Shown piece after piece: positions 1 to 64,000 of a stretch of 64,000 nt of DNA. Under the pieces are notes generated by a model. It ran no database searches, was not told the DNA's origin, and saw only the letters and a program-made list of their open reading frames with translations. Each line of letters begins with the position of its first letter. The stretch's first letter is position 1. The DNA lies in the NCBI RefSeq assembly GCF_028869115.1, contig NZ_CP079800.1:682001-746000 (forward strand). The letters are read 5' to 3'. The translations under genes were made by a program, and so were the position numbers. This stretch comes from Pseudemcibacter aquimaris (GTDB lineage: Bacteria; Pseudomonadota; Alphaproteobacteria; Sphingomonadales; Emcibacteraceae).

Positions 1-45
1 ATTCAATATCGTTTTTTGTTGTCATTTATGTTTATCTTTTCAAAA

Positions 46-61
46 TTAACCAAAAAATAAC
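46..61 (+). promoter_or_regulatory. Possible CtrA-box upstream of the FliN-like gene
   Basis: TTAA (46-49), seven bases, then ATAAC (57-61). This matches the alphaproteobacterial CtrA consensus TTAA-N7-TTAAC at eight of nine fixed positions. It lies about 65 bases before the start of a flagellar-type gene, a class CtrA often controls. The region is very AT-rich, so a chance match is quite possible. Confidence 0.25.
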
Positions 62-124
62 TATAATACATCAGTTTGGTGGTATATATTTATAACACGC
101 TGAAAATCAAGATAAAGGGTGATA

Positions 125-385
125 ATGCCACAAGGTGTTGAAGACGTAGATATCGAGCTTACTGTTGTACTGGGTCAAAATTTGATGCCGGTTAAACAGT
201 TGCTGAAACTTGGACGTGGTGCTGTGATTGAATTACAGGAACATGTGGATAGCCCCGTAAAGATTTATGCAAATGGTGAATTGATTGCCAAAGGCGAAAT
301 AATGGTATCCGGTGAAAATATCGGTATTACCCTGCTTGAAGGGGTAAAAGGATTTCGTGAATTGGGTTTTGTTAAAAAAACCTAA
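125..385 (+). CDS. fliN: FliN/SpoA-family flagellar motor switch protein
   Basis: An 86-residue protein that is essentially one SpoA (surface presentation of antigens) domain. The family signature is visible: conserved LGxxLMPVKQLLKLGRGAVIEL near residues 15-35, then a PVKIYANGELIAKGEI strand pair and a GITL segment near the end. FliN proteins form the base of the flagellar C-ring, bind FliM, and take part in rotor switching and export-apparatus docking. The ATG at 125 is preferred over the in-frame GTG at 119 because AAGGG (114-118) sits at normal ribosome-binding distance from the ATG. No other flagellar gene is visible, since upstream sequence is outside the window. It is short for FliN (usually 100-140 residues) and lacks the N-terminal extension, so a generic SpoA protein is possible. 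Confidence 0.75.
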   Translation: MPQGVEDVDIELTVVLGQNLMPVKQLLKLGRGAVIELQEHVDSPVKIYANGELIAKGEIMVSGENIGITLLEGVKGFRELGFVKKT

Positions 386-460
386 TCATTTTTCAGATTT
401 TTATTGCGCAAATCTTTTAGTTTTGATACTTCACCACAATCTATTTACCAAATCACGAAT

Positions 461-548
461 GCGGTCGTGGCGGAATTGGTAGACGCGCAGCGTTGAGGTC
501 GCTGTGGGAGTTGATCCCGTGGAAGTTCGAGTCTTCTCGACCGCACCA
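461..548 (+). tRNA. tRNA-Leu (anticodon GAG)
   Basis: A complete class II tRNA. The acceptor arms GCGGTCG (461-467) and CGACCGC (538-544) pair fully, followed by discriminator A and an encoded CCA (546-548). The D-arm carries the AATTGGTAGACGC segment typical of tRNA-Leu. The anticodon stem CAGCG/CGCTG closes a seven-base loop with GAG at 495-497, reading CUC and CUU leucine codons. A long variable arm and a GTTCGAGTC T-loop follow. It stands alone between the FliN-like gene and a convergent peptidase gene. Confidence 0.97.
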
Positions 549-577
549 TTTTCTAAAAAGATATTGATTTAATATTT

Positions 578-2029
578 TCAGCTGGCTGATTTAATAAATT
601 CGGCTAAATCATTTTTCATTTTAATCAGTGCTTCTTTTTTCACATACATCATGTGCCCAGCTTTATAATATTCAATGCTAATGCGATCAGCGACGGAACT
701 AGGAAAGGCAAATTGTCCGATGGTATGTTCTGCCCAATAATATAATTTATCGTAATAACCGTCTGTGAATAACACTTTCAAATGTTCATTATGGGTAAGG
801 GCGGTGCGGTAATCTTCCCATGTATCTACCGCATAACGGTTCCAGCCAACATCAGCAGAAACCACATATTCAAGATCACTGTCATAATTTAGATCATTTC
901 TGACGTAATCATTAAAGGCCGCAGGGAAAGCACCAAATAGTGCCATTTCACTTGGATCCAGTTCAGGTCTTTCGGCGGTTTGGTCTTTATTAATACCTGT
1001 ATGGCGACTATCTAAACGGCCGATGATTTTTCCTTCTTCACGAAGTAGTTCCGCCCTGAATTTATATCGGTCGAGTCTTAAATTTGCGCCAAGAATATAA
1101 TCTTTACTAAGACCGGTGAAATGGGCTGTTCTTTCTGCGATAGCTTCTTTGTCACTTTCTGAAATGCTGTTGCCTTTAATAAGCGCTGATGCAAAGTCAC
1201 CCATTGCAAACTCTTGTGATGCTTTAACGGCTTCTTCCAATGTACCGTTTTGAAGGGCGGCAGGAAGTTTATTATGATACCATGCGGTGGCGGTGAAATG
1301 CGGGATATTCAGGGCAAATTCCATGCTTCCAACACGTCTTAAGCCAATCGAACCGCCGGATACCACGATAATGCCATTTAAGAATATCCCTTGATCTTGC
1401 TGCATAATTCTTGCCATCGCACCCGCGCGCACGGTTCCATAACTTTCACCAAGTAGGAATTTTGGTGATGACCATCGGTTATGCTTTCCAAGGTATTTTC
1501 TTACAAATTCAGAAATATATTTTGCATCATTAACGACGCCAAGGAAACGATCGTCATCGCCATCATTCACGGGTCTGCTGTAACCGGTAAAAACTGGATC
1601 AATAAACACCAGATCCGTATCTTCAAGAATTGAATATTCATTTTCAATCACGCTATAGGGTGGCTGCGGGGCGAAACCTTCGTCATCATACTTAACCCGT
1701 TTTGGGCCAATGCCGCCCATATGAAGCCAAATGGATGCTGAACCCGGGCCGCCATTAAATGCAAATGTGATAGGGCGCGTGCTGTTATCATCCGTATCGG
1801 TTCTTTTATAGGTGGTTGAATAAACGCTTGCGACTGGGTTGCCGTTTTCATCATCAATTGTCATGGTGCCGGCGATGGCTTTATACGGAATTTTGTTGCC
1901 ACCAATTTCAATAACATGATCTGTTTCTACAAAATTATTATCCGCACCCATCGATTGTGCATTTGTGTTCACAAGGGTAATGAAAAGACAGATTTGAATG
2001 TAAAAAAATGTTCTTAAAGCTGGCAACAT
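578..2029 (-). CDS. Exported S10-family serine carboxypeptidase-like protein
   Basis: A 483-residue alpha/beta-hydrolase of peptidase family S10. Residues 1-25 form a signal peptide ending near NTNAQ, so it should act in the periplasm or outside the cell. NGGPGSAS at 92-99 is the family oxyanion/substrate-carboxylate motif, and GESYG with nucleophile Ser196 is the serine box. A late Asp (FTDGYYD) and His (AGHMMY) complete the expected triad. S10 enzymes remove C-terminal residues from peptides at acidic pH; bacterial members are poorly characterised. It is convergent with the tRNA and divergent from the M19 dipeptidase gene. Together with the M19 and M55 genes next door it suggests a peptide-scavenging group. 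Substrate is unknown. Confidence 0.88.
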   Translation of the reverse strand: MLPALRTFFYIQICLFITLVNTNAQSMGADNNFVETDHVIEIGGNKIPYKAIAGTMTIDDENGNPVASVYSTTYKRTDTDDNSTRPITFAFNGGPGSASIWLHMGGIGPKRVKYDDEGFAPQPPYSVIENEYSILEDTDLVFIDPVFTGYSRPVNDGDDDRFLGVVNDAKYISEFVRKYLGKHNRWSSPKFLLGESYGTVRAGAMARIMQQDQGIFLNGIIVVSGGSIGLRRVGSMEFALNIPHFTATAWYHNKLPAALQNGTLEEAVKASQEFAMGDFASALIKGNSISESDKEAIAERTAHFTGLSKDYILGANLRLDRYKFRAELLREEGKIIGRLDSRHTGINKDQTAERPELDPSEMALFGAFPAAFNDYVRNDLNYDSDLEYVVSADVGWNRYAVDTWEDYRTALTHNEHLKVLFTDGYYDKLYYWAEHTIGQFAFPSSVADRISIEYYKAGHMMYVKKEALIKMKNDLAEFIKSAS

Positions 2030-2235
2030 GACGCATCCTGTAGATTATATATTATATACAATTTTGGTAGTTTAAGCAGATTAAATGGGTAAGGGCAAAC
2101 AATAATATGAACTATATGATTTTTTCTGGCTTCTAATCAGTAAAACGGTGATTTTGTTGTTGCTTTGACGGGAAAATTATCCTTTCATGAACATTGTAAC
2201 AATTAAATAAAAGTTCGAAAATGTTGGGAGAGAAA

Positions 2236-3498
2236 ATGATTAATAATAAGCTTAAAATCGGAATGGTTTCATTGGCCGCACTTGCAATCGCCGGATGTGG
2301 TGAGCAGGGTGGAAGTGATGCTAGTGCTTCTGCTGATAAAGACATGAGCGTTGAGGCCATTCATGAACGTGTAATTACGCTTGATACACATATCGACATT
2401 CATGAAGATATGACATTCGACCCGATTTATGATCCGGGCACAGATACACCACAGCAAGTTGATCTGGGTAAAATGGAAGTCGGCGGTCTGGATAGTGGGT
2501 TCTTCATCGTTTATGTCGGTCAAATGGAACGCACACCTGAAGGGTATGCCCTGGCCGAAGAAAAAGCGCGCCGTAAATTCAGTGCTATTCACCGCATGAC
2601 AGAATTTTATCCTGACCGTATTGGTCTTGCCTATACGCCGGATCAATTTATGGAAATCGCCGAGAGCGGCCGCAAAGTCGCGACAATCGGCATTGAAAAT
2701 GGTTTCGTGATCGGTAAAGACCTAGAGCGTATTGAAGAATTTTATAATCTTGGCGCCCGTTATATGACGCTTGCCCATAATGGACATAATGACATCTGCG
2801 ATAGTTCCGGTCCGCTTGAACGTCTTGGTGATGCAGAAGAAGAACACGGTGGCGTAAGTGAATTTGGATATAAAGTGATCGATGAAATGAACCGTCTTGG
2901 TATGATGGTGGATATTTCACATACATCTATCAAATGTATGATGCAGGCAACGGAATATTCCAAGGCACCGGTGATCGCATCGCATTCTGGCGTTTGGGAA
3001 ATTGCAAAACATAGACGTAACTTAAATGATGAACAGCTAAAGGCTGTGGCAGCCGTTGGTGGCGTGGTGCAGCTTGTTGGCTTAAATAGTTTTGTTAAAT
3101 ATTACCCTGAAAAAGGACCAGAGGTTGATGCCCTTCGTCAAGCGGTTGCCGCGGCGGCCGGTGATACAGAATGGGATAGCACCAAACACGCAACAGCGCA
3201 GCAATATATTGACGGAATGGCAGCCATTGATGTCAAATACCCAGAAGCAACGGTGAGTGATTATGTTGATCATGTTGATTATGCCGTTAATCTGATCGGT
3301 ATTGATCATGTTGGTCTTGTATCCGATTTTGATGGCGGTGGCGGCGTTAAAGGTTGGATGAGCGCTGCTGAAACCATGAATGTAACTGCGGAAATGGTAA
3401 AGCGTGGCTATACCGAAGAAGAGATCGCAAAAATCTGGAGCGGCAATACACTTGATCTTTGGCGCCGTGTTGACGAGGTTGCCAAGACGCTTCGTTAA
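2236..3498 (+). CDS. Membrane dipeptidase, peptidase family M19, lipoprotein
   Basis: A 420-residue zinc dipeptidase of the renal-dipeptidase (M19) family. The N-terminus is a lipoprotein signal with lipobox AIAGC (Cys21), so the enzyme is probably tethered to the cell envelope. The metal-binding pattern is present: LDTHIDIHED near the N-terminus, IGIENGF in the middle, LAHNGHND, then DISHTS and ASHSG, and a C-terminal DHVGLVSDFDGGGG. M19 enzymes hydrolyse dipeptides, including mixed L/D forms. The ATG at 2236 is chosen over the in-frame ATG at 2221 because GGGAG (2226-2230) precedes it and because the signal peptide then starts correctly. A paralogue lies at 38625-40022. A hairpin terminator follows the stop. 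Confidence 0.93.
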   Translation: MINNKLKIGMVSLAALAIAGCGEQGGSDASASADKDMSVEAIHERVITLDTHIDIHEDMTFDPIYDPGTDTPQQVDLGKMEVGGLDSGFFIVYVGQMERTPEGYALAEEKARRKFSAIHRMTEFYPDRIGLAYTPDQFMEIAESGRKVATIGIENGFVIGKDLERIEEFYNLGARYMTLAHNGHNDICDSSGPLERLGDAEEEHGGVSEFGYKVIDEMNRLGMMVDISHTSIKCMMQATEYSKAPVIASHSGVWEIAKHRRNLNDEQLKAVAAVGGVVQLVGLNSFVKYYPEKGPEVDALRQAVAAAAGDTEWDSTKHATAQQYIDGMAAIDVKYPEATVSDYVDHVDYAVNLIGIDHVGLVSDFDGGGGVKGWMSAAETMNVTAEMVKRGYTEEEIAKIWSGNTLDLWRRVDEVAKTLR

Positions 3499-3531
3499 TG
3501 CAAATAAAAAAATGATTTTTAAAAACTTTAG

Positions 3532-3569
3532 AATCCTCATATCATTCATTTGGTATGAGGATTTTTATT
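3532..3569 (+). terminator. Intrinsic terminator after the M19 dipeptidase gene
   Basis: A 10-bp perfect stem, AATCCTCATA (3532-3541) with TATGAGGATT (3554-3563), closes a 12-base loop and runs into TTTATT. It separates the dipeptidase gene from the M55 gene, whose ribosome-binding site (AGGGAGGAA) follows immediately. Confidence 0.75.
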
Positions 3570-3581
3570 AGGGAGGAATAA

Positions 3582-4484
3582 ATGAAAAAAACAATAATCG
3601 CCGCTATTTGCGCGTTAACAGCATCAACCGCAATGGCACAGGATGATGATAAATTAAAAATATATATTTCTGTTGATCTTGAGGGGATCGCTGGCGCTGT
3701 TACCGGGGAACAATTAGGGCCGGGCGGGTTCGAATATAACCGTTTTCGTGAATTTGCCACCGCAGAGGCGCTTGCCGCCGTTGAGGGCGCGTTTGAGGCA
3801 GGTGCTGATGAGGTGTTGGTCAGTGATAGTCACGGCAATGGTCAAAATTTGTTAATTGAGAAATTCCCTGAAAATGTAAAAGTCATCCGTTCATGGCCAA
3901 GAAAGCTCGGCATGATGCAGGGGATTGAAGAGGGCGGCTTTGATGGCGCGATTTTCATTGGTTATCATTCAAGCACCAATTATATGTCCGGCGTGCGTGC
4001 CCATACAAAATCCAGTGCAGATCTGACGGGGCTTTGGTTAAATGGCAAGGTCGCTGGCGAAAGTTATTTCAATGCGGCGATCGCAGGGCATTACGGTGTG
4101 CCGATTATTATGATTTCCGGTGATGATGCCGCTGTGAAAGAGGCGCAAGAAACAATCGGAAATGGCCTTGAAGGGGCAGTGGTGAAATGGAATTACAGTT
4201 TCCATTCGGCAAAAAATCTGCATCCAACGGCAGCACAAAAACTGATTAAAGAAAAAACCATCGCGGCCATCAATCGCATTGATGATTTTGAACCAATGAA
4301 GATCGAAGGGCCGATCACGATGGATATCAGTTTTAAAAATTACCGTGTAAGTGAAATGTTAGACTGGCTTCCGCAAATGGAAAGAATTGACAGTCATACT
4401 ATTCGTTATGTGGGGCCAAACATGCCTGAAGTGTCGGCGATTTCGACCGTGATCACCAGTTATAATATTAATCTGGCGCCTTAA
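3582..4484 (+). CDS. Exported M55-family D-aminopeptidase (DppA-like)
   Basis: A 300-residue protein with a signal peptide (residues 1-19, ending AMAQ) followed by a DppA-type M55 domain. The family opening IYISVDLEGIAGAVTGEQ and the metal-site segment VSDSHGNGQN are clear, as are the IGYHSS and ISGDDAAVKEA motifs. Bacillus DppA is a binuclear-zinc aminopeptidase that releases N-terminal D-amino acids from peptides, probably from cell-wall material. DppA itself is cytoplasmic, so a signal peptide here points to periplasmic hydrolysis of D-amino-acid peptides. A strong AGGGAGGAA ribosome-binding site precedes the ATG. It likely forms a short operon with the next two genes. Confidence 0.88.
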   Translation: MKKTIIAAICALTASTAMAQDDDKLKIYISVDLEGIAGAVTGEQLGPGGFEYNRFREFATAEALAAVEGAFEAGADEVLVSDSHGNGQNLLIEKFPENVKVIRSWPRKLGMMQGIEEGGFDGAIFIGYHSSTNYMSGVRAHTKSSADLTGLWLNGKVAGESYFNAAIAGHYGVPIIMISGDDAAVKEAQETIGNGLEGAVVKWNYSFHSAKNLHPTAAQKLIKEKTIAAINRIDDFEPMKIEGPITMDISFKNYRVSEMLDWLPQMERIDSHTIRYVGPNMPEVSAISTVITSYNINLAP

Positions 4485-4500
4485 GCCGTAGGAAATCAAA

Positions 4501-4794
4501 ATGAGCGCATATTTAATTTTGGATGTTGAAATTCATGATCAGGAAAAATACGCTGAATATATGAAACTCGCGCGTCCACTTGTGGAAAAGTATGGCGGTA
4601 AGTATCATGTACGTGGCGGGCCATTTGAAATTATGGATGGCGATTGGTCACCAACAAGGCTGGTGGTGATAGAATATCCAGATATGGAAACAGCCAAAGC
4701 CATGTATAATGGCGATGAATATGCGCCCATTAAGGCAATCAGAATGTCATGCAGTACTGGCCATACGGTCATTGTTGAGGGAGGAATGGTTTAA
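4501..4794 (+). CDS. DUF1330 family protein
   Basis: A 97-residue protein covering a whole DUF1330 domain, a ferredoxin-like dimeric alpha/beta-barrel fold. Typical features are the AYLILDVEIHDQEKYAEYMKLA opening pattern, the GGKYHVRGG turn, and the RLVVIEYPDMETAKAMYN segment before the conserved YAPIKAIR. No catalytic role is established for the family. It starts 16 bases after the M55 gene, and its stop overlaps the next start as TAATG, so it is probably co-translated with both neighbours. Confidence 0.85.
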   Translation: MSAYLILDVEIHDQEKYAEYMKLARPLVEKYGGKYHVRGGPFEIMDGDWSPTRLVVIEYPDMETAKAMYNGDEYAPIKAIRMSCSTGHTVIVEGGMV

Positions 4795-5345
4795 TGAAGA
4801 AATTTATAGTTTTGTTGATAGTGTCAGCATTAACGGCATGCGCATCCGTATCACAGGATGCAGTGATTGCCATTTATCCTAAAGTAACACCATCAAATGT
4901 GGGGCATGGATTACCGTTATCCATATCCGTAGAAGATAACCGCCCAAGCGGTGTGATTGGCACATATGGTGATGGTGGGCAAATTTCAACCAGTCAGGAT
5001 ATGGCCCAAACTATTGGCATTGCCTTAGTGGATAGTTTTTCGAAAATGGGTTTTAGTGTAACCGATTCCAACGATCCGGGTGCTATTCATTTGCATATAT
5101 TCCTTGAAGAAATGAGCTACACAACAGATGGCGGCACCATTTCAACGGATGTTGAAACCAAAACCCGTGTGAAGGTAGAAGCCGTTGAAAGAGGCTTTAA
5201 CCGCACATATAGCAATTCCGAACAGCGCACCATCCCGTTTTCTTCAAATCCGGATACCAACAATTCACAATTAAGCAATACGCTAAACGCAACGGTTCAG
5301 CGTATCGTAAGCGATAATGAATTGATTACGGCATTAGCACGGTGA
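4794..5345 (+). CDS. YajG-like lipoprotein, function unknown
   Basis: A 183-residue lipoprotein. The signal peptide ends in a lipobox (LTACA, Cys16), predicting attachment to the envelope. The body resembles YajG-type lipoproteins: an early PLSISVEDNRP strand, an alternating strand-helix layout around a DMAQTIGIALVDSFSKMGF helix, and a C-terminal helix beginning LSNTLNATVQRIV. The role of YajG-type proteins is not settled. The start overlaps the stop of the DUF1330 gene, and its stop directly abuts the stop of the convergent aminotransferase gene. The family assignment is moderate; lipoprotein status is firmer. Confidence 0.65.
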   Translation: MKKFIVLLIVSALTACASVSQDAVIAIYPKVTPSNVGHGLPLSISVEDNRPSGVIGTYGDGGQISTSQDMAQTIGIALVDSFSKMGFSVTDSNDPGAIHLHIFLEEMSYTTDGGTISTDVETKTRVKVEAVERGFNRTYSNSEQRTIPFSSNPDTNNSQLSNTLNATVQRIVSDNELITALAR

Positions 5346-6461
5346 TTAATTCATCACCGCTTTAAAGGCTGCGAGGCATTTATTTACATTTTCTTCGCAC
5401 GCACTGTGGCCCATAAGGCCGACACGCCATACTTTTCCGGCAAGTGCGCCAAGGCCAGCACCGATTTCCAAATTATGATCATTTAGTAATTTGGTTCTAA
5501 TCGCGGCTTCGTCGGTGATATGCTCCGGGATTTTGATGGTGTTTAGCTGCGGTAATGCGCAATTTTCATCAACAAGATATTCAATTCCCATATCATTAAA
5601 ACCTTTACGCAGTTTCGCGGACATATCGGCATGACGTTTCCATGCGTTTTCCAGTCCTTCTTCCTTAAGAATTAAAAGACTTTCATGAAGGGCATACATC
5701 GCATTAACTGGCGCTGTATGGTGATATGAGCGACCACCTGATCCGTCCCAATAACCCATCACAAGGTTAAGATCCAAGAACCAACTTTGAACCGGTGATT
5801 TGCGGTTTTTAATTTTTTCGATGGCACGGTCATTAAAGCTAACCGGTGAAATACCCGGTGGGCAGCTTAAGCATTTTTGTGAACCGGAATAAATGGCATC
5901 GATGCCCCAACCATCCACATCAAGTTCAGAACCCCCCAGTGACGTAACGGCGTCAACAATGGTGATACAGTCATGATCATGGGCCAGTTTACAAATTGCC
6001 TTGGCATCACTGGCGACACCCGTTGATGTTTCCGCAGCAACAAAGGCGACGATTTTTGCATCCGGATTTGCTTGTAATGCACTTTCTAGCTTTTCTAGTG
6101 AAACGGGTGTGCCCCATTCATCGCTTACCTCAACGGCTTCACCGCCGCAACGAACAACATTTTCAACCATTCGTGTGCCAAAAACACCATTGACGCAAAT
6201 GATTGCTTTGTCGCCTTCTTCAATTAGGTTGGCGAAACATGTTTCCATGCCGGCTGAACCTGGTGCGGATACAGGGAAGGTTAATTTATTTTCTGTTTTG
6301 AATGCGTATCTTAATAGTTCTTTGATTTCATCCATTAAAGTTTGAAATGCAGGGTCAAGATGACCGATAGTTTGTCTTCCCATGGCTTCGAGTACACGTG
6401 GTGATACGTCAGACGGGCCCGGGCCCATTAAGGTTCTTTTTGGCGGAATAAATGATTGCAC
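5346..6461 (-). CDS. Class V aminotransferase, alanine/serine-glyoxylate aminotransferase type
   Basis: A 371-residue PLP enzyme of the alanine-glyoxylate/serine-pyruvate aminotransferase group. The N-terminal MGPGPSDVSPRVLEAMGRQTIGHLDP pattern is typical. VDAVTSLGG carries the cofactor-binding Asp, and SGSQKCLSCPPG carries the Schiff-base lysine. The C-terminal RVGLMGHSACEENV motif binds the substrate carboxylate. The family moves an amino group from alanine or serine to glyoxylate, so roles in glyoxylate detoxification or serine/glycine metabolism are plausible. Which donor is used cannot be read from sequence. It is a single gene, convergent with the lipoprotein gene. Confidence 0.9.
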   Translation of the reverse strand: MQSFIPPKRTLMGPGPSDVSPRVLEAMGRQTIGHLDPAFQTLMDEIKELLRYAFKTENKLTFPVSAPGSAGMETCFANLIEEGDKAIICVNGVFGTRMVENVVRCGGEAVEVSDEWGTPVSLEKLESALQANPDAKIVAFVAAETSTGVASDAKAICKLAHDHDCITIVDAVTSLGGSELDVDGWGIDAIYSGSQKCLSCPPGISPVSFNDRAIEKIKNRKSPVQSWFLDLNLVMGYWDGSGGRSYHHTAPVNAMYALHESLLILKEEGLENAWKRHADMSAKLRKGFNDMGIEYLVDENCALPQLNTIKIPEHITDEAAIRTKLLNDHNLEIGAGLGALAGKVWRVGLMGHSACEENVNKCLAAFKAVMN

Positions 6462-6558
6462 TTTATTTCACTTTCAATTTTTAGTTTTAATTTTTATGCG
6501 AAACTTAATTGATAATTATGAATATGAAAAGAGTTTCCTGTATATTTCATTTAAGTTC

Positions 6559-6587
6559 TTGACCTCAAAAGATATACGGTTGATAAG
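6559..6587 (+). promoter_or_regulatory. Candidate promoter for mgtE
   Basis: TTGACC (6559-6564) and GATAAG (6582-6587) are 17 bases apart and lie 24 bases upstream of the mgtE start. The -35 is a near match and the -10 is a weaker one. Confidence 0.3.
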
Positions 6588-6610
6588 GGTACGGAACTCA
6601 GGGGAAGAAA

Positions 6611-8005
6611 ATGAACGCGAAAGTCGAAAATAATCTTTCTGAAAATGAAAGCCATCTGGATGATGTGCTACCGGTTTCTCCTGAGCTGGTGGATGAAATT
6701 ATTTATGCCCTTGAGCAAGGGGATAAAGACCAGATTGATTATCTTCTTGAGCCTCTCCATAACGCTGATATCGCGGACGTTTTTGAACAGATTAATGATC
6801 ACCATCGTAAACTTCTAACTGGATTTGTAGGGGCGGACCTTGAACCGGAAGTTCTTTCTGAACTTGATGATAGTACCCTTGATGACGTTATCACGGAAAT
6901 GGATGATGAGGACATCGCCCGCGCCGTTTCGCAAATGGAAAGTGATGACGCGGTTCACGTTCTTGAGGATCTGGACGAAGAAGATCAGCGGAAAATTATC
7001 GATGCGCTTCCGGATGAAGACCGCCTAGTCGTAGAAGAAGGTCTTTCTTACCCGGAAGATAGTGCGGGCCGCTTGCTACAACGTAATTTGGTATCTGTTC
7101 CTGGGCAATGGTCGGTTGGTAAAGTAATTGATTATTTTAGAACTGATGATGAACTGCCGGAAGAATTTTATGAAATCTTTGTCGTGGATCATTTACATCA
7201 CCCGATAGGAACGGTCGCCTTAAATAAAATCATCAGAAGTGACCGTGAAACTTTAATTCATGAATTAATGGAAGAAGAGCCAAAAGTCGTTCCTGTTGAT
7301 ATGGATCAGGAAGAAGTGGCCTATCTTTTCCGTCAATATGACCTGACCTCCATGGCGGTGGTCGATGATAATGGCCGTTTGATCGGTATGATTACTGTGG
7401 ATGACGTAGTTGATGTTATCGACGAAGAAGCAGAAGAAGATTTGATGCTTATGTCCGGTATTAAGGAAACGGATATTTCGGAGAGCGTTCTTGAAGCATC
7501 AAAGAACCGTGTGATTTGGCTGATTATTAATTTGGCGACGGCAATTTTGGCATCGCTTGTAATTGCAATGTTTGACGCGACCATTGAGCAAATGGTGGCT
7601 TTGGCGGTACTTATGCCGATTGTTGCATCAATGGGCGGGAATGCAGGTACGCAGACCATGACCGTGACAGTAAGGGCAATTGCCACGCGTGATTTGACAT
7701 CAAGTAACGCCAAACGCATTGTATTTAGGGAATTTTCCATTGCTCTTGTAAATGGCGTTATCATTGCCATTATTATTGGTGGTTTATCTTGGCTTTGGTT
7801 TCAAAATGCTGCGCTTGGCGGTGTGATGGGCGCAGCGATGATTGTGAACATGTTGATGGCAGGACTTGCGGGAATTCTTATTCCGATCATGCTTGATAAA
7901 ATGAATGTGGACCCTGCGCTCGCCAGTAGTATTTTTGTGACGACAGTGACAGATGTCATTGGTTTTTTTGCCTTTCTTGGACTTGCGGCGGTGGTGCTTC
8001 TTTAA
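6611..8005 (+). CDS. mgtE: Magnesium transporter MgtE
   Basis: A 464-residue MgtE channel with the standard order. An acidic N-terminal superhelical Mg2+-sensing domain (about residues 20-135, with repeated DEEDQRKIIDALPDE-like helices) is followed by two CBS domains (about 140-265) and a five-helix membrane domain (about 300-464). The pore signature PIVASMGGNAGTQT is intact. MgtE is a homodimeric Mg2+-gated channel of the inner membrane; high cytosolic Mg2+ binds the N and CBS domains and closes it. GGGGAAG precedes the ATG. The DUF1489 gene follows only two bases after the stop. Confidence 0.96.
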   Translation: MNAKVENNLSENESHLDDVLPVSPELVDEIIYALEQGDKDQIDYLLEPLHNADIADVFEQINDHHRKLLTGFVGADLEPEVLSELDDSTLDDVITEMDDEDIARAVSQMESDDAVHVLEDLDEEDQRKIIDALPDEDRLVVEEGLSYPEDSAGRLLQRNLVSVPGQWSVGKVIDYFRTDDELPEEFYEIFVVDHLHHPIGTVALNKIIRSDRETLIHELMEEEPKVVPVDMDQEEVAYLFRQYDLTSMAVVDDNGRLIGMITVDDVVDVIDEEAEEDLMLMSGIKETDISESVLEASKNRVIWLIINLATAILASLVIAMFDATIEQMVALAVLMPIVASMGGNAGTQTMTVTVRAIATRDLTSSNAKRIVFREFSIALVNGVIIAIIIGGLSWLWFQNAALGGVMGAAMIVNMLMAGLAGILIPIMLDKMNVDPALASSIFVTTVTDVIGFFAFLGLAAVVLL

Positions 8006-8007
8006 CA

Positions 8008-8427
8008 ATGGCCGTAAATATCATCAAACTTTGTGTGGGGATTGAAAGTGTGGAACATTTGATCGAAGCACGCAAAAACGACCCACGTAACAAAGGGCTT
8101 GATTATAATTTCCATGTGACCCGTTTTAAACCGAAGCGCGCCGATGAAATATTGGATGGCGGTTCGCTTTACTGGGTGATGAAAGGGTTTATTCAGGCAA
8201 GACAACGCATTATCGGATTTGAAGAAGTAAAAACCGATAACGGCACAAAATGCATGATTAAAATGGATAAGAAAATTTACCTTACAGAAAGCCAGCCACG
8301 TAGGGCGTTTCAAGGATGGCGGTATCTGGATCAACAATCAGCGCCAAAAGATCTGCCGGAAAATAGCCCCGAACAAAATATGCCGACTGAACTTAGAAAT
8401 GACCTTAAGGAGCTAGGTCTAATTTAA
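8008..8427 (+). CDS. DUF1489 family protein
   Basis: A 139-residue protein matching DUF1489, a small family found almost only in Alphaproteobacteria. Recognisable segments are the N-terminal IIKLCVGIESVEHL, HVTRFKPKRADEILDGGSLYWVMKG and RAFQGWRYL near the C-terminus. No function is known. It begins two bases after mgtE and is presumably in the same transcript. Its last 23 bases overlap the 3' end of the convergent glucosaminidase gene. Confidence 0.9.
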   Translation: MAVNIIKLCVGIESVEHLIEARKNDPRNKGLDYNFHVTRFKPKRADEILDGGSLYWVMKGFIQARQRIIGFEEVKTDNGTKCMIKMDKKIYLTESQPRRAFQGWRYLDQQSAPKDLPENSPEQNMPTELRNDLKELGLI

Positions 8428-9367
8428 TTTCTTGATATTCCGCGTATCTGAGTGATGCATGATCAAATTGTTCCAGGCTGTTTGCACGGATCACGTTGTT
8501 TAATCGGTCGATATATTCAAAACCCAATTCTGAATAAAAGATAAGAGTAATAAGTAAATCGCTTACCTTAATATCTTCTGGTTTTTCGTATCTTCTGCGT
8601 TCAATGCGGAAATCTTCGTATGCAGGGTGGGTGTTTAAATTCATGGCATATCCCTTAACCGCGCCCAGAAGGTCATCAAATACTTTAATCGTATGGGTTT
8701 TGCCCGCTTCGCGTCTTAAGGGGACCATGCCTTCTTCGTCATCCCATGTCCATTGGCCATATAATGCGTTTGCTTCTGTCGCAAATCTAGATGTTCCCCA
8801 TCCCGTTTCGATGGCCGCTTGCGTGATGGCTAGTGAAGGGGGAATGATGTTCATTCTTGAATATAATTCTGGAATATCAAACCCTTGGATTTGATATTGT
8901 TTCATTTTTTGCTCAAGCCAAATGCGGTCGGCATCTTTAAATTCACCGGAAAATTCACGTGTGAACATGATCTCGGATAATAGCTCGCGGTCCGCCTGAA
9001 TATCATCGTTTACTTTCAAAATCAGCGGCAGAATGATGGATATAAAAACATTCTTTCTGGCGGTAACATCCAGATCAGAAAGTGTTGTAGGAACGCTGTT
9101 TAAAAAAATCGGTGGAACGTCAATATGACCGCGCCTTACCGCGATAATATCATATCCATATGATGCCAATATTGATTGAATATCAGATGGCTTAGGTGTT
9201 TCTTCAACGATTTCAACAGGGGGTTCAATTAAAACTGCTTTTCTGCTTTCGATCACTTGGTAAACGGATACAGACAAAGGCAAAATTAGGAATAAAGTTG
9301 CCAATAAAATGAAAGAAACAGTTTTTTTGCCAAAAAATGAATTTTTTGTTTCCAAGCTACTAGCCAT
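8405..9367 (-). CDS. Bax-like glucosaminidase domain protein, membrane-anchored
   Basis: A 320-residue protein with one N-terminal membrane segment (about residues 17-35) and a C-terminal Bax/N-acetylglucosaminidase domain. The conserved core is visible as LAITQAAIETGWGTSRFATEANALYGQWTW, with the catalytic glutamate in AAIETGWG, followed by FDDLLGAVKGYAMNLN. Members cleave peptidoglycan or related glycans, and E. coli Bax is the named relative. Anchoring on the periplasmic face fits cell-wall remodelling. It is divergent from mipZ, about 100 bases away, and its tail overlaps the DUF1489 gene by 23 bases. Confidence 0.85.
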   Translation of the reverse strand: MASSLETKNSFFGKKTVSFILLATLFLILPLSVSVYQVIESRKAVLIEPPVEIVEETPKPSDIQSILASYGYDIIAVRRGHIDVPPIFLNSVPTTLSDLDVTARKNVFISIILPLILKVNDDIQADRELLSEIMFTREFSGEFKDADRIWLEQKMKQYQIQGFDIPELYSRMNIIPPSLAITQAAIETGWGTSRFATEANALYGQWTWDDEEGMVPLRREAGKTHTIKVFDDLLGAVKGYAMNLNTHPAYEDFRIERRRYEKPEDIKVSDLLITLIFYSELGFEYIDRLNNVIRANSLEQFDHASLRYAEYQEIKLDLAP

Positions 9368-9468
9368 GTAAATCCTAACAGGATAGATTAACGAACATGA
9401 TTATTGATAATAATATAACGAGCAGCTAATTGCTAGATTTATTGTGGAACTGGTGTTTGGAGAAAGTG

Positions 9469-10317
9469 ATGCCTAAAGATAATAACAAGGCACATGTTAT
9501 AGTAGTGGGGAATGAAAAAGGGGGATCGGGCAAATCAACAACAGCGATGCATGTTATTGTGAGCCTGCTTAGAAAAGGATTTAAAATTTCTGTGATTGAT
9601 CTGGATTCGAGACAGAAATCACTTGCAAGATATCTTGAAAACAGATTGAAATATTCAGAAAAAAATGAACTAGATCTTGCTATTCCGGATGTTTATGTCT
9701 TGTCACGCTCATTAAATGGTGACGTGGATAATATGATGTATGAAGATACAAAAAACTTCTCGGAATTGATGGAAGAGCTTCATGAAGGATCAGATTTTAT
9801 TTTAATTGATTGCCCGGGAAGTGATTCTAATCTCTCCAGACTTGCTCATGCTTCTGCGGATACATTAATAACGCCGATTAACGATAGCTTTGTTGATCTT
9901 GATCTTCTGGCTTCTGTCGATCAGGATACCTATAAAGTTGATAAATTAAGTCTTTATAGTGAAATGGTCTGGGATGCTCGTAAACATCGCGCGGCAACAG
10001 ACCGTGGCACCATTGACTGGGTCGTGATGCGCAATAGAACATCTGCGCTGGATGCAAAGAATAAACGCCGTGTTAATGCGGCGCTTAAAGAATTGCAGAA
10101 ACGAATTTCATTCAGATATATTCAAGGCCTTGGTGAAAGGGTGATCTACCGTGAATTATTCCCAAAAGGGCTGACCCTTGTTGATTTGCGTGATACAAAA
10201 GAGAAAATGACCATGTCCCATGTGGCTGCACGTCAAGAACTTAGAAGATTAATGGGTGACCTGGATTTGCCGGAATGGGATGAGATTGAACAGAATAAGC
10301 AAAGCAAGGCTTCTTAA
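9469..10317 (+). CDS. mipZ: Division-plane positioning ATPase MipZ
   Basis: A 282-residue ParA/MinD-type ATPase. The deviant Walker A motif EKGGSGKST, the switch segment IDLDSRQKSLARYLENR and FILIDCPGSD (Walker B region) match MipZ of Caulobacter. MipZ binds ParB near the origins and forms bipolar gradients that inhibit FtsZ assembly, which places division at mid-cell in alphaproteobacteria lacking MinCDE. The ATG at 9469 is preferred because GGAGAAAG (9459-9466) precedes it; in-frame TTG and GTG codons lie upstream. The next gene starts directly at the stop codon, so the two are co-transcribed. Confidence 0.93.
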   Translation: MPKDNNKAHVIVVGNEKGGSGKSTTAMHVIVSLLRKGFKISVIDLDSRQKSLARYLENRLKYSEKNELDLAIPDVYVLSRSLNGDVDNMMYEDTKNFSELMEELHEGSDFILIDCPGSDSNLSRLAHASADTLITPINDSFVDLDLLASVDQDTYKVDKLSLYSEMVWDARKHRAATDRGTIDWVVMRNRTSALDAKNKRRVNAALKELQKRISFRYIQGLGERVIYRELFPKGLTLVDLRDTKEKMTMSHVAARQELRRLMGDLDLPEWDEIEQNKQSKAS

Positions 10318-10767
10318 ATGATTTTATACGCGCTCATATTGCTGCTTGGTGCTGGCATTTCCTATTACGCGATTTCAAATTACATGAAAACGCAACCGGA
10401 AAAATTTAACGATACTTTTCGTAAAGTGTTGGCAATTGCACTGGGGGCAATGGCGTTTATCATTTTAATCAAAGGTAACATTCCTGTGGCGGGCGTACTT
10501 GCGGTGGCGGCCGCATTATCATGGCAGGGCACATTGTGGTCTTATTTACGGTCAAAAGCAGGTGTTGAACAACCCAAACCAAAATATGATAGCAAAATGA
10601 GCCGTGAAGAAGCGTTGGAAATTCTTGAATTACAAGGGAATCCTACGCCTGACGATATTAAAGCGGCTCATCACCGGTTGATGATGAAAATTCATCCGGA
10701 TCAAGGGGGATCAGGATATTTTGCAGCCAAACTTAATCAGGCAAAAGATATTCTGCTCAATAAATAA
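10318..10767 (+). CDS. Membrane-anchored J-domain protein
   Basis: A 149-residue protein with two hydrophobic N-terminal segments (about residues 2-20 and 37-70) and a C-terminal J domain (about 95-149) with the essential HPD in KIHPDQGGSGYFAAKLNQAKD. The arrangement of membrane anchor plus terminal J domain resembles Tim14/Pam18. J domains stimulate DnaK-type ATPases, so this may recruit an Hsp70 to the inner membrane. Its client is unknown. It abuts mipZ with no gap and precedes the phosphomannomutase gene by 14 bases. Confidence 0.88.
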   Translation: MILYALILLLGAGISYYAISNYMKTQPEKFNDTFRKVLAIALGAMAFIILIKGNIPVAGVLAVAAALSWQGTLWSYLRSKAGVEQPKPKYDSKMSREEALEILELQGNPTPDDIKAAHHRLMMKIHPDQGGSGYFAAKLNQAKDILLNK

Positions 10768-10781
10768 TACAGGATAAATTT

Positions 10782-12170
10782 ATGCATCAATTTAACAGCA
10801 GCATTCTTCGTGAATATGATGTTCGCGGAATTGTTGGCAAAACACTTGATGGCTATGACGCATTTTTTCTTGGAAAATCTTTTGGCACGATAGTGCGCCG
10901 CAACGGCGGAAAAAAAATATGCGTCGGATATGATGGGCGTATCAGTTCCCCGGATTTTGAAGAAAAAATAACAGAGGGCATCATTTCAACGGGTGTTGAT
11001 GTGTTGCGCATTGGGTGCGGTCCTTCACCGATGCTTTATTATTCCGTTTTCGAATTGGACGCTGATGGCGGGATTATGATTACCGGTTCACACAACCCGC
11101 CTGATTATAACGGGTTTAAATTTATGCTTGGAAAATCTGGTTTTTATGGAAAACAAATTAAAGCATTAGGCGATGTTGCAGCAACGGGTGATTTTGAAAA
11201 AGGGCACGGCGAAGCAAGGCATGTTAATGTTTTTGATCGGTATGCAGACCGATTGTTAAGGGATGTTGATTTCGCAGCGTGGGAAAGAGCCGATCTTTCA
11301 GTGGCATGGGATCCGGGCAATGGCGCCGCCGGGGAAGTGGTTGCGGCTCTTATCAGCCGGCTTCCGGGAAAGCATTATCTTATCAACGGGGAAATAGACG
11401 GGACGTTTCCAAACCATCATCCTGACCCGACAGTCGCAAAAAACTTATCGCAAATAAAAGAATTGATTGCAGATAAAAAAATGGACATGGGCGTTGCATT
11501 TGATGGTGATGGCGACCGAATAGGGGCTGTGGATGGCCGGGGTGATATTATCTGGGGCGACCAATTATTGGCTATATTCGCCGAAGAAATTTTAAAATCC
11601 AAACCGGGTTCCAACATTGTTGCTGATGTAAAATGTAGTCAGATGCTATTTGACCGGGTTAAGGAATTAGGCGGTAATCCTGTTATGTGGAAAACGGGGC
11701 ATTCTTTAATCAAAAGCAAAATGGAAGAAACGGGCGCGCCAATAGCAGGTGAAATGAGCGCTCATATCTTTATCAAAGATAATTATTATGGCTTTGATGA
11801 TGCAATTTATGCCGCGATCAGGCTGATAAATATTGCGTCAATGGTTGAAGGCGGATTAACTGCGTTAAAAAGGAAACTACCGAATGTTGTCAATACGCCT
11901 GAAATCAGGATTGATACAAACGGAAATGATCCATTTGAAATTGTTGATGATATTTTAAAACATCTGAAAGAACACAATATTGCGTATAACGATATTGATG
12001 GCGCACGAGTTGTCACAGATGATGGATGGTGGTTGATACGGGCGTCAAATACGCAGGATGTGGTTGTCGCACGCTGTGAAGGCAAGGATGAAACGGCATT
12101 AAATGCACTGGTATCAGAATTACAATGTTTGTTGGATCGGTATGGCTTAAAATTGCCCGAAGTTTTATAA
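10782..12170 (+). CDS. Phosphomannomutase/phosphoglucomutase
   Basis: A 462-residue alpha-D-phosphohexomutase of the AlgC/ManB type. The phosphoserine loop is TGSHNPPDYNG, the metal loop is DGDGDR, and the sugar-binding loop is GEMSAH. The C-terminal domain carries the phosphate-binding RASNTQ segment. These enzymes interconvert hexose 1- and 6-phosphates and supply precursors for lipopolysaccharide and exopolysaccharide. The full four-domain length is present. It is the third gene of a tight plus-strand run that starts at mipZ. Confidence 0.94.
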   Translation: MHQFNSSILREYDVRGIVGKTLDGYDAFFLGKSFGTIVRRNGGKKICVGYDGRISSPDFEEKITEGIISTGVDVLRIGCGPSPMLYYSVFELDADGGIMITGSHNPPDYNGFKFMLGKSGFYGKQIKALGDVAATGDFEKGHGEARHVNVFDRYADRLLRDVDFAAWERADLSVAWDPGNGAAGEVVAALISRLPGKHYLINGEIDGTFPNHHPDPTVAKNLSQIKELIADKKMDMGVAFDGDGDRIGAVDGRGDIIWGDQLLAIFAEEILKSKPGSNIVADVKCSQMLFDRVKELGGNPVMWKTGHSLIKSKMEETGAPIAGEMSAHIFIKDNYYGFDDAIYAAIRLINIASMVEGGLTALKRKLPNVVNTPEIRIDTNGNDPFEIVDDILKHLKEHNIAYNDIDGARVVTDDGWWLIRASNTQDVVVARCEGKDETALNALVSELQCLLDRYGLKLPEVL

Positions 12171-12282
12171 AAATTAAGTTTTATGATAAGATAAATATCA
12201 GTTAATTTTATAACTGACCCTTTAAAATCAAAAATACGGTTTTATCTTTAATAAATAAGATGTGTAGCAATAGTGGAAAACG

Positions 12283-12609
12283 ATGAGTGAACAAAACAAC
12301 GATAATGGCATGGATTTCGAAGGTTCGGTCATTACGAAATCAAAGCCCAAGACGAAAAAACCGTCTATGTATAAAGTTCTAATGCTGAATGATGATTATA
12401 CACCGATGGATTTCGTTGTTCACGTTCTGCAAAAATTCTTCAGAATGCCGGAAAGTGAAGCCATGCGTGTGATGTTACAGGTGCATCAGCAAGGTATCGG
12501 CGTGTGCGGTGTGTTCACCTTTGAAATCGCAGAAACCAAAGTTCATCAAGTTGTTGAATATGCGAGAAAAAACGAACATCCACTACAATGTACACTCGAA
12601 AAAGATTAG
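12283..12609 (+). CDS. clpS: ATP-dependent Clp protease adaptor ClpS
   Basis: A 108-residue ClpS. The substrate-binding core is intact: [24 protein letters not shown], the [18 protein letters not shown] region, and a C-terminal HPLQCTLE. ClpS recognises N-degron residues (Leu, Phe, Trp, Tyr) and delivers those proteins to ClpAP. The N-terminal 30 residues are hydrophilic and flexible, as needed to engage ClpA. clpA follows after 15 bases, the normal arrangement. Confidence 0.97.
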
Positions 12610-12624
12610 AAGCAGGAGATAAAC

Positions 12625-14934
12625 GTGCCGACATTTTCACCAAACTTGGAACATACTCTTCATCGCAGTGTTGCTGAAGCCAATAAAAGACAACATGAAT
12701 TTGCGACTCTTGAGCATCTACTCTTGGGGCTATTGGATGATCAGGATGCAGTTGCCGTTCTTCGGGCTTGTGATGTGAATATCCAACAACTTCGCGCCGA
12801 AGTTAAAGTGTATCTGGACCAAGAACTTGGCAATATCACTGAAGAAACGGCAATTGATGCTACGCCGACGGCGGGTTTTCAACGGGTTATTCAGCGCGCG
12901 ATCCTGCATGTGCAAAGCAGCGGACGTGAAGAAGTGAACGGCAGCAATGTACTCGTCGCGTTATTTTCAGAACGCGAAAGCCATGCGGTCTTTTATCTTC
13001 AGCAACATGAAGTTTCGAGGCTTGATGTTGTGAATTATATTTCACACGGTCTTGCAAAATCCGGCGATCCGGATGGACATGGTAACATGGATGATGATCT
13101 TGATGAAGAAGAGGTCGCAGAAGGCAGTGGAAAAACTGCCCTAGAAAAATATTGTGTGAACCTGAATGACAGGGCACGTGAAGGAAAAATTGACCCACTT
13201 ATTGGTCGTGTGAATGAGGTTGAACGTACAATTCAAATTTTATGCCGTCGTTCAAAAAATAATCCTTTATACGTTGGCGACCCCGGTGTTGGAAAAACTG
13301 CGATTGCAGAGGGACTGGCATTGCGTATCGTCAAAAAAGAAGTGCCGGAAGTTTTACACGAAGCAGAGATTTATTGTCTTGAAATGGGAACCATCCTTGC
13401 GGGAACTCGTTTTCGTGGTGATTTTGAAGAACGCATCAAGGCGGTTATTAGAGAGATAGAAGAAAAAGAAAAATCCATTCTTTTCATTGATGAAATTCAT
13501 ACGATCATTGGTGCCGGTGCCACGGGCGGCGGTGCCATGGATGCATCCAACTTGTTAAAGCCAGCGCTTGCAAAAGGTGCACTACGCTGTATCGGTTCAA
13601 CCACATATAAGGAATATCGTTCATATATTGAAAAGGACCGCGCGCTACTGCGTCGTTTCCAGAAAATTGATGTGGTGGAACCAACACCGCACGAAGCAAA
13701 AGAAATTCTAAAAGGGATCAAAAAATATTTCGAAGAACACCACAATGTGAAATATAGCGACGAAGTCATTGAAACAGCCGTTGATCTTTCCGTACGTCAT
13801 ATTAATGAACGTAAATTACCGGATAAAGCAATTGATGTAATTGACGAGGTCGGTGCGTCGCAAATGCTGTTACCGGAACCAAAACGCAAAAAGAACATTA
13901 CCGTTTCCGATGTTGAAAATGTGGTTTCAAAAATGGCGCGGATCCCGCCAAAATCAGTATCAAAAGATGATAAGTCGGTGCTTTCCACATTGAACAAAGA
14001 TTTGAAACGTGTCGTATTTGGTCAGGACCGTGCCATCGAAGTTCTTTCGGACGCGATTAAATTATCACGTGCGGGCTTACGTGAAGATGATAAACCAATT
14101 GGTTGTTATCTATTCAGTGGCCCAACGGGTGTCGGTAAAACAGAAGTCGCGAAACAGCTGGCGAGCCTTCTTGGGGTTGAGCTCGAGCGATTTGATATGT
14201 CTGAATATATGGAACGTCATACGGTTTCACGTCTGATTGGTGCACCTCCCGGATATGTAGGTTATGATCAGGGTGGCTTGCTGACGGATGCCGTCGATAA
14301 AACACCGCATTGCGTTCTTCTGCTTGATGAAATCGAAAAGGCCCATCAGGATGTTTATAATATCTTGCTTCAAGTAATGGATCACGGAACGTTAACCGAT
14401 AGTAATGGTAAAAAAATCGACTTTAGAAACGTGATTTTAATTATGACCACCAATGCGGGGGCGGCAGAATTAAGTAAAGAATCAATTGGGTTTGGTGTTT
14501 CTGATCAGTCAGGCGCTGATGAAGAAGCGATTAAGAAGCTCTTTACTCCCGAATTTAGAAACCGACTTGATGCGATTGTGCCATTTGGCGAATTGCCGCC
14601 AAAAGTCATTGAGCAAGTGGTCGAGAAATTTATTCTTGAGCTTGAAATGCAATTAGAAGACCGCGGCGTTCATATTAAAATGACACCTGCTGCGAAAGCA
14701 TTTATCGCAGATAAAGGTTATGACAAGCATTTCGGTGCAAGACCATTAAAACGCGTCATTCAGGAAGAGATTAAAAAGCCGCTTGCTGACGAACTTTTGT
14801 TTGGCAGACTTGTAGAAGGTGGTGAAGTTAAAATCGGTTGCAAGAATAAGAAGTTACAGATTGATGTAGAGCCTGGAAAATTGCTGCCGAAACCGAAACG
14901 CAAAAGGAAAAGCAAGCCAAAAGAAACGGCTTGA
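12625..14934 (+). CDS. clpA: ATP-dependent Clp protease ATP-binding subunit ClpA
   Basis: A 769-residue Hsp100 unfoldase with an N domain (about 1-145, two Clp-N repeats), AAA+ domain 1 (Walker [10 protein letters not shown], Walker [11 protein letters not shown]) and AAA+ domain 2 (Walker [10 protein letters not shown], Walker [12 protein letters not shown]). There is no ClpB-type middle domain. ClpA unfolds substrates and feeds them to the ClpP chamber. The start is a GTG preceded by GCAGGAGA. A basic lysine/arginine-rich tail ends the protein, a feature seen in alphaproteobacterial ClpA. It is cotranscribed with clpS. Confidence 0.97.
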
Positions 14935-14975
14935 GGATGAAATAGAACGGGTGACTTGATAGTAGGAGAACAACT

Positions 14976-15365
14976 ATGTTGAGAGTACTGATTATTGGGG
15001 CACTAACATTTGGAATAGGGGCGAGTGTCTTTGCCCAGGAAGAAAAGTCCGAACGTTATAATAAAGAAATGGCGAAATATAGCCAAACTGGTGAATTTAA
15101 AAATTGTGTGCGGGCAAACAGTATAAGAAGAACTAAGATACTGGATGATCAACACATCATTTTTGAAATGACTGGAAAAAATATTCTGTTGAATACATTA
15201 GACAGAAAATGTCATTCGCTAGGATATTTGCAGCAGATTTCATATTCCGTAAGAAACAACAGGCTATGCAATGTGGATTTCTTTAATGTGATGGATAATA
15301 TGCGGGCGCGTACAACCTGTGGTTTTGGTAAATTTGAGGTCTTAGAGAAAAAAGAGGCTGGATAA
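14976..15365 (+). CDS. Small exported protein, tandem paralogue 1 (DUF6491-like)
   Basis: A 129-residue protein with a cleavable signal peptide (residues 1-20, ending FAQ). The mature part follows a pattern shared with the next two genes: an early FKNC, a basic SIRRTK stretch, an IIFEMTGKNILLNTL strand pair, then Cys in DRKC, LCNVD and TTCGFGKFEVLE. Four conserved cysteines suggest two disulfides in the periplasm. The pattern resembles the uncharacterised DUF6491 group, an assignment made by eye. The AGTAGGAG ribosome-binding site is strong. It follows clpA by 41 bases but ends in its own terminator. Confidence 0.7.
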   Translation: MLRVLIIGALTFGIGASVFAQEEKSERYNKEMAKYSQTGEFKNCVRANSIRRTKILDDQHIIFEMTGKNILLNTLDRKCHSLGYLQQISYSVRNNRLCNVDFFNVMDNMRARTTCGFGKFEVLEKKEAG

Positions 15366-15390
15366 GCAAGAAATTACGCAAATTATGTAG

Positions 15391-15429
15391 AAAATTGCCA
15401 TTTCAATGTTTTGGGTGGCAATTTTTTTA
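15391..15429 (+). terminator. Intrinsic terminator after paralogue 1
   Basis: A 10-bp stem, AAAATTGCCA (15391-15400) with TGGCAATTTT (15416-15425), closes a 15-base loop and runs into a T-rich tail. It ends the clpS-clpA-paralogue 1 transcript, so the next two paralogues probably have a separate promoter. Confidence 0.75.
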
Positions 15430-15552
15430 TGAGTAAATTTATGTTATTTAAATTAAAAGTTGTAAAATGCAATTATAGGGTTGTATTTAGGGTGTTTTTT
15501 TGTTACTTTTGATTCATTGACACAAATGAGGCGCAATATAAAGGAAGTTACG

Positions 15553-15924
15553 ATGAAAAAAACATTGGTATTATTGATCGGATGTTTAGCAATTGGCAAC
15601 AGTGCTATTGCTTATGAAACAGCGGCGCAAAAAGCGGCGAAAAAGAAACTGGATAGATATAATCAAACAGGTACTTTTGAAAATTGCATCAATTACAAGA
15701 ATATTAAAAAATCAGTTGTCATTGATAATAATCGCATCTTGTTTGAATTAAGAGGCAATAAAACAGTCCTTAATACAATGGACAATAGATGCGAAAGCCT
15801 GGAATTTGAGCGTCAATTTAATTACGCTGTCAGAAATAGCAAACTCTGTGCAAAAGACGTGATTTACGCAAGACGTGATACATGCATGCTAAGTCAATTC
15901 GAAGTTCTTGAAAAGAAATCCTAA
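15553..15924 (+). CDS. Small exported protein, tandem paralogue 2 (DUF6491-like)
   Basis: A 123-residue protein with a signal peptide (residues 1-20, ending AIAYE). It shares with its neighbours the FENC segment, an ILFELRGNKTVLNTM strand pair, and cysteines in DNRC, LCAKD and DTCMLSQFEVLEKK. The ATG at 15553 is chosen because AAGGAAG (15541-15547) precedes it and the signal peptide then starts with MKK; the reading frame extends upstream without a good ribosome-binding site. It is the closest relative of paralogue 1, including the shared FEVLEKK ending. Function is unknown. Confidence 0.7.
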   Translation: MKKTLVLLIGCLAIGNSAIAYETAAQKAAKKKLDRYNQTGTFENCINYKNIKKSVVIDNNRILFELRGNKTVLNTMDNRCESLEFERQFNYAVRNSKLCAKDVIYARRDTCMLSQFEVLEKKS

Positions 15925-15943
15925 TTGAATGATTGGGGGTAAC

Positions 15944-16351
15944 ATGAACAAAATTGCATTCTATACCTTTTCAACATTAATAAGCATTGGCGTTGCTATA
16001 AGCGCCAGTGCCGAAGAAAAGCAATATTCAGAACTAGACGGCTTTTCTAAGACTACTCTTAAAGCTGAATGTATCGCAAAAGAAAGAATTAAAAGAACAC
16101 GTGTTTTGGATAATGAAACGATATTATTCAAAATGACAAATGGCGATTATGTCTTAAATAAGCTAAGTGAAAAATGCAATGTGATGGGTGTCTCTGGGCA
16201 TCTCGTTAATGAAAAAAGCGCTTATTGCAGTGATGATGAGTTTCTAACGGGGCATGGACCCGCTCTTGGCAATAAAGTTGCACCTGGTGGTGGAAATGTC
16301 AAAAGTTGCAATCTCGGACATTTTGAAATTTATCGCCGAACTTCAAGCTAA
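15944..16351 (+). CDS. Small exported protein, tandem paralogue 3 (DUF6491-like)
   Basis: A 135-residue protein with a signal peptide (residues 1-22, ending SASAEE). It keeps the family cysteines (KAECIAKERIKRTR, SEKCNVMG, AYCSDDE, KSCNLGHFEIY) and the ILFKMTNGDYVLNKL strand pair. It carries an extra glycine-rich insert before the last cysteine that the other two lack, so it is the most diverged of the three. The ATG at 15944 follows GGGGGT (15935-15940). Its last four bases overlap the end of the convergent GNAT gene. Confidence 0.68.
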   Translation: MNKIAFYTFSTLISIGVAISASAEEKQYSELDGFSKTTLKAECIAKERIKRTRVLDNETILFKMTNGDYVLNKLSEKCNVMGVSGHLVNEKSAYCSDDEFLTGHGPALGNKVAPGGGNVKSCNLGHFEIYRRTSS

Positions 16352-17472
16352 TCAGTGTTTTTATAAGGCGTAAACCCGCTTAAATAATCAATTTCTCGTT
16401 TCACGGCTTTTCGTTCTTGAGCGAGAAATTTTTTTATGGCGTCTTTAAAAGACGGGTTCGTAATCCAATGGGCACTATTTGTTGCGATCGGGATATAACC
16501 ACGCGCGATTTTATGATCGCCCTGGGCACCTGCCTCGACCTTTTTAAGTTTTTGTTCAATGGCAAAATCAATTGCCTGATAATAACATAATTCGAAATGT
16601 AGACATTTATGATATTCGGTCGATCCCCAATATCGTCCGTAAAGCGTATCCGGTCCGATTAGATTGAGCGCGCCAGCAATATATCTTCCGTCACGTTTTG
16701 CCATGATCAATAATATGTCGTTAGGGATGTTTTCGCTAAGTATTGAGAAAAAAGCCCTGTTCAAATACGGTCTGCCCCATTTGCGGTTTGAAGTGTTGAT
16801 ATAAAATTCATAATAATGATCCCAATGAACTTCCTTAATATCTTTTCCATTTAACCATTCAATTTCAATGTCATTTGAAAGTGCTGTTTCGCGTTCCTTT
16901 TTAATATTCTTTCTTTTCCGTGAAGAAAGGGTGTTCAAAAAATGATCGAATGTTTTGTAATTGTCATTGAACCAATGAAATTGTTGGTCTTGACGTAATA
17001 ACAATTCTTGTGACGTCATAACCGTTGCTTCATCATCGGTGATGAATGTGAAATGTAGGCCCGAGATACCCAATTCTTCTGTATGGGAAATTGCTGCATG
17101 CAGCAATTGTTGTCTGACATCAGCAATGGGGCTTAGTAATTTTGGCCCGTTAACAGGGCTAAACGGAATGGATGATTGCATTTTGGGGTAATAATGGCCA
17201 CCTGCTTGTTCATAAGCATTGGCCCAACCATGGTCAAAAACATATTCACCTTGTGAATGGCTTTTAAGATATTGTGGTAATACACCAACAATTTCATCAT
17301 CATCAATAATGGCTATATGTTGCGGGTGCCATCCGGTGTTCGCGTTAACGCATCCGCTTTCTTCAAGTGCAGATAAAAAGCCATATGATGAAAAAGGGTT
17401 GTTTGTATAGTTACAGCGATCCCACTGACCTTGCGGAATGTCTGTTATTTTATCAAATACCCTATATTTCAT
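16348..17472 (-). CDS. FemAB/GNAT-like N-acyltransferase (COG3146 type)
   Basis: A 374-residue protein of the COG3146/DUF482 group, annotated as peptidoglycan-biosynthesis-like GNAT or FemAB-fold acyltransferases. Recognised segments are NPFSSYGFLSALEESGCV near the N-terminus, SSRKRKNIKKERE in the middle, and KVEAGAQGDHKIARGYIPI near the C-terminus, the most conserved motif of the group. The physiological substrate is not established. It starts downstream of the RidA gene on the same strand and is convergent with the small paralogue gene. Confidence 0.85.
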   Translation of the reverse strand: MKYRVFDKITDIPQGQWDRCNYTNNPFSSYGFLSALEESGCVNANTGWHPQHIAIIDDDEIVGVLPQYLKSHSQGEYVFDHGWANAYEQAGGHYYPKMQSSIPFSPVNGPKLLSPIADVRQQLLHAAISHTEELGISGLHFTFITDDEATVMTSQELLLRQDQQFHWFNDNYKTFDHFLNTLSSRKRKNIKKERETALSNDIEIEWLNGKDIKEVHWDHYYEFYINTSNRKWGRPYLNRAFFSILSENIPNDILLIMAKRDGRYIAGALNLIGPDTLYGRYWGSTEYHKCLHFELCYYQAIDFAIEQKLKKVEAGAQGDHKIARGYIPIATNSAHWITNPSFKDAIKKFLAQERKAVKREIDYLSGFTPYKNTD

Positions 17473-17483
17473 TTAGAACCTTT

Positions 17484-17505
17484 TTGGGGGCGGTTAAACC
17501 CCCAA
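17484..17505 (-). other. GC-rich hairpin between ridA and the GNAT gene
   Basis: TTGGGGG (17484-17490) pairs with CCCCCAA (17499-17505) around an eight-base loop. There is no run of T on the minus strand after the stem, so it is not a canonical terminator. It could reduce read-through or stabilise the ridA message. It lies about 12 bases upstream of the GNAT gene start. Confidence 0.4.
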
Positions 17506-17518
17506 GAAGAAAATATTT

Positions 17519-17992
17519 TTATGCGTCCGCAATATCCACAAGCGCATCAATTTCAACAGAAACATTTCGCGGAAGGGCGTTTGTACCAACGGCTGAACGA
17601 GAGTGCTTACCTTTATCGCCAAAAACTTCAACCATAAGATCGGATGCGCCATTTACGACTTCCGGCTGGTTACCAAAACCGTCTGCGCAATTTACAAATC
17701 CGCCTAATTTCACAATGCGGTTAACACGGCTTAAATCACCGTCACAAATTGCGTTGATTTGTGCGATAATATTGATGCCACAAAGACGGGCTGCTTTTGC
17801 ACCTTCTTCTTCTGAAATATCGACGCCAACCTTTCCAGTGAAAGGAAGGTTGCCGTCTTCGATTGGAACTTGTCCTGAAATGGAATAAAGCGTACCCGAT
17901 TGCGTATATGGAACGTAGTTCGCAACCGGGGCCACCGGTGCAGGTAGATTAATGCCTAATTTTTCTAAATTTTCTTTTGGCGAATTGCTCAT
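17519..17992 (-). CDS. RidA/YjgF family protein
   Basis: A 157-residue RidA-superfamily protein. The conserved SGTLYSISGQVPIEDG opening, the AARLCGINIIAQINAICDGDLSRV helix and the RSAVGTNALPRNVSVEIDALVDI ending match the group. RidA-type deaminases hydrolyse reactive enamine/imine intermediates from PLP enzymes. The usual catalytic arginine of archetypal RidA lies in an RxxVxxxxLP context, seen here as RSAVGTNALP. This longer form belongs to a RidA subfamily without an assigned substrate. It precedes the GNAT gene on the same strand. Confidence 0.9.
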   Translation of the reverse strand: MSNSPKENLEKLGINLPAPVAPVANYVPYTQSGTLYSISGQVPIEDGNLPFTGKVGVDISEEEGAKAARLCGINIIAQINAICDGDLSRVNRIVKLGGFVNCADGFGNQPEVVNGASDLMVEVFGDKGKHSRSAVGTNALPRNVSVEIDALVDIADA

Positions 17993-18065
17993 GTTATCTC
18001 CGTATAATTTATTTTTTACGTGACGAAGATTACGATTTTTTTATCGCAAAGAAAAGGCTTTAATC

Positions 18066-18776
18066 TTAACTCATGTGATATCTGTTTTTGGTTCTTTTGC
18101 GCTCATTTTTGTTTTGATACATGGACAGATCTGCTTCATGGAAAATTTCCTCGAGACTGCTATTGCTGTCGATAATGGCATAACCCAAGCTTGCACTAAC
18201 ATGTATTTCATGGCCTTCGTGCATGACTGTAATTTTTCTTAGTTTATGACGGATGTATCCGGCACGTTCTTTTGCTTTTTCAATATCACATTTATTTAGA
18301 AGGATGCCAAATTCATCGCCGTAAATACGGGCAGCGAAATCAGTTTGTCTGATTGATTGTGCAAGCAGAGTTCCGATTTTAAGCAGAATTTCATCGCCAA
18401 TTTTATGGCCGAAGCTATCGTTTATGATTTTAAATTTATCAAGATCAAGATAAGCAAAAAGACTTTGTTCACCAAATCTTTTTGCACGCGCAATAGCCGC
18501 GGAAACTTCATATTCAAACCCTTGCTTATTCAACAATCCAGTTAACATGTCAGTTGATGCCATCGATTCCAAATTTGAAATATATGCTTTTTGCTCAGCA
18601 ATGGTTTGTTCTGCTGCGGCGGCGTAATCAAGAATTTCAGAAAGCGCTTTCCAGTTTTTTAAAGTAAGACCATCAGCGGACTGATGGAATTTCTTCACAA
18701 GTTCAGATGCTTTTTCGCTGATCTTGAAATTGGAATGATCTAACTGATTTTCCTGACTATATTGAATGATATTCAT
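18066..18776 (-). CDS. GGDEF-domain protein with YGDEF signature
   Basis: A 236-residue cytoplasmic protein. Residues 1-60 have no recognisable sensor, a short coiled-coil-like helix spans about 55-72, and the GGDEF domain covers about 73-232. The active-site signature is YGDEF (152-156), so the first glycine is replaced by tyrosine. The allosteric I-site RQTD (143-146) sits exactly five residues upstream, as in feedback-inhibited diguanylate cyclases. DLDKFKIINDSFGH and the C-terminal EADLSMYQNK are intact. It either makes c-di-GMP despite the substitution or acts as a c-di-GMP-binding protein; the sequence does not decide. Confidence 0.85.
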   Translation of the reverse strand: MNIIQYSQENQLDHSNFKISEKASELVKKFHQSADGLTLKNWKALSEILDYAAAAEQTIAEQKAYISNLESMASTDMLTGLLNKQGFEYEVSAAIARAKRFGEQSLFAYLDLDKFKIINDSFGHKIGDEILLKIGTLLAQSIRQTDFAARIYGDEFGILLNKCDIEKAKERAGYIRHKLRKITVMHEGHEIHVSASLGYAIIDSNSSLEEIFHEADLSMYQNKNERKRTKNRYHMS

Positions 18777-18848
18777 ATTACGCTCCTTTTTAATAAACTA
18801 CTGCTGTAATTTATTGCAAAAAGTGTGCCAGATGCTTGAGGAGTGAGA

Positions 18849-18920
18849 ATGAAGGAAAACCTTGTAAAACAAAGGGCAAGCAATCCTATATTTAGGAAAA
18901 ACTTGCCCTTATATGGGTAA
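18849..18920 (+). CDS. Possible 23-residue small protein
   Basis: A short frame encoding 23 mostly basic residues (starts MKENLVKQRAS, ends NLPLYG). It is preceded by a good ribosome-binding site, GAGGAG, about seven bases before the ATG. It lies between two minus-strand genes. Much of it overlaps a hairpin (18872-18910) that may be a terminator on the other strand, which could explain the pattern without coding. No homologue is recognised. Confidence 0.25.
   Translation: MKENLVKQRASNPIFRKNLPLYG
18872..18910 (-). terminator. Hairpin, probable terminator of the amidohydrolase gene
   Basis: AAGGGCAAG (18872-18880) pairs with CTTGCCCTT (18902-18910), and inside it TCCTA pairs with TAGGA. Read on the minus strand the stem is followed by TTGTTTT. 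It lies 45 bases past the amidohydrolase stop and before the GGDEF gene. Confidence 0.6.
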
Positions 18921-18937
18921 AATAACCGCTTTTATGG

Positions 18938-18953
18938 TTAATAAATGGTTAAC
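18938..18953. promoter_or_regulatory. Perfect CtrA-consensus site
   Basis: TTAA (18938-18941), seven bases, TTAAC (18949-18953) is an exact match to TTAA-N7-TTAAC. It lies about 160 bases upstream of the GGDEF gene and just past the amidohydrolase stop. In AT-rich DNA about one such match is expected by chance in a window this size, and a likely terminator sits between it and the GGDEF gene. Confidence 0.25.
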
Positions 18954-18954
18954 G

Positions 18955-20550
18955 CTATTCTTCGCGCGGTGTGTTGGCGATCGCCAGTGGTTTATCTAGT
19001 GATATGCCGGCTTCGATCTTTGCTTCACGAACCATTTCACGAACGTCAGCACGTAATTTAAACGCGTCATAAACAATGCCGTCTTTAATGGTCCAGCGAA
19101 CACCACCGACACGTTCTACTAGGCCAGTTTCCTCGTTTAACTTGATGGCACCCGTTCCATAAAGAACTTTAAAGTTATGGAGTGGGTTTTCATCGACGAT
19201 GGCAAGGTCTGCTTTTTTGCCAACCTGTAGGCTGCCGATTTCATCTTCCATTTTAAGCTCTTCTGCGTTGATTAAGGTTGCAGAACGGATAACCTCAAGC
19301 GGGTGGAAGCCTGCTTCTTGTAAAAGCTCAAATTCCTGAATGTATCCAAAACCATAAAGGCTATAAATAAAACCAGTGTCGCTTCCAACGCCGACTTTTC
19401 CGCCGCGATTTTTATATTCATTAATGAATTGCATCCACAGCTTATAATTCTCGTTCCACTGTACTTCATGTTTTGTTGTCCAATAGAACCAGTATGAACC
19501 ATGCGCAACCGGACTTGGGCGGTAAAAATCCCATAAAACTGGCATGGTATATTCGTCATGCCAGATGGCGCGGCTCATGCGCATTAAATCGCGTGATGCT
19601 ACATAAATGGTAAATGTTGGATTAAGCGCAAAATCACGATCAAGCAATGTTTGCATTACTTCGTTCCATTTGTCAGAGCCCGGTTTTGCCGCTTGTCTCC
19701 AAAGTTTTCCAGCTTCGCCAAAACGGTCCATTTCATCGGTATAGATATAATCGGATGGATAGTCTTGTACTAAACGATCTTCAAATAATGCTTCCGGTAG
19801 GCCGTACCAATGTTCCATACTGTCTAGGCCGCGTGCCGATGTATCAAGGACGTTTGCGTGGGTCACGTCCGGTTGTGCGTGATGCATTGTGGTCTCAAGG
19901 CCGATTTTTTCCGCTTCATCAAGGGCCGCCCAAAGGATTTCTTTTGGTGCGCCGAAAAATTTAATGCCATCTGCGCCGTTGGCTTTAATTTCACGAACAC
20001 GTTCGCGGGCCCCTTCAACGGTGTCAATGCCACTGAAGATCGGGAATGCAACAATACGGGGGGCCGTAATTTCATTAGCTGCACTTTGTTTTTTAAGGCC
20101 GACAACGCGTGTATCACCACCGGAACCAAGACTACGTATTGTTGTTATGCCGTGGCCCATTAACAGTTTGAAAATATATTCCGGTGACACACCCTGCCCA
20201 GAATTTTCAGAATGGATGTGTGAATGAATATCGATTAAGCCCGGCAAAATATATTTGCCATGAACATCAATTTCACGGTCACCGGGGGCAGGGCGTCTAT
20301 CGGGATTAATCGGGCGCCCTGGGGTGCCGACCACTTTAATTTCAGTGATGCGGTCATTTTCAATGACTACATCCGCGGGACCATATGCAGGTGCACCTGT
20401 GCCATCAATGATAAAACCACCACGCAGCACGAGTCGTTCATATTGTCCTTCACCCTCAGCACGTGGGGGTACTTCGTTTTCTTGGGCGTACCCCGTTGTA
20501 ATGGTCATTAAGCCAGCAATTATTGCGGCTGATATAATATTGAATTTCAT
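18955..20550 (-). CDS. Exported amidohydrolase-superfamily protein
   Basis: A 531-residue metal-dependent hydrolase of the imidazolonepropionase/prolidase-like amidohydrolase group. A signal peptide covers residues 1-22 (ending GYAQ). The metal-binding HxH occurs in GLIDIHSHIHSEN; later histidines lie in TTMHHAQPD, and the metal Asp lies in VGVGSDTGF. The C-terminal EIGSLQVGKKADLAIVDENP strand is the composite beta-sandwich typical of the superfamily. Exported members often cleave Xaa-Pro dipeptides or other peptide bonds; substrate is uncertain here. The gene stands alone between dinB and the GGDEF gene. Confidence 0.85.
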   Translation of the reverse strand: MKFNIISAAIIAGLMTITTGYAQENEVPPRAEGEGQYERLVLRGGFIIDGTGAPAYGPADVVIENDRITEIKVVGTPGRPINPDRRPAPGDREIDVHGKYILPGLIDIHSHIHSENSGQGVSPEYIFKLLMGHGITTIRSLGSGGDTRVVGLKKQSAANEITAPRIVAFPIFSGIDTVEGARERVREIKANGADGIKFFGAPKEILWAALDEAEKIGLETTMHHAQPDVTHANVLDTSARGLDSMEHWYGLPEALFEDRLVQDYPSDYIYTDEMDRFGEAGKLWRQAAKPGSDKWNEVMQTLLDRDFALNPTFTIYVASRDLMRMSRAIWHDEYTMPVLWDFYRPSPVAHGSYWFYWTTKHEVQWNENYKLWMQFINEYKNRGGKVGVGSDTGFIYSLYGFGYIQEFELLQEAGFHPLEVIRSATLINAEELKMEDEIGSLQVGKKADLAIVDENPLHNFKVLYGTGAIKLNEETGLVERVGGVRWTIKDGIVYDAFKLRADVREMVREAKIEAGISLDKPLAIANTPREE

Positions 20551-20607
20551 GCTCTTATTCCCCTTTTTGGAATTATTGAATTTATTTTATATGAAAAAAA
20601 TTCTTTG

Positions 20608-21882
20608 TCAGGTGAATTTTCGGCCTTTGTTGATAATATCTTTGCCAAACTTTTCCCTGATTTTATCTATGGCTTTTTCTGTTTTGATTTTTATTTCTTT
20701 ATCGGGGTCAAGCAGGTCAGGTAAATCGGAAAAGCTTTCATCAATGAATTTTGAAACACCAATGCCGATCAATCTATATTCAAGGCCATTACATTCTTTT
20801 TTAAGAAGCGATTTTCCGTGTTCATAAATTATTTCGGCCATTTGGGTCGAATCATCCAGTGTGACAGCACGGGTGACAGTTCTGAAATTTGCAGTTTTTA
20901 ATTTAAGAGTGATTGTTTTGGCGGAAATATGTTTGTCTTTTAATCTGCCGGATAATTTTTCAGATAATGCCCATAAATGCTTTTTTAGCGTGTTGTAATC
21001 CGCAACATCTTGATCAAGTGTGATTTCATTTGAAACACTTTTTACCGTTGTTTCTTTAGTGACGGTGCGACGGTCCTCGCCGCGTGAAAAATAATAAAGC
21101 CGTTCCCCCATCGAACCATAATCACGGATCAGTTTTTTTAAATCCATTTTTTGTAACTGGCCGATTTGACTTATGCCCGCTCGTTTCATTTTTGCATTTA
21201 AAACTTTGCCAACGCCCCATATTTTGTTGATAGGCATTGGGGCTAATATGGTTTTTGCATCAGATTTTCCGATAATCGAAAAACCATCGGGTTTGTTAAG
21301 GTCGGACGCTAATTTCGCCAGAAATTTATTATAACTAAGGCCGATGGAAACCGTGATGCCAATTTCGTTTTTAATACGAGTGGCTGTTTGGTTTAAAACT
21401 TTTGCGGCTGACATACCGTGTAACTTTGCGGTCCCCGTTAGATCAATAAATGCTTCATCAATTGATATCGGTTCAATACTTGGGGTGAGAGATGTGAATA
21501 TTTCCCTTATTTGTTTGCTGACGGCAGCATACTTATCCATATTTGGTTTTAAAACGACTGCATTGGGGCATAATTTATTGGCTTGAAACATGGGCATGGC
21601 TGACCTAACGCCATATGTTCTGGCAATATAACAGCACGTTGAAACAACTCCGCGTTTACCGCCCCCGATGATCAGCGGCTTTGCGTCCAGATCCGGATTA
21701 TCCCGTTTTTCAATACTGGCATAGAATGCATCGCAATCTATATGCGCGATCGTAAGTGTATGAAGTTCTGGGTGTGATAAAATTCGCGGGCTTCCACATT
21801 CTTTACATTTTAATTGATGCTCATCTGTATCCGTAAGGCAATCCTTGCAAAAGGATGGTGTGGCTTGATCATTATCAGTCAT
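20608..21882 (-). CDS. dinB: DNA polymerase IV (DinB) with N-terminal four-Cys extension
   Basis: A 424-residue Y-family polymerase. The catalytic palm carries HIDCDAFYASIE (first Asp of the active site) and SIDEAFIDLTG (second acidic pair). The HhH thumb and little-finger domains follow. It performs error-prone translesion synthesis and extension of mismatched ends. About 45 residues precede the usual start and contain two CxxC pairs (Cys12/15 and Cys26/29), a probable zinc ribbon. Such an extension occurs in other alphaproteobacterial DinB proteins as far as I recall. The start overlaps the DUF3572 stop by four bases, indicating coupled translation. Confidence 0.94.
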   Translation of the reverse strand: MTDNDQATPSFCKDCLTDTDEHQLKCKECGSPRILSHPELHTLTIAHIDCDAFYASIEKRDNPDLDAKPLIIGGGKRGVVSTCCYIARTYGVRSAMPMFQANKLCPNAVVLKPNMDKYAAVSKQIREIFTSLTPSIEPISIDEAFIDLTGTAKLHGMSAAKVLNQTATRIKNEIGITVSIGLSYNKFLAKLASDLNKPDGFSIIGKSDAKTILAPMPINKIWGVGKVLNAKMKRAGISQIGQLQKMDLKKLIRDYGSMGERLYYFSRGEDRRTVTKETTVKSVSNEITLDQDVADYNTLKKHLWALSEKLSGRLKDKHISAKTITLKLKTANFRTVTRAVTLDDSTQMAEIIYEHGKSLLKKECNGLEYRLIGIGVSKFIDESFSDLPDLLDPDKEIKIKTEKAIDKIREKFGKDIINKGRKFT

Positions 21883-22166
21883 GATTGAAAGGGCATGGCC
21901 CCTGGGAAAGCCCCTCTTGCGGCTGATATATTGGTTGGATCAATGTTATATTCTTCAGCATAACCAATAAGTGCGTTTTCATTTTGCATTAAATAATCAA
22001 GAATGCTTCCAAGTAATGCATTAAACCTTTCCGGATTCCCCATATCTGATTTTAGATCCTCTAATGAAGTACCAGATAATTTTAAATATCCGGATAATAA
22101 TTTTTCATCTGATGCAACAAATGAAAGGGCATTGATGGCTAATATTTCGGCGTTATCGTGATCCAT
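21879..22166 (-). CDS. DUF3572 family protein
   Basis: A 95-residue, probably all-helical cytoplasmic protein of DUF3572, a family confined to Alphaproteobacteria. Typical features are AEILAINALSFVASDEKLLSGYL, FNALLGSILDYLMQNENALIGYAEE and the terminal ARGAFPGA. Function is unknown. The ATG at 22166 is preferred over an in-frame TTG at 22193. Its stop overlaps the dinB start by four bases, and this pairing suggests a role linked to DinB or DNA repair. It is divergent from divK. Confidence 0.85.
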   Translation of the reverse strand: MDHDNAEILAINALSFVASDEKLLSGYLKLSGTSLEDLKSDMGNPERFNALLGSILDYLMQNENALIGYAEEYNIDPTNISAARGAFPGAMPFQS

Positions 22167-22341
22167 TGATATTTCTTTTGTATTGTGTGGCAAGATGGAT
22201 TAAATATAATTAATGTTTACGAATTATAGAAAAAATTATAAAAATTAACCGCTTCTTCATATCCTTTGATTAATAGTGTTTAATAGTTTATTGAGTTTTG
22301 ATATATAATTCAAAAAAATATAGTAAAAAAAGAGACCATTT

Positions 22342-22707
22342 ATGCCGAAAAAAATTCTAGTTGTTGAAGATAATGATCTAAATATGAAGCTCTTTTGTGA
22401 CTTGTTGGATGCTCATGGGTATGAGACGGTTCAAACGCAGGAAGGGATGAAGGCCCTGGAACTTGCCAGAAATGAAAAACCTGATTTGATTTTAATGGAT
22501 ATCCAATTACCAGAAGTTTCCGGCCTGGAAGTAACGAAATGGATTAAGGAAGACGATGAACTTAAATCGATTCCTGTAATTGCTGTTACAGCATTCGCGA
22601 TGAAAGGGGACGAAGAAAAGATTCGTGAGGGCGGTTGTGAAGCCTATATTGCGAAGCCTATTTCTGTAAGCCACTTTATTGAAACTATCAGAAAATTTGT
22701 GGGATAA
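22342..22707 (+). CDS. divK: Single-domain response regulator DivK
   Basis: A 121-residue receiver domain without an output domain. The phosphoacceptor is Asp53 in [13 protein letters not shown], the acidic pair is in VVEDND, and the conserved Thr/Lys occur in AVTAFAMKG and YIAKPIS. It matches Caulobacter DivK, which is phosphorylated by DivJ and dephosphorylated by PleC and which controls CckA/CtrA and PleD. pleD follows after nine bases, the classical gene order, which supports the assignment strongly. Confidence 0.95.
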
Positions 22708-22716
22708 ACACATAAT

Positions 22717-24105
22717 ATGACAGCCCGTGTCTTAGTTGTCGACGACGTACTTCATAATGTTAAACTGTTGGAAGCAAAATTACGCAGTCAATATTTTGAT
22801 GTATTAACGGCAATGGACGGGGTTGAAGCTCTCGAAATTATTGAAAATGAACAACCTGACATCGTACTTCTTGATGTGATGATGCCAGGAATGGATGGTT
22901 TTGAAGTTTGTCGCCGTGTTAAAGGCAATCCAAAAGTTGCCCATATTCCGATTATTATGGTAACGGCGCTTGACCAGCCAAAAGACCGTGTCACTGGCCT
23001 TGAAGCCGGTGCGGATGATTTCCTGACGAAGCCAATTCAGGATTTACCATTATTCGCCCGTGTTAAATCACTTGTTCGCTTGAAAGTTTTGATGGATGAG
23101 CTTCGTATTCGTAACTCAACCGGGCAGGCCTTTAGCGGTGATACATTATCAGAATTAAGTTCTGCGATTGATATGAATAATGTGAAAGCATTATTGATCG
23201 AAGATTATGAACGTGTAGCGAAAAGAATAGTTGGTTATCTGGATGAGACAGTAGATCAAGTTGATCTTGATAATGTTGCTGACGGGAAAATTTCAACGGA
23301 AAAACTTGAACAGTATGATTTATTTATCATCAGTTTAAGCCTTCGTGATGTGGATGGTTTACGTCTTTGTTCACAAATTAGATCAAGCGAAAATACACGT
23401 CATTCACCAATTTTAGTGCTTATTGATGATGGTGATAATGATACGCTTATTCAGGCGATGGAAATTGGTGTTACGGATTATGCGACAAGGCCGATTGATG
23501 GAAATGAGTTAGTCGCACGCGTAAAATCGCAAGTGCGCCATAAACGTTTTGCGGATTATCTTCGTGGTAAAATGAAAAAGAACATGGAAATGGCCGTGAC
23601 CGATGCGGTTACAAACCTTTATAATCGTCATTTTCTTGATACTCATCTGGATAATATTTTCAAAAAAGGCCCGGACAGTAGGCCGAAGACATCATTGTTG
23701 ATGCTTGATATTGACCATTTCAAAAAAGTAAATGATACATATGGTCACGCGTCCGGTGATGAAGTGTTAGAAGAATTTTCAAAACGTATAAGCGATAATA
23801 TGCGAAGTATTGATCTGGTCGCACGTTACGGCGGTGAAGAGTTTGTGGTCGTGATGCCGGAAACCGATGCCGATTTTGCAATGTTCATCGCGGAACGTGT
23901 TCGCAAGAAAATCAGTGAAGAACCATTTAAAATTTCCGGCTCGGAAGAGCCAATTAACGTAACAGTAAGTATCGGTGTTTCCATCGTTAGTGATGACTGT
24001 AACACTAAGGAAGAATTGCTTAAACAAGCTGATGAAGGGCTTTATAAAGCTAAGGAAAATGGTCGCAATATGGTTTGCGGGTCAACTTGCCTAATAGATC
24101 AATAA
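22717..24105 (+). CDS. pleD: Response regulator/diguanylate cyclase PleD
   Basis: A 462-residue protein with the PleD order REC-REC-GGDEF. REC1 (about 1-120) keeps the phosphoacceptor Asp53 in LLDVMMPGMDG. REC2 (about 150-275) has a serine in place of the acceptor (FIISLSLRD), matching its known role as a dimerisation adaptor. The cyclase domain (about 295-460) has an intact GGEEF and an RSID I-site five residues upstream. In Caulobacter PleD makes c-di-GMP at the stalked pole to drive the swarmer-to-stalked transition. Length is close to the Caulobacter protein. Confidence 0.96.
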   Translation: MTARVLVVDDVLHNVKLLEAKLRSQYFDVLTAMDGVEALEIIENEQPDIVLLDVMMPGMDGFEVCRRVKGNPKVAHIPIIMVTALDQPKDRVTGLEAGADDFLTKPIQDLPLFARVKSLVRLKVLMDELRIRNSTGQAFSGDTLSELSSAIDMNNVKALLIEDYERVAKRIVGYLDETVDQVDLDNVADGKISTEKLEQYDLFIISLSLRDVDGLRLCSQIRSSENTRHSPILVLIDDGDNDTLIQAMEIGVTDYATRPIDGNELVARVKSQVRHKRFADYLRGKMKKNMEMAVTDAVTNLYNRHFLDTHLDNIFKKGPDSRPKTSLLMLDIDHFKKVNDTYGHASGDEVLEEFSKRISDNMRSIDLVARYGGEEFVVVMPETDADFAMFIAERVRKKISEEPFKISGSEEPINVTVSIGVSIVSDDCNTKEELLKQADEGLYKAKENGRNMVCGSTCLIDQ

Positions 24106-24122
24106 AATCAGAAAATTTCCAA

Positions 24123-24151
24123 TAAAAAAGGCCGCTAAAATAATAGCAGCC
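24123..24151 (-). terminator. Terminator of the rpmG transcript
   Basis: GGCCGCTA (24130-24137) pairs with TAGCAGCC (24144-24151) with one mismatch. On the minus strand the stem is followed by TTTTTTATT. It lies between the convergent ends of pleD and rpmG and may stop both. Confidence 0.65.
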
Positions 24152-24180
24152 ATTCTTATAAATAGAGCGTTTGCAAAAAT

Positions 24181-24348
24181 TTATTTGATTTTTGCTTCTT
24201 TAAACTCAACGTGTTTACGCACAACAGGGTCGTACTTGCGCATTACCATTTTTTCGGTAATGTTGCGTGGGTTTTTCTTAGTTACATAATAAAAACCAGT
24301 GTCAGCTGTGCTAACGAGTTTAATTTTTACACTTGCTGGTTTGGCCAT
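24181..24348 (-). CDS. rpmG: 50S ribosomal protein L33
   Basis: A 55-residue protein starting [15 protein letters not shown], with the L33 core [23 protein letters not shown] and the ending [12 protein letters not shown]. The Cys pairs of zinc-binding L33 forms are absent, as is usual for proteobacterial L33. GGGAGG precedes the start at good spacing. It is the last gene of a long minus-strand housekeeping run and ends before a terminator. Confidence 0.96.
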
Positions 24349-24445
24349 TGCTAGCCTCCCTTCCTAAAAAATTCATAAATTACGTGAGCGGAAAATACAG
24401 GGATTATCGTTTAAGTCAAGTAAAAGTCAGTGAAAATGTCAGAAA

Positions 24446-26674
24446 TTATTTTCTTTTTCGTTTTCTGGGGCGACGGTTTGATTTTCTGCCTTTTATTTTG
24501 TGTAATCTTTCGTCTATGAGCTCAAAAATAAGCCCACCGGAAACCGGATTCGCCTCTTTTAATCTGACATGGACAGAATCACCTAACTGATAGATGATCT
24601 TGCTGTTTTCGCCTTCTAACAGGTGATGTTCTTTATCGTAATGGAAATAATCACTGTATAACGAAGATGCGGGGATAAACCCTTCGCCACCCGTTTCATT
24701 AAGGGTGATGAACAACCCCGCACGGTGAACACCGTTAATCTTTCCATCGAACTCTTCGTCAATGCGTTCGCTCATATAATGGGCGATGTATCGTTCCGTT
24801 GATTGACGTTCGGCGATCATTGAATTGCGTTCCGTCTGGCTGATGTGTTCTGCGGTTTCCACCATGTTGCCGGCATCAAAGGGGCTTAGGCCGTCTTTTC
24901 CCAGTTTAAGCGCTTTAATTAATCCGCGGTGCACAAGCACATCCGCATAACGACGGATCGGAGAGGTGAAATGCGCGTATCTTGTCAGCGATAAACCGAA
25001 ATGGCCATGATTTTCGGGGTTATATTCCGCCTGCATCTGGGTGCGTAGCACAATTGTGCTGATCACATCTTCTTGCGGTGATTCTTTTACTTTTTTAAGA
25101 AGGCTATTGAAAATTTTCGGTTTTAGAACTTGGCCTTTCGAGAAACTATACCCAAGACTATCAAGGAATGTTCTTAAGCCTTCCACTTTTTCCATGCTCG
25201 GTTGTTCATGTATTCGGTACATGCAGGGTGTTTGTTTTCTTTCAAGCTCTTCTGCGGCGGCAACATTGGCTTGTATCATAAATTCTTCGACGAGTTTATG
25301 GGCATCCAAACTGACGCGTTCTTTAATCGATGCGATATGACCGTCATCATTTAAAGTGATTTTCTTTTCGGGCATATGTAAATCTAGTGGCTCTCTAAAT
25401 TCACGGCCTTTCTTCAGGATATTATATGCGTCATACAGTGGATTAATCACAGTTTCTAACAGTGGTTCTGCACGGTCAGACACGATGCCATCGCGGGCAT
25501 ATTGAAATTCTTCGTATGATAAACTTCCGTGGCTTCTCATCAGGGCACGAATGAATTTATGTCTTATTTTTTTGCCCTTCTTATCAAACCAAATATGTAC
25601 AGCCATTGTATAGCGGTCTTCATTTTCATGAAGTGAACATAAACCGTTTGATAAGCTTTCTGGTAACATTGGTACAACCCGGTCTGGGAAGTATGTGGAA
25701 TTACCACGTTTTAGGGCTTCTTTATCAAGTGCCGATCCGGGTTTTACATAATGGGCTACATCGGCAATGGCGACAATGATGTGGCATCCGCCTTGGTTAT
25801 CCGGATCAGGGTCCATCTCGGCCCAGATGGCATCGTCATGATCGCGAGCGTCTGATGGGTCCACTGTGATTAATGGAATGTCGCGTAAATCCACACGGTT
25901 GCCTAACGTCGGTTGATCTGCTGTTTGGGCCTCATTTAATACTTCTTCCGGGAATTCAATGGCGATCCCTTGAGACATGATCGCGATCAGGCTGATGGAT
26001 TTAGCATCATTGATCGAACCAAATGATTTTATGACCTTGGCTGGTTTTGCTTTGATCTGTCTGGATCGTTGTCGGCCTGGTTTAATCTGGATTAGAACCA
26101 GTGACCCATCTAACGCCCCATTCCAATCATTCTTGGCGATTAGATATTTATTGCGGTCTTTTTTATCTGTCGGATTAACGAAAGCAATATGATCATCATC
26201 CGAACGAAAGATACCCATTATTTGGGTAGATTTCTTTTTCTCTAATTTCCGGATGACTTTGGCGATATATCCGCTTTCACTATCATCCTTGTTCGGCGTA
26301 AGCCGTACAAGCGCATGATCCCCGATCCCAAGTCTATTCCTTCGATCGTGAGCGTAAATTAGGATTTTTGGGGGATGGTCATCACTATCCCAATTTTGTG
26401 GCCTTGCTGTCAGGTCACCATGGCTGTCAACACCGTCTACTTCGATAACAAGAACTGGTGGTAGTTCATCCGCGACTTGAAGGCGTGATCTGGAAGCCGT
26501 TGCGAGTTTGCCATCAAGCTTCATTTTACGAAGCAATTTTTTAAGCTGGATTTTTTCATCACCACGAATGTGAAAGGCGCGCGAAATTTCACGCTTTGAG
26601 GCACGCCCCGGGTTTTCCCGGATGAACTCCAAAATCTGTTCTTCATCTGGGAATGGGACTTTAGATTTTGCCAT
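24446..26674 (-). CDS. rnr: Ribonuclease R
   Basis: A 742-residue processive 3'-5' exoribonuclease. The order is an N-terminal helix-turn-helix-like region (about 1-65), cold-shock domains (about 70-230), an RNB catalytic domain (about 255-590) and a C-terminal S1 domain followed by a strongly basic tail. The RNB signature ITVDPSDARDHDDAIWAE carries the metal-binding aspartates, with HYVKPGSALDKEA and SPIRRYADVLVHR also intact. RNase R degrades structured RNA and takes part in rRNA and trans-translation quality control. It starts eight bases after topA. Confidence 0.96.
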   Translation of the reverse strand: MAKSKVPFPDEEQILEFIRENPGRASKREISRAFHIRGDEKIQLKKLLRKMKLDGKLATASRSRLQVADELPPVLVIEVDGVDSHGDLTARPQNWDSDDHPPKILIYAHDRRNRLGIGDHALVRLTPNKDDSESGYIAKVIRKLEKKKSTQIMGIFRSDDDHIAFVNPTDKKDRNKYLIAKNDWNGALDGSLVLIQIKPGRQRSRQIKAKPAKVIKSFGSINDAKSISLIAIMSQGIAIEFPEEVLNEAQTADQPTLGNRVDLRDIPLITVDPSDARDHDDAIWAEMDPDPDNQGGCHIIVAIADVAHYVKPGSALDKEALKRGNSTYFPDRVVPMLPESLSNGLCSLHENEDRYTMAVHIWFDKKGKKIRHKFIRALMRSHGSLSYEEFQYARDGIVSDRAEPLLETVINPLYDAYNILKKGREFREPLDLHMPEKKITLNDDGHIASIKERVSLDAHKLVEEFMIQANVAAAEELERKQTPCMYRIHEQPSMEKVEGLRTFLDSLGYSFSKGQVLKPKIFNSLLKKVKESPQEDVISTIVLRTQMQAEYNPENHGHFGLSLTRYAHFTSPIRRYADVLVHRGLIKALKLGKDGLSPFDAGNMVETAEHISQTERNSMIAERQSTERYIAHYMSERIDEEFDGKINGVHRAGLFITLNETGGEGFIPASSLYSDYFHYDKEHHLLEGENSKIIYQLGDSVHVRLKEANPVSGGLIFELIDERLHKIKGRKSNRRPRKRKRK

Positions 26675-26682
26675 TTCTTTCC

Positions 26683-29238
26683 TTATTTGGCTTTTTTCTT
26701 AGGTGCTGCCTTTTTACGGGCTGGCTTCTTTTTGCCTTTTGCTGCCCTTGCTTTGATCAGCTCAACCGCTTCTTCCATGGTGACGTCCATTGGATCTTTA
26801 TCTTTTGGAATGGTCGCATTTACGCGTTTATATTTCACATATGGTCCATAACGGCCATCCATGACAAGAACGTTACCATCGCCATCTGGATGTTCGCCCA
26901 GATCTTTTAATGGCTCGGATGCTTTTCCTTTTTTCGCGGCTGCTTCCGCAAGTAGGGTCACTGCGTGGTTAATACCAATGTTAAACACATCTTCTGGATC
27001 TTTAAGGCTTGCAAAAGCACCATTATGTGAAACATATGGTCCGTAACGGCCAATGGCCGCTTTAATCACTTTACCGTCTTCAGGATGCATTCCCACATCA
27101 CGCGGTAACGCAAGCAACTTAAGCGCTTTTTCAAAGCTAATATGTTCTACGGACATTCCTTTTGGAATGGATGCGCGTTTTGGTTTTTCTTTTTCAACCG
27201 GTTCACCAAGTTGGATATAAGGGCCAAAGCGACCTGTTCTAAGGGTTACTTCCATGCCGCTATCTGGGTCAATGCCAAGTGTTTGTGGTCCTTCATCTGC
27301 ACCGTCACCATTTTCACCCTCGCCATTTTGAATTTGGCGTGTGTAATTACATTCCGGATAATTTTCGCAACCGATGAATGCGCCGAATTTACCTGTTTTT
27401 ACACTAAGGCCACCCTCTTTACATTTTGGACATTTGCGCGGATCAGACCCGTCTTCGCGTTCCGGGAAAATAAATGGTGCAAGTGTATCTGTGATAACAT
27501 CAAGCACTTCTGAAACACGAAGATCTTTTGTATCATCAATGGCCTTACTGAAATCTAGCCAGAAATTAGCAAGAACTTCTTTCCACGGAACATCACCATC
27601 TGATACGCGGTCCAATTCGATTTCCATACCCGCTGTAAAGTCATATTGAACATAACGGTTGAAATATTTTTCAAGGAATGATGTTACAACGCGGCCTTTG
27701 CCCTCTGGCACAAAGCGGTTCTTTTCCATCACAACATAGTTACGGTCCCGTAACACTGTAAGGATTGACGCATATGTCGATGGGCGACCAATACCCAGCT
27801 CTTCCATTTTCTTAACCAAGCTCGCCTCTGTAAAGCGTGGAGGAGGGGCTGTGAAATGCTGAATAGCATCGATTTTTTCTTTATCGATATTTTCGCCTTT
27901 AGAAAGCTTCGGTAGGCGTTTTGCATCTTCTTCGTCGGCGTCATCAACCCCTTCCTGATAAAGAGTTAGGAAGCCATCAAAAATTTGTACTGTTCCGGTC
28001 GCGCGTAATGAAATTTTGCCGTCATCCGATGTAATATCAGCTGTGGTTTGTTCCATTTGTACATTTGCCATTTGGCTGGCAATGGTACGTTTCCAGATTA
28101 GTTCATAAAGTTTTCTTTGATCTTCATCCAATTTGCTTGCCACGTCTTTTGGAAGTCTGGCTAGACTTGTTGGGCGGATTGCTTCGTGAGCTTCCTGCGC
28201 ATTTTTGGATTTATTCTTATAAAAGTTTGGTTTTGCCGGAACGTAATTATCACCATAATTGCTACCAATGACACCACGTGCATCATTGATGGCTTCTTGT
28301 GCGATATTAACACCGTCCGTACGCATATAGGTGATAAGACCTGTTGTTTCACCTTTAATATCGATGCCTTCATAAAGTTTTTGAGCTGTACGCATGGTGC
28401 GCTGCGCATTAAAGCCAAGCTTACGAGCTGCTTCCTGCTGAAGGGTTGATGTTGTAAATGGCGCAGCTGGTCTGCGCTGCGTTGGCTTGCTAACCACATC
28501 TTCAACGGTGAAGTTCGCGGCTTCAACCGCTGCTTTGGCGGCGTTTGCGCTTTCTTCGTTATTTAATGTGAATTTTTCAAGTTTTTCACCGTTTAAAGTC
28601 ACAAGCTTCGCGGTGAATGCTTTTGATGTGCTATTTTTAAGTTTGGCTTCGATTGACCAATATTCTTCGGAATTGAATTTTTCAATTTCAAGTTCGCGTT
28701 CGCAAATTAATCGAAGTGCAACTGATTGCACGCGACCCGCTGATTTTGAACCCGGTAATTTACGCCATAATACCGGCGATAGATTAAAGCCCACAAGATA
28801 ATCAAGTGCGCGTCTTGTCAGGTATGCTTCAACCATTTCCTGATCAACATCACGTGGTTCTTCCATTGCTTTTAAAATGGCATTTTTGGTAATTTCATTG
28901 AAAACAACGCGTTTTACTGCAACGTCTTTCATGACCCCACGGCGTTTGTTCAGAACTTCTAAAACGTGCCATGAAATGGCTTCCCCTTCGCGGTCGGGGT
29001 CGGTTGCGAGGATCAATTCTTCTGATCTTTTGGTGCTGTCGGCAATGTCCTTGATACGTTTTTTGCTATCCGTATCAACGGCCCATGTCATGGCAAAATC
29101 ATTTTCAGGATCAACCGATCCATCCTTGGACGGCAGGTCTCGAATATGGCCGAAACTGGCAAGAACATTATAGTCTTTACCAAGGTATTTATTAATTGTT
29201 TTGGCTTTCGCCGGAGATTCAACAATTACAGTTTTCAT
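26683..29238 (-). CDS. topA: DNA topoisomerase I
   Basis: An 851-residue type IA topoisomerase. The Toprim domain (about 1-130) has the catalytic Glu in IVESPAKAKTI and the acidic LATDPDREGEAISWH. The active-site tyrosine is in GLITYMRTDG. A single C4 zinc finger (CPKCKEGG to CENYPEC) is followed by two or three GRYGPYVxxx repeats and a lysine-rich tail, the arrangement seen in Alphaproteobacteria. It relaxes negative supercoils. It lies between dprA and rnr on the same strand. Confidence 0.97.
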   Translation of the reverse strand: MKTVIVESPAKAKTINKYLGKDYNVLASFGHIRDLPSKDGSVDPENDFAMTWAVDTDSKKRIKDIADSTKRSEELILATDPDREGEAISWHVLEVLNKRRGVMKDVAVKRVVFNEITKNAILKAMEEPRDVDQEMVEAYLTRRALDYLVGFNLSPVLWRKLPGSKSAGRVQSVALRLICERELEIEKFNSEEYWSIEAKLKNSTSKAFTAKLVTLNGEKLEKFTLNNEESANAAKAAVEAANFTVEDVVSKPTQRRPAAPFTTSTLQQEAARKLGFNAQRTMRTAQKLYEGIDIKGETTGLITYMRTDGVNIAQEAINDARGVIGSNYGDNYVPAKPNFYKNKSKNAQEAHEAIRPTSLARLPKDVASKLDEDQRKLYELIWKRTIASQMANVQMEQTTADITSDDGKISLRATGTVQIFDGFLTLYQEGVDDADEEDAKRLPKLSKGENIDKEKIDAIQHFTAPPPRFTEASLVKKMEELGIGRPSTYASILTVLRDRNYVVMEKNRFVPEGKGRVVTSFLEKYFNRYVQYDFTAGMEIELDRVSDGDVPWKEVLANFWLDFSKAIDDTKDLRVSEVLDVITDTLAPFIFPEREDGSDPRKCPKCKEGGLSVKTGKFGAFIGCENYPECNYTRQIQNGEGENGDGADEGPQTLGIDPDSGMEVTLRTGRFGPYIQLGEPVEKEKPKRASIPKGMSVEHISFEKALKLLALPRDVGMHPEDGKVIKAAIGRYGPYVSHNGAFASLKDPEDVFNIGINHAVTLLAEAAAKKGKASEPLKDLGEHPDGDGNVLVMDGRYGPYVKYKRVNATIPKDKDPMDVTMEEAVELIKARAAKGKKKPARKKAAPKKKAK

Positions 29239-29301
29239 TGTTAATTTTCACCAAAAGAATCATTTTATCAAATTTATATTAGTCGGCTTTTATACAAACT
29301 T

Positions 29302-30423
29302 TTAACAAAAAGATACCCTGTTTCCTGCATGACGTGTAATTTCTCCTGCTAATTCCATGTCTAAAAGCACTGTTTGAACAACACTTGGGGATAAATCCGT
29401 TAGTCTGATCAGCTCATCAACCGATGTTGCGGTGTGGCTTAGCTTTTCTTTAATTGCCATCATCGCTTTTTCAAGTTCATTATCGCTTTCTTCGGTTGCG
29501 GGTGGTGAATGGAATAAATCAAATTGTGGTTCGGATAACTGTCTTCCGCTCATGATATTTAACACTTCCAGAATATCTTCTACGGATTCCGTTAACTGTG
29601 CCCCTTGTCTTATAAGGCTGTTTGGCCCTTTCGCCCTTGGGTCAAGTGGGGAACCGGGAATGGCAAAAACTTCACGCCCCTGTTCCGATGCAAGGCGTGC
29701 GGTGATTAATGTTCCTGATTTATGATTGGCTTCAACCACAAGAACGCCTAGTGACAGGCCGGAAATAATTCGGTTGCGTCTTGGGAAATGTCTTGCTTGT
29801 GGTTGGGTGCCAAATGGCATTTCCGATAAAATAAGACCCGTTTCTTTTATTGCGTGATAGGTTTCTGTGTTTTCACGAGGGTAAATCACATCCGCCCCGC
29901 CCGCAAGCACAGCGATGGTGCCGGTGTTAATCGCGCCCTGATGGGCGGCAGCATCAATACCACGGGCCATACCTGATGAAATTACATATCCTGCCTGACC
30001 AAGTTTTTCAGCAAAGTTTCTGGCAATTTTTAATCCGTTTACGGATGAATTTCTTGCGCCGACTATGGCAAAACTATTTTGTTCAAGTAAATGAGTATGC
30101 CCAAGTGCCATCATTATTGGCGGTGAATCTTCGGTTGCGGCAAGCAGGGCAGGGTAAAGCGTATCACCCAGAACAATCAGCTCACCGCCGTTTTGATCCA
30201 GATCATCCAGTTCTTTATTAATTTTTGCCATTGAACAGGCTACAAGCGGTTTTTTGCGGCCACCGCGTTTTGCAAGTTCAGGCAAAATTTCAATGGCTTT
30301 CTCGGCGGATTTATATCTGCTGATTAGCTGGCGGAATGTCACAGGGCCGACGTTATCCGTTCTGATAAGGCGAAGTCTCGCTTGTTTTTCTGCAAATGAT
30401 AGTGGCTCTGGCGTGATGCTCAT
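29302..30423 (-). CDS. dprA: DNA-processing protein DprA
   Basis: A 373-residue DprA/Smf. The central Rossmann-like domain carries FAIVGARNSSVNGLKIARNFAEKL, SGMARGIDAAAH, and the GGADVIYPRENTETY loop. A C-terminal winged-helix (about 310-373) follows. DprA protects incoming single-stranded DNA and loads RecA during natural transformation. The ATG at 30423 is preferred over the in-frame TTG at 30435 because GGGGGA lies just ahead of it. It sits between plsY and topA, its common place in this clade. Confidence 0.95.
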   Translation of the reverse strand: MSITPEPLSFAEKQARLRLIRTDNVGPVTFRQLISRYKSAEKAIEILPELAKRGGRKKPLVACSMAKINKELDDLDQNGGELIVLGDTLYPALLAATEDSPPIMMALGHTHLLEQNSFAIVGARNSSVNGLKIARNFAEKLGQAGYVISSGMARGIDAAAHQGAINTGTIAVLAGGADVIYPRENTETYHAIKETGLILSEMPFGTQPQARHFPRRNRIISGLSLGVLVVEANHKSGTLITARLASEQGREVFAIPGSPLDPRAKGPNSLIRQGAQLTESVEDILEVLNIMSGRQLSEPQFDLFHSPPATEESDNELEKAMMAIKEKLSHTATSVDELIRLTDLSPSVVQTVLLDMELAGEITRHAGNRVSFC

Positions 30424-30444
30424 CAATTCCCCCAATTTTTAAAA

Positions 30445-31041
30445 TTATTTTTTACCGATTTTTGGCTCGGAACCTGAAAGGATGCGACCGATGTTATCTT
30501 TATGTTTGATAAAAATCAAAATACATAAAATTCCTGCCAGTATCGCAAGATTTTGCCCGGAAAAATAAAATCCGTAAATCGGTGATAATAGGGCTGCGAT
30601 GAGCGCGGATAGTGATGAAATTCTAAATAACCCCGCGCTAACAAGCCAAGTCGCACAACAACTTAGCCCCGCAATCGGGTTTAGGGCAATCATTAAACCA
30701 AGGAATGTGGCGACACCCTTGCCACCAGTGAATTTTAAGAACACTGAATAAAGATGTCCAAGAAATGCACCGCCACCGGCAAATAACCCGAGCCCCGGAT
30801 AAATTTGTTCGCAAATAAGCACTGCAATCGCGCCTTTGCCGATATCAAGGATAAGGGTTAACGCGGCAAGGAACTTGTTTCCTGTCCTAAGCACATTAGT
30901 GGCGCCAATATTACCGGAACCGATTTTACGGATATCACCATATCCACCAAGGCGTGCCAAAACCAAACCAAACGGGATGGATCCCAATATGTAACCACCA
31001 ATAAGCGCGAAGAGTATTTGAAGGGTCGAATAATCAGCCAT
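30445..31041 (-). CDS. plsY: Glycerol-3-phosphate acyltransferase PlsY
   Basis: A 198-residue integral membrane enzyme with about five hydrophobic segments. The three PlsY motifs are present: GSIPFGLVLARLGGYGDIRKIGSGNIGATNVLR, GHLYSVFLKFTGGKGVATFLG, and a C-terminal KHKDNIGRIL. PlsY transfers the acyl group from acyl-phosphate to glycerol 3-phosphate, the first step of phospholipid synthesis. The ATG at 31041 is preferred to an upstream start because it gives the standard N-terminus. It overlaps the end of the pyrC-like gene by eight bases. Confidence 0.95.
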   Translation of the reverse strand: MADYSTLQILFALIGGYILGSIPFGLVLARLGGYGDIRKIGSGNIGATNVLRTGNKFLAALTLILDIGKGAIAVLICEQIYPGLGLFAGGGAFLGHLYSVFLKFTGGKGVATFLGLMIALNPIAGLSCCATWLVSAGLFRISSLSALIAALLSPIYGFYFSGQNLAILAGILCILIFIKHKDNIGRILSGSEPKIGKK

Positions 31042-32317
31042 TATAATCAAATACACACTTTCCACCGACAACGGTTTTAAGAACACGGCCCTGAACAGGT
31101 TTGCCGTCAAAACATGTGTTTTTGGTCACGGAAACCATGTCTTCTGCATTAATTGTATATGGGGTATTAAGATCAAAAATACATAAATCCGCTGGTGCGC
31201 CCGCTGCAAGAACGCCGCTTTCCAGTCCCATAATTTTCGCAGGGTTACAAGTCATCTTGGATAAGATATCCAGAAGTTCCATACTGCCGTTATGATGCAT
31301 TTCAAGGCAAACATTAAGCAGTGTCTCAAGTCCAACCACCCCCGGTTCAGCTTGTTCAAATGGAACGCGTTTGCTTTCTGGATCTTCCGGATCGTGGCCG
31401 CTGACAATCACATCAATGGTGCCGTCTTTTAGGGCCTCAACAACCGCAATACGGTCTTCTTCACCGCGCAGTGGCGGTGAAAGTTTCATGAATGTGCGGT
31501 AATCTTCGATTGCAAATTCATTCAGTGATAAATGGGGTACAGCAACGCCGGCTGTTACATTAAGGTCAGCATCTTTCGCGCGTTTTAAAATTTCGATACT
31601 ATCGGCGCAGGTTACTTGTGATGCATGGTATCTGCCGCCGGTACCTTTTAATAACCTTACGTCACGTTCCAGAACAAGTGTTTCAGCAGCAGTTGGAATG
31701 CCCGGTAACCCAAGGCGGCTTGCAAGATCACCCGCATTCATACAACCATTTTTGGAAAGGGACGGTTCCGCAAGATGTTGAACGATCACTGCGTCAAATG
31801 TGGATGCGTATTTCAGCACGCGGTTCATGATGGCTGCATTTTCGATTGTCGAACTGCAATCACCAAAAACCTTATGTCCGGCATTGGTCATCAGTCCAAT
31901 TTCGGTCATTTCCTTGCCTTCCATTTTCTTGGTTGCGGCGGCCATCGGTACAAAATTGACCAGTGCGTTCTTGGCGCGGTTTTCAAGAAATTCGATATGG
32001 GCCGTGTTATCAAGCACCGGATCGGTATTTGGTTGAACCAGAACTGTGGTGACGCCGCCCGCTGCGGCCGCTTCGCCGGTATTTTCGATGGTGTCTTTAT
32101 AATCCGCACCCGGGATACCAACAAAAACACGCATGTCAATTAGGCCCGGACACAGGCATTTGCCACCAACATCAACAATTTCGGCGTCCGCTGGGGCTTC
32201 AACACTTTCACCAAGCGCAATAATTTTATCGCCTTCTGTGAGCAATTCACCCTTCATGTCTAGGTTTGATGCAGGATCAAGAAGGCGCGCGTTTTTATAT
32301 AGCGTTACTGTACTCAT
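31034..32317 (-). CDS. PyrC-like dihydroorotase homologue, metal-site His residues lost
   Basis: A 427-residue amidohydrolase next to pyrB. The fold is that of dihydroorotase, with GGVTTVLVQPNTDPV, VPHLSLNEFAIEDYRTFMKLSPPLR and VSGHDPEDPESKRVPFEQAEPGVVGLETLLN. The catalytic HxH that follows GLID in active enzymes is replaced: residues 61-65 read DMRVF. The usual SDHAPH site is GHDPED. This matches the inactive PyrC' (PyrX) partner of aspartate transcarbamoylase in Pseudomonas, which stabilises PyrB. It is therefore probably a structural subunit, with an active dihydroorotase elsewhere. The start overlaps the pyrB stop by one base and follows GAGGAGAAGG. Confidence 0.88.
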   Translation of the reverse strand: MSTVTLYKNARLLDPASNLDMKGELLTEGDKIIALGESVEAPADAEIVDVGGKCLCPGLIDMRVFVGIPGADYKDTIENTGEAAAAGGVTTVLVQPNTDPVLDNTAHIEFLENRAKNALVNFVPMAAATKKMEGKEMTEIGLMTNAGHKVFGDCSSTIENAAIMNRVLKYASTFDAVIVQHLAEPSLSKNGCMNAGDLASRLGLPGIPTAAETLVLERDVRLLKGTGGRYHASQVTCADSIEILKRAKDADLNVTAGVAVPHLSLNEFAIEDYRTFMKLSPPLRGEEDRIAVVEALKDGTIDVIVSGHDPEDPESKRVPFEQAEPGVVGLETLLNVCLEMHHNGSMELLDILSKMTCNPAKIMGLESGVLAAGAPADLCIFDLNTPYTINAEDMVSVTKNTCFDGKPVQGRVLKTVVGGKCVFDYNG

Positions 32318-33255
32318 TAGCCTTCTCCTCTTTTCTTGCGGGTTAAGAGGTCCAGACACGCCATGCGTACGGCAACCCCCATTTCCACTTGTTCCTGAAT
32401 TGCGCTGCGGGTTAGATCATCGGCAACTGCCGCGTCAATTTCCACGCCGCGGTTCATTGGTCCAGGGTGCATAATCAGTGCATCTTCCTTGGCATTTTCA
32501 AGCTTTTCATAATCAAGGCCGTAAAGGGTGAAATATTCAGAAACGCTTGGGAAATAACCGCCGTGCATACGTTCTGTTTGTAAACGAAGCATCATTACGA
32601 TGTCGCATCCTTTAAGCCCTTCTTCCATATTATGGAAAACTTCACAGCCAAGGCGTTCCGCACCAGATGGGATAAGCGTCGGCGGGCCAATAAGACGTAC
32701 GCGCGCACCCATGATATTAAGCAGATGGATGTTTGATCTGGCCACCCGGCTATGCAGAACATCACCACAAATGGCGACCGTTAGACGCGCGAGGCGCCCT
32801 TTACGGCGGCGAATGGTTAGCGCATCAAGCAGAGCTTGTGTTGGATGTTCATGTTTACCGTCACCGGCGTTTAATACTGCGCAGTCCACCTTACGGCTAA
32901 GCAGCTTAACCGCGCCAGACATACCGTGACGCACAACAAGCAAATCAGGACGCATCGCGTTCAGTGTCGACGCCGTATCAATCAGCGTTTCACCCTTTTT
33001 AATCGATGATGTGGATGTGGACATATTGATCACATCAGCACCAAGTCTTTTCCCAGCAAGTTCAAATGACATGCGAGTCCGTGTCGAATTTTCGAAAAAC
33101 AGATTGATCTGTGTCAGGCCCTCAAGAACGTCTTTTTTCTTGTTGGTCTGTTTGTTCTGTTCGACATATTCATCGGCAAGATCAAGGATTTCAGTAATTG
33201 CGGCTTCTTTAAGCCCTTCAATCCCAAGCAGATGGGGGTGGGAAAATGCTGACAT
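32317..33255 (-). CDS. pyrB: Aspartate carbamoyltransferase catalytic subunit
   Basis: A 312-residue ATCase catalytic chain. The carbamoyl-phosphate loop is [20 protein letters not shown]. The [14 protein letters not shown] segment is the 80s loop, [14 protein letters not shown] is the second conserved block, and [13 protein letters not shown] is the 240s loop. It condenses carbamoyl phosphate with aspartate in pyrimidine synthesis. No pyrI-type regulatory chain is present; the neighbouring pyrC-like protein is the likely partner, as in PyrB/PyrC' complexes. Confidence 0.97.
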
Positions 33256-33301
33256 ATTCAGTCCTTAATTCCTGTGAAAATCGTTAAGGTTCTGAAAACC
33301 A

Positions 33302-33332
33302 ATTATATAGATATAATTATGATTCTAGGCAA
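33302..33332 (-). promoter_or_regulatory. Candidate promoter for the pyrB operon
   Basis: On the minus strand TTGCCT (33327-33332) and TATATA/TATAAT (33302-33309) are 17 to 19 bases apart, about 50 bases upstream of pyrB. It falls between the ruvX stop and pyrB, so pyrB may be transcribed both from here and by read-through from ruvX. Confidence 0.35.
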
Positions 33333-33349
33333 GTGATTTTATATGTAAG

Positions 33350-33811
33350 CTATCCACGGCCCAGCGCATCAAGTGCCCCTTGTAAGATATAACTGGCGGC
33401 AAGTTTATCCACAAGCTCGCCTTGTCGTTTGCGGCTTGCGTCTGCTTCAATCAGTGTGCGGGTGACGGCCATGGTTGACATGCGCTCATCCCAATAACAG
33501 ATTGGAATGTCGGTTTTTCCCATCATATTTTTGGCAAATTGGCGGGTTGATTGGCAACGCGGCCCTTCTGATCCGTCCATATTCATCGGCAGACCAAGAA
33601 CAAGGCCGCCGACATTTTGTTCTTTAATAATGGTAAGCAAACGTTCAGCATCCAGTGTGAATTTCTTACGTTTGATGGTTTCCATCGGTGTTGCCACCGT
33701 AAGCAGCACATCCGAAAGCGCAAGGCCGATGGTTTTCGAGCCCAGATCAAGCCCAAGTAATCGTTCACCTTTTTTTAAAACGGATTTAAGTTCTGCAAAT
33801 TCAATTTCCAT
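33350..33811 (-). CDS. ruvX: Holliday junction resolvase-like protein RuvX (YqgF)
   Basis: A 153-residue RNase H-fold protein. LLGLDLGSKTIGLALSD holds the first catalytic Asp, GLVLGLPMNMDGSEGPR is the conserved middle block, and WDERMSTMAVTRTL holds the Asp-Glu pair. YqgF proteins process 16S rRNA precursors and have been proposed as Holliday-junction resolvases. It is the first gene of the minus-strand housekeeping run. Confidence 0.94.
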   Translation of the reverse strand: MEIEFAELKSVLKKGERLLGLDLGSKTIGLALSDVLLTVATPMETIKRKKFTLDAERLLTIIKEQNVGGLVLGLPMNMDGSEGPRCQSTRQFAKNMMGKTDIPICYWDERMSTMAVTRTLIEADASRKRQGELVDKLAASYILQGALDALGRG

Positions 33812-33895
33812 GGACGTGCTTATAGCGTTAATGCACGCTTAAATCCAATATATAATTTACTTGTATTTACCCAAGAATTGTTTAGGCTTGTTGCC

Positions 33896-33987
33896 ATTCC
33901 TAGGGGAGTCATGACGACTGAGATTCGGTAAAAGGAAACCGTAACCCTTAGAACCTGATCCGGGTTATTCCGGCGGAGGGAAGGAAT
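33896..33987 (+). promoter_or_regulatory. TPP riboswitch (THI element)
   Basis: The conserved TPP-aptamer blocks occur in order: GGGGAG (33903-33908), CTGAGA (33918-33923), ACCCTTAGAACCTGATC (33944-33960) and the CCGGCGGAGGGAAGG run (33970-33984). The closing P1 stem is ATTCCT (33896-33901) with AGGAAT (33982-33987). The variable P3 arm between is short. It binds thiamine pyrophosphate in the 5' leader of thiC, the usual target. Confidence 0.97.
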
Positions 33988-34023
33988 CATAAGAATTCTA
34001 AAACCGTTACCGCTATCTATCCC

Positions 34024-35904
<1,881 letters not shown>

Positions 35905-35916
35905 ACTTGGGGCATT

Positions 35917-36354
35917 ATGGATTTATTCTCTTATTTTCTCGGTTTCATCCTTGTAGTGCCAACGGCACTTCAAGAAATTACCGTAAATAGTGGAAAATAT
36001 GCAGATTATTTTCATATGCATTATGAATTGGTTCCTGGGCAATATTCCATCAATTTAGATTATGGCTTTAATCAAGGTGGACAATTTGAAGTTTTAGTTC
36101 CGAAAGAATATTTCCCAATTCCTGCACCAGAATGTAATAAAAATATTATTATTCGTATGCCTTTTTCGGTGAATGAAAATAGAAAAAAAGTATTGTATGA
36201 TAATCTCTTAAGGGCTACGGAAAAAACAACGGTGACATTAGAATTAAATCCGTACGTTAATGTTATAAATGAAGAATCACTAAAATTAGAATTACAATAT
36301 TGTAATGTTTTTTTTAGACATAAAAATGGTGACTATCATGATAGTCTTCAATGA
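35917..36354 (+). CDS. Hypothetical exported protein
   Basis: A 145-residue protein I do not recognise. The N-terminus is hydrophobic (residues 4-18), consistent with a signal peptide or anchor. The rest is rich in beta-type residues, with a PGQYSINLDYGFNQGGQFEVLVP segment and two late cysteines. Coding sequence is clearly more AT-rich than thiC upstream and has no evident operon partner, suggesting lineage-specific or acquired DNA. It begins 22 bases after thiC. The 3' end contains a 16-base perfect palindrome (36331-36346). Confidence 0.55.
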   Translation: MDLFSYFLGFILVVPTALQEITVNSGKYADYFHMHYELVPGQYSINLDYGFNQGGQFEVLVPKEYFPIPAPECNKNIIIRMPFSVNENRKKVLYDNLLRATEKTTVTLELNPYVNVINEESLKLELQYCNVFFRHKNGDYHDSLQ

Positions 36355-36362
36355 TTTCTTTC

Positions 36363-36431
36363 ATGTTTTAGAGGATCAATAGGGCCGGAGTAAATTGATT
36401 TTGGGGGCAGAGGTCTAATCTCTTAAAACAT
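36363..36431. repeat. Structured palindromic intergenic element
   Basis: Terminal arms ATGTTTTA (36363-36370) and TAAAACAT (36424-36431) are inverted repeats. Nested inside are ATCAAT and ATTGAT. The loop is G-rich. It sits in the 170-base gap between the hypothetical gene and the RidA-like gene. No second copy is seen in the window, so it could be a small dispersed element or a folded RNA region. Confidence 0.3.
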
Positions 36432-36523
36432 ATCCACTGATCGGATTTTCCTTCCCTGAACACTTGAATAAACGTCTTTGCTATAGTACGAACATTCAAA
36501 TTCATTTTCAAAGGACACCAAAA

Positions 36524-36877
36524 ATGCCAGCTTCTGACATCACACGATTACATAAAACTGCACGTATGAGCAAAATTGTTATTCATGGCGATATGATTTA
36601 TCTTTGTGGGCAAGTGGGTAGTGGTGATGATATCAAATCACAAACGGCTGATATGCTCTCTAGGGTAGACACACTTCTCGCCGAAGCGGGATCAAATAAA
36701 TCATGTATTTTATCGGCTACGATCTGGCTTTCGACAATGGAAAATTTTGCAGCCATGAATGAAGTTTATGATGCATGGATTGATCCGGAAAATCCGCCTG
36801 CCCGTGCTTGCGGTGAAGCTAAACTTGCAAGAGAAGCGCTGCTCGTTGAAATAATCGTTACTGCCACGAAAGCTTAG
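36524..36877 (+). CDS. RidA/YjgF family protein, second copy
   Basis: A 117-residue RidA-superfamily protein. MSKIVIHGDMIYLCGQVGSG, a DMLSRVDTLLAEAGSNKSCILSATIWL block and the ARACGEAKLAREALLVEIIVTA ending match the family. The catalytic Arg context is PARACGEAKLA. It belongs to the group whose members deaminate imine/enamine intermediates. The ATG at 36524 follows AAGGA; the open frame continues upstream without a ribosome-binding site. It is more distant from the copy at 17519-17992 than either is from typical RidA proteins. Confidence 0.85.
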   Translation: MPASDITRLHKTARMSKIVIHGDMIYLCGQVGSGDDIKSQTADMLSRVDTLLAEAGSNKSCILSATIWLSTMENFAAMNEVYDAWIDPENPPARACGEAKLAREALLVEIIVTATKA

Positions 36878-36946
36878 GCAAACAAGATTGCACCACCAAA
36901 TCAATTTTGATAGGGTTCTTTTTTAAAAATTAAAAAGGGGTAATCA

Positions 36947-37381
36947 ATGTTGCGTCTTATCAATATATTTTTGTTAATGGTTATTACTGCTGGGGTTTCA
37001 TTCGCGCAGGACCATAGCGCGCTTGAGGCAGAGGTCGCAGCGACAGAAAATGCATTTGCCAAGACGATGGCGGACCGGGATTTTGATGCTTTTAAATCAT
37101 TCCTTGATCCGGATACGGTGTTTTGGGGTGGGCGTGGGCCATTAACGGGTGCTGATGAAGTCGCCGCTCGCTGGGAAGATTTTTATCAAGAGGCAGACGC
37201 GCCTTTCAGTTGGAAATCAGAAACTGTGATGATCAACCCGGACGGTAATATCGCCTTTAGCAGTGGACCGGTGACTAGTCCCGATGGCGTGGTCTATGCT
37301 TACTTTAATTCCGTCTGGCGTAAAAATGACGCGGGCGAATGGAAAATTATTTTTGATAAAGGTACGAATTTAAATCAGTAA
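36947..37381 (+). CDS. Exported DUF4440/SnoaL-like protein
   Basis: A 144-residue protein with a signal peptide (residues 1-20, ending SFAQ) and an NTF2-like DUF4440 domain. The pattern AATENAFAKTMADRDFDAFKSFLDPDTVFWG, DEVAARWEDFY and the WRKNDAGEWKIIFDKG ending are typical. The fold is a cone-shaped pocket that binds small ligands; members have diverse or unknown roles. It is convergent with the FMN dehydrogenase gene, four bases apart. Confidence 0.85.
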   Translation: MLRLINIFLLMVITAGVSFAQDHSALEAEVAATENAFAKTMADRDFDAFKSFLDPDTVFWGGRGPLTGADEVAARWEDFYQEADAPFSWKSETVMINPDGNIAFSSGPVTSPDGVVYAYFNSVWRKNDAGEWKIIFDKGTNLNQ

Positions 37382-37385
37382 GGCA

Positions 37386-38603
37386 TTAAACGACCACTGA
37401 ATTTTCTTTAATATCGTTGATGCTGTTGGTGCCTTGTTGTTTCATCACTAGTTTGAATTCTTCATCAAGGATTTCAAGAACGGCTTTAACGCCTTCTTCA
37501 CCAAAGGCACCAAGACCCCATAAATACGGCCTACCGATGCCAACGGCACTGGCACCAAGGGCGAGTGCTTTATAAACATCACTGCCGCGTCTTATGCCGC
37601 CATCGACCATTACTGGCACACGGCCATTCACGGCACGAACAATTTCGGGCAGGATATCAATGGTGCCACGTGAACTTACCTCTGCGCGGCCACCGTGGTT
37701 GGATACGATGATGCCATCTGCACCCGCATCAAGACACCCAAGCGCATCTTCGGCGTTGGTGATGCCTTTGACCAATACTTTCATGGATGTGGTGTCGATT
37801 ATGCGCTTTAACATGTCAAAACCAAATGATCTGTCGCTTCCCATGTAAGCATCAAAATCGATATTGTCGAGCATGGGTTTGCCGCGAAATCCGCTTCTGA
37901 CTTCGCCGTGACATTCGGCGCAATTGGCATCATCCATTTTGATGAAACGCTCTAGGGTTTCGCGCTTTCCTTTGCCGATCATATCAACGGTAATGACCAT
38001 GATCTCATTACCCGCGTCTTCAGCGCGGTTCATAATGATCTCGTTGGATGGCCAATGTTGGCGTGGGTAAAATTGAAACCATACGGGTTCACCGCGGGCG
38101 GCGTTCACATCTTCCAAGCTTTTAGATGAAAGGGTTGATAACATCATCAATTGGTCGCGTTTTTTGGCGGCGCGGGCAACGGCAAGTTCCGCGTCATCAT
38201 GATAGGCACCCTGACTGCCAGCGGGTGCAATCATAATCGGCGAATTCCATTTGCGTCCGAATAATGTGATGGATGTATCCATATGCTGCATATCACGCAG
38301 GCGGCGTGGGATTAACTTTATCCGTTTTAAGGCCTTGCGATTTGCAATTTGGCTTATTTCGTCGCTGACGCCCGATGCAAGATAGCCATAATGGGCGGGA
38401 GATAAGTTTTCACGGGCGACGGCCTCAAAGTCAAAAACATTAAGACCGTCTTCCGGTTTTGATATTAGTTCTTTTTTTAAACTCAGGATAAACTCAAGAT
38501 CGGGGTCCAGTTTTTCCGAATCAAATGCATTAGCAAAGCCCGCTGATGCCATCAGCGGGCTTGTTAACATGAATTTAAGCAAGTTGCGTTTTGCCTGATC
38601 CAA
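37386..38603 (-). CDS. FMN-dependent alpha-hydroxy-acid dehydrogenase with CXXCH motif
   Basis: A 405-residue (beta/alpha)8 flavoprotein of the lactate/glycolate oxidase family. YGYLASGVSDE (72-82), FQFYP, the active His303 and Arg306 in SNHGGR, and VMVDGGIRRGSDVYKALALGA are intact. Two oddities stand out. The N-terminus KRNLLKFML followed by a hydrophobic stretch ending FANA looks like a twin-arginine export signal with Lys-Arg. Residues 228-232 read CAECH, a c-type heme CXXCH motif, in the loop where flavocytochrome-like relatives vary. A periplasmic enzyme passing electrons to heme is plausible but unproven. It follows the M19 gene by 21 bases on the same strand. Confidence 0.88.
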   Translation of the reverse strand: MDQAKRNLLKFMLTSPLMASAGFANAFDSEKLDPDLEFILSLKKELISKPEDGLNVFDFEAVARENLSPAHYGYLASGVSDEISQIANRKALKRIKLIPRRLRDMQHMDTSITLFGRKWNSPIMIAPAGSQGAYHDDAELAVARAAKKRDQLMMLSTLSSKSLEDVNAARGEPVWFQFYPRQHWPSNEIIMNRAEDAGNEIMVITVDMIGKGKRETLERFIKMDDANCAECHGEVRSGFRGKPMLDNIDFDAYMGSDRSFGFDMLKRIIDTTSMKVLVKGITNAEDALGCLDAGADGIIVSNHGGRAEVSSRGTIDILPEIVRAVNGRVPVMVDGGIRRGSDVYKALALGASAVGIGRPYLWGLGAFGEEGVKAVLEILDEEFKLVMKQQGTNSINDIKENSVVV

Positions 38604-38624
38604 TATTTTATCCTGTTTTTATAA

Positions 38625-40022
38625 TTATTCGCCTTCGGCAGCCAGAAGCTGGCGTGACACTTCCTGAACGTCATCCAGCACACGAAGCAGGTTACCACCC
38701 CAAAGCTGTGCGATTTGTTCTTCAGTATATCCGCGGCGTACTAGTTCAATTGTTACATTGTGTGTTTCGGATGCGTCATTCCATCCTTCGACGCCCCCGC
38801 CACCATCGAAATCGGAACTGATACCAACATGATCAAGGCCAATCATGTCCACCATGTAATCAATATGATCAACGAAGTCTTTAACATCCACTGGCGGTGC
38901 AACGGTGTTTACTTCTGATTCAAGACGTGGTGCCGCCATTTCGACCAGTTGATCATAGGTTTCACGGTATGCGGCAAGGGCATCCGGTGTCATGTTCTGG
39001 CGTGTATCATAATCCAGAATTTCAAAACCCATTCTCGCAGCGACATCAGCGTAAAGTTTGTCTTTTAATTCCTGGTGGGCATTATGTTTGTCACGGTCAA
39101 GATAGCTTGAAAATGCAACCGTTTGAATAACACCGCCGTTTTCTTTAACCGCAAGCAATAGGTCATCTTCAAGGTTACGGCTTACCGCTGAACTTAGTGC
39201 ACGTGCCGATGAATGGGACGCGATAACCGGTGCTTTTGAAAGCGCGATTGTTTGTTTGTTGGCTTCGTATGATGGATGGGAAATATCGATCATGATACCG
39301 TGCTTGTTAAGCTCAACAATGGCTTGCTTACCAAGCTCGCTAAGGCCGTTATAAAGCCATGGTTCTGTTGGATTGCCGTTTTCATCAACACGTTCACCAG
39401 TGTTTGAATCGGCAAGTTGGCTGTGGCCATTATGGGCAAGGGACATATATCTTGCGCCAAGGTCAGCAAACTTTTTAATGTTACCTAGATCAGTTCCCAT
39501 TGGATAACCATTTTCGATACCGATCATAGCGATTTTCTTTCCTTCGGCATTAAGGCGGCGCACATCATCAGATGTTAGCGCAAGACCAATTTGCGAAGGT
39601 GCTTTTTCTTTTGCCAGCCAGTGGATCGCGTTGAATTTGCTGATGGCTGTATCATATGCTTCTTTAAATCCAGCTTCGTTTAATTCCCCTTGGCTTGTAA
39701 ACACAATAAAGAATGCCACATCAAGGCCACCTTTATACATTTTCGGCAGGTTCACCTGACTATAGGTATCCATGGTATAGTTTAATTCATCCGTGAAATT
39801 TGCACGGTCAATATCATCATGGGTATCAAGTGTGATGATACGCTCATGGATATCCATCGCGCGTGCGATCATGGCTTCTTCGGATTCTACCATTTGTTCG
39901 TTTGCGGCTTGTTCTTCTGCGCCGCTTGATGCGGCCGGTGTGTTATTTCCACTATCGCATGCGGCAAGGAACACCACACTGCTTAGTAAAGCGGCCTTAA
40001 GACCGAATGATTTAATTGACAT
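38625..40022 (-). CDS. Membrane dipeptidase, peptidase family M19, second copy
   Basis: A 465-residue zinc dipeptidase. The lipoprotein signal ends LAACD, so it is envelope-attached. Metal-site segments are LDTHDDIDRANF, MIGIENGYPM, LAHNGHSQLADSN, DISHPSYEA with ASHSSARA, and the C-terminal DHVGISSDFDGGGG. The ATG at 40022 follows GGGGAGA; an open frame extends 69 residues further without signal features. It is clearly paralogous to the gene at 2236-3498, but longer. It is probably co-transcribed with the FMN dehydrogenase gene. Confidence 0.93.
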   Translation of the reverse strand: MSIKSFGLKAALLSSVVFLAACDSGNNTPAASSGAEEQAANEQMVESEEAMIARAMDIHERIITLDTHDDIDRANFTDELNYTMDTYSQVNLPKMYKGGLDVAFFIVFTSQGELNEAGFKEAYDTAISKFNAIHWLAKEKAPSQIGLALTSDDVRRLNAEGKKIAMIGIENGYPMGTDLGNIKKFADLGARYMSLAHNGHSQLADSNTGERVDENGNPTEPWLYNGLSELGKQAIVELNKHGIMIDISHPSYEANKQTIALSKAPVIASHSSARALSSAVSRNLEDDLLLAVKENGGVIQTVAFSSYLDRDKHNAHQELKDKLYADVAARMGFEILDYDTRQNMTPDALAAYRETYDQLVEMAAPRLESEVNTVAPPVDVKDFVDHIDYMVDMIGLDHVGISSDFDGGGGVEGWNDASETHNVTIELVRRGYTEEQIAQLWGGNLLRVLDDVQEVSRQLLAAEGE

Positions 40023-40207
40023 TTTTCTCCCCTTTGGTCGGTTAAATTTGACTGTACGATAGTGGGGCGGGGGACAGTTGTCAAATAAGGAAATATTTGA
40101 TTTTTTGTTGTGAAATTTATTTCGTTTAATGTCCAATACTTGACTGGCATCAAGGTATTTGTTTTGGCGCAAAAGTATAATTTCCTTACACAAAGGAGGT
40201 ATATACA

Positions 40208-40651
40208 ATGAATAAAGTTTTTTCACCAATAGTTTTAATCATTTCTTCAGTGCTTTTGCTCGTATCCTGCACTAATTCGAATGATCAAAGCTTCCCACAA
40301 GTGGCAAGTCCCCCACCATTTGATTATGTGGACGGTCAGGAATTAAGAGGCAACATGCATCAACTTGCGTTCGCGCTTTTAAGGCTTGATAGTGACCTTA
40401 GCCGTGCAGATGAAAATAACCCTGTTGATCAGCAGGATATTGTTCAAACTCTGCAGCGTATTAAAGAAATCGGCGATGGAATTCAAAGCGAAGACCTACG
40501 TGAACGCCACCCGTATCTGGTTAGCGGAATGTATCGTTTCATGAATGATGTGGATCAGGCACTCTTTCAAGCGTCACTCAGATCACCGAGATATTATATG
40601 GCGGGCCGTATTTCTGGATCATGTGTCAATTGCCATCGGGCGAATGATTAG
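40208..40651 (+). CDS. c-type cytochrome lipoprotein (cytochrome c-prime-like)
   Basis: A 147-residue lipoprotein (lipobox LLVSC, Cys21). The body is helical, and a single heme-binding CVNCH (139-143) lies nine residues from the C-terminus, as in cytochrome c-prime and cytochrome c556. It would bind one heme c in the periplasm, attached to a membrane. An unusually strong ribosome-binding site, AAAGGAGGT (40192-40200), precedes the ATG, and TATAAT occurs at 40176-40181. It is divergent from the M19 gene, so it is a candidate redox partner for the CXXCH-bearing FMN enzyme nearby. Confidence 0.8.
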   Translation: MNKVFSPIVLIISSVLLLVSCTNSNDQSFPQVASPPPFDYVDGQELRGNMHQLAFALLRLDSDLSRADENNPVDQQDIVQTLQRIKEIGDGIQSEDLRERHPYLVSGMYRFMNDVDQALFQASLRSPRYYMAGRISGSCVNCHRAND

Positions 40652-40662
40652 AAGTAAAATAT

Positions 40663-40694
40663 TAAGGCCGCATAATAGATATTATGCGGCCTTA
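40663..40694 (+). terminator. Strong hairpin terminator after the cytochrome gene
   Basis: TAAGGCCGCATAATA (40663-40677) pairs perfectly with TATTATGCGGCCTTA (40680-40694), a 15-bp stem followed by TTTCG. It separates the cytochrome gene from the sulfatase gene. Confidence 0.75.
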
Positions 40695-40772
40695 TTTCGT
40701 AATTTCCATAAATCCCAAGACTGTGATATAGCAATAATTAATATTAATTTTTAAGCGGTTTAGGGAAGTTTC

Positions 40773-42413
40773 ATGAAAAAGTTTTTAATGTTGGCATTGA
40801 CGCCACTTTTGATCGGCGGCTGTTCTGACCAAACGGAAAAAACGGATGAACGCCCAAATATCCTGCTTATTGTTGCTGATGATCTTGGTTATTCTGATAT
40901 TGGTGCATTCGGTAGCGAGATATCCACACCAAACCTCGATAAGCTCGCGGCAGAAGGCGTTAAATTAAGCAACTTTTATGCAGCCGCTGCATGCTCACCA
41001 ACCAGATCAATGTTACTTAGTGGGGCGGATAGCCATGTGGCTGGTATGGGTACTATGTATAATGACCAGGCAGAAAATCAAATAGGGCAACCTGGCTATG
41101 AAGGTTATATGAACCATAATGTTGTAACCGTGTCGTCATTATTAAAAGACGCAGGTTATCATACCTATATGACGGGTAAATGGCATCTTGGATATGAAGA
41201 GGATCAATCGCCCGCAGCACGGGATTTTGAGCGATCATTCGCTATTTTGCAAGGGGGCGGTGGCCATTTTGATGATGCTGCAATGACTGTGGATCATGAC
41301 ACGTCATGGTACCGCGAAGATGGTGTGATGACGGAATTGCCGGATGATTTTTTCTCAAGCCGTTTTTATACCGATAAAATGATGGAATATATTTCGGCTG
41401 ATAAGGATGATGGTAAGCCGTTTTTTGCCTATCTTGCCTATACGGCACCGCATTGGCCACTTCAGGCGCCAGATGAATATCTTGATAAATATAAAGGGCG
41501 TTATGATGCAGGCTATGACAATTTGGCCCAAGAACGATTAAAATCACTTGAAAAAATCGGTCTTATTGATGAAGGCCATATCGCCCCTGATCCCGCATAC
41601 CCGCCAGAGGAAAATTGGGAAAATCTTAGCGATGAACAAAAAAGAATAGATGCCCGTGAAATGGAAATTTTCGCCGCCATGGTTGATAATATGGATTACC
41701 ACATTGGGCGTATCATTGATTATCTTGAAAAAACAGGTGAACGTGACAATACGGTCATTATTTTTATGTCGGATAATGGGGCACAAGGGTTTGGCCCGGG
41801 CATGGCAAGGGCTTTCCCACAAGAATGGATAGATGAAAATTTCGACAATAGTTTTGAAAATATGGGCCGGATAAATTCATATATTTATTTAGGCCCGCAT
41901 TGGGCAAGGGCATCGACAGCGCCAATGCGCATGTTTAAAGGATTTTCATCCGAAGGCGGAATAAAGGTACCAGCGATCATTAATTATCCGGGCAAATTTG
42001 AAGGCCGTAAGGGAGAGTTTCTGGATCAATTTGCAACGGTACTTGATTTACCAGTAACGTTTCTCGATCTTGCAAAGCACGAGCATCCCGGACCAGAATA
42101 TAACGGCAGGTCAGTTGCACCATATATTGGAACGTCCATGCTTCCTTTTATAAATGGTGAAGCAGAAGAAATTCATGCATCTGATGATGTGGTTGGTTGG
42201 GAACTTAATAACCGAATTGCTATTCGGAAAGGGGATTGGAAATTGATACGCATTCCCGGGAGGTTTGGAAGTGGTGATTGGGAACTTTATAATATTCCGG
42301 CTGACCCCGCAGAAAGAAACGATTTAAGTAAAGTGAATGTGACAAAGCTTAACGAATTGATTGCGGAATGGGAAAAATATGCTGCCGATAATGGTGTTAT
42401 ATTGGCGCCGTAA
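40773..42413 (+). CDS. Arylsulfatase-type sulfatase, lipoprotein
   Basis: A 546-residue type I sulfatase. The lipobox is IGGCS (Cys17), predicting envelope attachment. RPNILLIVADDLGYSDIGAFG holds the metal-binding Asp pair, and CSPTRSMLLSG (Cys74) is the formylglycine signature. TGKWHLGY and FMSDNGAQG complete the active site. Maturation requires a formylglycine-generating enzyme, which is not in the window. Substrate is not predictable; sulfated algal polysaccharides or sterol/aryl sulfates are possible. It is flanked by a terminator upstream and the argG promoter region downstream. Confidence 0.92.
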   Translation: MKKFLMLALTPLLIGGCSDQTEKTDERPNILLIVADDLGYSDIGAFGSEISTPNLDKLAAEGVKLSNFYAAAACSPTRSMLLSGADSHVAGMGTMYNDQAENQIGQPGYEGYMNHNVVTVSSLLKDAGYHTYMTGKWHLGYEEDQSPAARDFERSFAILQGGGGHFDDAAMTVDHDTSWYREDGVMTELPDDFFSSRFYTDKMMEYISADKDDGKPFFAYLAYTAPHWPLQAPDEYLDKYKGRYDAGYDNLAQERLKSLEKIGLIDEGHIAPDPAYPPEENWENLSDEQKRIDAREMEIFAAMVDNMDYHIGRIIDYLEKTGERDNTVIIFMSDNGAQGFGPGMARAFPQEWIDENFDNSFENMGRINSYIYLGPHWARASTAPMRMFKGFSSEGGIKVPAIINYPGKFEGRKGEFLDQFATVLDLPVTFLDLAKHEHPGPEYNGRSVAPYIGTSMLPFINGEAEEIHASDDVVGWELNNRIAIRKGDWKLIRIPGRFGSGDWELYNIPADPAERNDLSKVNVTKLNELIAEWEKYAADNGVILAP

Positions 42414-42591
42414 AATTTAATACAGTTCTATTTTATATTTAATCCATCAATTATACTTTTTAATAAAATTGATTAGATGTGTGATGTTTAATTTTTAGAA
42501 TTTTATTCGATTTTTTTCATTATTTACAAATAAAATTTTGTTTAAAGTATCATTTTTTGCATATTTCTGAAGAAAAAGCGTATTTCAAGGG

Positions 42592-42619
42592 TTGCTAAAG
42601 GGAAAGTTTTCCCTATACT
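42592..42619 (+). promoter_or_regulatory. Promoter of argG
   Basis: TTGCTA (42592-42597) and TATACT (42614-42619) are 16 bases apart, about 40 bases upstream of the ATG. A short symmetrical stretch, AGGGAAAG to TTTTCCCT, lies in the spacer and could be an operator. Confidence 0.5.
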
Positions 42620-42658
42620 GCGCCGCAATAATGGATTCGGTAATTTGACAAGGAAAAA

Positions 42659-43861
42659 ATGATGTCAGTTAATAAAGTTGTGCTTGCCTATTCAGGCGGT
42701 TTGGACACATCAATTATTCTGAAATGGCTTCAGGATGAATACCAATGCGAAGTGGTGACATTCACAGCTGATCTTGGACAAGGTGAAGAGCTTGAACCTG
42801 CACGCAAAAAAGCAGAAATGTTTGGCGTAAAGGAAATCTTCATTGATGATCTTCGTGAAGAGTTCGTGCGCGATTATGTTTTTCCGATGTTCCGTGCCAA
42901 TACTCTTTATGAAGGAACATATTTATTAGGGACAGCCATTGCCCGTCCACTTATTGCCAAGCGTCAGATTGAAATTGCCAATCAAGTGGGTGCGGAAGCA
43001 GTAAGCCACGGTGCAACCGGTAAAGGGAATGACCAAATCCGTTTTGAACTTGGTTATTATGCCAATGACCCGGAAATTAAAGTGATCGCCCCATGGCGTG
43101 AGTGGGATCTAAATAGCCGTGAGAAGCTGATTGATTATGCTGAAAAGCATCAAATTCCAATCGCGAAAGATAAGCGTGGCGAGGCACCATTCTCATGTGA
43201 TGCGAACCTTCTTCATATTTCTTCTGAAGGAAAGCTTTTAGAAGATCCGTGGGAAGAAGCACCAGAATATGTGTATAGCCGTACTGATTCAGCGGAAAAC
43301 GCACCAGCAGAGCCAACATACATTGATATCGAATTTGAAAAAGGTGATCCTGTTGCGATTGATGGGGTGCGTATGTCACCGGCAACATTACTAACCAAGT
43401 TAAATGAACTTGGTAAAATTAATGGCATTGGTCGTCTTGACCTGCTTGAAAACAGATTCATCGGAATGAAGTCCCGCGGTATTTATGAAACACCGGGTGG
43501 TACAATTCTGCTAACCGCGCACCGTGGTATGGAAAGTATTACGATCGACCGTGGTGCAATGCATCTTAAAGACGAGATCATGCCGAAATACGCCCAAGCC
43601 ATTTATAATGGTTTCTGGTTCTCGCCAGAGCGTGAAATGATGCAGGCCTTAATCGACAAATCACAAGAAGATGTGTACGGCACAGTGCGTATGAAGCTTT
43701 ATAAAGGATCAGCAACACTGGTTGGTCGTAAGTCACCACGTTCACTTTATTCTATGGAACATGTGACATTCGAAGAAGACGAGGTTTATGATCAACGCGA
43801 TGCTGAGGGCTTCATTAAGCTTAATGCCCTGCGTCTGCGTCTACGTAATATGCGTGGCTAA
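42659..43861 (+). CDS. argG: Argininosuccinate synthase
   Basis: A 400-residue enzyme ligating citrulline and aspartate with ATP. The PP-loop [15 protein letters not shown] is intact, as are [14 protein letters not shown] and [10 protein letters not shown]. It is the penultimate step of arginine synthesis. A second ATG directly follows the first, so the product starts MMSVNK or MSVNK. It stands alone; argH is not adjacent. Confidence 0.97.
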
Positions 43862-43899
43862 TCAGACAGAATAAGAATTATGAAAAGCGGCCTTGTTCC

Positions 43900-44937
43900 T
43901 TATGGTGCAATGTCGCTTTTTTGTTCTGGGGTATAATCGCCCCACATCATATCCCATGTGGTATCAAGCGCCCGCCCATCCGGGCCACGGAAATTGCCGT
44001 ACTCAACATGATGATCCGGATTGTTGCGATCAACGCGTATGCCCCAGATCGGCTGAACTTTATGGGGTTCAGCACTGTATCTTAAATCGGCAAGACCGCC
44101 GTTATGTTCAAACAAATATCCTTGTGCGAAATAATTAAAGCGGCGAATGTCATTACGTGCCACGCTATCTGTGCCAATTTCAGGATAAATTGTTTCGGGG
44201 TCAATGGCAGGAACTGATGTGCCTTCCAGAATAGATGGGGATTTAAAGGGCTGTGCAACAACGGCGTTTACATAATAATTGCCATCATATTGATAAACTG
44301 CGCGCCACACTATCAGGTTGCCAATGGTCGGGTTTAATTTAATCCGTTCGACTTGGTGACCACGATCCGCAGCCAGCTGTTCAATCGTGTCTGTCACTCG
44401 TGCATTTTGAACAAACCCCAGCGACATATAAAAGAAAAAGACACCCATGCCGATACGTGCAAATTTGGATGAACCGCGTTTTGCGCTAAATATAACGAAA
44501 ACAATCAACGGAATGGTCACCAATGGATCAATGATCGATATGGTATCCCACGTCACCCGCGCATTGGATAAGGGCCAAAATAACCGCGTACCATAACTGG
44601 TGCAGGCATCAAGCGTCGCGTGGGTCGCGTACCCGAGGGTCGCGAATTTATATATGGTTTTAAAATCCCAGTGATCCTTTTTCAGGATTAAATTAAACAA
44701 AAGCCATATGGCCCCAGCGACCAGCGCGCCGCCAAACGGAATAAACCAGATCGAATGGGTGAAATGACGATGATATTCAAGGGATAAAAGCGGATCGATA
44801 TCAGACCCAATGACAATATCCAAATCCGGTGCAAGGCCACCACAAATACCGGCAAAACAGGCAATCGCCATTGTTTTCTTGTTTGAAAAGCTTTGTGAAA
44901 ATGCACCGCCAAGTGCGCCCTGTGTAAATGGATCCAT
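43900..44937 (-). CDS. YdjM/DUF457-type membrane-bound metal-dependent hydrolase
   Basis: A 345-residue integral membrane protein. The family motifs are N-terminal MDPFTQGALGGAFSQ, GGLAPDLDIV and HRHFTHSIWFIPFGG, which place conserved Asp and His residues near the membrane. Four or five hydrophobic segments cover about residues 20-190, followed by a soluble C-terminal half. E. coli YdjM, the best-known member, is SOS-regulated; biochemical activity is not established. No LexA-like box was recognised upstream here. It is convergent with argG. Confidence 0.85.
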   Translation of the reverse strand: MDPFTQGALGGAFSQSFSNKKTMAIACFAGICGGLAPDLDIVIGSDIDPLLSLEYHRHFTHSIWFIPFGGALVAGAIWLLFNLILKKDHWDFKTIYKFATLGYATHATLDACTSYGTRLFWPLSNARVTWDTISIIDPLVTIPLIVFVIFSAKRGSSKFARIGMGVFFFYMSLGFVQNARVTDTIEQLAADRGHQVERIKLNPTIGNLIVWRAVYQYDGNYYVNAVVAQPFKSPSILEGTSVPAIDPETIYPEIGTDSVARNDIRRFNYFAQGYLFEHNGGLADLRYSAEPHKVQPIWGIRVDRNNPDHHVEYGNFRGPDGRALDTTWDMMWGDYTPEQKSDIAP

Positions 44938-44988
44938 AAATATACCCTTAAATTTTCTGAAGTTAATATAGGTATGCTTATGGGGAAG

Positions 44989-45020
44989 CGCAATATTTTG
45001 TTATAATATTGCGTTTTTTT
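44989..45020 (+). terminator. Orphan intrinsic terminator upstream of xdhC
   Basis: CGCAATATT (44989-44997) pairs with AATATTGCG (45005-45013) around a seven-base loop, followed by seven T (45014-45020) on the plus strand. No annotated plus-strand gene ends here: the YdjM-like gene starts at 44937 on the other strand. It could end a short RNA, an antisense transcript, or attenuate xdhC. Confidence 0.6.
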
Positions 45021-45058
45021 AAGTGATTTTTGTTTATGCATTTGTTACTGTCCCGGAC

Positions 45059-45970
45059 ATGAGTACAGATTGGCGACATATATGGGAAACCATCCGTGAC
45101 TGGGATAATGAGGGCCGCAAAATGGCGCTCGCCACCGTGGTAAAAACATGGGGTTCATCACCACGTCCGGTCGGTAGCCACCTTGTGATTGATGCGGACG
45201 GCCATATGGAAGGGTCGGTTTCCGGGGGTTGCGTTGATGGGGTTGTTGTAACAACCGCCTTTGACGTGATTAAATCAGGTGAGGGTGAATTACTGAAATT
45301 CGAGGTCGCAACCGATCAAGCATGGGAAGTGGGCCTAAGCTGCGGCGGTGAAGTTCATATTATTGTTGAACCACTTATCGATGTTCAGAAAACTTGTGCG
45401 TTCCTGCTTGATGGTGATCCGCATGAAGTTCGAACTTTAAAATCAACAATCAAAACCGCCGATGATGAATTATTTATTCATGAATTTAAACCGGCGCTGC
45501 AAATGATTGTGGTGGGGGCCGTGCATATTTCACAAGGACTTGTGAAAATGGCGGAAGCCCTTGATATCGATGTAACGCTGATTGATCCGCGCACTGCTTA
45601 TGCGAGTGAGGAACGGTTCCCGGGCACAAAATTCATGACTGATTGGCCGGATGAAGCCATTGAGAAAATCGGTATTAATTCAAGCACCGCCATCGTGACA
45701 TTAAGCCATGATCCGAAGCTTGATGATCCGGCGCTTGAAATGGCGATGCGGTCCGATGCATTTTATATCGCAGCACTTGGCAGCCGAAAAACCCAAAAGC
45801 AACGCCGCGATAGAATGCGTGAGAAAGGTTTCACGGAAGAAGAAATTGACCGCGTTCATGGCCCAGCTGGCCTTGATATCGGCAGCCTTGAACCCGCTGA
45901 AATCGCGCTTTCAATCCTTGCGGAATTGGTATCTATACGCCGCGCTGAAAACATCAAAGGCATCGCATAA
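45059..45970 (+). CDS. xdhC: XdhC-family molybdenum cofactor insertion protein
   Basis: A 303-residue XdhC/CoxI-family protein. The N-terminal XdhC_CoxI domain shows ATVVKTWGSSPRPVGSHLVID, GSVSGGCVDG and LSCGGEVHIIVEP. A C-terminal Rossmann domain includes VVGAVHISQGLVKMAEALDI and YIAALGSRKTQKQRRDRM. XdhC binds and sulfurates Mo cofactor before insertion into xanthine-dehydrogenase-type enzymes. The start at 45059 has only a weak ribosome-binding site; an in-frame GTG at 45023 is an alternative. mocA follows with no gap, but no xanthine dehydrogenase gene is nearby. Confidence 0.88.
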   Translation: MSTDWRHIWETIRDWDNEGRKMALATVVKTWGSSPRPVGSHLVIDADGHMEGSVSGGCVDGVVVTTAFDVIKSGEGELLKFEVATDQAWEVGLSCGGEVHIIVEPLIDVQKTCAFLLDGDPHEVRTLKSTIKTADDELFIHEFKPALQMIVVGAVHISQGLVKMAEALDIDVTLIDPRTAYASEERFPGTKFMTDWPDEAIEKIGINSSTAIVTLSHDPKLDDPALEMAMRSDAFYIAALGSRKTQKQRRDRMREKGFTEEEIDRVHGPAGLDIGSLEPAEIALSILAELVSIRRAENIKGIA

Positions 45971-46543
45971 ATGGCCCGCATTGCCGCTATAGTCTTGGCA
46001 GCGGGGCGTTCCACACGTATGGGCGCAGAAAATAAATTACTACTGACATTCAATGATAAAACCATGGTGAATTATGTTGTCGAACAGCTTGCGGACAGCA
46101 ATGTTTCCTGCATTTACGTGGTCACCGGCAATGAATCCGAAGCGGTAAAGAAAAGTATCTCAGGTGATGTGACCTACGTTCATAACCTGGAATTTTTCCA
46201 TGGTCTCAGTACATCGGTAAAGGCAGGAATTGAAGCACTACCAAATGACATCGACGGCGTCATGATCTGCCTTGGCGATATGCCATACATCACATCAGGT
46301 AATTACAATGATCTGATCGCCGCATTCGAAAAAGGCAAAATCATCGCCCCCACCACAAACGGCAAAATCGGCAACCCGCTCATCTTCGCGAAAAACTATT
46401 TCAATGATTTCGAAGAACTCGAAGGCGACCGCGGCGCAAGAAAACTTCTCAAGGATTACCCCGATGATATCATCGAGGTTGATGTAAATTCAGAAGCCAT
46501 CTTTCAAGATATCGATACGCCGGAAGAATACGAAGAGATTTAA
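45971..46543 (+). CDS. mocA: MocA-like molybdenum cofactor cytidylyltransferase
   Basis: A 190-residue nucleotidyltransferase of the MobA/MocA type. The N-terminal IAAIVLAAGRSTRMGAENKLLL binds the nucleotide, and MICLGDMPYI holds the metal Asp. The ending DIDTPEEYEEI is typical of the MocA group. MocA converts Mo-molybdopterin to the cytosine dinucleotide form used by xanthine-dehydrogenase-family enzymes. Pairing with xdhC supports this over a GTP-using MobA. Its ATG directly follows the xdhC stop. Confidence 0.82.
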   Translation: MARIAAIVLAAGRSTRMGAENKLLLTFNDKTMVNYVVEQLADSNVSCIYVVTGNESEAVKKSISGDVTYVHNLEFFHGLSTSVKAGIEALPNDIDGVMICLGDMPYITSGNYNDLIAAFEKGKIIAPTTNGKIGNPLIFAKNYFNDFEELEGDRGARKLLKDYPDDIIEVDVNSEAIFQDIDTPEEYEEI

Positions 46544-46552
46544 CAAGACATC

Positions 46553-46653
46553 CGTCACCCTGAACTTGATTCAGGGTCTACGAAATCCTCTAAATAAAGA
46601 AAATTTATCCGATGAAAGGATTCCGTGGATTCCGGATCAAGTCCGGAATGACG
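46553..46653. repeat. Palindromic dispersed repeat element
   Basis: A left arm (46553-46588, CGTCACCCTGAACTTGATTC...) and a right arm (46618-46653, ending ...TCAAGTCCGGAATGACG) are imperfect inverted repeats of about 36 bases around a 29-base AT-rich centre. Each arm is itself a small palindrome centred on CTTGAT or ATCAAG. This is the layout of the CGTCATTCCGG-type repeats widespread in alphaproteobacterial intergenic regions. It directly abuts the stop codon of the S9 peptidase gene. Confidence 0.8.
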
Positions 46654-48642
46654 TTATTCTGTGAAATTATCAATCTGGATTTCCGGCAATTCACCCGCCG
46701 GGGTAAAACCAAGGATTTTACCGTAGAACACCAGTTCGCTTTCAAGGCTGTGGATGATGTTTTCCTTTTTGCCGAAGCCGTGGTATTCGCCCTCATATGG
46801 GTAGTATGCCACTGGAACGCCTTTTTCTTTTAATGCGTCAACAATCAGCTGTGATTGGTTTGGCGGTACGACCTCATCAAGTAATCCCTGGAATGTGATT
46901 AGCGGGCTTGAGAAACCATCAAGATGGTTGATTGGTGAACGGTCACGTAAGATGTCGATGTCTTCCGGTAATTTGCCGATCAGGCTATCGAGATAGCGAC
47001 TTTCATATTTATGGGTGTCGCGGTAAAGGACTTCCAAGTCACTGATGCCGAAATAATTGGCACCAGCCGCGAAAATATCGTGTTGTGCAAGGGCAACTAG
47101 AACGGAATAACCACCGGCACTACCGCCCGCGATTAACAGTTTATCCGGATCGGCAATTCCTTGCTCTATCAGGTAATCTAATCCTGCTTTAGTGTCGTCG
47201 ATATCAACCACGCCCCACATACCACGCAGGCGTTCACGGTAAGGGCGGCCATAACCGGTACTGCCGCCATAATTAATGTCGATGATGGCAAAACCGCGTG
47301 ATGTCCAAAATTGGCGGCTCATACGAAATGCGGCACTGGTCGCACCCGTTGGCCCACCATGAAGACGCACGATGGTTGGTGGCAGTTCACCTTCCGGCGC
47401 AACGAAATTCGGATTTTTTGGTGCGTAATAAAACGCGTGAACAGGTTCGCCCTTTTGATTTGGGAAGGTGATCGCTTCTGGCGCGGAAATAAAAGCATCA
47501 TCAACCATTTTGGCCTGTGATTGTTTGATGGTTTCAAATTCACAATCCTTATATTCCACCAGTTCCGTTGCTGCGGTTGTGGTCGCGCCCAGTAAATAGA
47601 CACGATCGCCATCGGAATAAACCTTTGAAATGCTGACGTATGGTGTTTCAATTTCGCTAACCGCGCCATTCACAAGGTCCACAGTCGCAAGATGCGATGT
47701 GCCGCCGCTTTCATATTTGGCGATGATTTGATTGTCGCCGTAATAGGCCCAGCTATGGGCGCCAAGGGCACCGGATTTGCCAAATTCAACCTCTTTACGG
47801 GTCAGTGATCTGCTTTCCTCGTCATCCAGTTCATATTTCTGGAAATTCCACCATCCGTTTGGATCGGAAATATAATAAAGATCACCCGTTTTGTTAAAAC
47901 GTGGTTCCTGTACAGAAAGGCTGGCGCGTTCCACGATGGTTTCTGTACCGGAAATGCTGCCGTTATCCGAAATGGATGCTTTCCACATTTTGGTGTCATC
48001 CCAATTCATGTTCGGATGATCCCACGTAATCCAGACAAGTGTTTCACCGTCCGGGCTTATCGCCGGGCTGGATACGAAATCGGTGCCGGAAAATAATGGT
48101 CTGACCCGACCACCACCGTTAAGTGATACGGCCACAAGTGTATTTACCGGTTCACCGTCGAATGTGTGATCTTCCTGTACGCAAATAAGCTGGTTATGTG
48201 ATGCATCCATCACACAATCGGCGTAACGGTATCCATCGTTGGTAAGGGCTTCTGGTTCACCTTCGCCGTTATAACGGTATAATTTTTGGTCGCTATGGTT
48301 TGAAAAATAAATCACGCCATCTTCCACGAAATATGAACCGCCGCCATATTCATGAACGCGAGTGCGGCTTGAATATTCCGCTGGAATGGCGTCACTGACG
48401 TTGCCGTCTGCATCGCGTTTTACGATGGCGCGGCGGCCGCCTTCTTCGGGTCTGCTTTCGATCCAATATAAATCATCACCATCAAGACGCACACTACGTA
48501 ACCCAACCGCGCTTTCGGTGGTCAGTTCCGCCGTGATCGGGCTTTCCCATGTGCCGTATGATGCTTCCTGTTGGTTATCGCCACAGGCAGAAAGAAGTGC
48601 GATTGAAGAAAGTGTAACAGTGATTTTTTTGATCATTTCCAT
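46654..48642 (-). CDS. S9-family prolyl oligopeptidase-like peptidase, lipoprotein
   Basis: A 662-residue protein with a lipobox (LLSAC, Cys20), an N-terminal beta-propeller (about 30-390) and a C-terminal alpha/beta-hydrolase domain. GGSAGGY near residue 508 carries the nucleophilic serine. The Asp lies around LLDEVVPP and the His is in GEYHGFGKKEN. This is the architecture of dipeptidyl-aminopeptidase/acylaminoacyl-peptidase enzymes, which cut short peptides. Envelope location fits peptide use from outside. It is divergent from the M20 gene. Confidence 0.9.
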   Translation of the reverse strand: MEMIKKITVTLSSIALLSACGDNQQEASYGTWESPITAELTTESAVGLRSVRLDGDDLYWIESRPEEGGRRAIVKRDADGNVSDAIPAEYSSRTRVHEYGGGSYFVEDGVIYFSNHSDQKLYRYNGEGEPEALTNDGYRYADCVMDASHNQLICVQEDHTFDGEPVNTLVAVSLNGGGRVRPLFSGTDFVSSPAISPDGETLVWITWDHPNMNWDDTKMWKASISDNGSISGTETIVERASLSVQEPRFNKTGDLYYISDPNGWWNFQKYELDDEESRSLTRKEVEFGKSGALGAHSWAYYGDNQIIAKYESGGTSHLATVDLVNGAVSEIETPYVSISKVYSDGDRVYLLGATTTAATELVEYKDCEFETIKQSQAKMVDDAFISAPEAITFPNQKGEPVHAFYYAPKNPNFVAPEGELPPTIVRLHGGPTGATSAAFRMSRQFWTSRGFAIIDINYGGSTGYGRPYRERLRGMWGVVDIDDTKAGLDYLIEQGIADPDKLLIAGGSAGGYSVLVALAQHDIFAAGANYFGISDLEVLYRDTHKYESRYLDSLIGKLPEDIDILRDRSPINHLDGFSSPLITFQGLLDEVVPPNQSQLIVDALKEKGVPVAYYPYEGEYHGFGKKENIIHSLESELVFYGKILGFTPAGELPEIQIDNFTE

Positions 48643-48740
48643 AAGCCCTTTATTGAATTGGAAATAGGATAAACTTTTGATCTAAAAAATTAAAGTGAAA
48701 TTACCCGCCATTCGGTTATAGTAAGAAAAAAAGGGGAGAT

Positions 48741-50279
48741 ATGATGAAAAAATTACTTCTTTCGCTCATGATGACGGCGATGCCAATGACGGCAATTGCG
48801 GAAAATCAATTATCACCACAAGATATCCGCGCCGAAGTTGAGCGTATAAAGCTGGACGCTCTTGATACATTCAAGGAATATCTGGCAATTCCCAATGACG
48901 GGCGTAAACCGGATGATATTGCCATGTTGGCGGATTGGGTTGAGAATGCATTCAGCACAAGAGGTTTCGAGGTCAGTAGGCTGGCCGAACCGGAAAACCC
49001 GCTTTTATATGCGAAACGTATGGTGCCGGGCGCGGATAAAACCATGCTTGTTTATTTGCAAGCGGATGGCCAACCCGTTGATCCAAGCGCATGGTATCAG
49101 GAAAACCCATATGGTGCCGTACTTAGAGAATCTGACACAAACACTTGGGAAAATGGACAGTGGCAGGATATATCATGGGATAGTTTAAAAGGTGACATTA
49201 ACCCCGATTGGCGCATTTATGCGCGTTCCGCGTCCGATAGTAAGGGGCCGAATATTCAGTTTCTGATGGCGCTTGATGTGTTGGAAAATCTGGGGGTCAC
49301 CACTGATTATAATTTGAAAGTGGTCATCGATACCGAAGAGGAATTATCATCACCGCATTTGCCACAAGCGGTCATGGACAACCGTGAAGAGTTAGCGGCG
49401 GATATGCTTTTGATTTTTGATGGCCCGCCGCACCGTAGCGGTGGCCCGACATTATCATTCGGCGCGCGCGGTATTACCGATTTGACCCTTAAAACATTTG
49501 GACCAAAGGTGGCGCAACACAGCGGCCATTTTGGAAATTACGCGCCCAATCCGGCGTTTCAATTGGTGCAATTGCTTGCGACCATGAAAAATGCCGATGG
49601 TGTTGTGACGATCCCCGGGTTTTATGATGGTGTTGAAATTACGCCGGATGTTCAGAAAATACTGGATGATGTGCCCAATAACGAAGAAGAAATGCGTGAA
49701 AAAATGGGCTTTAGTGTGGTCGATAAAGTCGCAAACAGCCTTGAAGCATCCATTCAATATCCGTCCCTTAATATTCGCGGGATGGGTTCTGCATGGATTG
49801 GTGATCAGGTCCGTACCATCATCCCGCCGGATGCAACCGCAGAAATTGATATTAGACTTGTGAAGGAAAGTGATCCGGAATATCTGATGGGGCTTATTAA
49901 AGCCCATATTGAAAAACAAGGGTATGTGGTGATAAGTGAACCGCCAACAGATGCGCAACGCATGTCCGGTAAACGGTTTGTGCAGATGAACCATTTTACA
50001 TCATATCCTGCCTTCAGAACCGATTTCGACAGCTTGCCCGGCCGTTTTGCAAAAAGCGCACTGACCCATTTTAATGGATCAGCCCCGATCATGCTGCGCA
50101 CCATGGGTGGTTCAATCCCGATTTCACCATTTGTGGATACGCTTGATGTGCCCGCGGTCACAGTGCCGACTGTAAATCCGGATAACAATCAACATAGCCC
50201 CAACGAAAATATCCGCGTCGGTAATTTCATTGATGGTATTGCAACGATTGCGGCGGTTCTTGCGGAGAAGGTGGAGTAG
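48741..50279 (+). CDS. Exported M20-family metallopeptidase, atypical metal ligand
   Basis: A 512-residue M20/M25/M40 enzyme with a signal peptide (residues 1-20, ending AIA). The two-domain layout, SASDSKGP, DTEEELSSPHL, the HSGHFGNYAPNP dimerisation-domain His and a late NNQHSPNE His are present. The first zinc ligand is changed: where relatives have GHxDVQPVD this protein has LQADGQPVD, so Gln107 replaces His before Asp109. I recall the same LQ-D-GQPVD pattern in other M20 annotations, so it may define a subfamily. It is probably a peptide or acyl-amino-acid hydrolase. GGGGAGAT precedes the start. Confidence 0.85.
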   Translation: MMKKLLLSLMMTAMPMTAIAENQLSPQDIRAEVERIKLDALDTFKEYLAIPNDGRKPDDIAMLADWVENAFSTRGFEVSRLAEPENPLLYAKRMVPGADKTMLVYLQADGQPVDPSAWYQENPYGAVLRESDTNTWENGQWQDISWDSLKGDINPDWRIYARSASDSKGPNIQFLMALDVLENLGVTTDYNLKVVIDTEEELSSPHLPQAVMDNREELAADMLLIFDGPPHRSGGPTLSFGARGITDLTLKTFGPKVAQHSGHFGNYAPNPAFQLVQLLATMKNADGVVTIPGFYDGVEITPDVQKILDDVPNNEEEMREKMGFSVVDKVANSLEASIQYPSLNIRGMGSAWIGDQVRTIIPPDATAEIDIRLVKESDPEYLMGLIKAHIEKQGYVVISEPPTDAQRMSGKRFVQMNHFTSYPAFRTDFDSLPGRFAKSALTHFNGSAPIMLRTMGGSIPISPFVDTLDVPAVTVPTVNPDNNQHSPNENIRVGNFIDGIATIAAVLAEKVE

Positions 50280-50284
50280 GTATA

Positions 50285-50707
50285 ATTTTAGAATTAGAAT
50301 TTAAACCTAATCATGAATTATCTGAAAGGGTATTAAACTTTATTCATGACCGAAGTGTAGATATTGCTTTAATTAACTTCGATAAGAATGAACAGAAATT
50401 AGAATTGCCTATCACTGTTTTAGGTGACGAGCCAAAGTCTTATTTCAAAAAATATTATTTTCTTAAGTTTGCAGAATATGCTGCGCTTGAAGCAAAAATT
50501 TTGATTGAGAATGTATGTAGTTGGGAGGTGGAGGACCCAGATTTACTGTCAACTATATTAATAAATACGCTATTTGTTTCAGAGAATAGATTTGAAATAA
50601 AGAGCTCAACCTCATGTAAGGTGACGGGAATAGGTAATAATATTGTTCTAAAATTAATTATTTCTGACAATGAAATTAACAATGAAACGGTATTTTGTGG
50701 TTTTTAA
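50285..50707 (+). CDS. Orphan reading frame without a canonical start codon
   Basis: An open frame runs from 50234 to the stop at 50705 with protein-like composition; from 50285 it encodes about 140 residues (ILELEFKPNHELSERVLNF and onward, including FAEYAALEAKILIENVCSW). No ATG, GTG or TTG occurs in frame before a TTG at 50405, which lacks a ribosome-binding site and would lose the first 40 residues. An ATT at 50285 lies eight bases after GGAG (50273-50276) and could be a rare start; 5' truncation is the alternative. I do not recognise the protein. It is strikingly AT-rich compared with the M20 gene. Confidence 0.4.
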   Translation: MLELEFKPNHELSERVLNFIHDRSVDIALINFDKNEQKLELPITVLGDEPKSYFKKYYFLKFAEYAALEAKILIENVCSWEVEDPDLLSTILINTLFVSENRFEIKSSTSCKVTGIGNNIVLKLIISDNEINNETVFCGF

Positions 50708-51075
50708 TTTAACAACTCAGCTAAATCATCCGATTTCAAATCATATGCGACGCCAGCATCGTTAATTGAATGAGCATCGCCATCAGTTGCGTTGATCTGG
50801 ATGATTTTCATATTGGCGTTGGTGGCGAATTCAACTTCTTTGATCACGCCGGGGGCACGGTGTGTGTTCTCACCGACCATTACGACCATAACGTCGCAGC
50901 GGGTCACTTTGAATTTTGCTTCTTTTAACCATTTCGGATTTTTCGTGTCTGGTTTCATGGACCAATTGGCAACTTTAAACTTTGCGCCTTGTTCTTGTGA
51001 TTTGCCGACAATGATATTTTTAAAGGCACTATCATTTTCTACGTCAAAACTGACGAATATTTTTTTCTTGCTCAT
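50704..51075 (-). CDS. Stand-alone TIR-like (MTH538/ThsB-type) protein
   Basis: A 123-residue protein covering one MTH538 TIR-like domain (DUF1863, the ThsB class). KKIFVSFDVENDSAFKNII, the WSMKP loop, CDVMVVMVGENTHRAPGVIKEVEFA and KIIQINA follow the family order. The Glu in KEVEFA is at the usual TIR catalytic-Glu position. In Thoeris, ThsB proteins make a cyclic ADP-ribose signal after phage infection, and TIR domains in general act on NAD. No ThsA-like effector is beside it. It may be an isolated defence gene or a signalling protein. Its end overlaps the orphan frame by four bases. Confidence 0.75.
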   Translation of the reverse strand: MSKKKIFVSFDVENDSAFKNIIVGKSQEQGAKFKVANWSMKPDTKNPKWLKEAKFKVTRCDVMVVMVGENTHRAPGVIKEVEFATNANMKIIQINATDGDAHSINDAGVAYDLKSDDLAELLN

Positions 51076-51132
51076 AATGTGTCCAATCTGTTGACCTGAC
51101 TAGTATAGTGCTTTTCGTGAACTTACAAGCAA

Positions 51133-51609
51133 TTAACTTGAAAGTTCTAATGGAACAGCGGTCGTATACTTCACTTGTGTCACCGCAAAATTCGTATTGA
51201 CCTCGCTGACCATGGGAAGTCTTAATAATTTTTTGCGCAAGAATATTTCGTATGATTGCATGTTTTCTGTGACAATGCGGATCAGGAAATCCATTGACCC
51301 GCTGATGGTGTAACATTCGGTGACTTCGTCGAACTTGGTGACGGCGGCCTCGAATTCTTCGAGCGCGTCTTCCTGCACATGGCTTAATTTCACATTGGCG
51401 AAGGCAATGATGTTTAACCCAAGCGCCTTGGTATCCAATATGCCAACGCGTCTTGAAATGATGCCGCGTTCTTCAAGCCTTTTGATGCGGCGCCAGCATG
51501 GGGCGGCGGATAGGCCGATCCGTTCCGCAATTTCCGCATTGGTGATGGTGGCGTCCGATTGGATCAGGTTTAAGATTTTCTTGTCTGTGTCATTTAATTC
51601 AATAAGCAT
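51133..51609 (-). CDS. Lrp/AsnC-family transcriptional regulator
   Basis: A 158-residue Lrp-type regulator. The N-terminal helix-turn-helix ILNLIQSDATITNAEIAERIGLSAAPCWRRIKRLEERGII is followed by an AsnC ligand-binding domain with CYTISGSMDFLIRIV. Such regulators respond to amino acids. It is divergent from the indolepyruvate oxidoreductase gene, so it likely controls that operon and itself. An inverted repeat that could be its operator lies between (51642-51692). Confidence 0.93.
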   Translation of the reverse strand: MLIELNDTDKKILNLIQSDATITNAEIAERIGLSAAPCWRRIKRLEERGIISRRVGILDTKALGLNIIAFANVKLSHVQEDALEEFEAAVTKFDEVTECYTISGSMDFLIRIVTENMQSYEIFLRKKLLRLPMVSEVNTNFAVTQVKYTTAVPLELSS

Positions 51610-51641
51610 TAATATTTCTTTATTTTTTTAAAAATGGCAAT

Positions 51642-51692
51642 ATTTATTCCATTATATAGGAATAAATCCAAAAATAGAAAGGAAATATCGCC
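51642..51692. promoter_or_regulatory. Candidate Lrp operator in the divergent region
   Basis: ATTTATTCC (51642-51650) and GGAATAAAT (51659-51667) form a perfect inverted repeat with an AT spacer. A further half-site-like GGAAATATCGCC (51681-51692) matches the inverse of GGCAATATTT just upstream. The layout fits autoregulation by the adjacent Lrp protein. Confidence 0.45.
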
Positions 51693-51749
51693 AAAAAAAG
51701 ATTAAAATATACCTATTAATCGATTCACAAAATTGCCGGAGCCGCCAAG

Positions 51750-54700
51750 ATGGGTATCAATGTAAAATTGCCTGATGTGTCCCTTAATGACAAATATGAA
51801 CTGGAAACGGGTCGTGCCTATATGACGGCGATACAAGCGTTGGTGCGAATTCCCCTTGTGCAGCGCTGGCGTGATAATGCGGCGGGCCTTAATACGGGGT
51901 GTTTTATATCCGGCTATCGCGGTTCGCCTCTTGGTCATTATGATGCGGCATTAAGAAAGGCAGAAAAATACCTGCGTGCAGAAAATATATTCTTTGAAGA
52001 AGGAATTAACGAGGAACTTGGTGCGACTGCCGTTTGGGGCACTCAACAGGTCAATATGTATAAGGGCGCACAATATGATGGTGTTTTTGGTATCTGGTAT
52101 GGAAAGGGGCCGGGTGTTGACCGCAGCTGTGATGTATTAAGACACGCCAACGCGGCGGGAACAACACCGCATGGCGGGGTGCTTGCCATTGCCGGTGATG
52201 ATCATGCCTGTAAATCATCAACCATTCCCCATCAATCGGATCATTCATTTTATTCCACCATGCTGCCGATGTTATATCCGGCCAATATGCAGGAATTTGT
52301 GGAATATGGTCTTTTGGGAATTGCCATGTCGCGTTATAGCGGGTGTTGGACGGCGTTTAAGGTGACGTCTGATACAGCAGAAAGCACGGGTGTTGTTGAT
52401 CTTTCCCGTGAAAACAGAAAGATTTTAATTCCGGGTGACGATGAGTTTGAAATGCCGGAAGGGGGCGTTCATATCCGCCCCAATGATGTTTGGCGCGAAC
52501 AGGATTACCGTTTGCAGCGTTATAAGCTTTTCGCCGCGCTTGCATTTGCCAAGAAAAACAACATTGACCGCACCGTATGGGATAGCACCAAACCACGTTT
52601 CGGCATTATTACCAGCGGTAAAACATATGGTGATGTGCGTCAGGCATTATATGAGTTGGGTATTGATGAGCATGTCGCAGAAAAAATCGGCTTAAGGCTT
52701 TATAAGGTCGGTATGCCTTGGCCGCTTGAGCCGGAAGGCGTCCGCAATTTCTGTGAAGGGTTAGAAGAAATTTTGATCGTTGAAGAAAAACGCGAGCTGA
52801 TTGAAAACCAATTAAAACAGCAACTCTTTAACTGGCATGCGGATAAACGCCCGAAAGTGGTGGGTAAATATGATGAACATGGACAGTGGTTGTTACCGCC
52901 GGAAAATGATCTTTCGGTGGGGCTGATTACCCATGTGATTGCCGATCGGATTTCCCATTTTTATAAAGGCGAAATGGTTGAATTTGCACGCAACTATTTT
53001 AATCGCCGCGAAGCCATGCAGGCGGAATATTGTTCACCGCTTATCCGTAAGCCGTATTTTTGTTCGGGATGCCCGCATAATTCATCAACCAAGGTTCCGG
53101 AAGGAAGTCGTGCAACGGCGGGTATCGGTTGCCATATCATGGCAATGTGGATGGACCGTAAAACGGATACTTTTACCCAAATGGGTGGCGAAGGTGTTCC
53201 GTGGATTGGGCAGGCTCCGTTTACAGATGAAAAACATATTTTCACCAACCTTGGTGACGGGACATATCAGCATTCCGGTATCCTCGCGATCCGCGCCAGC
53301 ATCGCGGCCCGTGTGAATATCACTTATAAAATTCTTTATAATGATGCGGTGGCGATGACAGGCGGGCAACCGGTTGAAGGTGGTCTTACCGTAGAAATGA
53401 TCGCCCAGCAAATGCGCGGCGAGGGGGTTGAGAAAATCTGGATCCTGACCGAAGATATGGACAGATATATTAACCGTGGTTTGATCCCGGCGGATATTCC
53501 GATCCTGCCCCGTGATCAAATGATGGCCGTACAGGAAGAGGCCCGTGAAATTTCAGGATGCAGCATCATTATTTATGATCAAACCTGCGCCGCGGAAAAA
53601 CGCCGTCGCCGTAAACGTGGATCGTTCCCAGATCCTGATCGTCGTGTGTTCATCAATGACGCGGTATGCGAAGGGTGCGGCGATTGTTCGGTGAAATCAA
53701 ACTGTGTGTCTGTTGAACCGCTTGAAACAGAATTTGGCCGTAAGCGCATCATCAACCAGTCCAGCTGTAACAAGGATTATTCATGCGTCGAAGGGTTCTG
53801 CCCGTCATTCGTTAGCGTGATTGGTGGCGATCTTAAAAAACCGAAAGTCACAGGCCTTGATAAATTGGTTGCAGATATCCCGATGCCAGATGTGGGCACG
53901 GTTGAAACGGAATATAATATTCTGGTGACCGGTGTTGGCGGAACGGGTGTTCTGACCATCGGTGGGATACTTGGTATGGCGGCGCATCTTGATGGTCTTG
54001 CCAGTAATCAGCTTGACCAAACGGGGTTAGCGCAAAAGGGCGGCGCGGTGATGAGCCACGTACGACTAGGTAAAGAAATTGAAATCCTGCGCACGCCGCA
54101 TATTATGACGGGTTGTACGGATCTATTGGTCGCATGTGACCTTGTGGTTGCTGCAAGCCCGGATGCTATCGAATGTGTGCGCAGTGACCGGACGCAAGCC
54201 GTGATTAACGGTCATAATTCACCGGTTTCTGCTTTCGTGGAAAATAACCAGATCGATTTCCAACAGGAAAATTTAAAACGTTCCGTTGAGGCACATACAC
54301 TTGATGAAGCCCGTCATTATGTTGAGGCAACGGAACTTGCCACAGTGCTGCTTGGTGACGGCATCGCGACCAATATGTTCATGATGGGATATGCATGGCA
54401 AAAGGGATTAATTCCACTTTCTTTTGATGCGATTAACCGTGCCATTGAACTTAACGGTGTTGCCATTGGCCAGAATAAAATGACATTTGCCTGTGGCCGC
54501 ATGGCGGCGCATGATATGGATGCACTTATGAAATTTGCGGCTCCTTATATCAATGTGTCCTTCCATGATGATATTTCAGAAAACGCAGATGATGTTATTT
54601 CAAAACGTTACGATAATTTGATCCGTTATCAGGATCAAAATTATGCAGATAAATATATGGGTCTGATTAACCGTGTAAAACAGGCTGATAATGGTGATAT

Positions 54701-55217
54701 TCTTGATGCGGTTGCGCGAAGCTATTTTAAACTGCTCGCGATCAAGGATGAATATGAAGTGGCGCGCCTCTATACCAATGGTGAATTTCTGAAGAAATTA
54801 AACGCGCAATTCGATGGTAATTTCAAACTTAAATTCCATATGGCACCCCCCATTTTTGAAAAGAAAAATGGGAGAGGCGAAATTCAGAAACGTGAATTTG
54901 GTCCATGGATGATGGGTGTATTGAAATTGGTCGCAAAGATGAAATTCTTGCGCGGTTCTTTGTTTGATATTTTTGGATATACGCAAGAACGTAAAATGGA
55001 ACGTGCCTTAATCACAGAATATGAAGAAATAGTCACGAAAACACTGGACAGACTGAACCAAAGCAATTACCAACAATGCCTTGAAATCCTGTCCGTGCCG
55101 TTATCTTATAAGGGATACGGGCATGTGAAAGAAAAAAATGTCGCAAACGGAAAAGTGCGACAAGAGAAGTTATTAAAGCAGCTTGAAAATCCACAAGATT
55201 TAAAGCAGGCGTCCTAA
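51750..55217 (+). CDS. Fused indolepyruvate:ferredoxin oxidoreductase
   Basis: A 1155-residue 2-oxoacid:ferredoxin oxidoreductase with alpha and beta parts fused in one chain. Pyrimidine/TPP domains come first (about 20-620; GYRGSPLGHYD, and the TPP segment LGDGTYQHSGILAIRASI). A ferredoxin-type cysteine block, CEGCGDCSVKSNC to CxxxYSCVEGFCPSF, follows at about 640-690. The gamma-type domain starts at VTGVGGTGVLTIGGILG (about 730). It oxidatively decarboxylates aryl- or branched-chain pyruvates to acyl-CoA with ferredoxin. The leucine-type dehydrogenase next door would supply the 2-oxoacid. GGAG precedes the ATG at 51750. Confidence 0.92.
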   Translation: MGINVKLPDVSLNDKYELETGRAYMTAIQALVRIPLVQRWRDNAAGLNTGCFISGYRGSPLGHYDAALRKAEKYLRAENIFFEEGINEELGATAVWGTQQVNMYKGAQYDGVFGIWYGKGPGVDRSCDVLRHANAAGTTPHGGVLAIAGDDHACKSSTIPHQSDHSFYSTMLPMLYPANMQEFVEYGLLGIAMSRYSGCWTAFKVTSDTAESTGVVDLSRENRKILIPGDDEFEMPEGGVHIRPNDVWREQDYRLQRYKLFAALAFAKKNNIDRTVWDSTKPRFGIITSGKTYGDVRQALYELGIDEHVAEKIGLRLYKVGMPWPLEPEGVRNFCEGLEEILIVEEKRELIENQLKQQLFNWHADKRPKVVGKYDEHGQWLLPPENDLSVGLITHVIADRISHFYKGEMVEFARNYFNRREAMQAEYCSPLIRKPYFCSGCPHNSSTKVPEGSRATAGIGCHIMAMWMDRKTDTFTQMGGEGVPWIGQAPFTDEKHIFTNLGDGTYQHSGILAIRASIAARVNITYKILYNDAVAMTGGQPVEGGLTVEMIAQQMRGEGVEKIWILTEDMDRYINRGLIPADIPILPRDQMMAVQEEAREISGCSIIIYDQTCAAEKRRRRKRGSFPDPDRRVFINDAVCEGCGDCSVKSNCVSVEPLETEFGRKRIINQSSCNKDYSCVEGFCPSFVSVIGGDLKKPKVTGLDKLVADIPMPDVGTVETEYNILVTGVGGTGVLTIGGILGMAAHLDGLASNQLDQTGLAQKGGAVMSHVRLGKEIEILRTPHIMTGCTDLLVACDLVVAASPDAIECVRSDRTQAVINGHNSPVSAFVENNQIDFQQENLKRSVEAHTLDEARHYVEATELATVLLGDGIATNMFMMGYAWQKGLIPLSFDAINRAIELNGVAIGQNKMTFACGRMAAHDMDALMKFAAPYINVSFHDDISENADDVISKRYDNLIRYQDQNYADKYMGLINRVKQADNGDILDAVARSYFKLLAIKDEYEVARLYTNGEFLKKLNAQFDGNFKLKFHMAPPIFEKKNGRGEIQKREFGPWMMGVLKLVAKMKFLRGSLFDIFGYTQERKMERALITEYEEIVTKTLDRLNQSNYQQCLEILSVPLSYKGYGHVKEKNVANGKVRQEKLLKQLENPQDLKQAS

Positions 55218-55232
55218 TTAAGAGAAAGTAAA

Positions 55233-56282
55233 ATGATTGAAAAAAATCAATTTCGGGGGCACGAACAACTTGCCTATTTCAATGATGAAGAAACAGGCTT
55301 AAAAGCCTTTATCGCAGTACATAACACAACACTCGGCCCGGGTGCGGGTGGTTGTCGTATGTGGCCATATGAATGTGAAATGGATGCCCTTAATGATGCG
55401 CTCAGGCTCTCTCGCGGGATGAGTTATAAAAACGCCATGGCGGGTTTGCCACTTGGTGGTGGTAAGGCCGTGATTATTGCCAATTCAAAAACCGATAAAT
55501 CGGAAGAACTTTTTAAAGCGTTCGGTCGCTGCGTTCAAAAAATGGGCGGTAAATACATCACCGCAGAAGACGTGGGAATGACCACTGAAGACATGATGGT
55601 CATCGCGTCAGAAACTGATTATATTGCGGGGCTTCCGCACGGTGATCATGCCAGCGGTGACCCATCACCATTCACGGCGCGTGGCGTTTATAACGGTATC
55701 CGTGCAGCGGTGAAATATAAACTTGGTAAAGATAGTCTTGAAGGATTAACCGTTGCTGTACAGGGCGTGGGTCATGTAGGACTGTTTTTATGTGAACTTC
55801 TTCATAATGATGGCGCAAAAATCATTGTTTCCGATATTGTCCAAGAACATCTTGATGAGGCTGTTGAAAAATATGGCGTAACTGTTGTGGCGCCGGATGA
55901 AATTTTATCGGTTGAATGTGATGTATTGTCACCATGTGCGCTTGGTGCGGTACTGAATGATGACACGATCCCGAATTTAAAAACGACCATTGTTGCGGGC
56001 GGTGCCAATAACCAGCTTGCTAATGATAGTCATGGTGTGCGTCTTATGGACCGCGGTGTTTTATATGCACCGGATTATGTGATCAATGCTGGCGGTATCA
56101 TCAATGTATCCGGTGAAACATCCGGAAATTATGATCTGGATAGCATTAACGAAAAAGTTGATAATATCTATGATACGCTTATTCACATTTTTGAACGTTC
56201 CGACGAAGAAAAGCGTCCGACCAATGTGGTCGCCGATGAAATGGCAGAAGAAATTATTGCAAAGGCAAAAGCCAAAAAATAA
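55233..56282 (+). CDS. Leucine/phenylalanine/valine-type amino acid dehydrogenase
   Basis: A 349-residue Glu/Leu/Phe/Val dehydrogenase. GPGAGGCRMWPY and AGLPLGGGKAVI hold the substrate-binding and catalytic lysines. TAEDVGM is the second catalytic block, and VAVQGVGHVGLFLCELLH binds NAD. It oxidatively deaminates a branched-chain or aromatic amino acid to the 2-oxoacid. It follows the oxidoreductase gene by 15 bases, making a two-step route from amino acid to acyl-CoA. Leucine dehydrogenase is the best guess, though Phe is possible given the partner enzyme. A terminator overlaps the next gene. Confidence 0.9.
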   Translation: MIEKNQFRGHEQLAYFNDEETGLKAFIAVHNTTLGPGAGGCRMWPYECEMDALNDALRLSRGMSYKNAMAGLPLGGGKAVIIANSKTDKSEELFKAFGRCVQKMGGKYITAEDVGMTTEDMMVIASETDYIAGLPHGDHASGDPSPFTARGVYNGIRAAVKYKLGKDSLEGLTVAVQGVGHVGLFLCELLHNDGAKIIVSDIVQEHLDEAVEKYGVTVVAPDEILSVECDVLSPCALGAVLNDDTIPNLKTTIVAGGANNQLANDSHGVRLMDRGVLYAPDYVINAGGIINVSGETSGNYDLDSINEKVDNIYDTLIHIFERSDEEKRPTNVVADEMAEEIIAKAKAKK

Positions 56283-57173
56283 TTAAGATCTGATTTGATT
56301 TAAGACAGCCTTAAATAGTGGGCTGTCTTTTTTATTTAATTCCATTACGATATCGAAATGATTAAATTTGGGCATTTTCACGTATGATGTGTTGATGCCT
56401 TTTTTCTGGCATGCTTTCATATATTCATCTGTTTGGCGGTGGAATTCGGATGTTTCGTTTTCACCTACGGAAAAAACGATATCACAGCATTCATCCGGAA
56501 TATGGTGCAGCGGGCTTAAGGAGGTCGCGTCTTCCTTGGTCATTTTTAAGGGATCATTGACATAAGTATTTACAATCGGTTCCAAATCAAAAACCCCGCT
56601 TATGGCAAGTGCACCTTTAAGAGGACATTTGTTAAAACCATATAAGTTCCAATCGGTACTTAAAACTTCCGCGACCAAATGCCCACCGGCGGAACTGCCG
56701 GAAATAGTGATGTTTTCAGGATCACCACCAAATTTACGGGCGTTATTAATGACGGAAATCATGCCTCGTCTTGTTTGGTCGACAATTTCATGCATGGTGG
56801 CATCCGGCGCAAGCGTATAATCAAGCGCAATGAATATAACATCATGATCCAGAAAGTTTGGTGCCATAAAACAGCTTTCATTTTTGGAAAGCTCTTGCCA
56901 GTATCCGCCATGAATAAAAACATGAACGGGAAGTGGGGCAATTTCAGGATCATTTGCAGCTTTTTTTGCCTTATCCGGCATAAAGATATCGAAATGCGAT
57001 CTTTCTTCGGGACCGTATTTTACATTTTGTTCAAATTGGCCATTAAGCAATTCGCGGGCTTCAGCACTTTTATCAATATACTGATTGATAAACACCATGA
57101 TGTCGTCAATACAGCTGCTGGGGCTATATTCCCGTTCAAGTGTTTCATGATCCATAAAGTGATAAGGTTTCAA
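56283..57173 (-). CDS. kynB: Kynurenine formamidase-like alpha/beta hydrolase
   Basis: A 296-residue alpha/beta hydrolase of the arylformamidase type. HGGYWQELSK is the family HGGxW oxyanion loop, GSSAGGHLVAEV carries the nucleophile, and the Asp and His follow in VGENETSEF and FNHFDIV. It would hydrolyse N-formylkynurenine to kynurenine. The head-to-head kynureninase gene supports that role strongly. The symbol is tentative: classical bacterial KynB is a different (cyclase-type) fold. It is convergent with, and abuts, the dehydrogenase gene. Confidence 0.8.
   Translation of the reverse strand: MKPYHFMDHETLEREYSPSSCIDDIMVFINQYIDKSAEARELLNGQFEQNVKYGPEERSHFDIFMPDKAKKAANDPEIAPLPVHVFIHGGYWQELSKNESCFMAPNFLDHDVIFIALDYTLAPDATMHEIVDQTRRGMISVINNARKFGGDPENITISGSSAGGHLVAEVLSTDWNLYGFNKCPLKGALAISGVFDLEPIVNTYVNDPLKMTKEDATSLSPLHHIPDECCDIVFSVGENETSEFHRQTDEYMKACQKKGINTSYVKMPKFNHFDIVMELNKKDSPLFKAVLNQIRS
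56302..56337 (+). terminator. Terminator of the oxidoreductase-dehydrogenase operon
   Basis: AAGACAGCC (56302-56310) pairs perfectly with GGCTGTCTT (56321-56329) across a 10-base loop and runs into TTTTATTT. The stem lies inside the last codons of the convergent formamidase gene, so the DNA serves as coding sequence on one strand and terminator on the other. Confidence 0.8.
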
Positions 57174-57214
57174 TTGCCGGCCCTGTTATAAGTTTTTGGT
57201 TATAATTATTTAAG

Positions 57215-57267
57215 AAATTTTACATGGAAGATAAATTTAATCAATGATAGTCTTCCACAAAATTTTT
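57215..57267. promoter_or_regulatory. Candidate operator between kynB and kynU
   Basis: TGGAAGA (57225-57231) and TCTTCCA (57251-57257) are a perfect inverted repeat with a 19-base spacer, flanked outside by AAATTTT (57215-57221) and AAAATTT (57259-57265). It lies in the 117-base divergent gap. No regulator gene adjoins it; control by a KynR-like protein is a guess. Confidence 0.4.
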
Positions 57268-57290
57268 AAATAATAAGGAAGTTACCCATC

Positions 57291-58529
57291 ATGACGCTAA
57301 CCCGTGAAGATTTTACCACACTTGATAATAATGATCCATTACGTGAATTCAGAGATGAATTTTACTTGCCCGAAGGCATGATCTATCTGGATGGTAATAG
57401 CCTTGGCGCCATGCCAAAGGCGGCGCGCGCCCGCGCGTTAGAGGTCATTGATCAGGAATGGGGCGAAGATCTTATCAAAAGTTGGAATAAAGCAGGTTGG
57501 TTTGAACTTGTTGAAAGATTGGGTGCCAAGACGGCAAAATTAATCGGCGCAGAGGCTGACGAGGTTATTCATGGCGATGCAACTGGCCTTAATGTTTATA
57601 AGGCAGTGGCAGCTGCCCTTGATATGCGCGCGGGACGCAAAAAAATTATCATGGAAGGAAGCAATTTCCCAACAGATAATTATATGGTTCAAGGCCTGAT
57701 TAAACAATTGGATCAAGGCCATGAGATCGTGTTTGCGGAACATGATGAAATTATGGATGCCATTAATGATGATGTTGCCGTTCTTTGTATTACGCATGTC
57801 CATTATAAAACGGGTCGCTTACTGGATATGGAAGCGATCACCAAAAAAGCGCATGAACACGGCGCGCTTGTCATTTGGGATTTGTGCCATAGTGCGGGGG
57901 CGCTTCCGGTTGACCTTAATGGCTGTAATGTCGATATGGCGGTTGGATGTACATATAAATATTTAAATGGTGGCCCAGGCTCGCAAGCATTTGTATTTGT
58001 AGCAAAACGCCATCACGGTAAAGCTGTGCAACCATTAACAGGGTGGTGGAGCCACGAAGCGCCATTTGCTTTTGAACGTGATTACCGCCCAAGAAAAGAT
58101 GTTCGTCAGTTTTCAACTGGCACAGAACCGATTATTTCCCTTGCAACATCTGAAGTGGGTCTTGATATTTTCTTGAGAGCAGATATGCAGGAAATCAGGA
58201 AGAAATCATTAAAGCTTTGTGATTTGTTCATTCAATTAATTGAGGAAAGATGTTCCGGTCACGGGTTTGAAATTGTGACACCCCGTGATCATAAAGTGCG
58301 CGGCAGTCAGGTTGCAATTTCATCTGAAAATGGTTTTCCAATTATTCAGGCATTAATAGATGCGAATGTGATTGGTGATTTCAGGGCGCCGGATATTATG
58401 CGTTTTGGTTTTACACCGCTTTATGTTTCATACACTGATGTGTGGGATGCGGTGGATAGATTAAAGAAAATTATGGACAGCGGGTCATGGGACCAAGATA
58501 AATTTAAACAGGTTGGGTCTGTGACTTAA
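57291..58529 (+). CDS. kynU: Kynureninase
   Basis: A 412-residue PLP enzyme. YLDGNSLGAMPKAA at the N-terminus, IIMEGSNFPTDNYM, WDLCHSAGALPVDL and the lysine block GCTYKYLNGGPGSQAFVFV are standard kynureninase features, along with FSTGTEPI. It cleaves kynurenine to anthranilate and alanine. With the divergent formamidase gene it makes steps 2 and 3 of tryptophan breakdown; tryptophan dioxygenase is not in the window. AAGGAAG precedes the ATG. Confidence 0.96.
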   Translation: MTLTREDFTTLDNNDPLREFRDEFYLPEGMIYLDGNSLGAMPKAARARALEVIDQEWGEDLIKSWNKAGWFELVERLGAKTAKLIGAEADEVIHGDATGLNVYKAVAAALDMRAGRKKIIMEGSNFPTDNYMVQGLIKQLDQGHEIVFAEHDEIMDAINDDVAVLCITHVHYKTGRLLDMEAITKKAHEHGALVIWDLCHSAGALPVDLNGCNVDMAVGCTYKYLNGGPGSQAFVFVAKRHHGKAVQPLTGWWSHEAPFAFERDYRPRKDVRQFSTGTEPIISLATSEVGLDIFLRADMQEIRKKSLKLCDLFIQLIEERCSGHGFEIVTPRDHKVRGSQVAISSENGFPIIQALIDANVIGDFRAPDIMRFGFTPLYVSYTDVWDAVDRLKKIMDSGSWDQDKFKQVGSVT

Positions 58530-58594
58530 TTTGTGTATAATCACACGCAAAAATAATAATTATAAAGATTCCAAAGAATTTCGAAAGGGTAGCT

Positions 58595-60268
58595 ATGCTA
58601 AAGAAAATCCTTATGGGCGCCGTTTGCATCGGTGCTATGTCATCACAATCATTTGCACAAGTCTGGGACCCGCAAGCGCTGAATGCGGATCCGAAAACGG
58701 CAGAGGGGCCAATTTCACCAAAACTTACCGGGCTTGGTGATTATAAATTTGCCGTTACAACGGAAAATGCAGAATCACAATATTTCTTTGATCAGGGTTT
58801 TCGTCTTTGGGTGGCCTTTAACCATTCAGAAGCCATGCGTTCCTTTAAAGAAGCAATTAGGTTAGATCCAGAAAATGCCATGGCCTATTGGGGGTGGGCG
58901 TTAAGCCTTGGTCGTAATCTGAATTTGCCAATGACGACCAATTCACATGAGCAAGCAAATTACGCTATCGGCATGGCAAGGTCATTAAAGGATAAAGTAT
59001 CCCAGCGCGAAGCGGATTATATTGATGCGCTTTCCGCGCGTTATAGCGAGGATCTATCTATACCACGTGATGTACTTGATGAAGCCTATGTGGTTGCCAT
59101 GGAAAAGTTGATGAATAAGTATCCGGATGATGCGGATGCAGCGGTTCTTTTTGTTGGTGCTGCAATGAACGCGCAGCCATGGGATTACTGGAACTTGGAC
59201 GGCAGCACAAAGGGCCGCACAAATCAAGTGATTGAGGTTCTTGACCGAGTGATTGCAAAGCATCCTGATCATGCAGCTGCGCTTCACTATCATATCCATA
59301 TTACAGAATCCAAGAAACCATGGCTTGCTGAAGAAAGTGCAGATAATCTTGCGCCGCTCTTACCGGGTTCAGGGCACTTAATCCATATGCCATCGCATAT
59401 TTTTATGCGTCTTGGTCGTTATCAGGATGCATATGACACAAATATCGTAGCAGCCAAGGTGGATGAGGATTACATCGCACAATGTAATGCACAAGGGCTA
59501 TACCCGCTTGCATATTATCCACATAACCTTCATTTCCTTGCATGGTCATCCATGTATACGGGGCGTAGTGGTGAATCAATTGCGGCCGCGCGTAAAGTAA
59601 AAGAAAAAGTAGAGGCCGGATCACGTGCCAACACCTGGGGACAAAATGAAACATTCCGTTCGCAGCCAATGTTCGTGATGGCGCGATTTGGTATGTGGGA
59701 TGATATGCTTGAGGTCGAAAAACCATTTATGCGAGCCCAATTTATGACAGGGATTTGGCATTATGGACGTGCACTTGCAAACCTACATAAAGGCAATATG
59801 AACGAGGCAGAGGCAGAAGCAGCGGAGCTTGCAAAGCTTGTTGAAAAAATGCGTGAAGGTCAGCCAGGTTATTCAAATTTTGAAGATGCTGGTGGGCTTT
59901 TGACCATTGCAAAACAAGTTGTTGATGGTGAAATTGCCGCGAAAAAAGGTGATTTTGATAAAGCCGTTTTCCATTTGAGCAGCGCAGCACGTATGGAAGA
60001 CAGTCTTGCTTATAATGAACCGCCATCATGGTATTTCCCTACACGACATATTCTTGGCGCGATCCTTCTTGATGCGGGCCGACCTGTTGAAGCAGAGGTG
60101 GTCTATTGGGATGATTTAGAACATAATCCGGAAAATGCATATTCGCTTTATGGCTTGCATCAGGCATTAAAAGCGCAGAAAAAAGATGACCTAGCTGATG
60201 AATTCCTAGCGCGTTACAACAAGATGTGGGCGAATTCTGACGTAAAACTGACAAGTTCGAGATTCTAA
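58595..60268 (+). CDS. Exported TPR-repeat protein
   Basis: A 557-residue protein with a signal peptide (residues 1-21, ending SFAQ). Tetratricopeptide-like helices occur throughout, first around FNHSEAMRSFKEAIRLDPENAMAYWG and last around EVVYWDDLEHNPENAYSLYGLHQAL. Conserved blocks HYHIHITESK and HMPSHIFMRLGRYQDAYDTNI suggest a distinct family that often sits beside cytochrome or copper-related genes. Its role is unknown. It is followed by the queuosine-precursor transporter after four bases, with unclear significance. Confidence 0.8.
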   Translation: MLKKILMGAVCIGAMSSQSFAQVWDPQALNADPKTAEGPISPKLTGLGDYKFAVTTENAESQYFFDQGFRLWVAFNHSEAMRSFKEAIRLDPENAMAYWGWALSLGRNLNLPMTTNSHEQANYAIGMARSLKDKVSQREADYIDALSARYSEDLSIPRDVLDEAYVVAMEKLMNKYPDDADAAVLFVGAAMNAQPWDYWNLDGSTKGRTNQVIEVLDRVIAKHPDHAAALHYHIHITESKKPWLAEESADNLAPLLPGSGHLIHMPSHIFMRLGRYQDAYDTNIVAAKVDEDYIAQCNAQGLYPLAYYPHNLHFLAWSSMYTGRSGESIAAARKVKEKVEAGSRANTWGQNETFRSQPMFVMARFGMWDDMLEVEKPFMRAQFMTGIWHYGRALANLHKGNMNEAEAEAAELAKLVEKMREGQPGYSNFEDAGGLLTIAKQVVDGEIAAKKGDFDKAVFHLSSAARMEDSLAYNEPPSWYFPTRHILGAILLDAGRPVEAEVVYWDDLEHNPENAYSLYGLHQALKAQKKDDLADEFLARYNKMWANSDVKLTSSRF

Positions 60269-60272
60269 TCAT

Positions 60273-60965
60273 TTGAGCGAAAAACATCAGTTTAAATATT
60301 ATGATTTGATGATGGCCGCCTTTGTGGTGGTCCTCATCTGTTCAAATGTTATTGGTCCTGCGAAACTTGCGACGATCGATTTATTTGGCTCGCCCTATAT
60401 TTATGGGGCGGGCGTTTTGTTTTTCCCGCTTTCTTATGTTTTTGGTGATGTCCTGACCGAAGTTTACGGATATGCCCGTGCCCGTAAAGTGATTTGGGTG
60501 GGGTTTGCTGGTGTTATTTTCGCATCCATCATGAGCTTTATTATTGTGAAACTGCCGCCGGCGCCCGGATGGGAAGGGCAAGAAGCCTATGATATGATTT
60601 TCGGCCAAGTGCCGCGCATTGTGCTTGCGTCACTGATCGCATTTTTCACTGGTGAAATGATTAATGCGTATGTCATGGCGAAAATGAAAATCTGGACAAA
60701 AGGAAAACATCTTTGGACCCGTACAATAGGGTCAACGATTGTGGGCCAGGGCGCGGATAGTTTGATTTTTTATCCGGTGGCATTTTATGGCATTTGGGAA
60801 ATGGAAGTACTTTTGACCGTAATGTTTTCCAACTTTTTAATCAAGGTATGCTGGGAAGCCATTTTGACGCCGGTCACATATAAAATTGTAAACGCATTAA
60901 AACGTGCGGAAAATGTCGAAATATTTGATAATAAAACCGATTTTTCACCATTTAAGTTAAATTAG
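60273..60965 (+). CDS. yhhQ: Queuosine precursor transporter (YhhQ family)
   Basis: A 230-residue membrane protein with about six helices. LICSNVIGPAKLATIDLFG, FFPLSYVFGDVLTEVYGYARARKVIW and GQGADSLIFYPVAF are the family signatures. YhhQ imports 7-cyano-7-deazaguanine and related queuosine precursors. The apparent start is TTG at 60273; an ATG at 60309 would shorten the N-terminus by 12 residues that match the family, so TTG is preferred. It starts four bases after the TPR gene. Confidence 0.93.
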   Translation: MSEKHQFKYYDLMMAAFVVVLICSNVIGPAKLATIDLFGSPYIYGAGVLFFPLSYVFGDVLTEVYGYARARKVIWVGFAGVIFASIMSFIIVKLPPAPGWEGQEAYDMIFGQVPRIVLASLIAFFTGEMINAYVMAKMKIWTKGKHLWTRTIGSTIVGQGADSLIFYPVAFYGIWEMEVLLTVMFSNFLIKVCWEAILTPVTYKIVNALKRAENVEIFDNKTDFSPFKLN

Positions 60966-60974
60966 GGAAAGAAA

Positions 60975-61391
60975 ATGAAATACATATTGATAATAGTAGC
61001 TCTAATTTTGCCGTCAGTTTCAATGGCAGAGGACGTGATTAAACCATCAGTCATGAGCAAGGATGAAATCGCGGGTAAAATATTTGAACGCCCCAGCATG
61101 ATCACGACCCATGAAAATAATGATACTCAACTGGATGTCAGATCATTACTTTCCAGCGATGAAAAATTTGATGTTGGTATGTATAAAGCAGGTAAAAGCC
61201 GCTTTGAAATCACAGAACCATATGGTGTGGATGAATTTATGTATTTCACAAAAGGAAGTGTGAAGTTGACATCTTCCGATGGGTCAGTAGTTGTTATAAA
61301 TGCTGGTGATGCTGTTACGATCCCAAAAGAATGGACAGGCATTTGGGAAACAGATGGATATGAAAAAATATATGTAATATATACACGCTAA
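60975..61391 (+). CDS. Exported cupin-domain protein
   Basis: A 138-residue protein with a signal peptide (residues 1-18, ending SMAED) and a cupin domain of the DUF861 type. GMYKAGKSRFEIT, the EFMYFTKGSVKLTSSDG strand pair, and VVINAGDAVTIPKEWTGIWETDG are typical. In DUF861 members one metal ligand is kept, but most lack a known reaction. Here the expected EP/E..H metal site is only partly recognisable, so a binding role is possible. It begins nine bases after the transporter and precedes the ATP-grasp gene by 38 bases. Confidence 0.82.
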   Translation: MKYILIIVALILPSVSMAEDVIKPSVMSKDEIAGKIFERPSMITTHENNDTQLDVRSLLSSDEKFDVGMYKAGKSRFEITEPYGVDEFMYFTKGSVKLTSSDGSVVVINAGDAVTIPKEWTGIWETDGYEKIYVIYTR

Positions 61392-61429
61392 ATTCAGGTG
61401 ATCTGTAGATAGTGTAATAGGGGGAAGCC

Positions 61430-63217
61430 TTGACCAAGTTTAATGAAGATACGTTTAATACACATGGGCCAAGTATATTTACGTCATATCAGGCCGCAAT
61501 AACACCCGTTACAAGTGATTTATTTGAATTGACGGCTCAACTGAACCAGCATCAACATAACGTTCTTTCTTTGATTTTGCCTGAAGTTATACAAGATAAT
61601 CTCTCACCTTTGGAAGGGTTGTCATTAGGTGAGATTTTGTTAGAGCTTACTAAATCAATTAATTCATTAAAAAGCCCGGATGATTTAATTATTGAGATTA
61701 AGGAAGATCATTTAGGTAATCAGTATTTATGTGTTGAATATCTTTTTGATTTAGTGGCTAATTTTTCAAGTTATTTAGCGATTGAAATACTTAGATTTGT
61801 GTGTAATGGGAAAAAAGTACCACTGGAAAATGTTAGAAGAGAAGTTGAAGGAAAATTAGCAAGCTTAATGATGGTTCCATTGCGCGAATTAATGCAGAAT
61901 ATGCTTAGCACTGCAAGAGATATGCGCATCCCGTTTTATTTGGTTCATGAAGCATATCCTGTTTATATTTATGGCCAGGGTAAAAATGCTGTATTTTACA
62001 ATCATGGTAATCCGCAAGGTAATAGTGAAATAGGGGGAAAGCTACAAAAAGATAAGGCGCATACGAATGCAGTATTAAGAAAACTTGGTTACCCGACGAC
62101 CCAACAAGTCATCATTAGAAACCTTGAACATTGTACGGCTGAGGCACGAAAAATGGGATTTCCTGTCGTGATAAAACCAGTAAACATGGGGCAAGGTAAA
62201 GGAATTACCGCAAATATTAAAAATGTTGAAGAGTTGAAGTTTGCCTTTCAAAAAGCTTCTGCCGTTAGCAACAGTTATTTAATTTTGGAAAAATTTGTTG
62301 AAGGTGACGACCATAGAATTTCTGTCACTAACGGCAAAGTGAATTTAGTATCCAGAAGGCGCGCACCATACGTTATTGGTGATGGTGTTAATTCCATTAC
62401 ATCATTGATTGAGCAAGAAAACAGACGTCGTTTAGGTCTTGTTGATGAAGAATGTGATTTTTATTCGTTAGTGATAGATGACGAGATGCTTAGGCTTTTA
62501 AATGGCCAAGGGTTTTCACCGGATAGTGCACCAAGTATAAACGAAAAAGTGATGCTCGGTACTATTGATAATGTTTCAACAGGCGGTACTTTGAAAGCAA
62601 TTAATATGGAAGATGTTCATCCAGATAATATCAAGATGGCAGGGTATGTTTGTAGAGCCTTTAGAATGACGTCCATGGGTATTGATTTCATGACACCTGA
62701 TATTTCAAAATCCTGGCGGGAAGTTGGCGTTATTCTTGAGTTGAACGCATATCAGATGGTCGGTAAAGAAGTTGCTGCCCGAGTGTTTAAACATGAATTT
62801 TCAGATAAAAATAACGGGCGGATTGATAGCATATTAATCGTTTCACAAAATAAAGAATTCGGAAGACATTTTCTTGAAGTTAATAAAGAGAAATATTTAA
62901 GCCTGGGATATTCTGAACATGATTACACATTGATCAATGGTGGGGAAACAACTGCATTAGAAGATAATATTTATAGTCGTTGTTTATCCATGATACTTGA
63001 TCCTGAATGTGATGGATTAATGGTTATGATGACACCCGATCAAATTGCTAAACAGGGTTTGCCATTAGATCATTTTGACAAGGTTATCGTTGATGATCAA
63101 TGCAAGGATGTACTTTGGGATAATCAAGACGGAAAAATCAAAATCCTTGATTGGTTAGATGGTTTTTGTTCTGAGGTAAAAATCATATCTTTTGATGAAA
63201 TCGTTCATATACCTTAA
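61430..63217 (+). CDS. Cyanophycin synthetase-like ATP-grasp ligase, Mur domain vestigial
   Basis: A 595-residue protein resembling the first half of cyanophycin synthetase. An N-terminal region (about 1-175, with THGPSIF) precedes the YGQG motif (181-184) of CphA. The ATP-grasp domain (about 205-450) has VVIKPVNMGQGKG, ILEKFVEGDDHRI, RRAPYVIGDG, NVSTGG and the metal pair E437/N439. In CphA a Mur-ligase half follows. Here only about 135 residues remain: the GTNGKTT P-loop is replaced by SQNKEFGR (472-479), while DPECDGLMVMMTPDQIAKQGLPLDHFD still aligns with the CphA GGILREGL block. Start is TTG behind AGGGGGAA. It probably joins a carboxylate to an amine in peptide-like synthesis; substrate is unknown. 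Confidence 0.8.
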   Translation: MTKFNEDTFNTHGPSIFTSYQAAITPVTSDLFELTAQLNQHQHNVLSLILPEVIQDNLSPLEGLSLGEILLELTKSINSLKSPDDLIIEIKEDHLGNQYLCVEYLFDLVANFSSYLAIEILRFVCNGKKVPLENVRREVEGKLASLMMVPLRELMQNMLSTARDMRIPFYLVHEAYPVYIYGQGKNAVFYNHGNPQGNSEIGGKLQKDKAHTNAVLRKLGYPTTQQVIIRNLEHCTAEARKMGFPVVIKPVNMGQGKGITANIKNVEELKFAFQKASAVSNSYLILEKFVEGDDHRISVTNGKVNLVSRRRAPYVIGDGVNSITSLIEQENRRRLGLVDEECDFYSLVIDDEMLRLLNGQGFSPDSAPSINEKVMLGTIDNVSTGGTLKAINMEDVHPDNIKMAGYVCRAFRMTSMGIDFMTPDISKSWREVGVILELNAYQMVGKEVAARVFKHEFSDKNNGRIDSILIVSQNKEFGRHFLEVNKEKYLSLGYSEHDYTLINGGETTALEDNIYSRCLSMILDPECDGLMVMMTPDQIAKQGLPLDHFDKVIVDDQCKDVLWDNQDGKIKILDWLDGFCSEVKIISFDEIVHIP

Positions 63218-63243
63218 CTTTTAAAAATGGAAATTTTGAATTA

Positions 63244-64000
63244 ATGGAAATTAAAATCAATAATTTAAAGGTTTTTCATGGACCCAGTATTTATCTATCC
63301 AAAAAAGCTGTTGTCCTAGAATATGAATTGCCAATTAAGAATTATAACTTTTCCGAAAATGATTTTAATAACATGAAGTCTGTTTTACCTGATCATGTTG
63401 CAAATTTAGTGATCACGCCTGAACTTTTTAAACAAAAAAACATTCCTCAATTAATGAAAATTTTATTATGTAATCTATTAAACCTAAAAGGTAATAGAGA
63501 ATTTTTTATTGAGGATAAAATAAACGACAATCAAAATCATACTATGGTCGTTCAATTTTTTGATGAAGTCGTAATAAAAATAGCAATAAATATTATGATG
63601 ACCATTATTAATCATAGTCTTGCGAATGGAAAAACGAACACATTTCAATTAAAACAGCACATTTCGATGGCAGTAGAACACTTGATTTCTGAAATGCCGG
63701 GAAATGTAATTCGTATTATGCAAGAAGAGGCAATCGAACGAAATATTCCGTTTTATCCGGTTGGAAACAAACCAACAGTTTATTTGTATGGACAAGGTTC
63801 CCAGGGAATAATTTATGACCATTCGTCAAACAGAAATGATAGTGTTTTTGGTTATTTTCTTTCAAGAAGCAAATTGAAGACTTGCCAATTCATTCGCACA
63901 TTAGGGTTTCCTGCGACAATTCAATTACCTGTTCGTACTTTTGATGATTGCATTCGAGCTGCTGATCAAATTGGATACCCTGTCGTGGTTAAACCTAATG
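63244..64000 (+). CDS. Second CphA-like ATP-grasp gene, cut by the window end
   Basis: An open frame from ATG 63244 continues to the last base (252 codons seen). It is paralogous to the previous gene: VFHGPSIYLSKKAVVLEYEL matches the CphA N-terminal opening, IPFYPVGNKPTVYLYGQGS matches IPFYLVHEAYPVYIYGQGK of the neighbour, and IGYPVVVKPN is the ATP-binding lysine block at the cut. It starts 26 bases after the first gene, so both are probably in one operon. The C-terminal part, and whether it keeps a Mur domain, lies outside the window. AT content is high, as in its partner. Confidence 0.75.
   Translation, partial: MEIKINNLKVFHGPSIYLSKKAVVLEYELPIKNYNFSENDFNNMKSVLPDHVANLVITPELFKQKNIPQLMKILLCNLLNLKGNREFFIEDKINDNQNHTMVVQFFDEVVIKIAINIMMTIINHSLANGKTNTFQLKQHISMAVEHLISEMPGNVIRIMQEEAIERNIPFYPVGNKPTVYLYGQGSQGIIYDHSSNRNDSVFGYFLSRSKLKTCQFIRTLGFPATIQLPVRTFDDCIRAADQIGYPVVVKPN

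Follow-up and report, generated by a model that had tools for sequence, protein, structure and literature searches.

The single-contig genome of Pseudemcibacter aquimaris (3,369,470 bases) contains ten CphA-like genes at five loci, detected with a CphA profile search of the genome, and one of these loci starts at the right end of the window, that is, the whole 64,000 nt stretch of DNA that was analyzed (genome positions 682001-746000). The polymer cyanophycin, which is produced non-ribosomally by CphA-type enzymes, is of industrial interest. The ten proteins are probably not cyanophycin makers, and we consider it fairly probable that they are ATP-dependent amide ligases of the cyanophycin synthetase lineage with a CphA2-like build and diverged substrates. 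Judged from the sequences, the family combines a reduced domain layout, an invariant catalytic core, a missing Mur P-loop, a ten-fold expansion, and the loss of several residues by which CphA1 handles cyanophycin and aspartate.

Ten CphA-like genes at five loci

In the window, the gene W1 (61430-63217, + strand) encodes a 595 aa CphA-like ligase that consists of an N domain, an ATP-grasp domain, and a Mur-derived tail. Its start codon is TTG, with the motif GGGGGA just upstream. The next gene, W2 (593 aa, + strand), starts at 63244, crosses the window end at 64000, and extends to genome position 747025 (L006:7025). Reading the sequence past the window end showed that both genes are intact and that they are followed on the same strand by W3 (577 aa) and W4 (591 aa). 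The first-pass annotation had described a tandem pair; the tandem arrangement of CphA-like genes is real, but there are four genes in this cluster and ten in the genome. The motifs HGPSI, YGQG, and PVV[IV]KP that it had reported are indeed present in both W1 and W2. The gaps within the cluster are 26, 90, and 23 nt long, and W1 starts 38 nt past the stop codon of the preceding gene. This leaves hardly any space for a small gene, and a RiPP-type precursor peptide was therefore rejected for the gaps of this cluster. Downstream of W4 follows xthA on the opposite strand. Inspection by eye of the 9 kb past the cluster revealed housekeeping-like frames and no peptidase, transporter, or precursor gene paired with the ligases.

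The gene directly upstream of W1 encodes a 138 aa Cupin_3 protein (60975-61391, + strand), a homologue of which also adjoins the single family copy of the congener G008. We treat it as a neighbour only and not as an established functional partner of the ligases. Further upstream lies the gene for a queuosine precursor transporter (TIGR00697; 60273-60965, + strand), which is also a neighbour in G008 and is not thought to be part of the ligase function.

The other family loci are B1-B2 at 1.41 Mb, C1 at 2.11 Mb, E1 at 2.52 Mb, and D1-D2 at 2.76 Mb. All ten genes are single intact frames of 577-595 aa. The ten places scored 190-234 bits with the CphA profile, none of them near the cut-off of 850 bits (the best protein reached 234 bits with NCBIfam TIGR02068, under its cut-off of 850). 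The same places scored 751-804 bits with a ten-row alignment of the family genes, which is no independent test because the ten genes themselves built that alignment. Pairwise identities range from 27 to 42% among the ten proteins, and from 26 to 42% once the G008 copy is added. The eleven members are most similar in the ATP-grasp domain (mean identity 39%), less so in the tail (30%), and least in the N domain (18%). The AT-richness noted earlier for the run in the window was recovered for the whole family, with a GC content of 32-38% in the ten genes compared to 42.8% in the window; the difference at third codon positions is modest (0.26-0.32 versus 0.32-0.45 in nine measured neighbour genes). 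Judged by titles and the starts of abstracts, which are no proof of absence in print, none of the papers listed in literature searches describes such a ten-copy family.

Domain layout and active-site residues

All ten proteins share one layout: a CphA-type N domain is followed by an ATP-grasp domain, the catalytic residues of which are invariant, and by a Mur-derived tail of about 135 residues without a P-loop. In W1, the N domain covers residues ~10-160 (61457-61909, + strand), the ATP-grasp domain residues ~205-445 (62042-62764, + strand; K209, K249, R296, R310, D419, E437, and N439), and the tail residues 461-595 (62810-63214, + strand), which are predicted to form a folded alpha/beta domain. 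E437 and N439 had been assigned correctly to the ATP-grasp core from the beginning, and both are invariant across the ten paralogs. The Cx19HxxEH zinc site of the N domain is missing in W1 and in all other members (11 of 11, including the G008 copy); according to the available part of PMC9262961, it occurs in 83% of CphA1s and is thus not strictly defining for CphA1.

The Pfam matches of W1-W4 above the gathering score are ATP-grasp-type families. Mur_ligase_M gave no match in W1-W4 at E<=1 with HMMER, the filters of which drop many weak matches; a profile search for an intact Mur P-loop in W1, proposed as a check, left the claim of its loss standing. The best NCBIfam match of W1-W4 is cyanophycin synthetase, far under the cut-off. 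For W1 and PRK14016 the values are E 5.3e-60 and 203.5 bits (family cut-off 877), and judged by this E-value the resemblance to CphA greatly exceeds chance, though the score is far under the PRK14016 cut-off. N-acetylglutaminylglutamine synthetase and GshAB have a homologous ATP-grasp domain (75-118 bits in W1-W4 at a cut-off of 569, and 77-102 bits at a cut-off of 425, respectively), but they differ in their other domains.

By sequence, CphA1 and CphA2 are the closest solved relatives. For W1, an AlphaFold model (pLDDT 84.6, pTM 0.74; 47 rows) matched TeCphA1 and CphA2 along the full length, so that the structure comparison with CphA1 that had been recommended supported the assignment. The TM-scores by query were 0.70 (7wae) and 0.63 (7ta5), with rmsd values of 6.0 and 7.8, and the positions of the domains therefore probably differ between the model and these structures. 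The tail (residues 461-595) is an ordered alpha/beta domain in the model. In sequence, it corresponds to the first part of the CphA1 Mur domain and to the CphA2 tail; the alignments with CphA2 7ta5 and 8fxh extend over the beginning of the tail. At the position of the TeCphA1 P-loop GTNGKTT (~62843-62866, + strand) W1 reads SQNKEFGR, aligned as SQNKE, a gap, and FGR. The P-loop is absent from all 11 members. The earlier description of a degenerate Mur half was accurate with respect to the length of about 135 residues and the SQNKEFGR replacement, but the P-loop loss is not special to the first copy; "remnant" is the right label, yet the tail is a part that all copies have kept.

The same build is known from CphA2 (PDB 7ta5, 8fxh/8fxi), which in about 590-640 aa likewise joins an N domain and a single ATP-grasp site to a shortened Mur tail devoid of GTNGKTT, and which is 20-23% identical to W1 by structure alignment. 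Compared to CphA1 (PDB 7wac-7waf, 7lg5, and others), the family shares the N-domain start and the ATP-grasp core and keeps a remnant of the Mur domain, but it is about 300 residues shorter and lacks the Mur P-loop, the zinc site, and the specificity residues. The statement that CphA needs both halves applies to CphA1; it fails for CphA2, which works with one active site according to the available part of PMC10206079. The reduced layout also occurs in further CphA-like proteins without a P-loop (23 of 80 loci of the genome-contig scan described below, a protein of genome G433, and a CapA fusion of Microvirga), which differ from the family in that all 24 tabulated proteins retained Arg323, and no expanded set was seen among them. 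To our knowledge, this group has no characterized member. The reduced layout is not unique, since CphA2 and 23 of the 80 related loci have it; what is unusual is the set, with ten copies of 27-42% identity in a genome where no CphA1 above cut-off and no Peptidase_S51 cyanophycinase were found and where the Mur domains are of the MurC/D/E/F and FolC types. Neither such an expansion nor the lost specificity residues nor the absent pathway is described for CphA1 or CphA2 in the available parts of the texts.

Active-site residues were mapped in TeCphA1 numbering on an alignment of 60 rows, which comprised the 11 family members, three solved references, 24 reduced CphA-like proteins (22 of the 23 scan loci, one 5'-open row having been dropped, plus the G433 protein and the Microvirga CapA fusion), and 22 CphA1s (17 of 55 scan loci with a P-loop, plus 5 from relatives). 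K220, K261, R309, D431, E450, and N452, the ATP- and metal-binding residues of ATP-grasp ligases, are invariant in all 60 rows, including the 11 members. The roles of K220, K261, E215, H267, R309, R323, N394, S396, G456, and R458 were taken from the available part of PMC9427784. H267, R458, and H460 are lost in all 11 members, G456 persists in D1 alone and E215 in C1 alone (by the 60-row alignment), and N394 is present in 10 members, with His in W4. The alignment is gapped around G456-H460 because the family is shorter there. TeCphA1 and both CphA2s share Arg323, Asn394, G456, and H460, compared to 5, 10, 1, and 0 of the 11 members, respectively, and they share an APG..MHxxP stretch that has no counterpart in the ten paralogs. 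CphA2 is itself devoid of H267, R458, and the zinc site, and has Asp in place of E215; the absence of H267, R458, and the zinc site alone is therefore compatible with a CphA2-type product.

A further position is Arg323, which, as far as the available part of PMC9427784 describes, contacts the gamma-phosphate and the incoming aspartate in CphA1, and the replacement of which by Ala impaired TeCphA1. All 49 non-family rows (24 reduced proteins, 22 CphA1s, and 3 references) have Arg at this position. Within the family, Arg is present in W1, W3, B1, B2, and D2, and it is lost in five of the ten paralogs (six of 11 with the G008 copy), namely replaced by Met in W2, W4, E1, and G008, by Asn in C1, and by Cys in D1. 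The alignment is secure here, because the spacing from R309 to GDG is gap-free in the ten. The tree described below requires three changes at this position, that is, at least three losses, and a tree uniting the six Arg-less rows was rejected (p-AU 0.0066, for a group chosen after the tree had been seen). The variation of Arg323 and the His at Asn394 in W4 imply that some copies may be inactive. The repeated loss at a position otherwise occupied by Arg, together with the effect of the Ala replacement, would fit a scenario in which the Arg-less copies (W2, W4, C1, D1, E1, and that of G008) have become pseudo-enzymes, which would still bind ATP or substrate and modulate the active copies; we regard this as unlikely, because the six other tabulated catalytic residues are invariant in the very same copies and because no other family member that could be modulated was found in G008.

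Phylogeny and distribution

A maximum-likelihood tree was calculated with 42 rows (the family, the references, 16 of the 24 reduced proteins, and 12 of the 22 CphA1s). The family forms one clade (support 100/99), separate from CphA1 (99/99) and CphA2 (100/100), and its neighbours are the G433 protein (96/87) and the CphA2s (85/83), both on long branches; the family does not group inside the CphA2 clade. Another clade contains 13 of the 16 reduced CphA-like rows. Within the family, W1, W3, B1, and B2 form subclade I (93/84), D1, D2, W2, W4, E1, and the G008 copy form subclade II (92/83), and C1 is outside of both. B1 and B2 are sisters, as are D1 and D2, and W2 is the sister of the G008 copy (100/94). 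The gene order of W1-W4 by subclade is thus I-II-I-II, which fits the earlier idea that a two-step ligation is split between two proteins, or, more specifically, that the two subclades alternate on one growing product. But the support of the subclades is moderate, the other two pairs consist of sisters of the same subclade, C1 and E1 are single genes, and G008 has only one copy, so that we regard such a division of labour as quite improbable.

Family members are rare in other genomes. A search of 12 congener assemblies, which consist of tens to hundreds of contigs each and include one that is 53% complete, revealed a single member (582 aa, 620 bits), in G008. Its gene is located between the genes for the queuosine transporter and the cupin, that is, in the same neighbourhood as W1-W4, which follow the cupin gene. 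Matches of CphA1 size or CphA1 score were found in nine congeners (G001 and G004-G011, in G008 besides the family member); those of G005, G006, and G007 end at contig ends. The P-loop was seen in five of them (G006 and G008-G011), and the other four were judged by frame length and score. The family search gave no match at 1e-30 in G002, G003, and G012. Wider searches covered the order (396 sampled genomes, cut-off 1e-95), the class (385 genomes, 1e-85), and the phylum (398 genomes, 1e-85), with at most three candidates scored per genome. Apart from the own genome and G008, these cut-offs were passed only by G433, a more distant match with 289 bits; they are so strict that weaker relatives would be missed.

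When W3 alone was used to scan genome contigs, no match was obtained. The ten-row alignment yielded at least 415 confirmed stretches, the best 80 of which were analyzed; 55 have a P-loop, 23 are devoid of it (559-690 aa), and two (L071 and L089) contained no usable frame. These counts leave out reverse-strand loci of the genome search (L020, L023, L026-L029, and others). At six loci (L046, L052, L061, L064, L072, and L103) from several Proteobacteria and a Chlorobiaceae bin, the reduced CphA-like gene adjoins a gene that, by eye, encodes a methyltransferase-like protein. These neighbours are of at least two kinds and hint that the wider reduced group may have natural-product roles. In plasmid records, W3 matched 124 entries; among the 20 listed, 19 carry the name cyanophycin synthetase, and the remaining one is a CapA fusion. 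The latter, a CapA-annotated protein of 1004 aa on a plasmid of Microvirga ossetica (L128:8779-11793), opens with a reduced CphA-like ligase and adjoins type I secretion genes.

Genomic settings, pathway context, and possible products

In four of the five clusters, the first family gene starts 38, 15, 23, or 15 nt past an unrelated gene on the same strand, and the G008 copy starts 5 nt past the stop codon of such a gene; C1 faces away from its upstream neighbour. The candidate host genes in the genome are trmL, the SRAP gene, an SDR gene, and the cupin gene. From this spacing of 15-38 nt we infer read-through of host transcripts, and nine of the ten genes probably ride on the transcript of the upstream host gene.

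Empty sites were compared for two of the five clusters, B2-B1 and D2-D1. B2 and B1 are located between trmL and hemF, which are neighbours within about 20 nt in all 12 congeners (one contig ends inside hemF). D2-D1 is flanked by genes for an SRAP protein and a PQQ dehydrogenase, which are adjacent in G001; at the other 10 congener SRAP loci the PQQ gene is not within the available 1.5 kb, and no SRAP match was obtained for G007. The gene content between cupin and xthA also varies among congeners, with four ligases here, other genes in G005, and a gene for a polysaccharide flippase-type protein plus two further ones in G008. The latter two (613 and 584 aa; region L126:2191-7586, between the cupin gene and xthA) look alike and, by eye, asparagine-synthase-like; they gave no Pfam match at 1e-5, and the 584 aa protein none in NCBIfam at 1e-10. 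The cupin match of G005 (L131, G005:C67:789-1172) contains one internal stop codon.

The empty trmL-hemF site, the lower GC content, and the identity of only 39.6% between W2 and the G008 copy, compared to 67-89% for seven flanking genes, would be expected for a mobile or fast-replaced accessory family that is repeatedly acquired from an unsampled pool and serves conflict or surface variation rather than metabolism. Against this, no transposase or integrase was recognized by eye among the open frames beside the family genes, the five cluster regions contain neither inverted repeats nor boundary direct repeats of at least 20 nt (the direct repeats present are coding blocks shared by paralogs or a 22 nt pair inside C1), and no tRNA gene was found in six loci. 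A defence system was rejected because PADLOC gave no match for W1-W4, the four proteins submitted, and a phage origin because one scan of viral contigs yielded no relative. The timing is unreadable as well: in each of the 14 pairs compared, housekeeping genes included, synonymous sites have reached or nearly reached saturation (pS 0.64-0.76), so that fast divergence in place is not separable from the acquisition of already different genes, and the data support no claim of positive selection or of recent duplication. Altogether, we consider a mobile family of this kind unlikely.

The pathway context is informative about whether the family could be CphA2 proper, which repolymerizes the beta-Asp-Arg dipeptide into cyanophycin. 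For such an enzyme, a CphA1 and a cyanophycinase would be expected in the same genome to provide the dipeptide, but the own genome contains neither a CphA1 above cut-off nor a match to the Peptidase_S51 cyanophycinase. Isoaspartyl dipeptidase gave six weak matches and none above cut-off, and the complete known cyanophycin pathway was thus not found. The family resembles CphA2 in layout, size, solved relatives (including 7ta5 and 8fxh), the lack of several residues, and its adjacent position in the tree (85/83), but CphA2 is a long clade of its own, the APG..MHxxP stretch has no counterpart in the ten, and Arg323 is gone in six of 11 members. We consider CphA2 proper a very improbable identity of the family.

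A different amide product, as proposed in the first-pass annotation, is plausible for CphA-like ATP-grasp proteins in which the catalytic core looks intact while the Mur half has no ATP site. In the preferred reading as amide ligases with diverged substrates, the G domain would phosphorylate a carboxylate, which an amine would then attack to yield an amide bond. Donor and acceptor would differ from Asp and Arg, probably also between paralogs, while the tail and the N domain may serve assembly or substrate holding. The five of ten copies without Arg323 might use a substrate without the side-chain carboxylate that this residue binds in CphA1, or they may be helper copies. The three Asparaginase_2 proteins above cut-off count against ligases for other substrates, because an isopeptide product could be degraded by them. 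A bolder version, which we regard as doubtful, is that a ten-member, fast-diverging CphA2-like set has replaced cyanophycin synthetase, with intact cores and individual pockets, as tail genes of unrelated host operons, and jointly makes a set or a mixed polymer of new amides. If the cores are the same and the pockets differ, the ten copies would be a natural panel for new amide or polyamide products and would help to learn which residues set specificity. The label "cyanophycin synthetase" can mislead where the cyanophycin-specific residues and the remaining pathway are missing.

The own genome encodes five Mur_ligase_M proteins, namely MurE, MurC, FolC, MurD, and a 480 aa neighbour of MurE that is probably MurF, and on the basis of this set a separate Mur domain complementing the ligases was rejected. 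The MurD-type ligase gene is next to a gene for a MurL-like protein (446.5 bits, cut-off 700; L018:3624-6201, ~2.52 Mb), and this pair is located 2 kb from E1, while MurE and MurC are in another cluster. MurL is an L-Glu epimerase, and a MurD-MurL route to D-Glu exists in other bacteria. The gene pair suggests that this route is used here as well.
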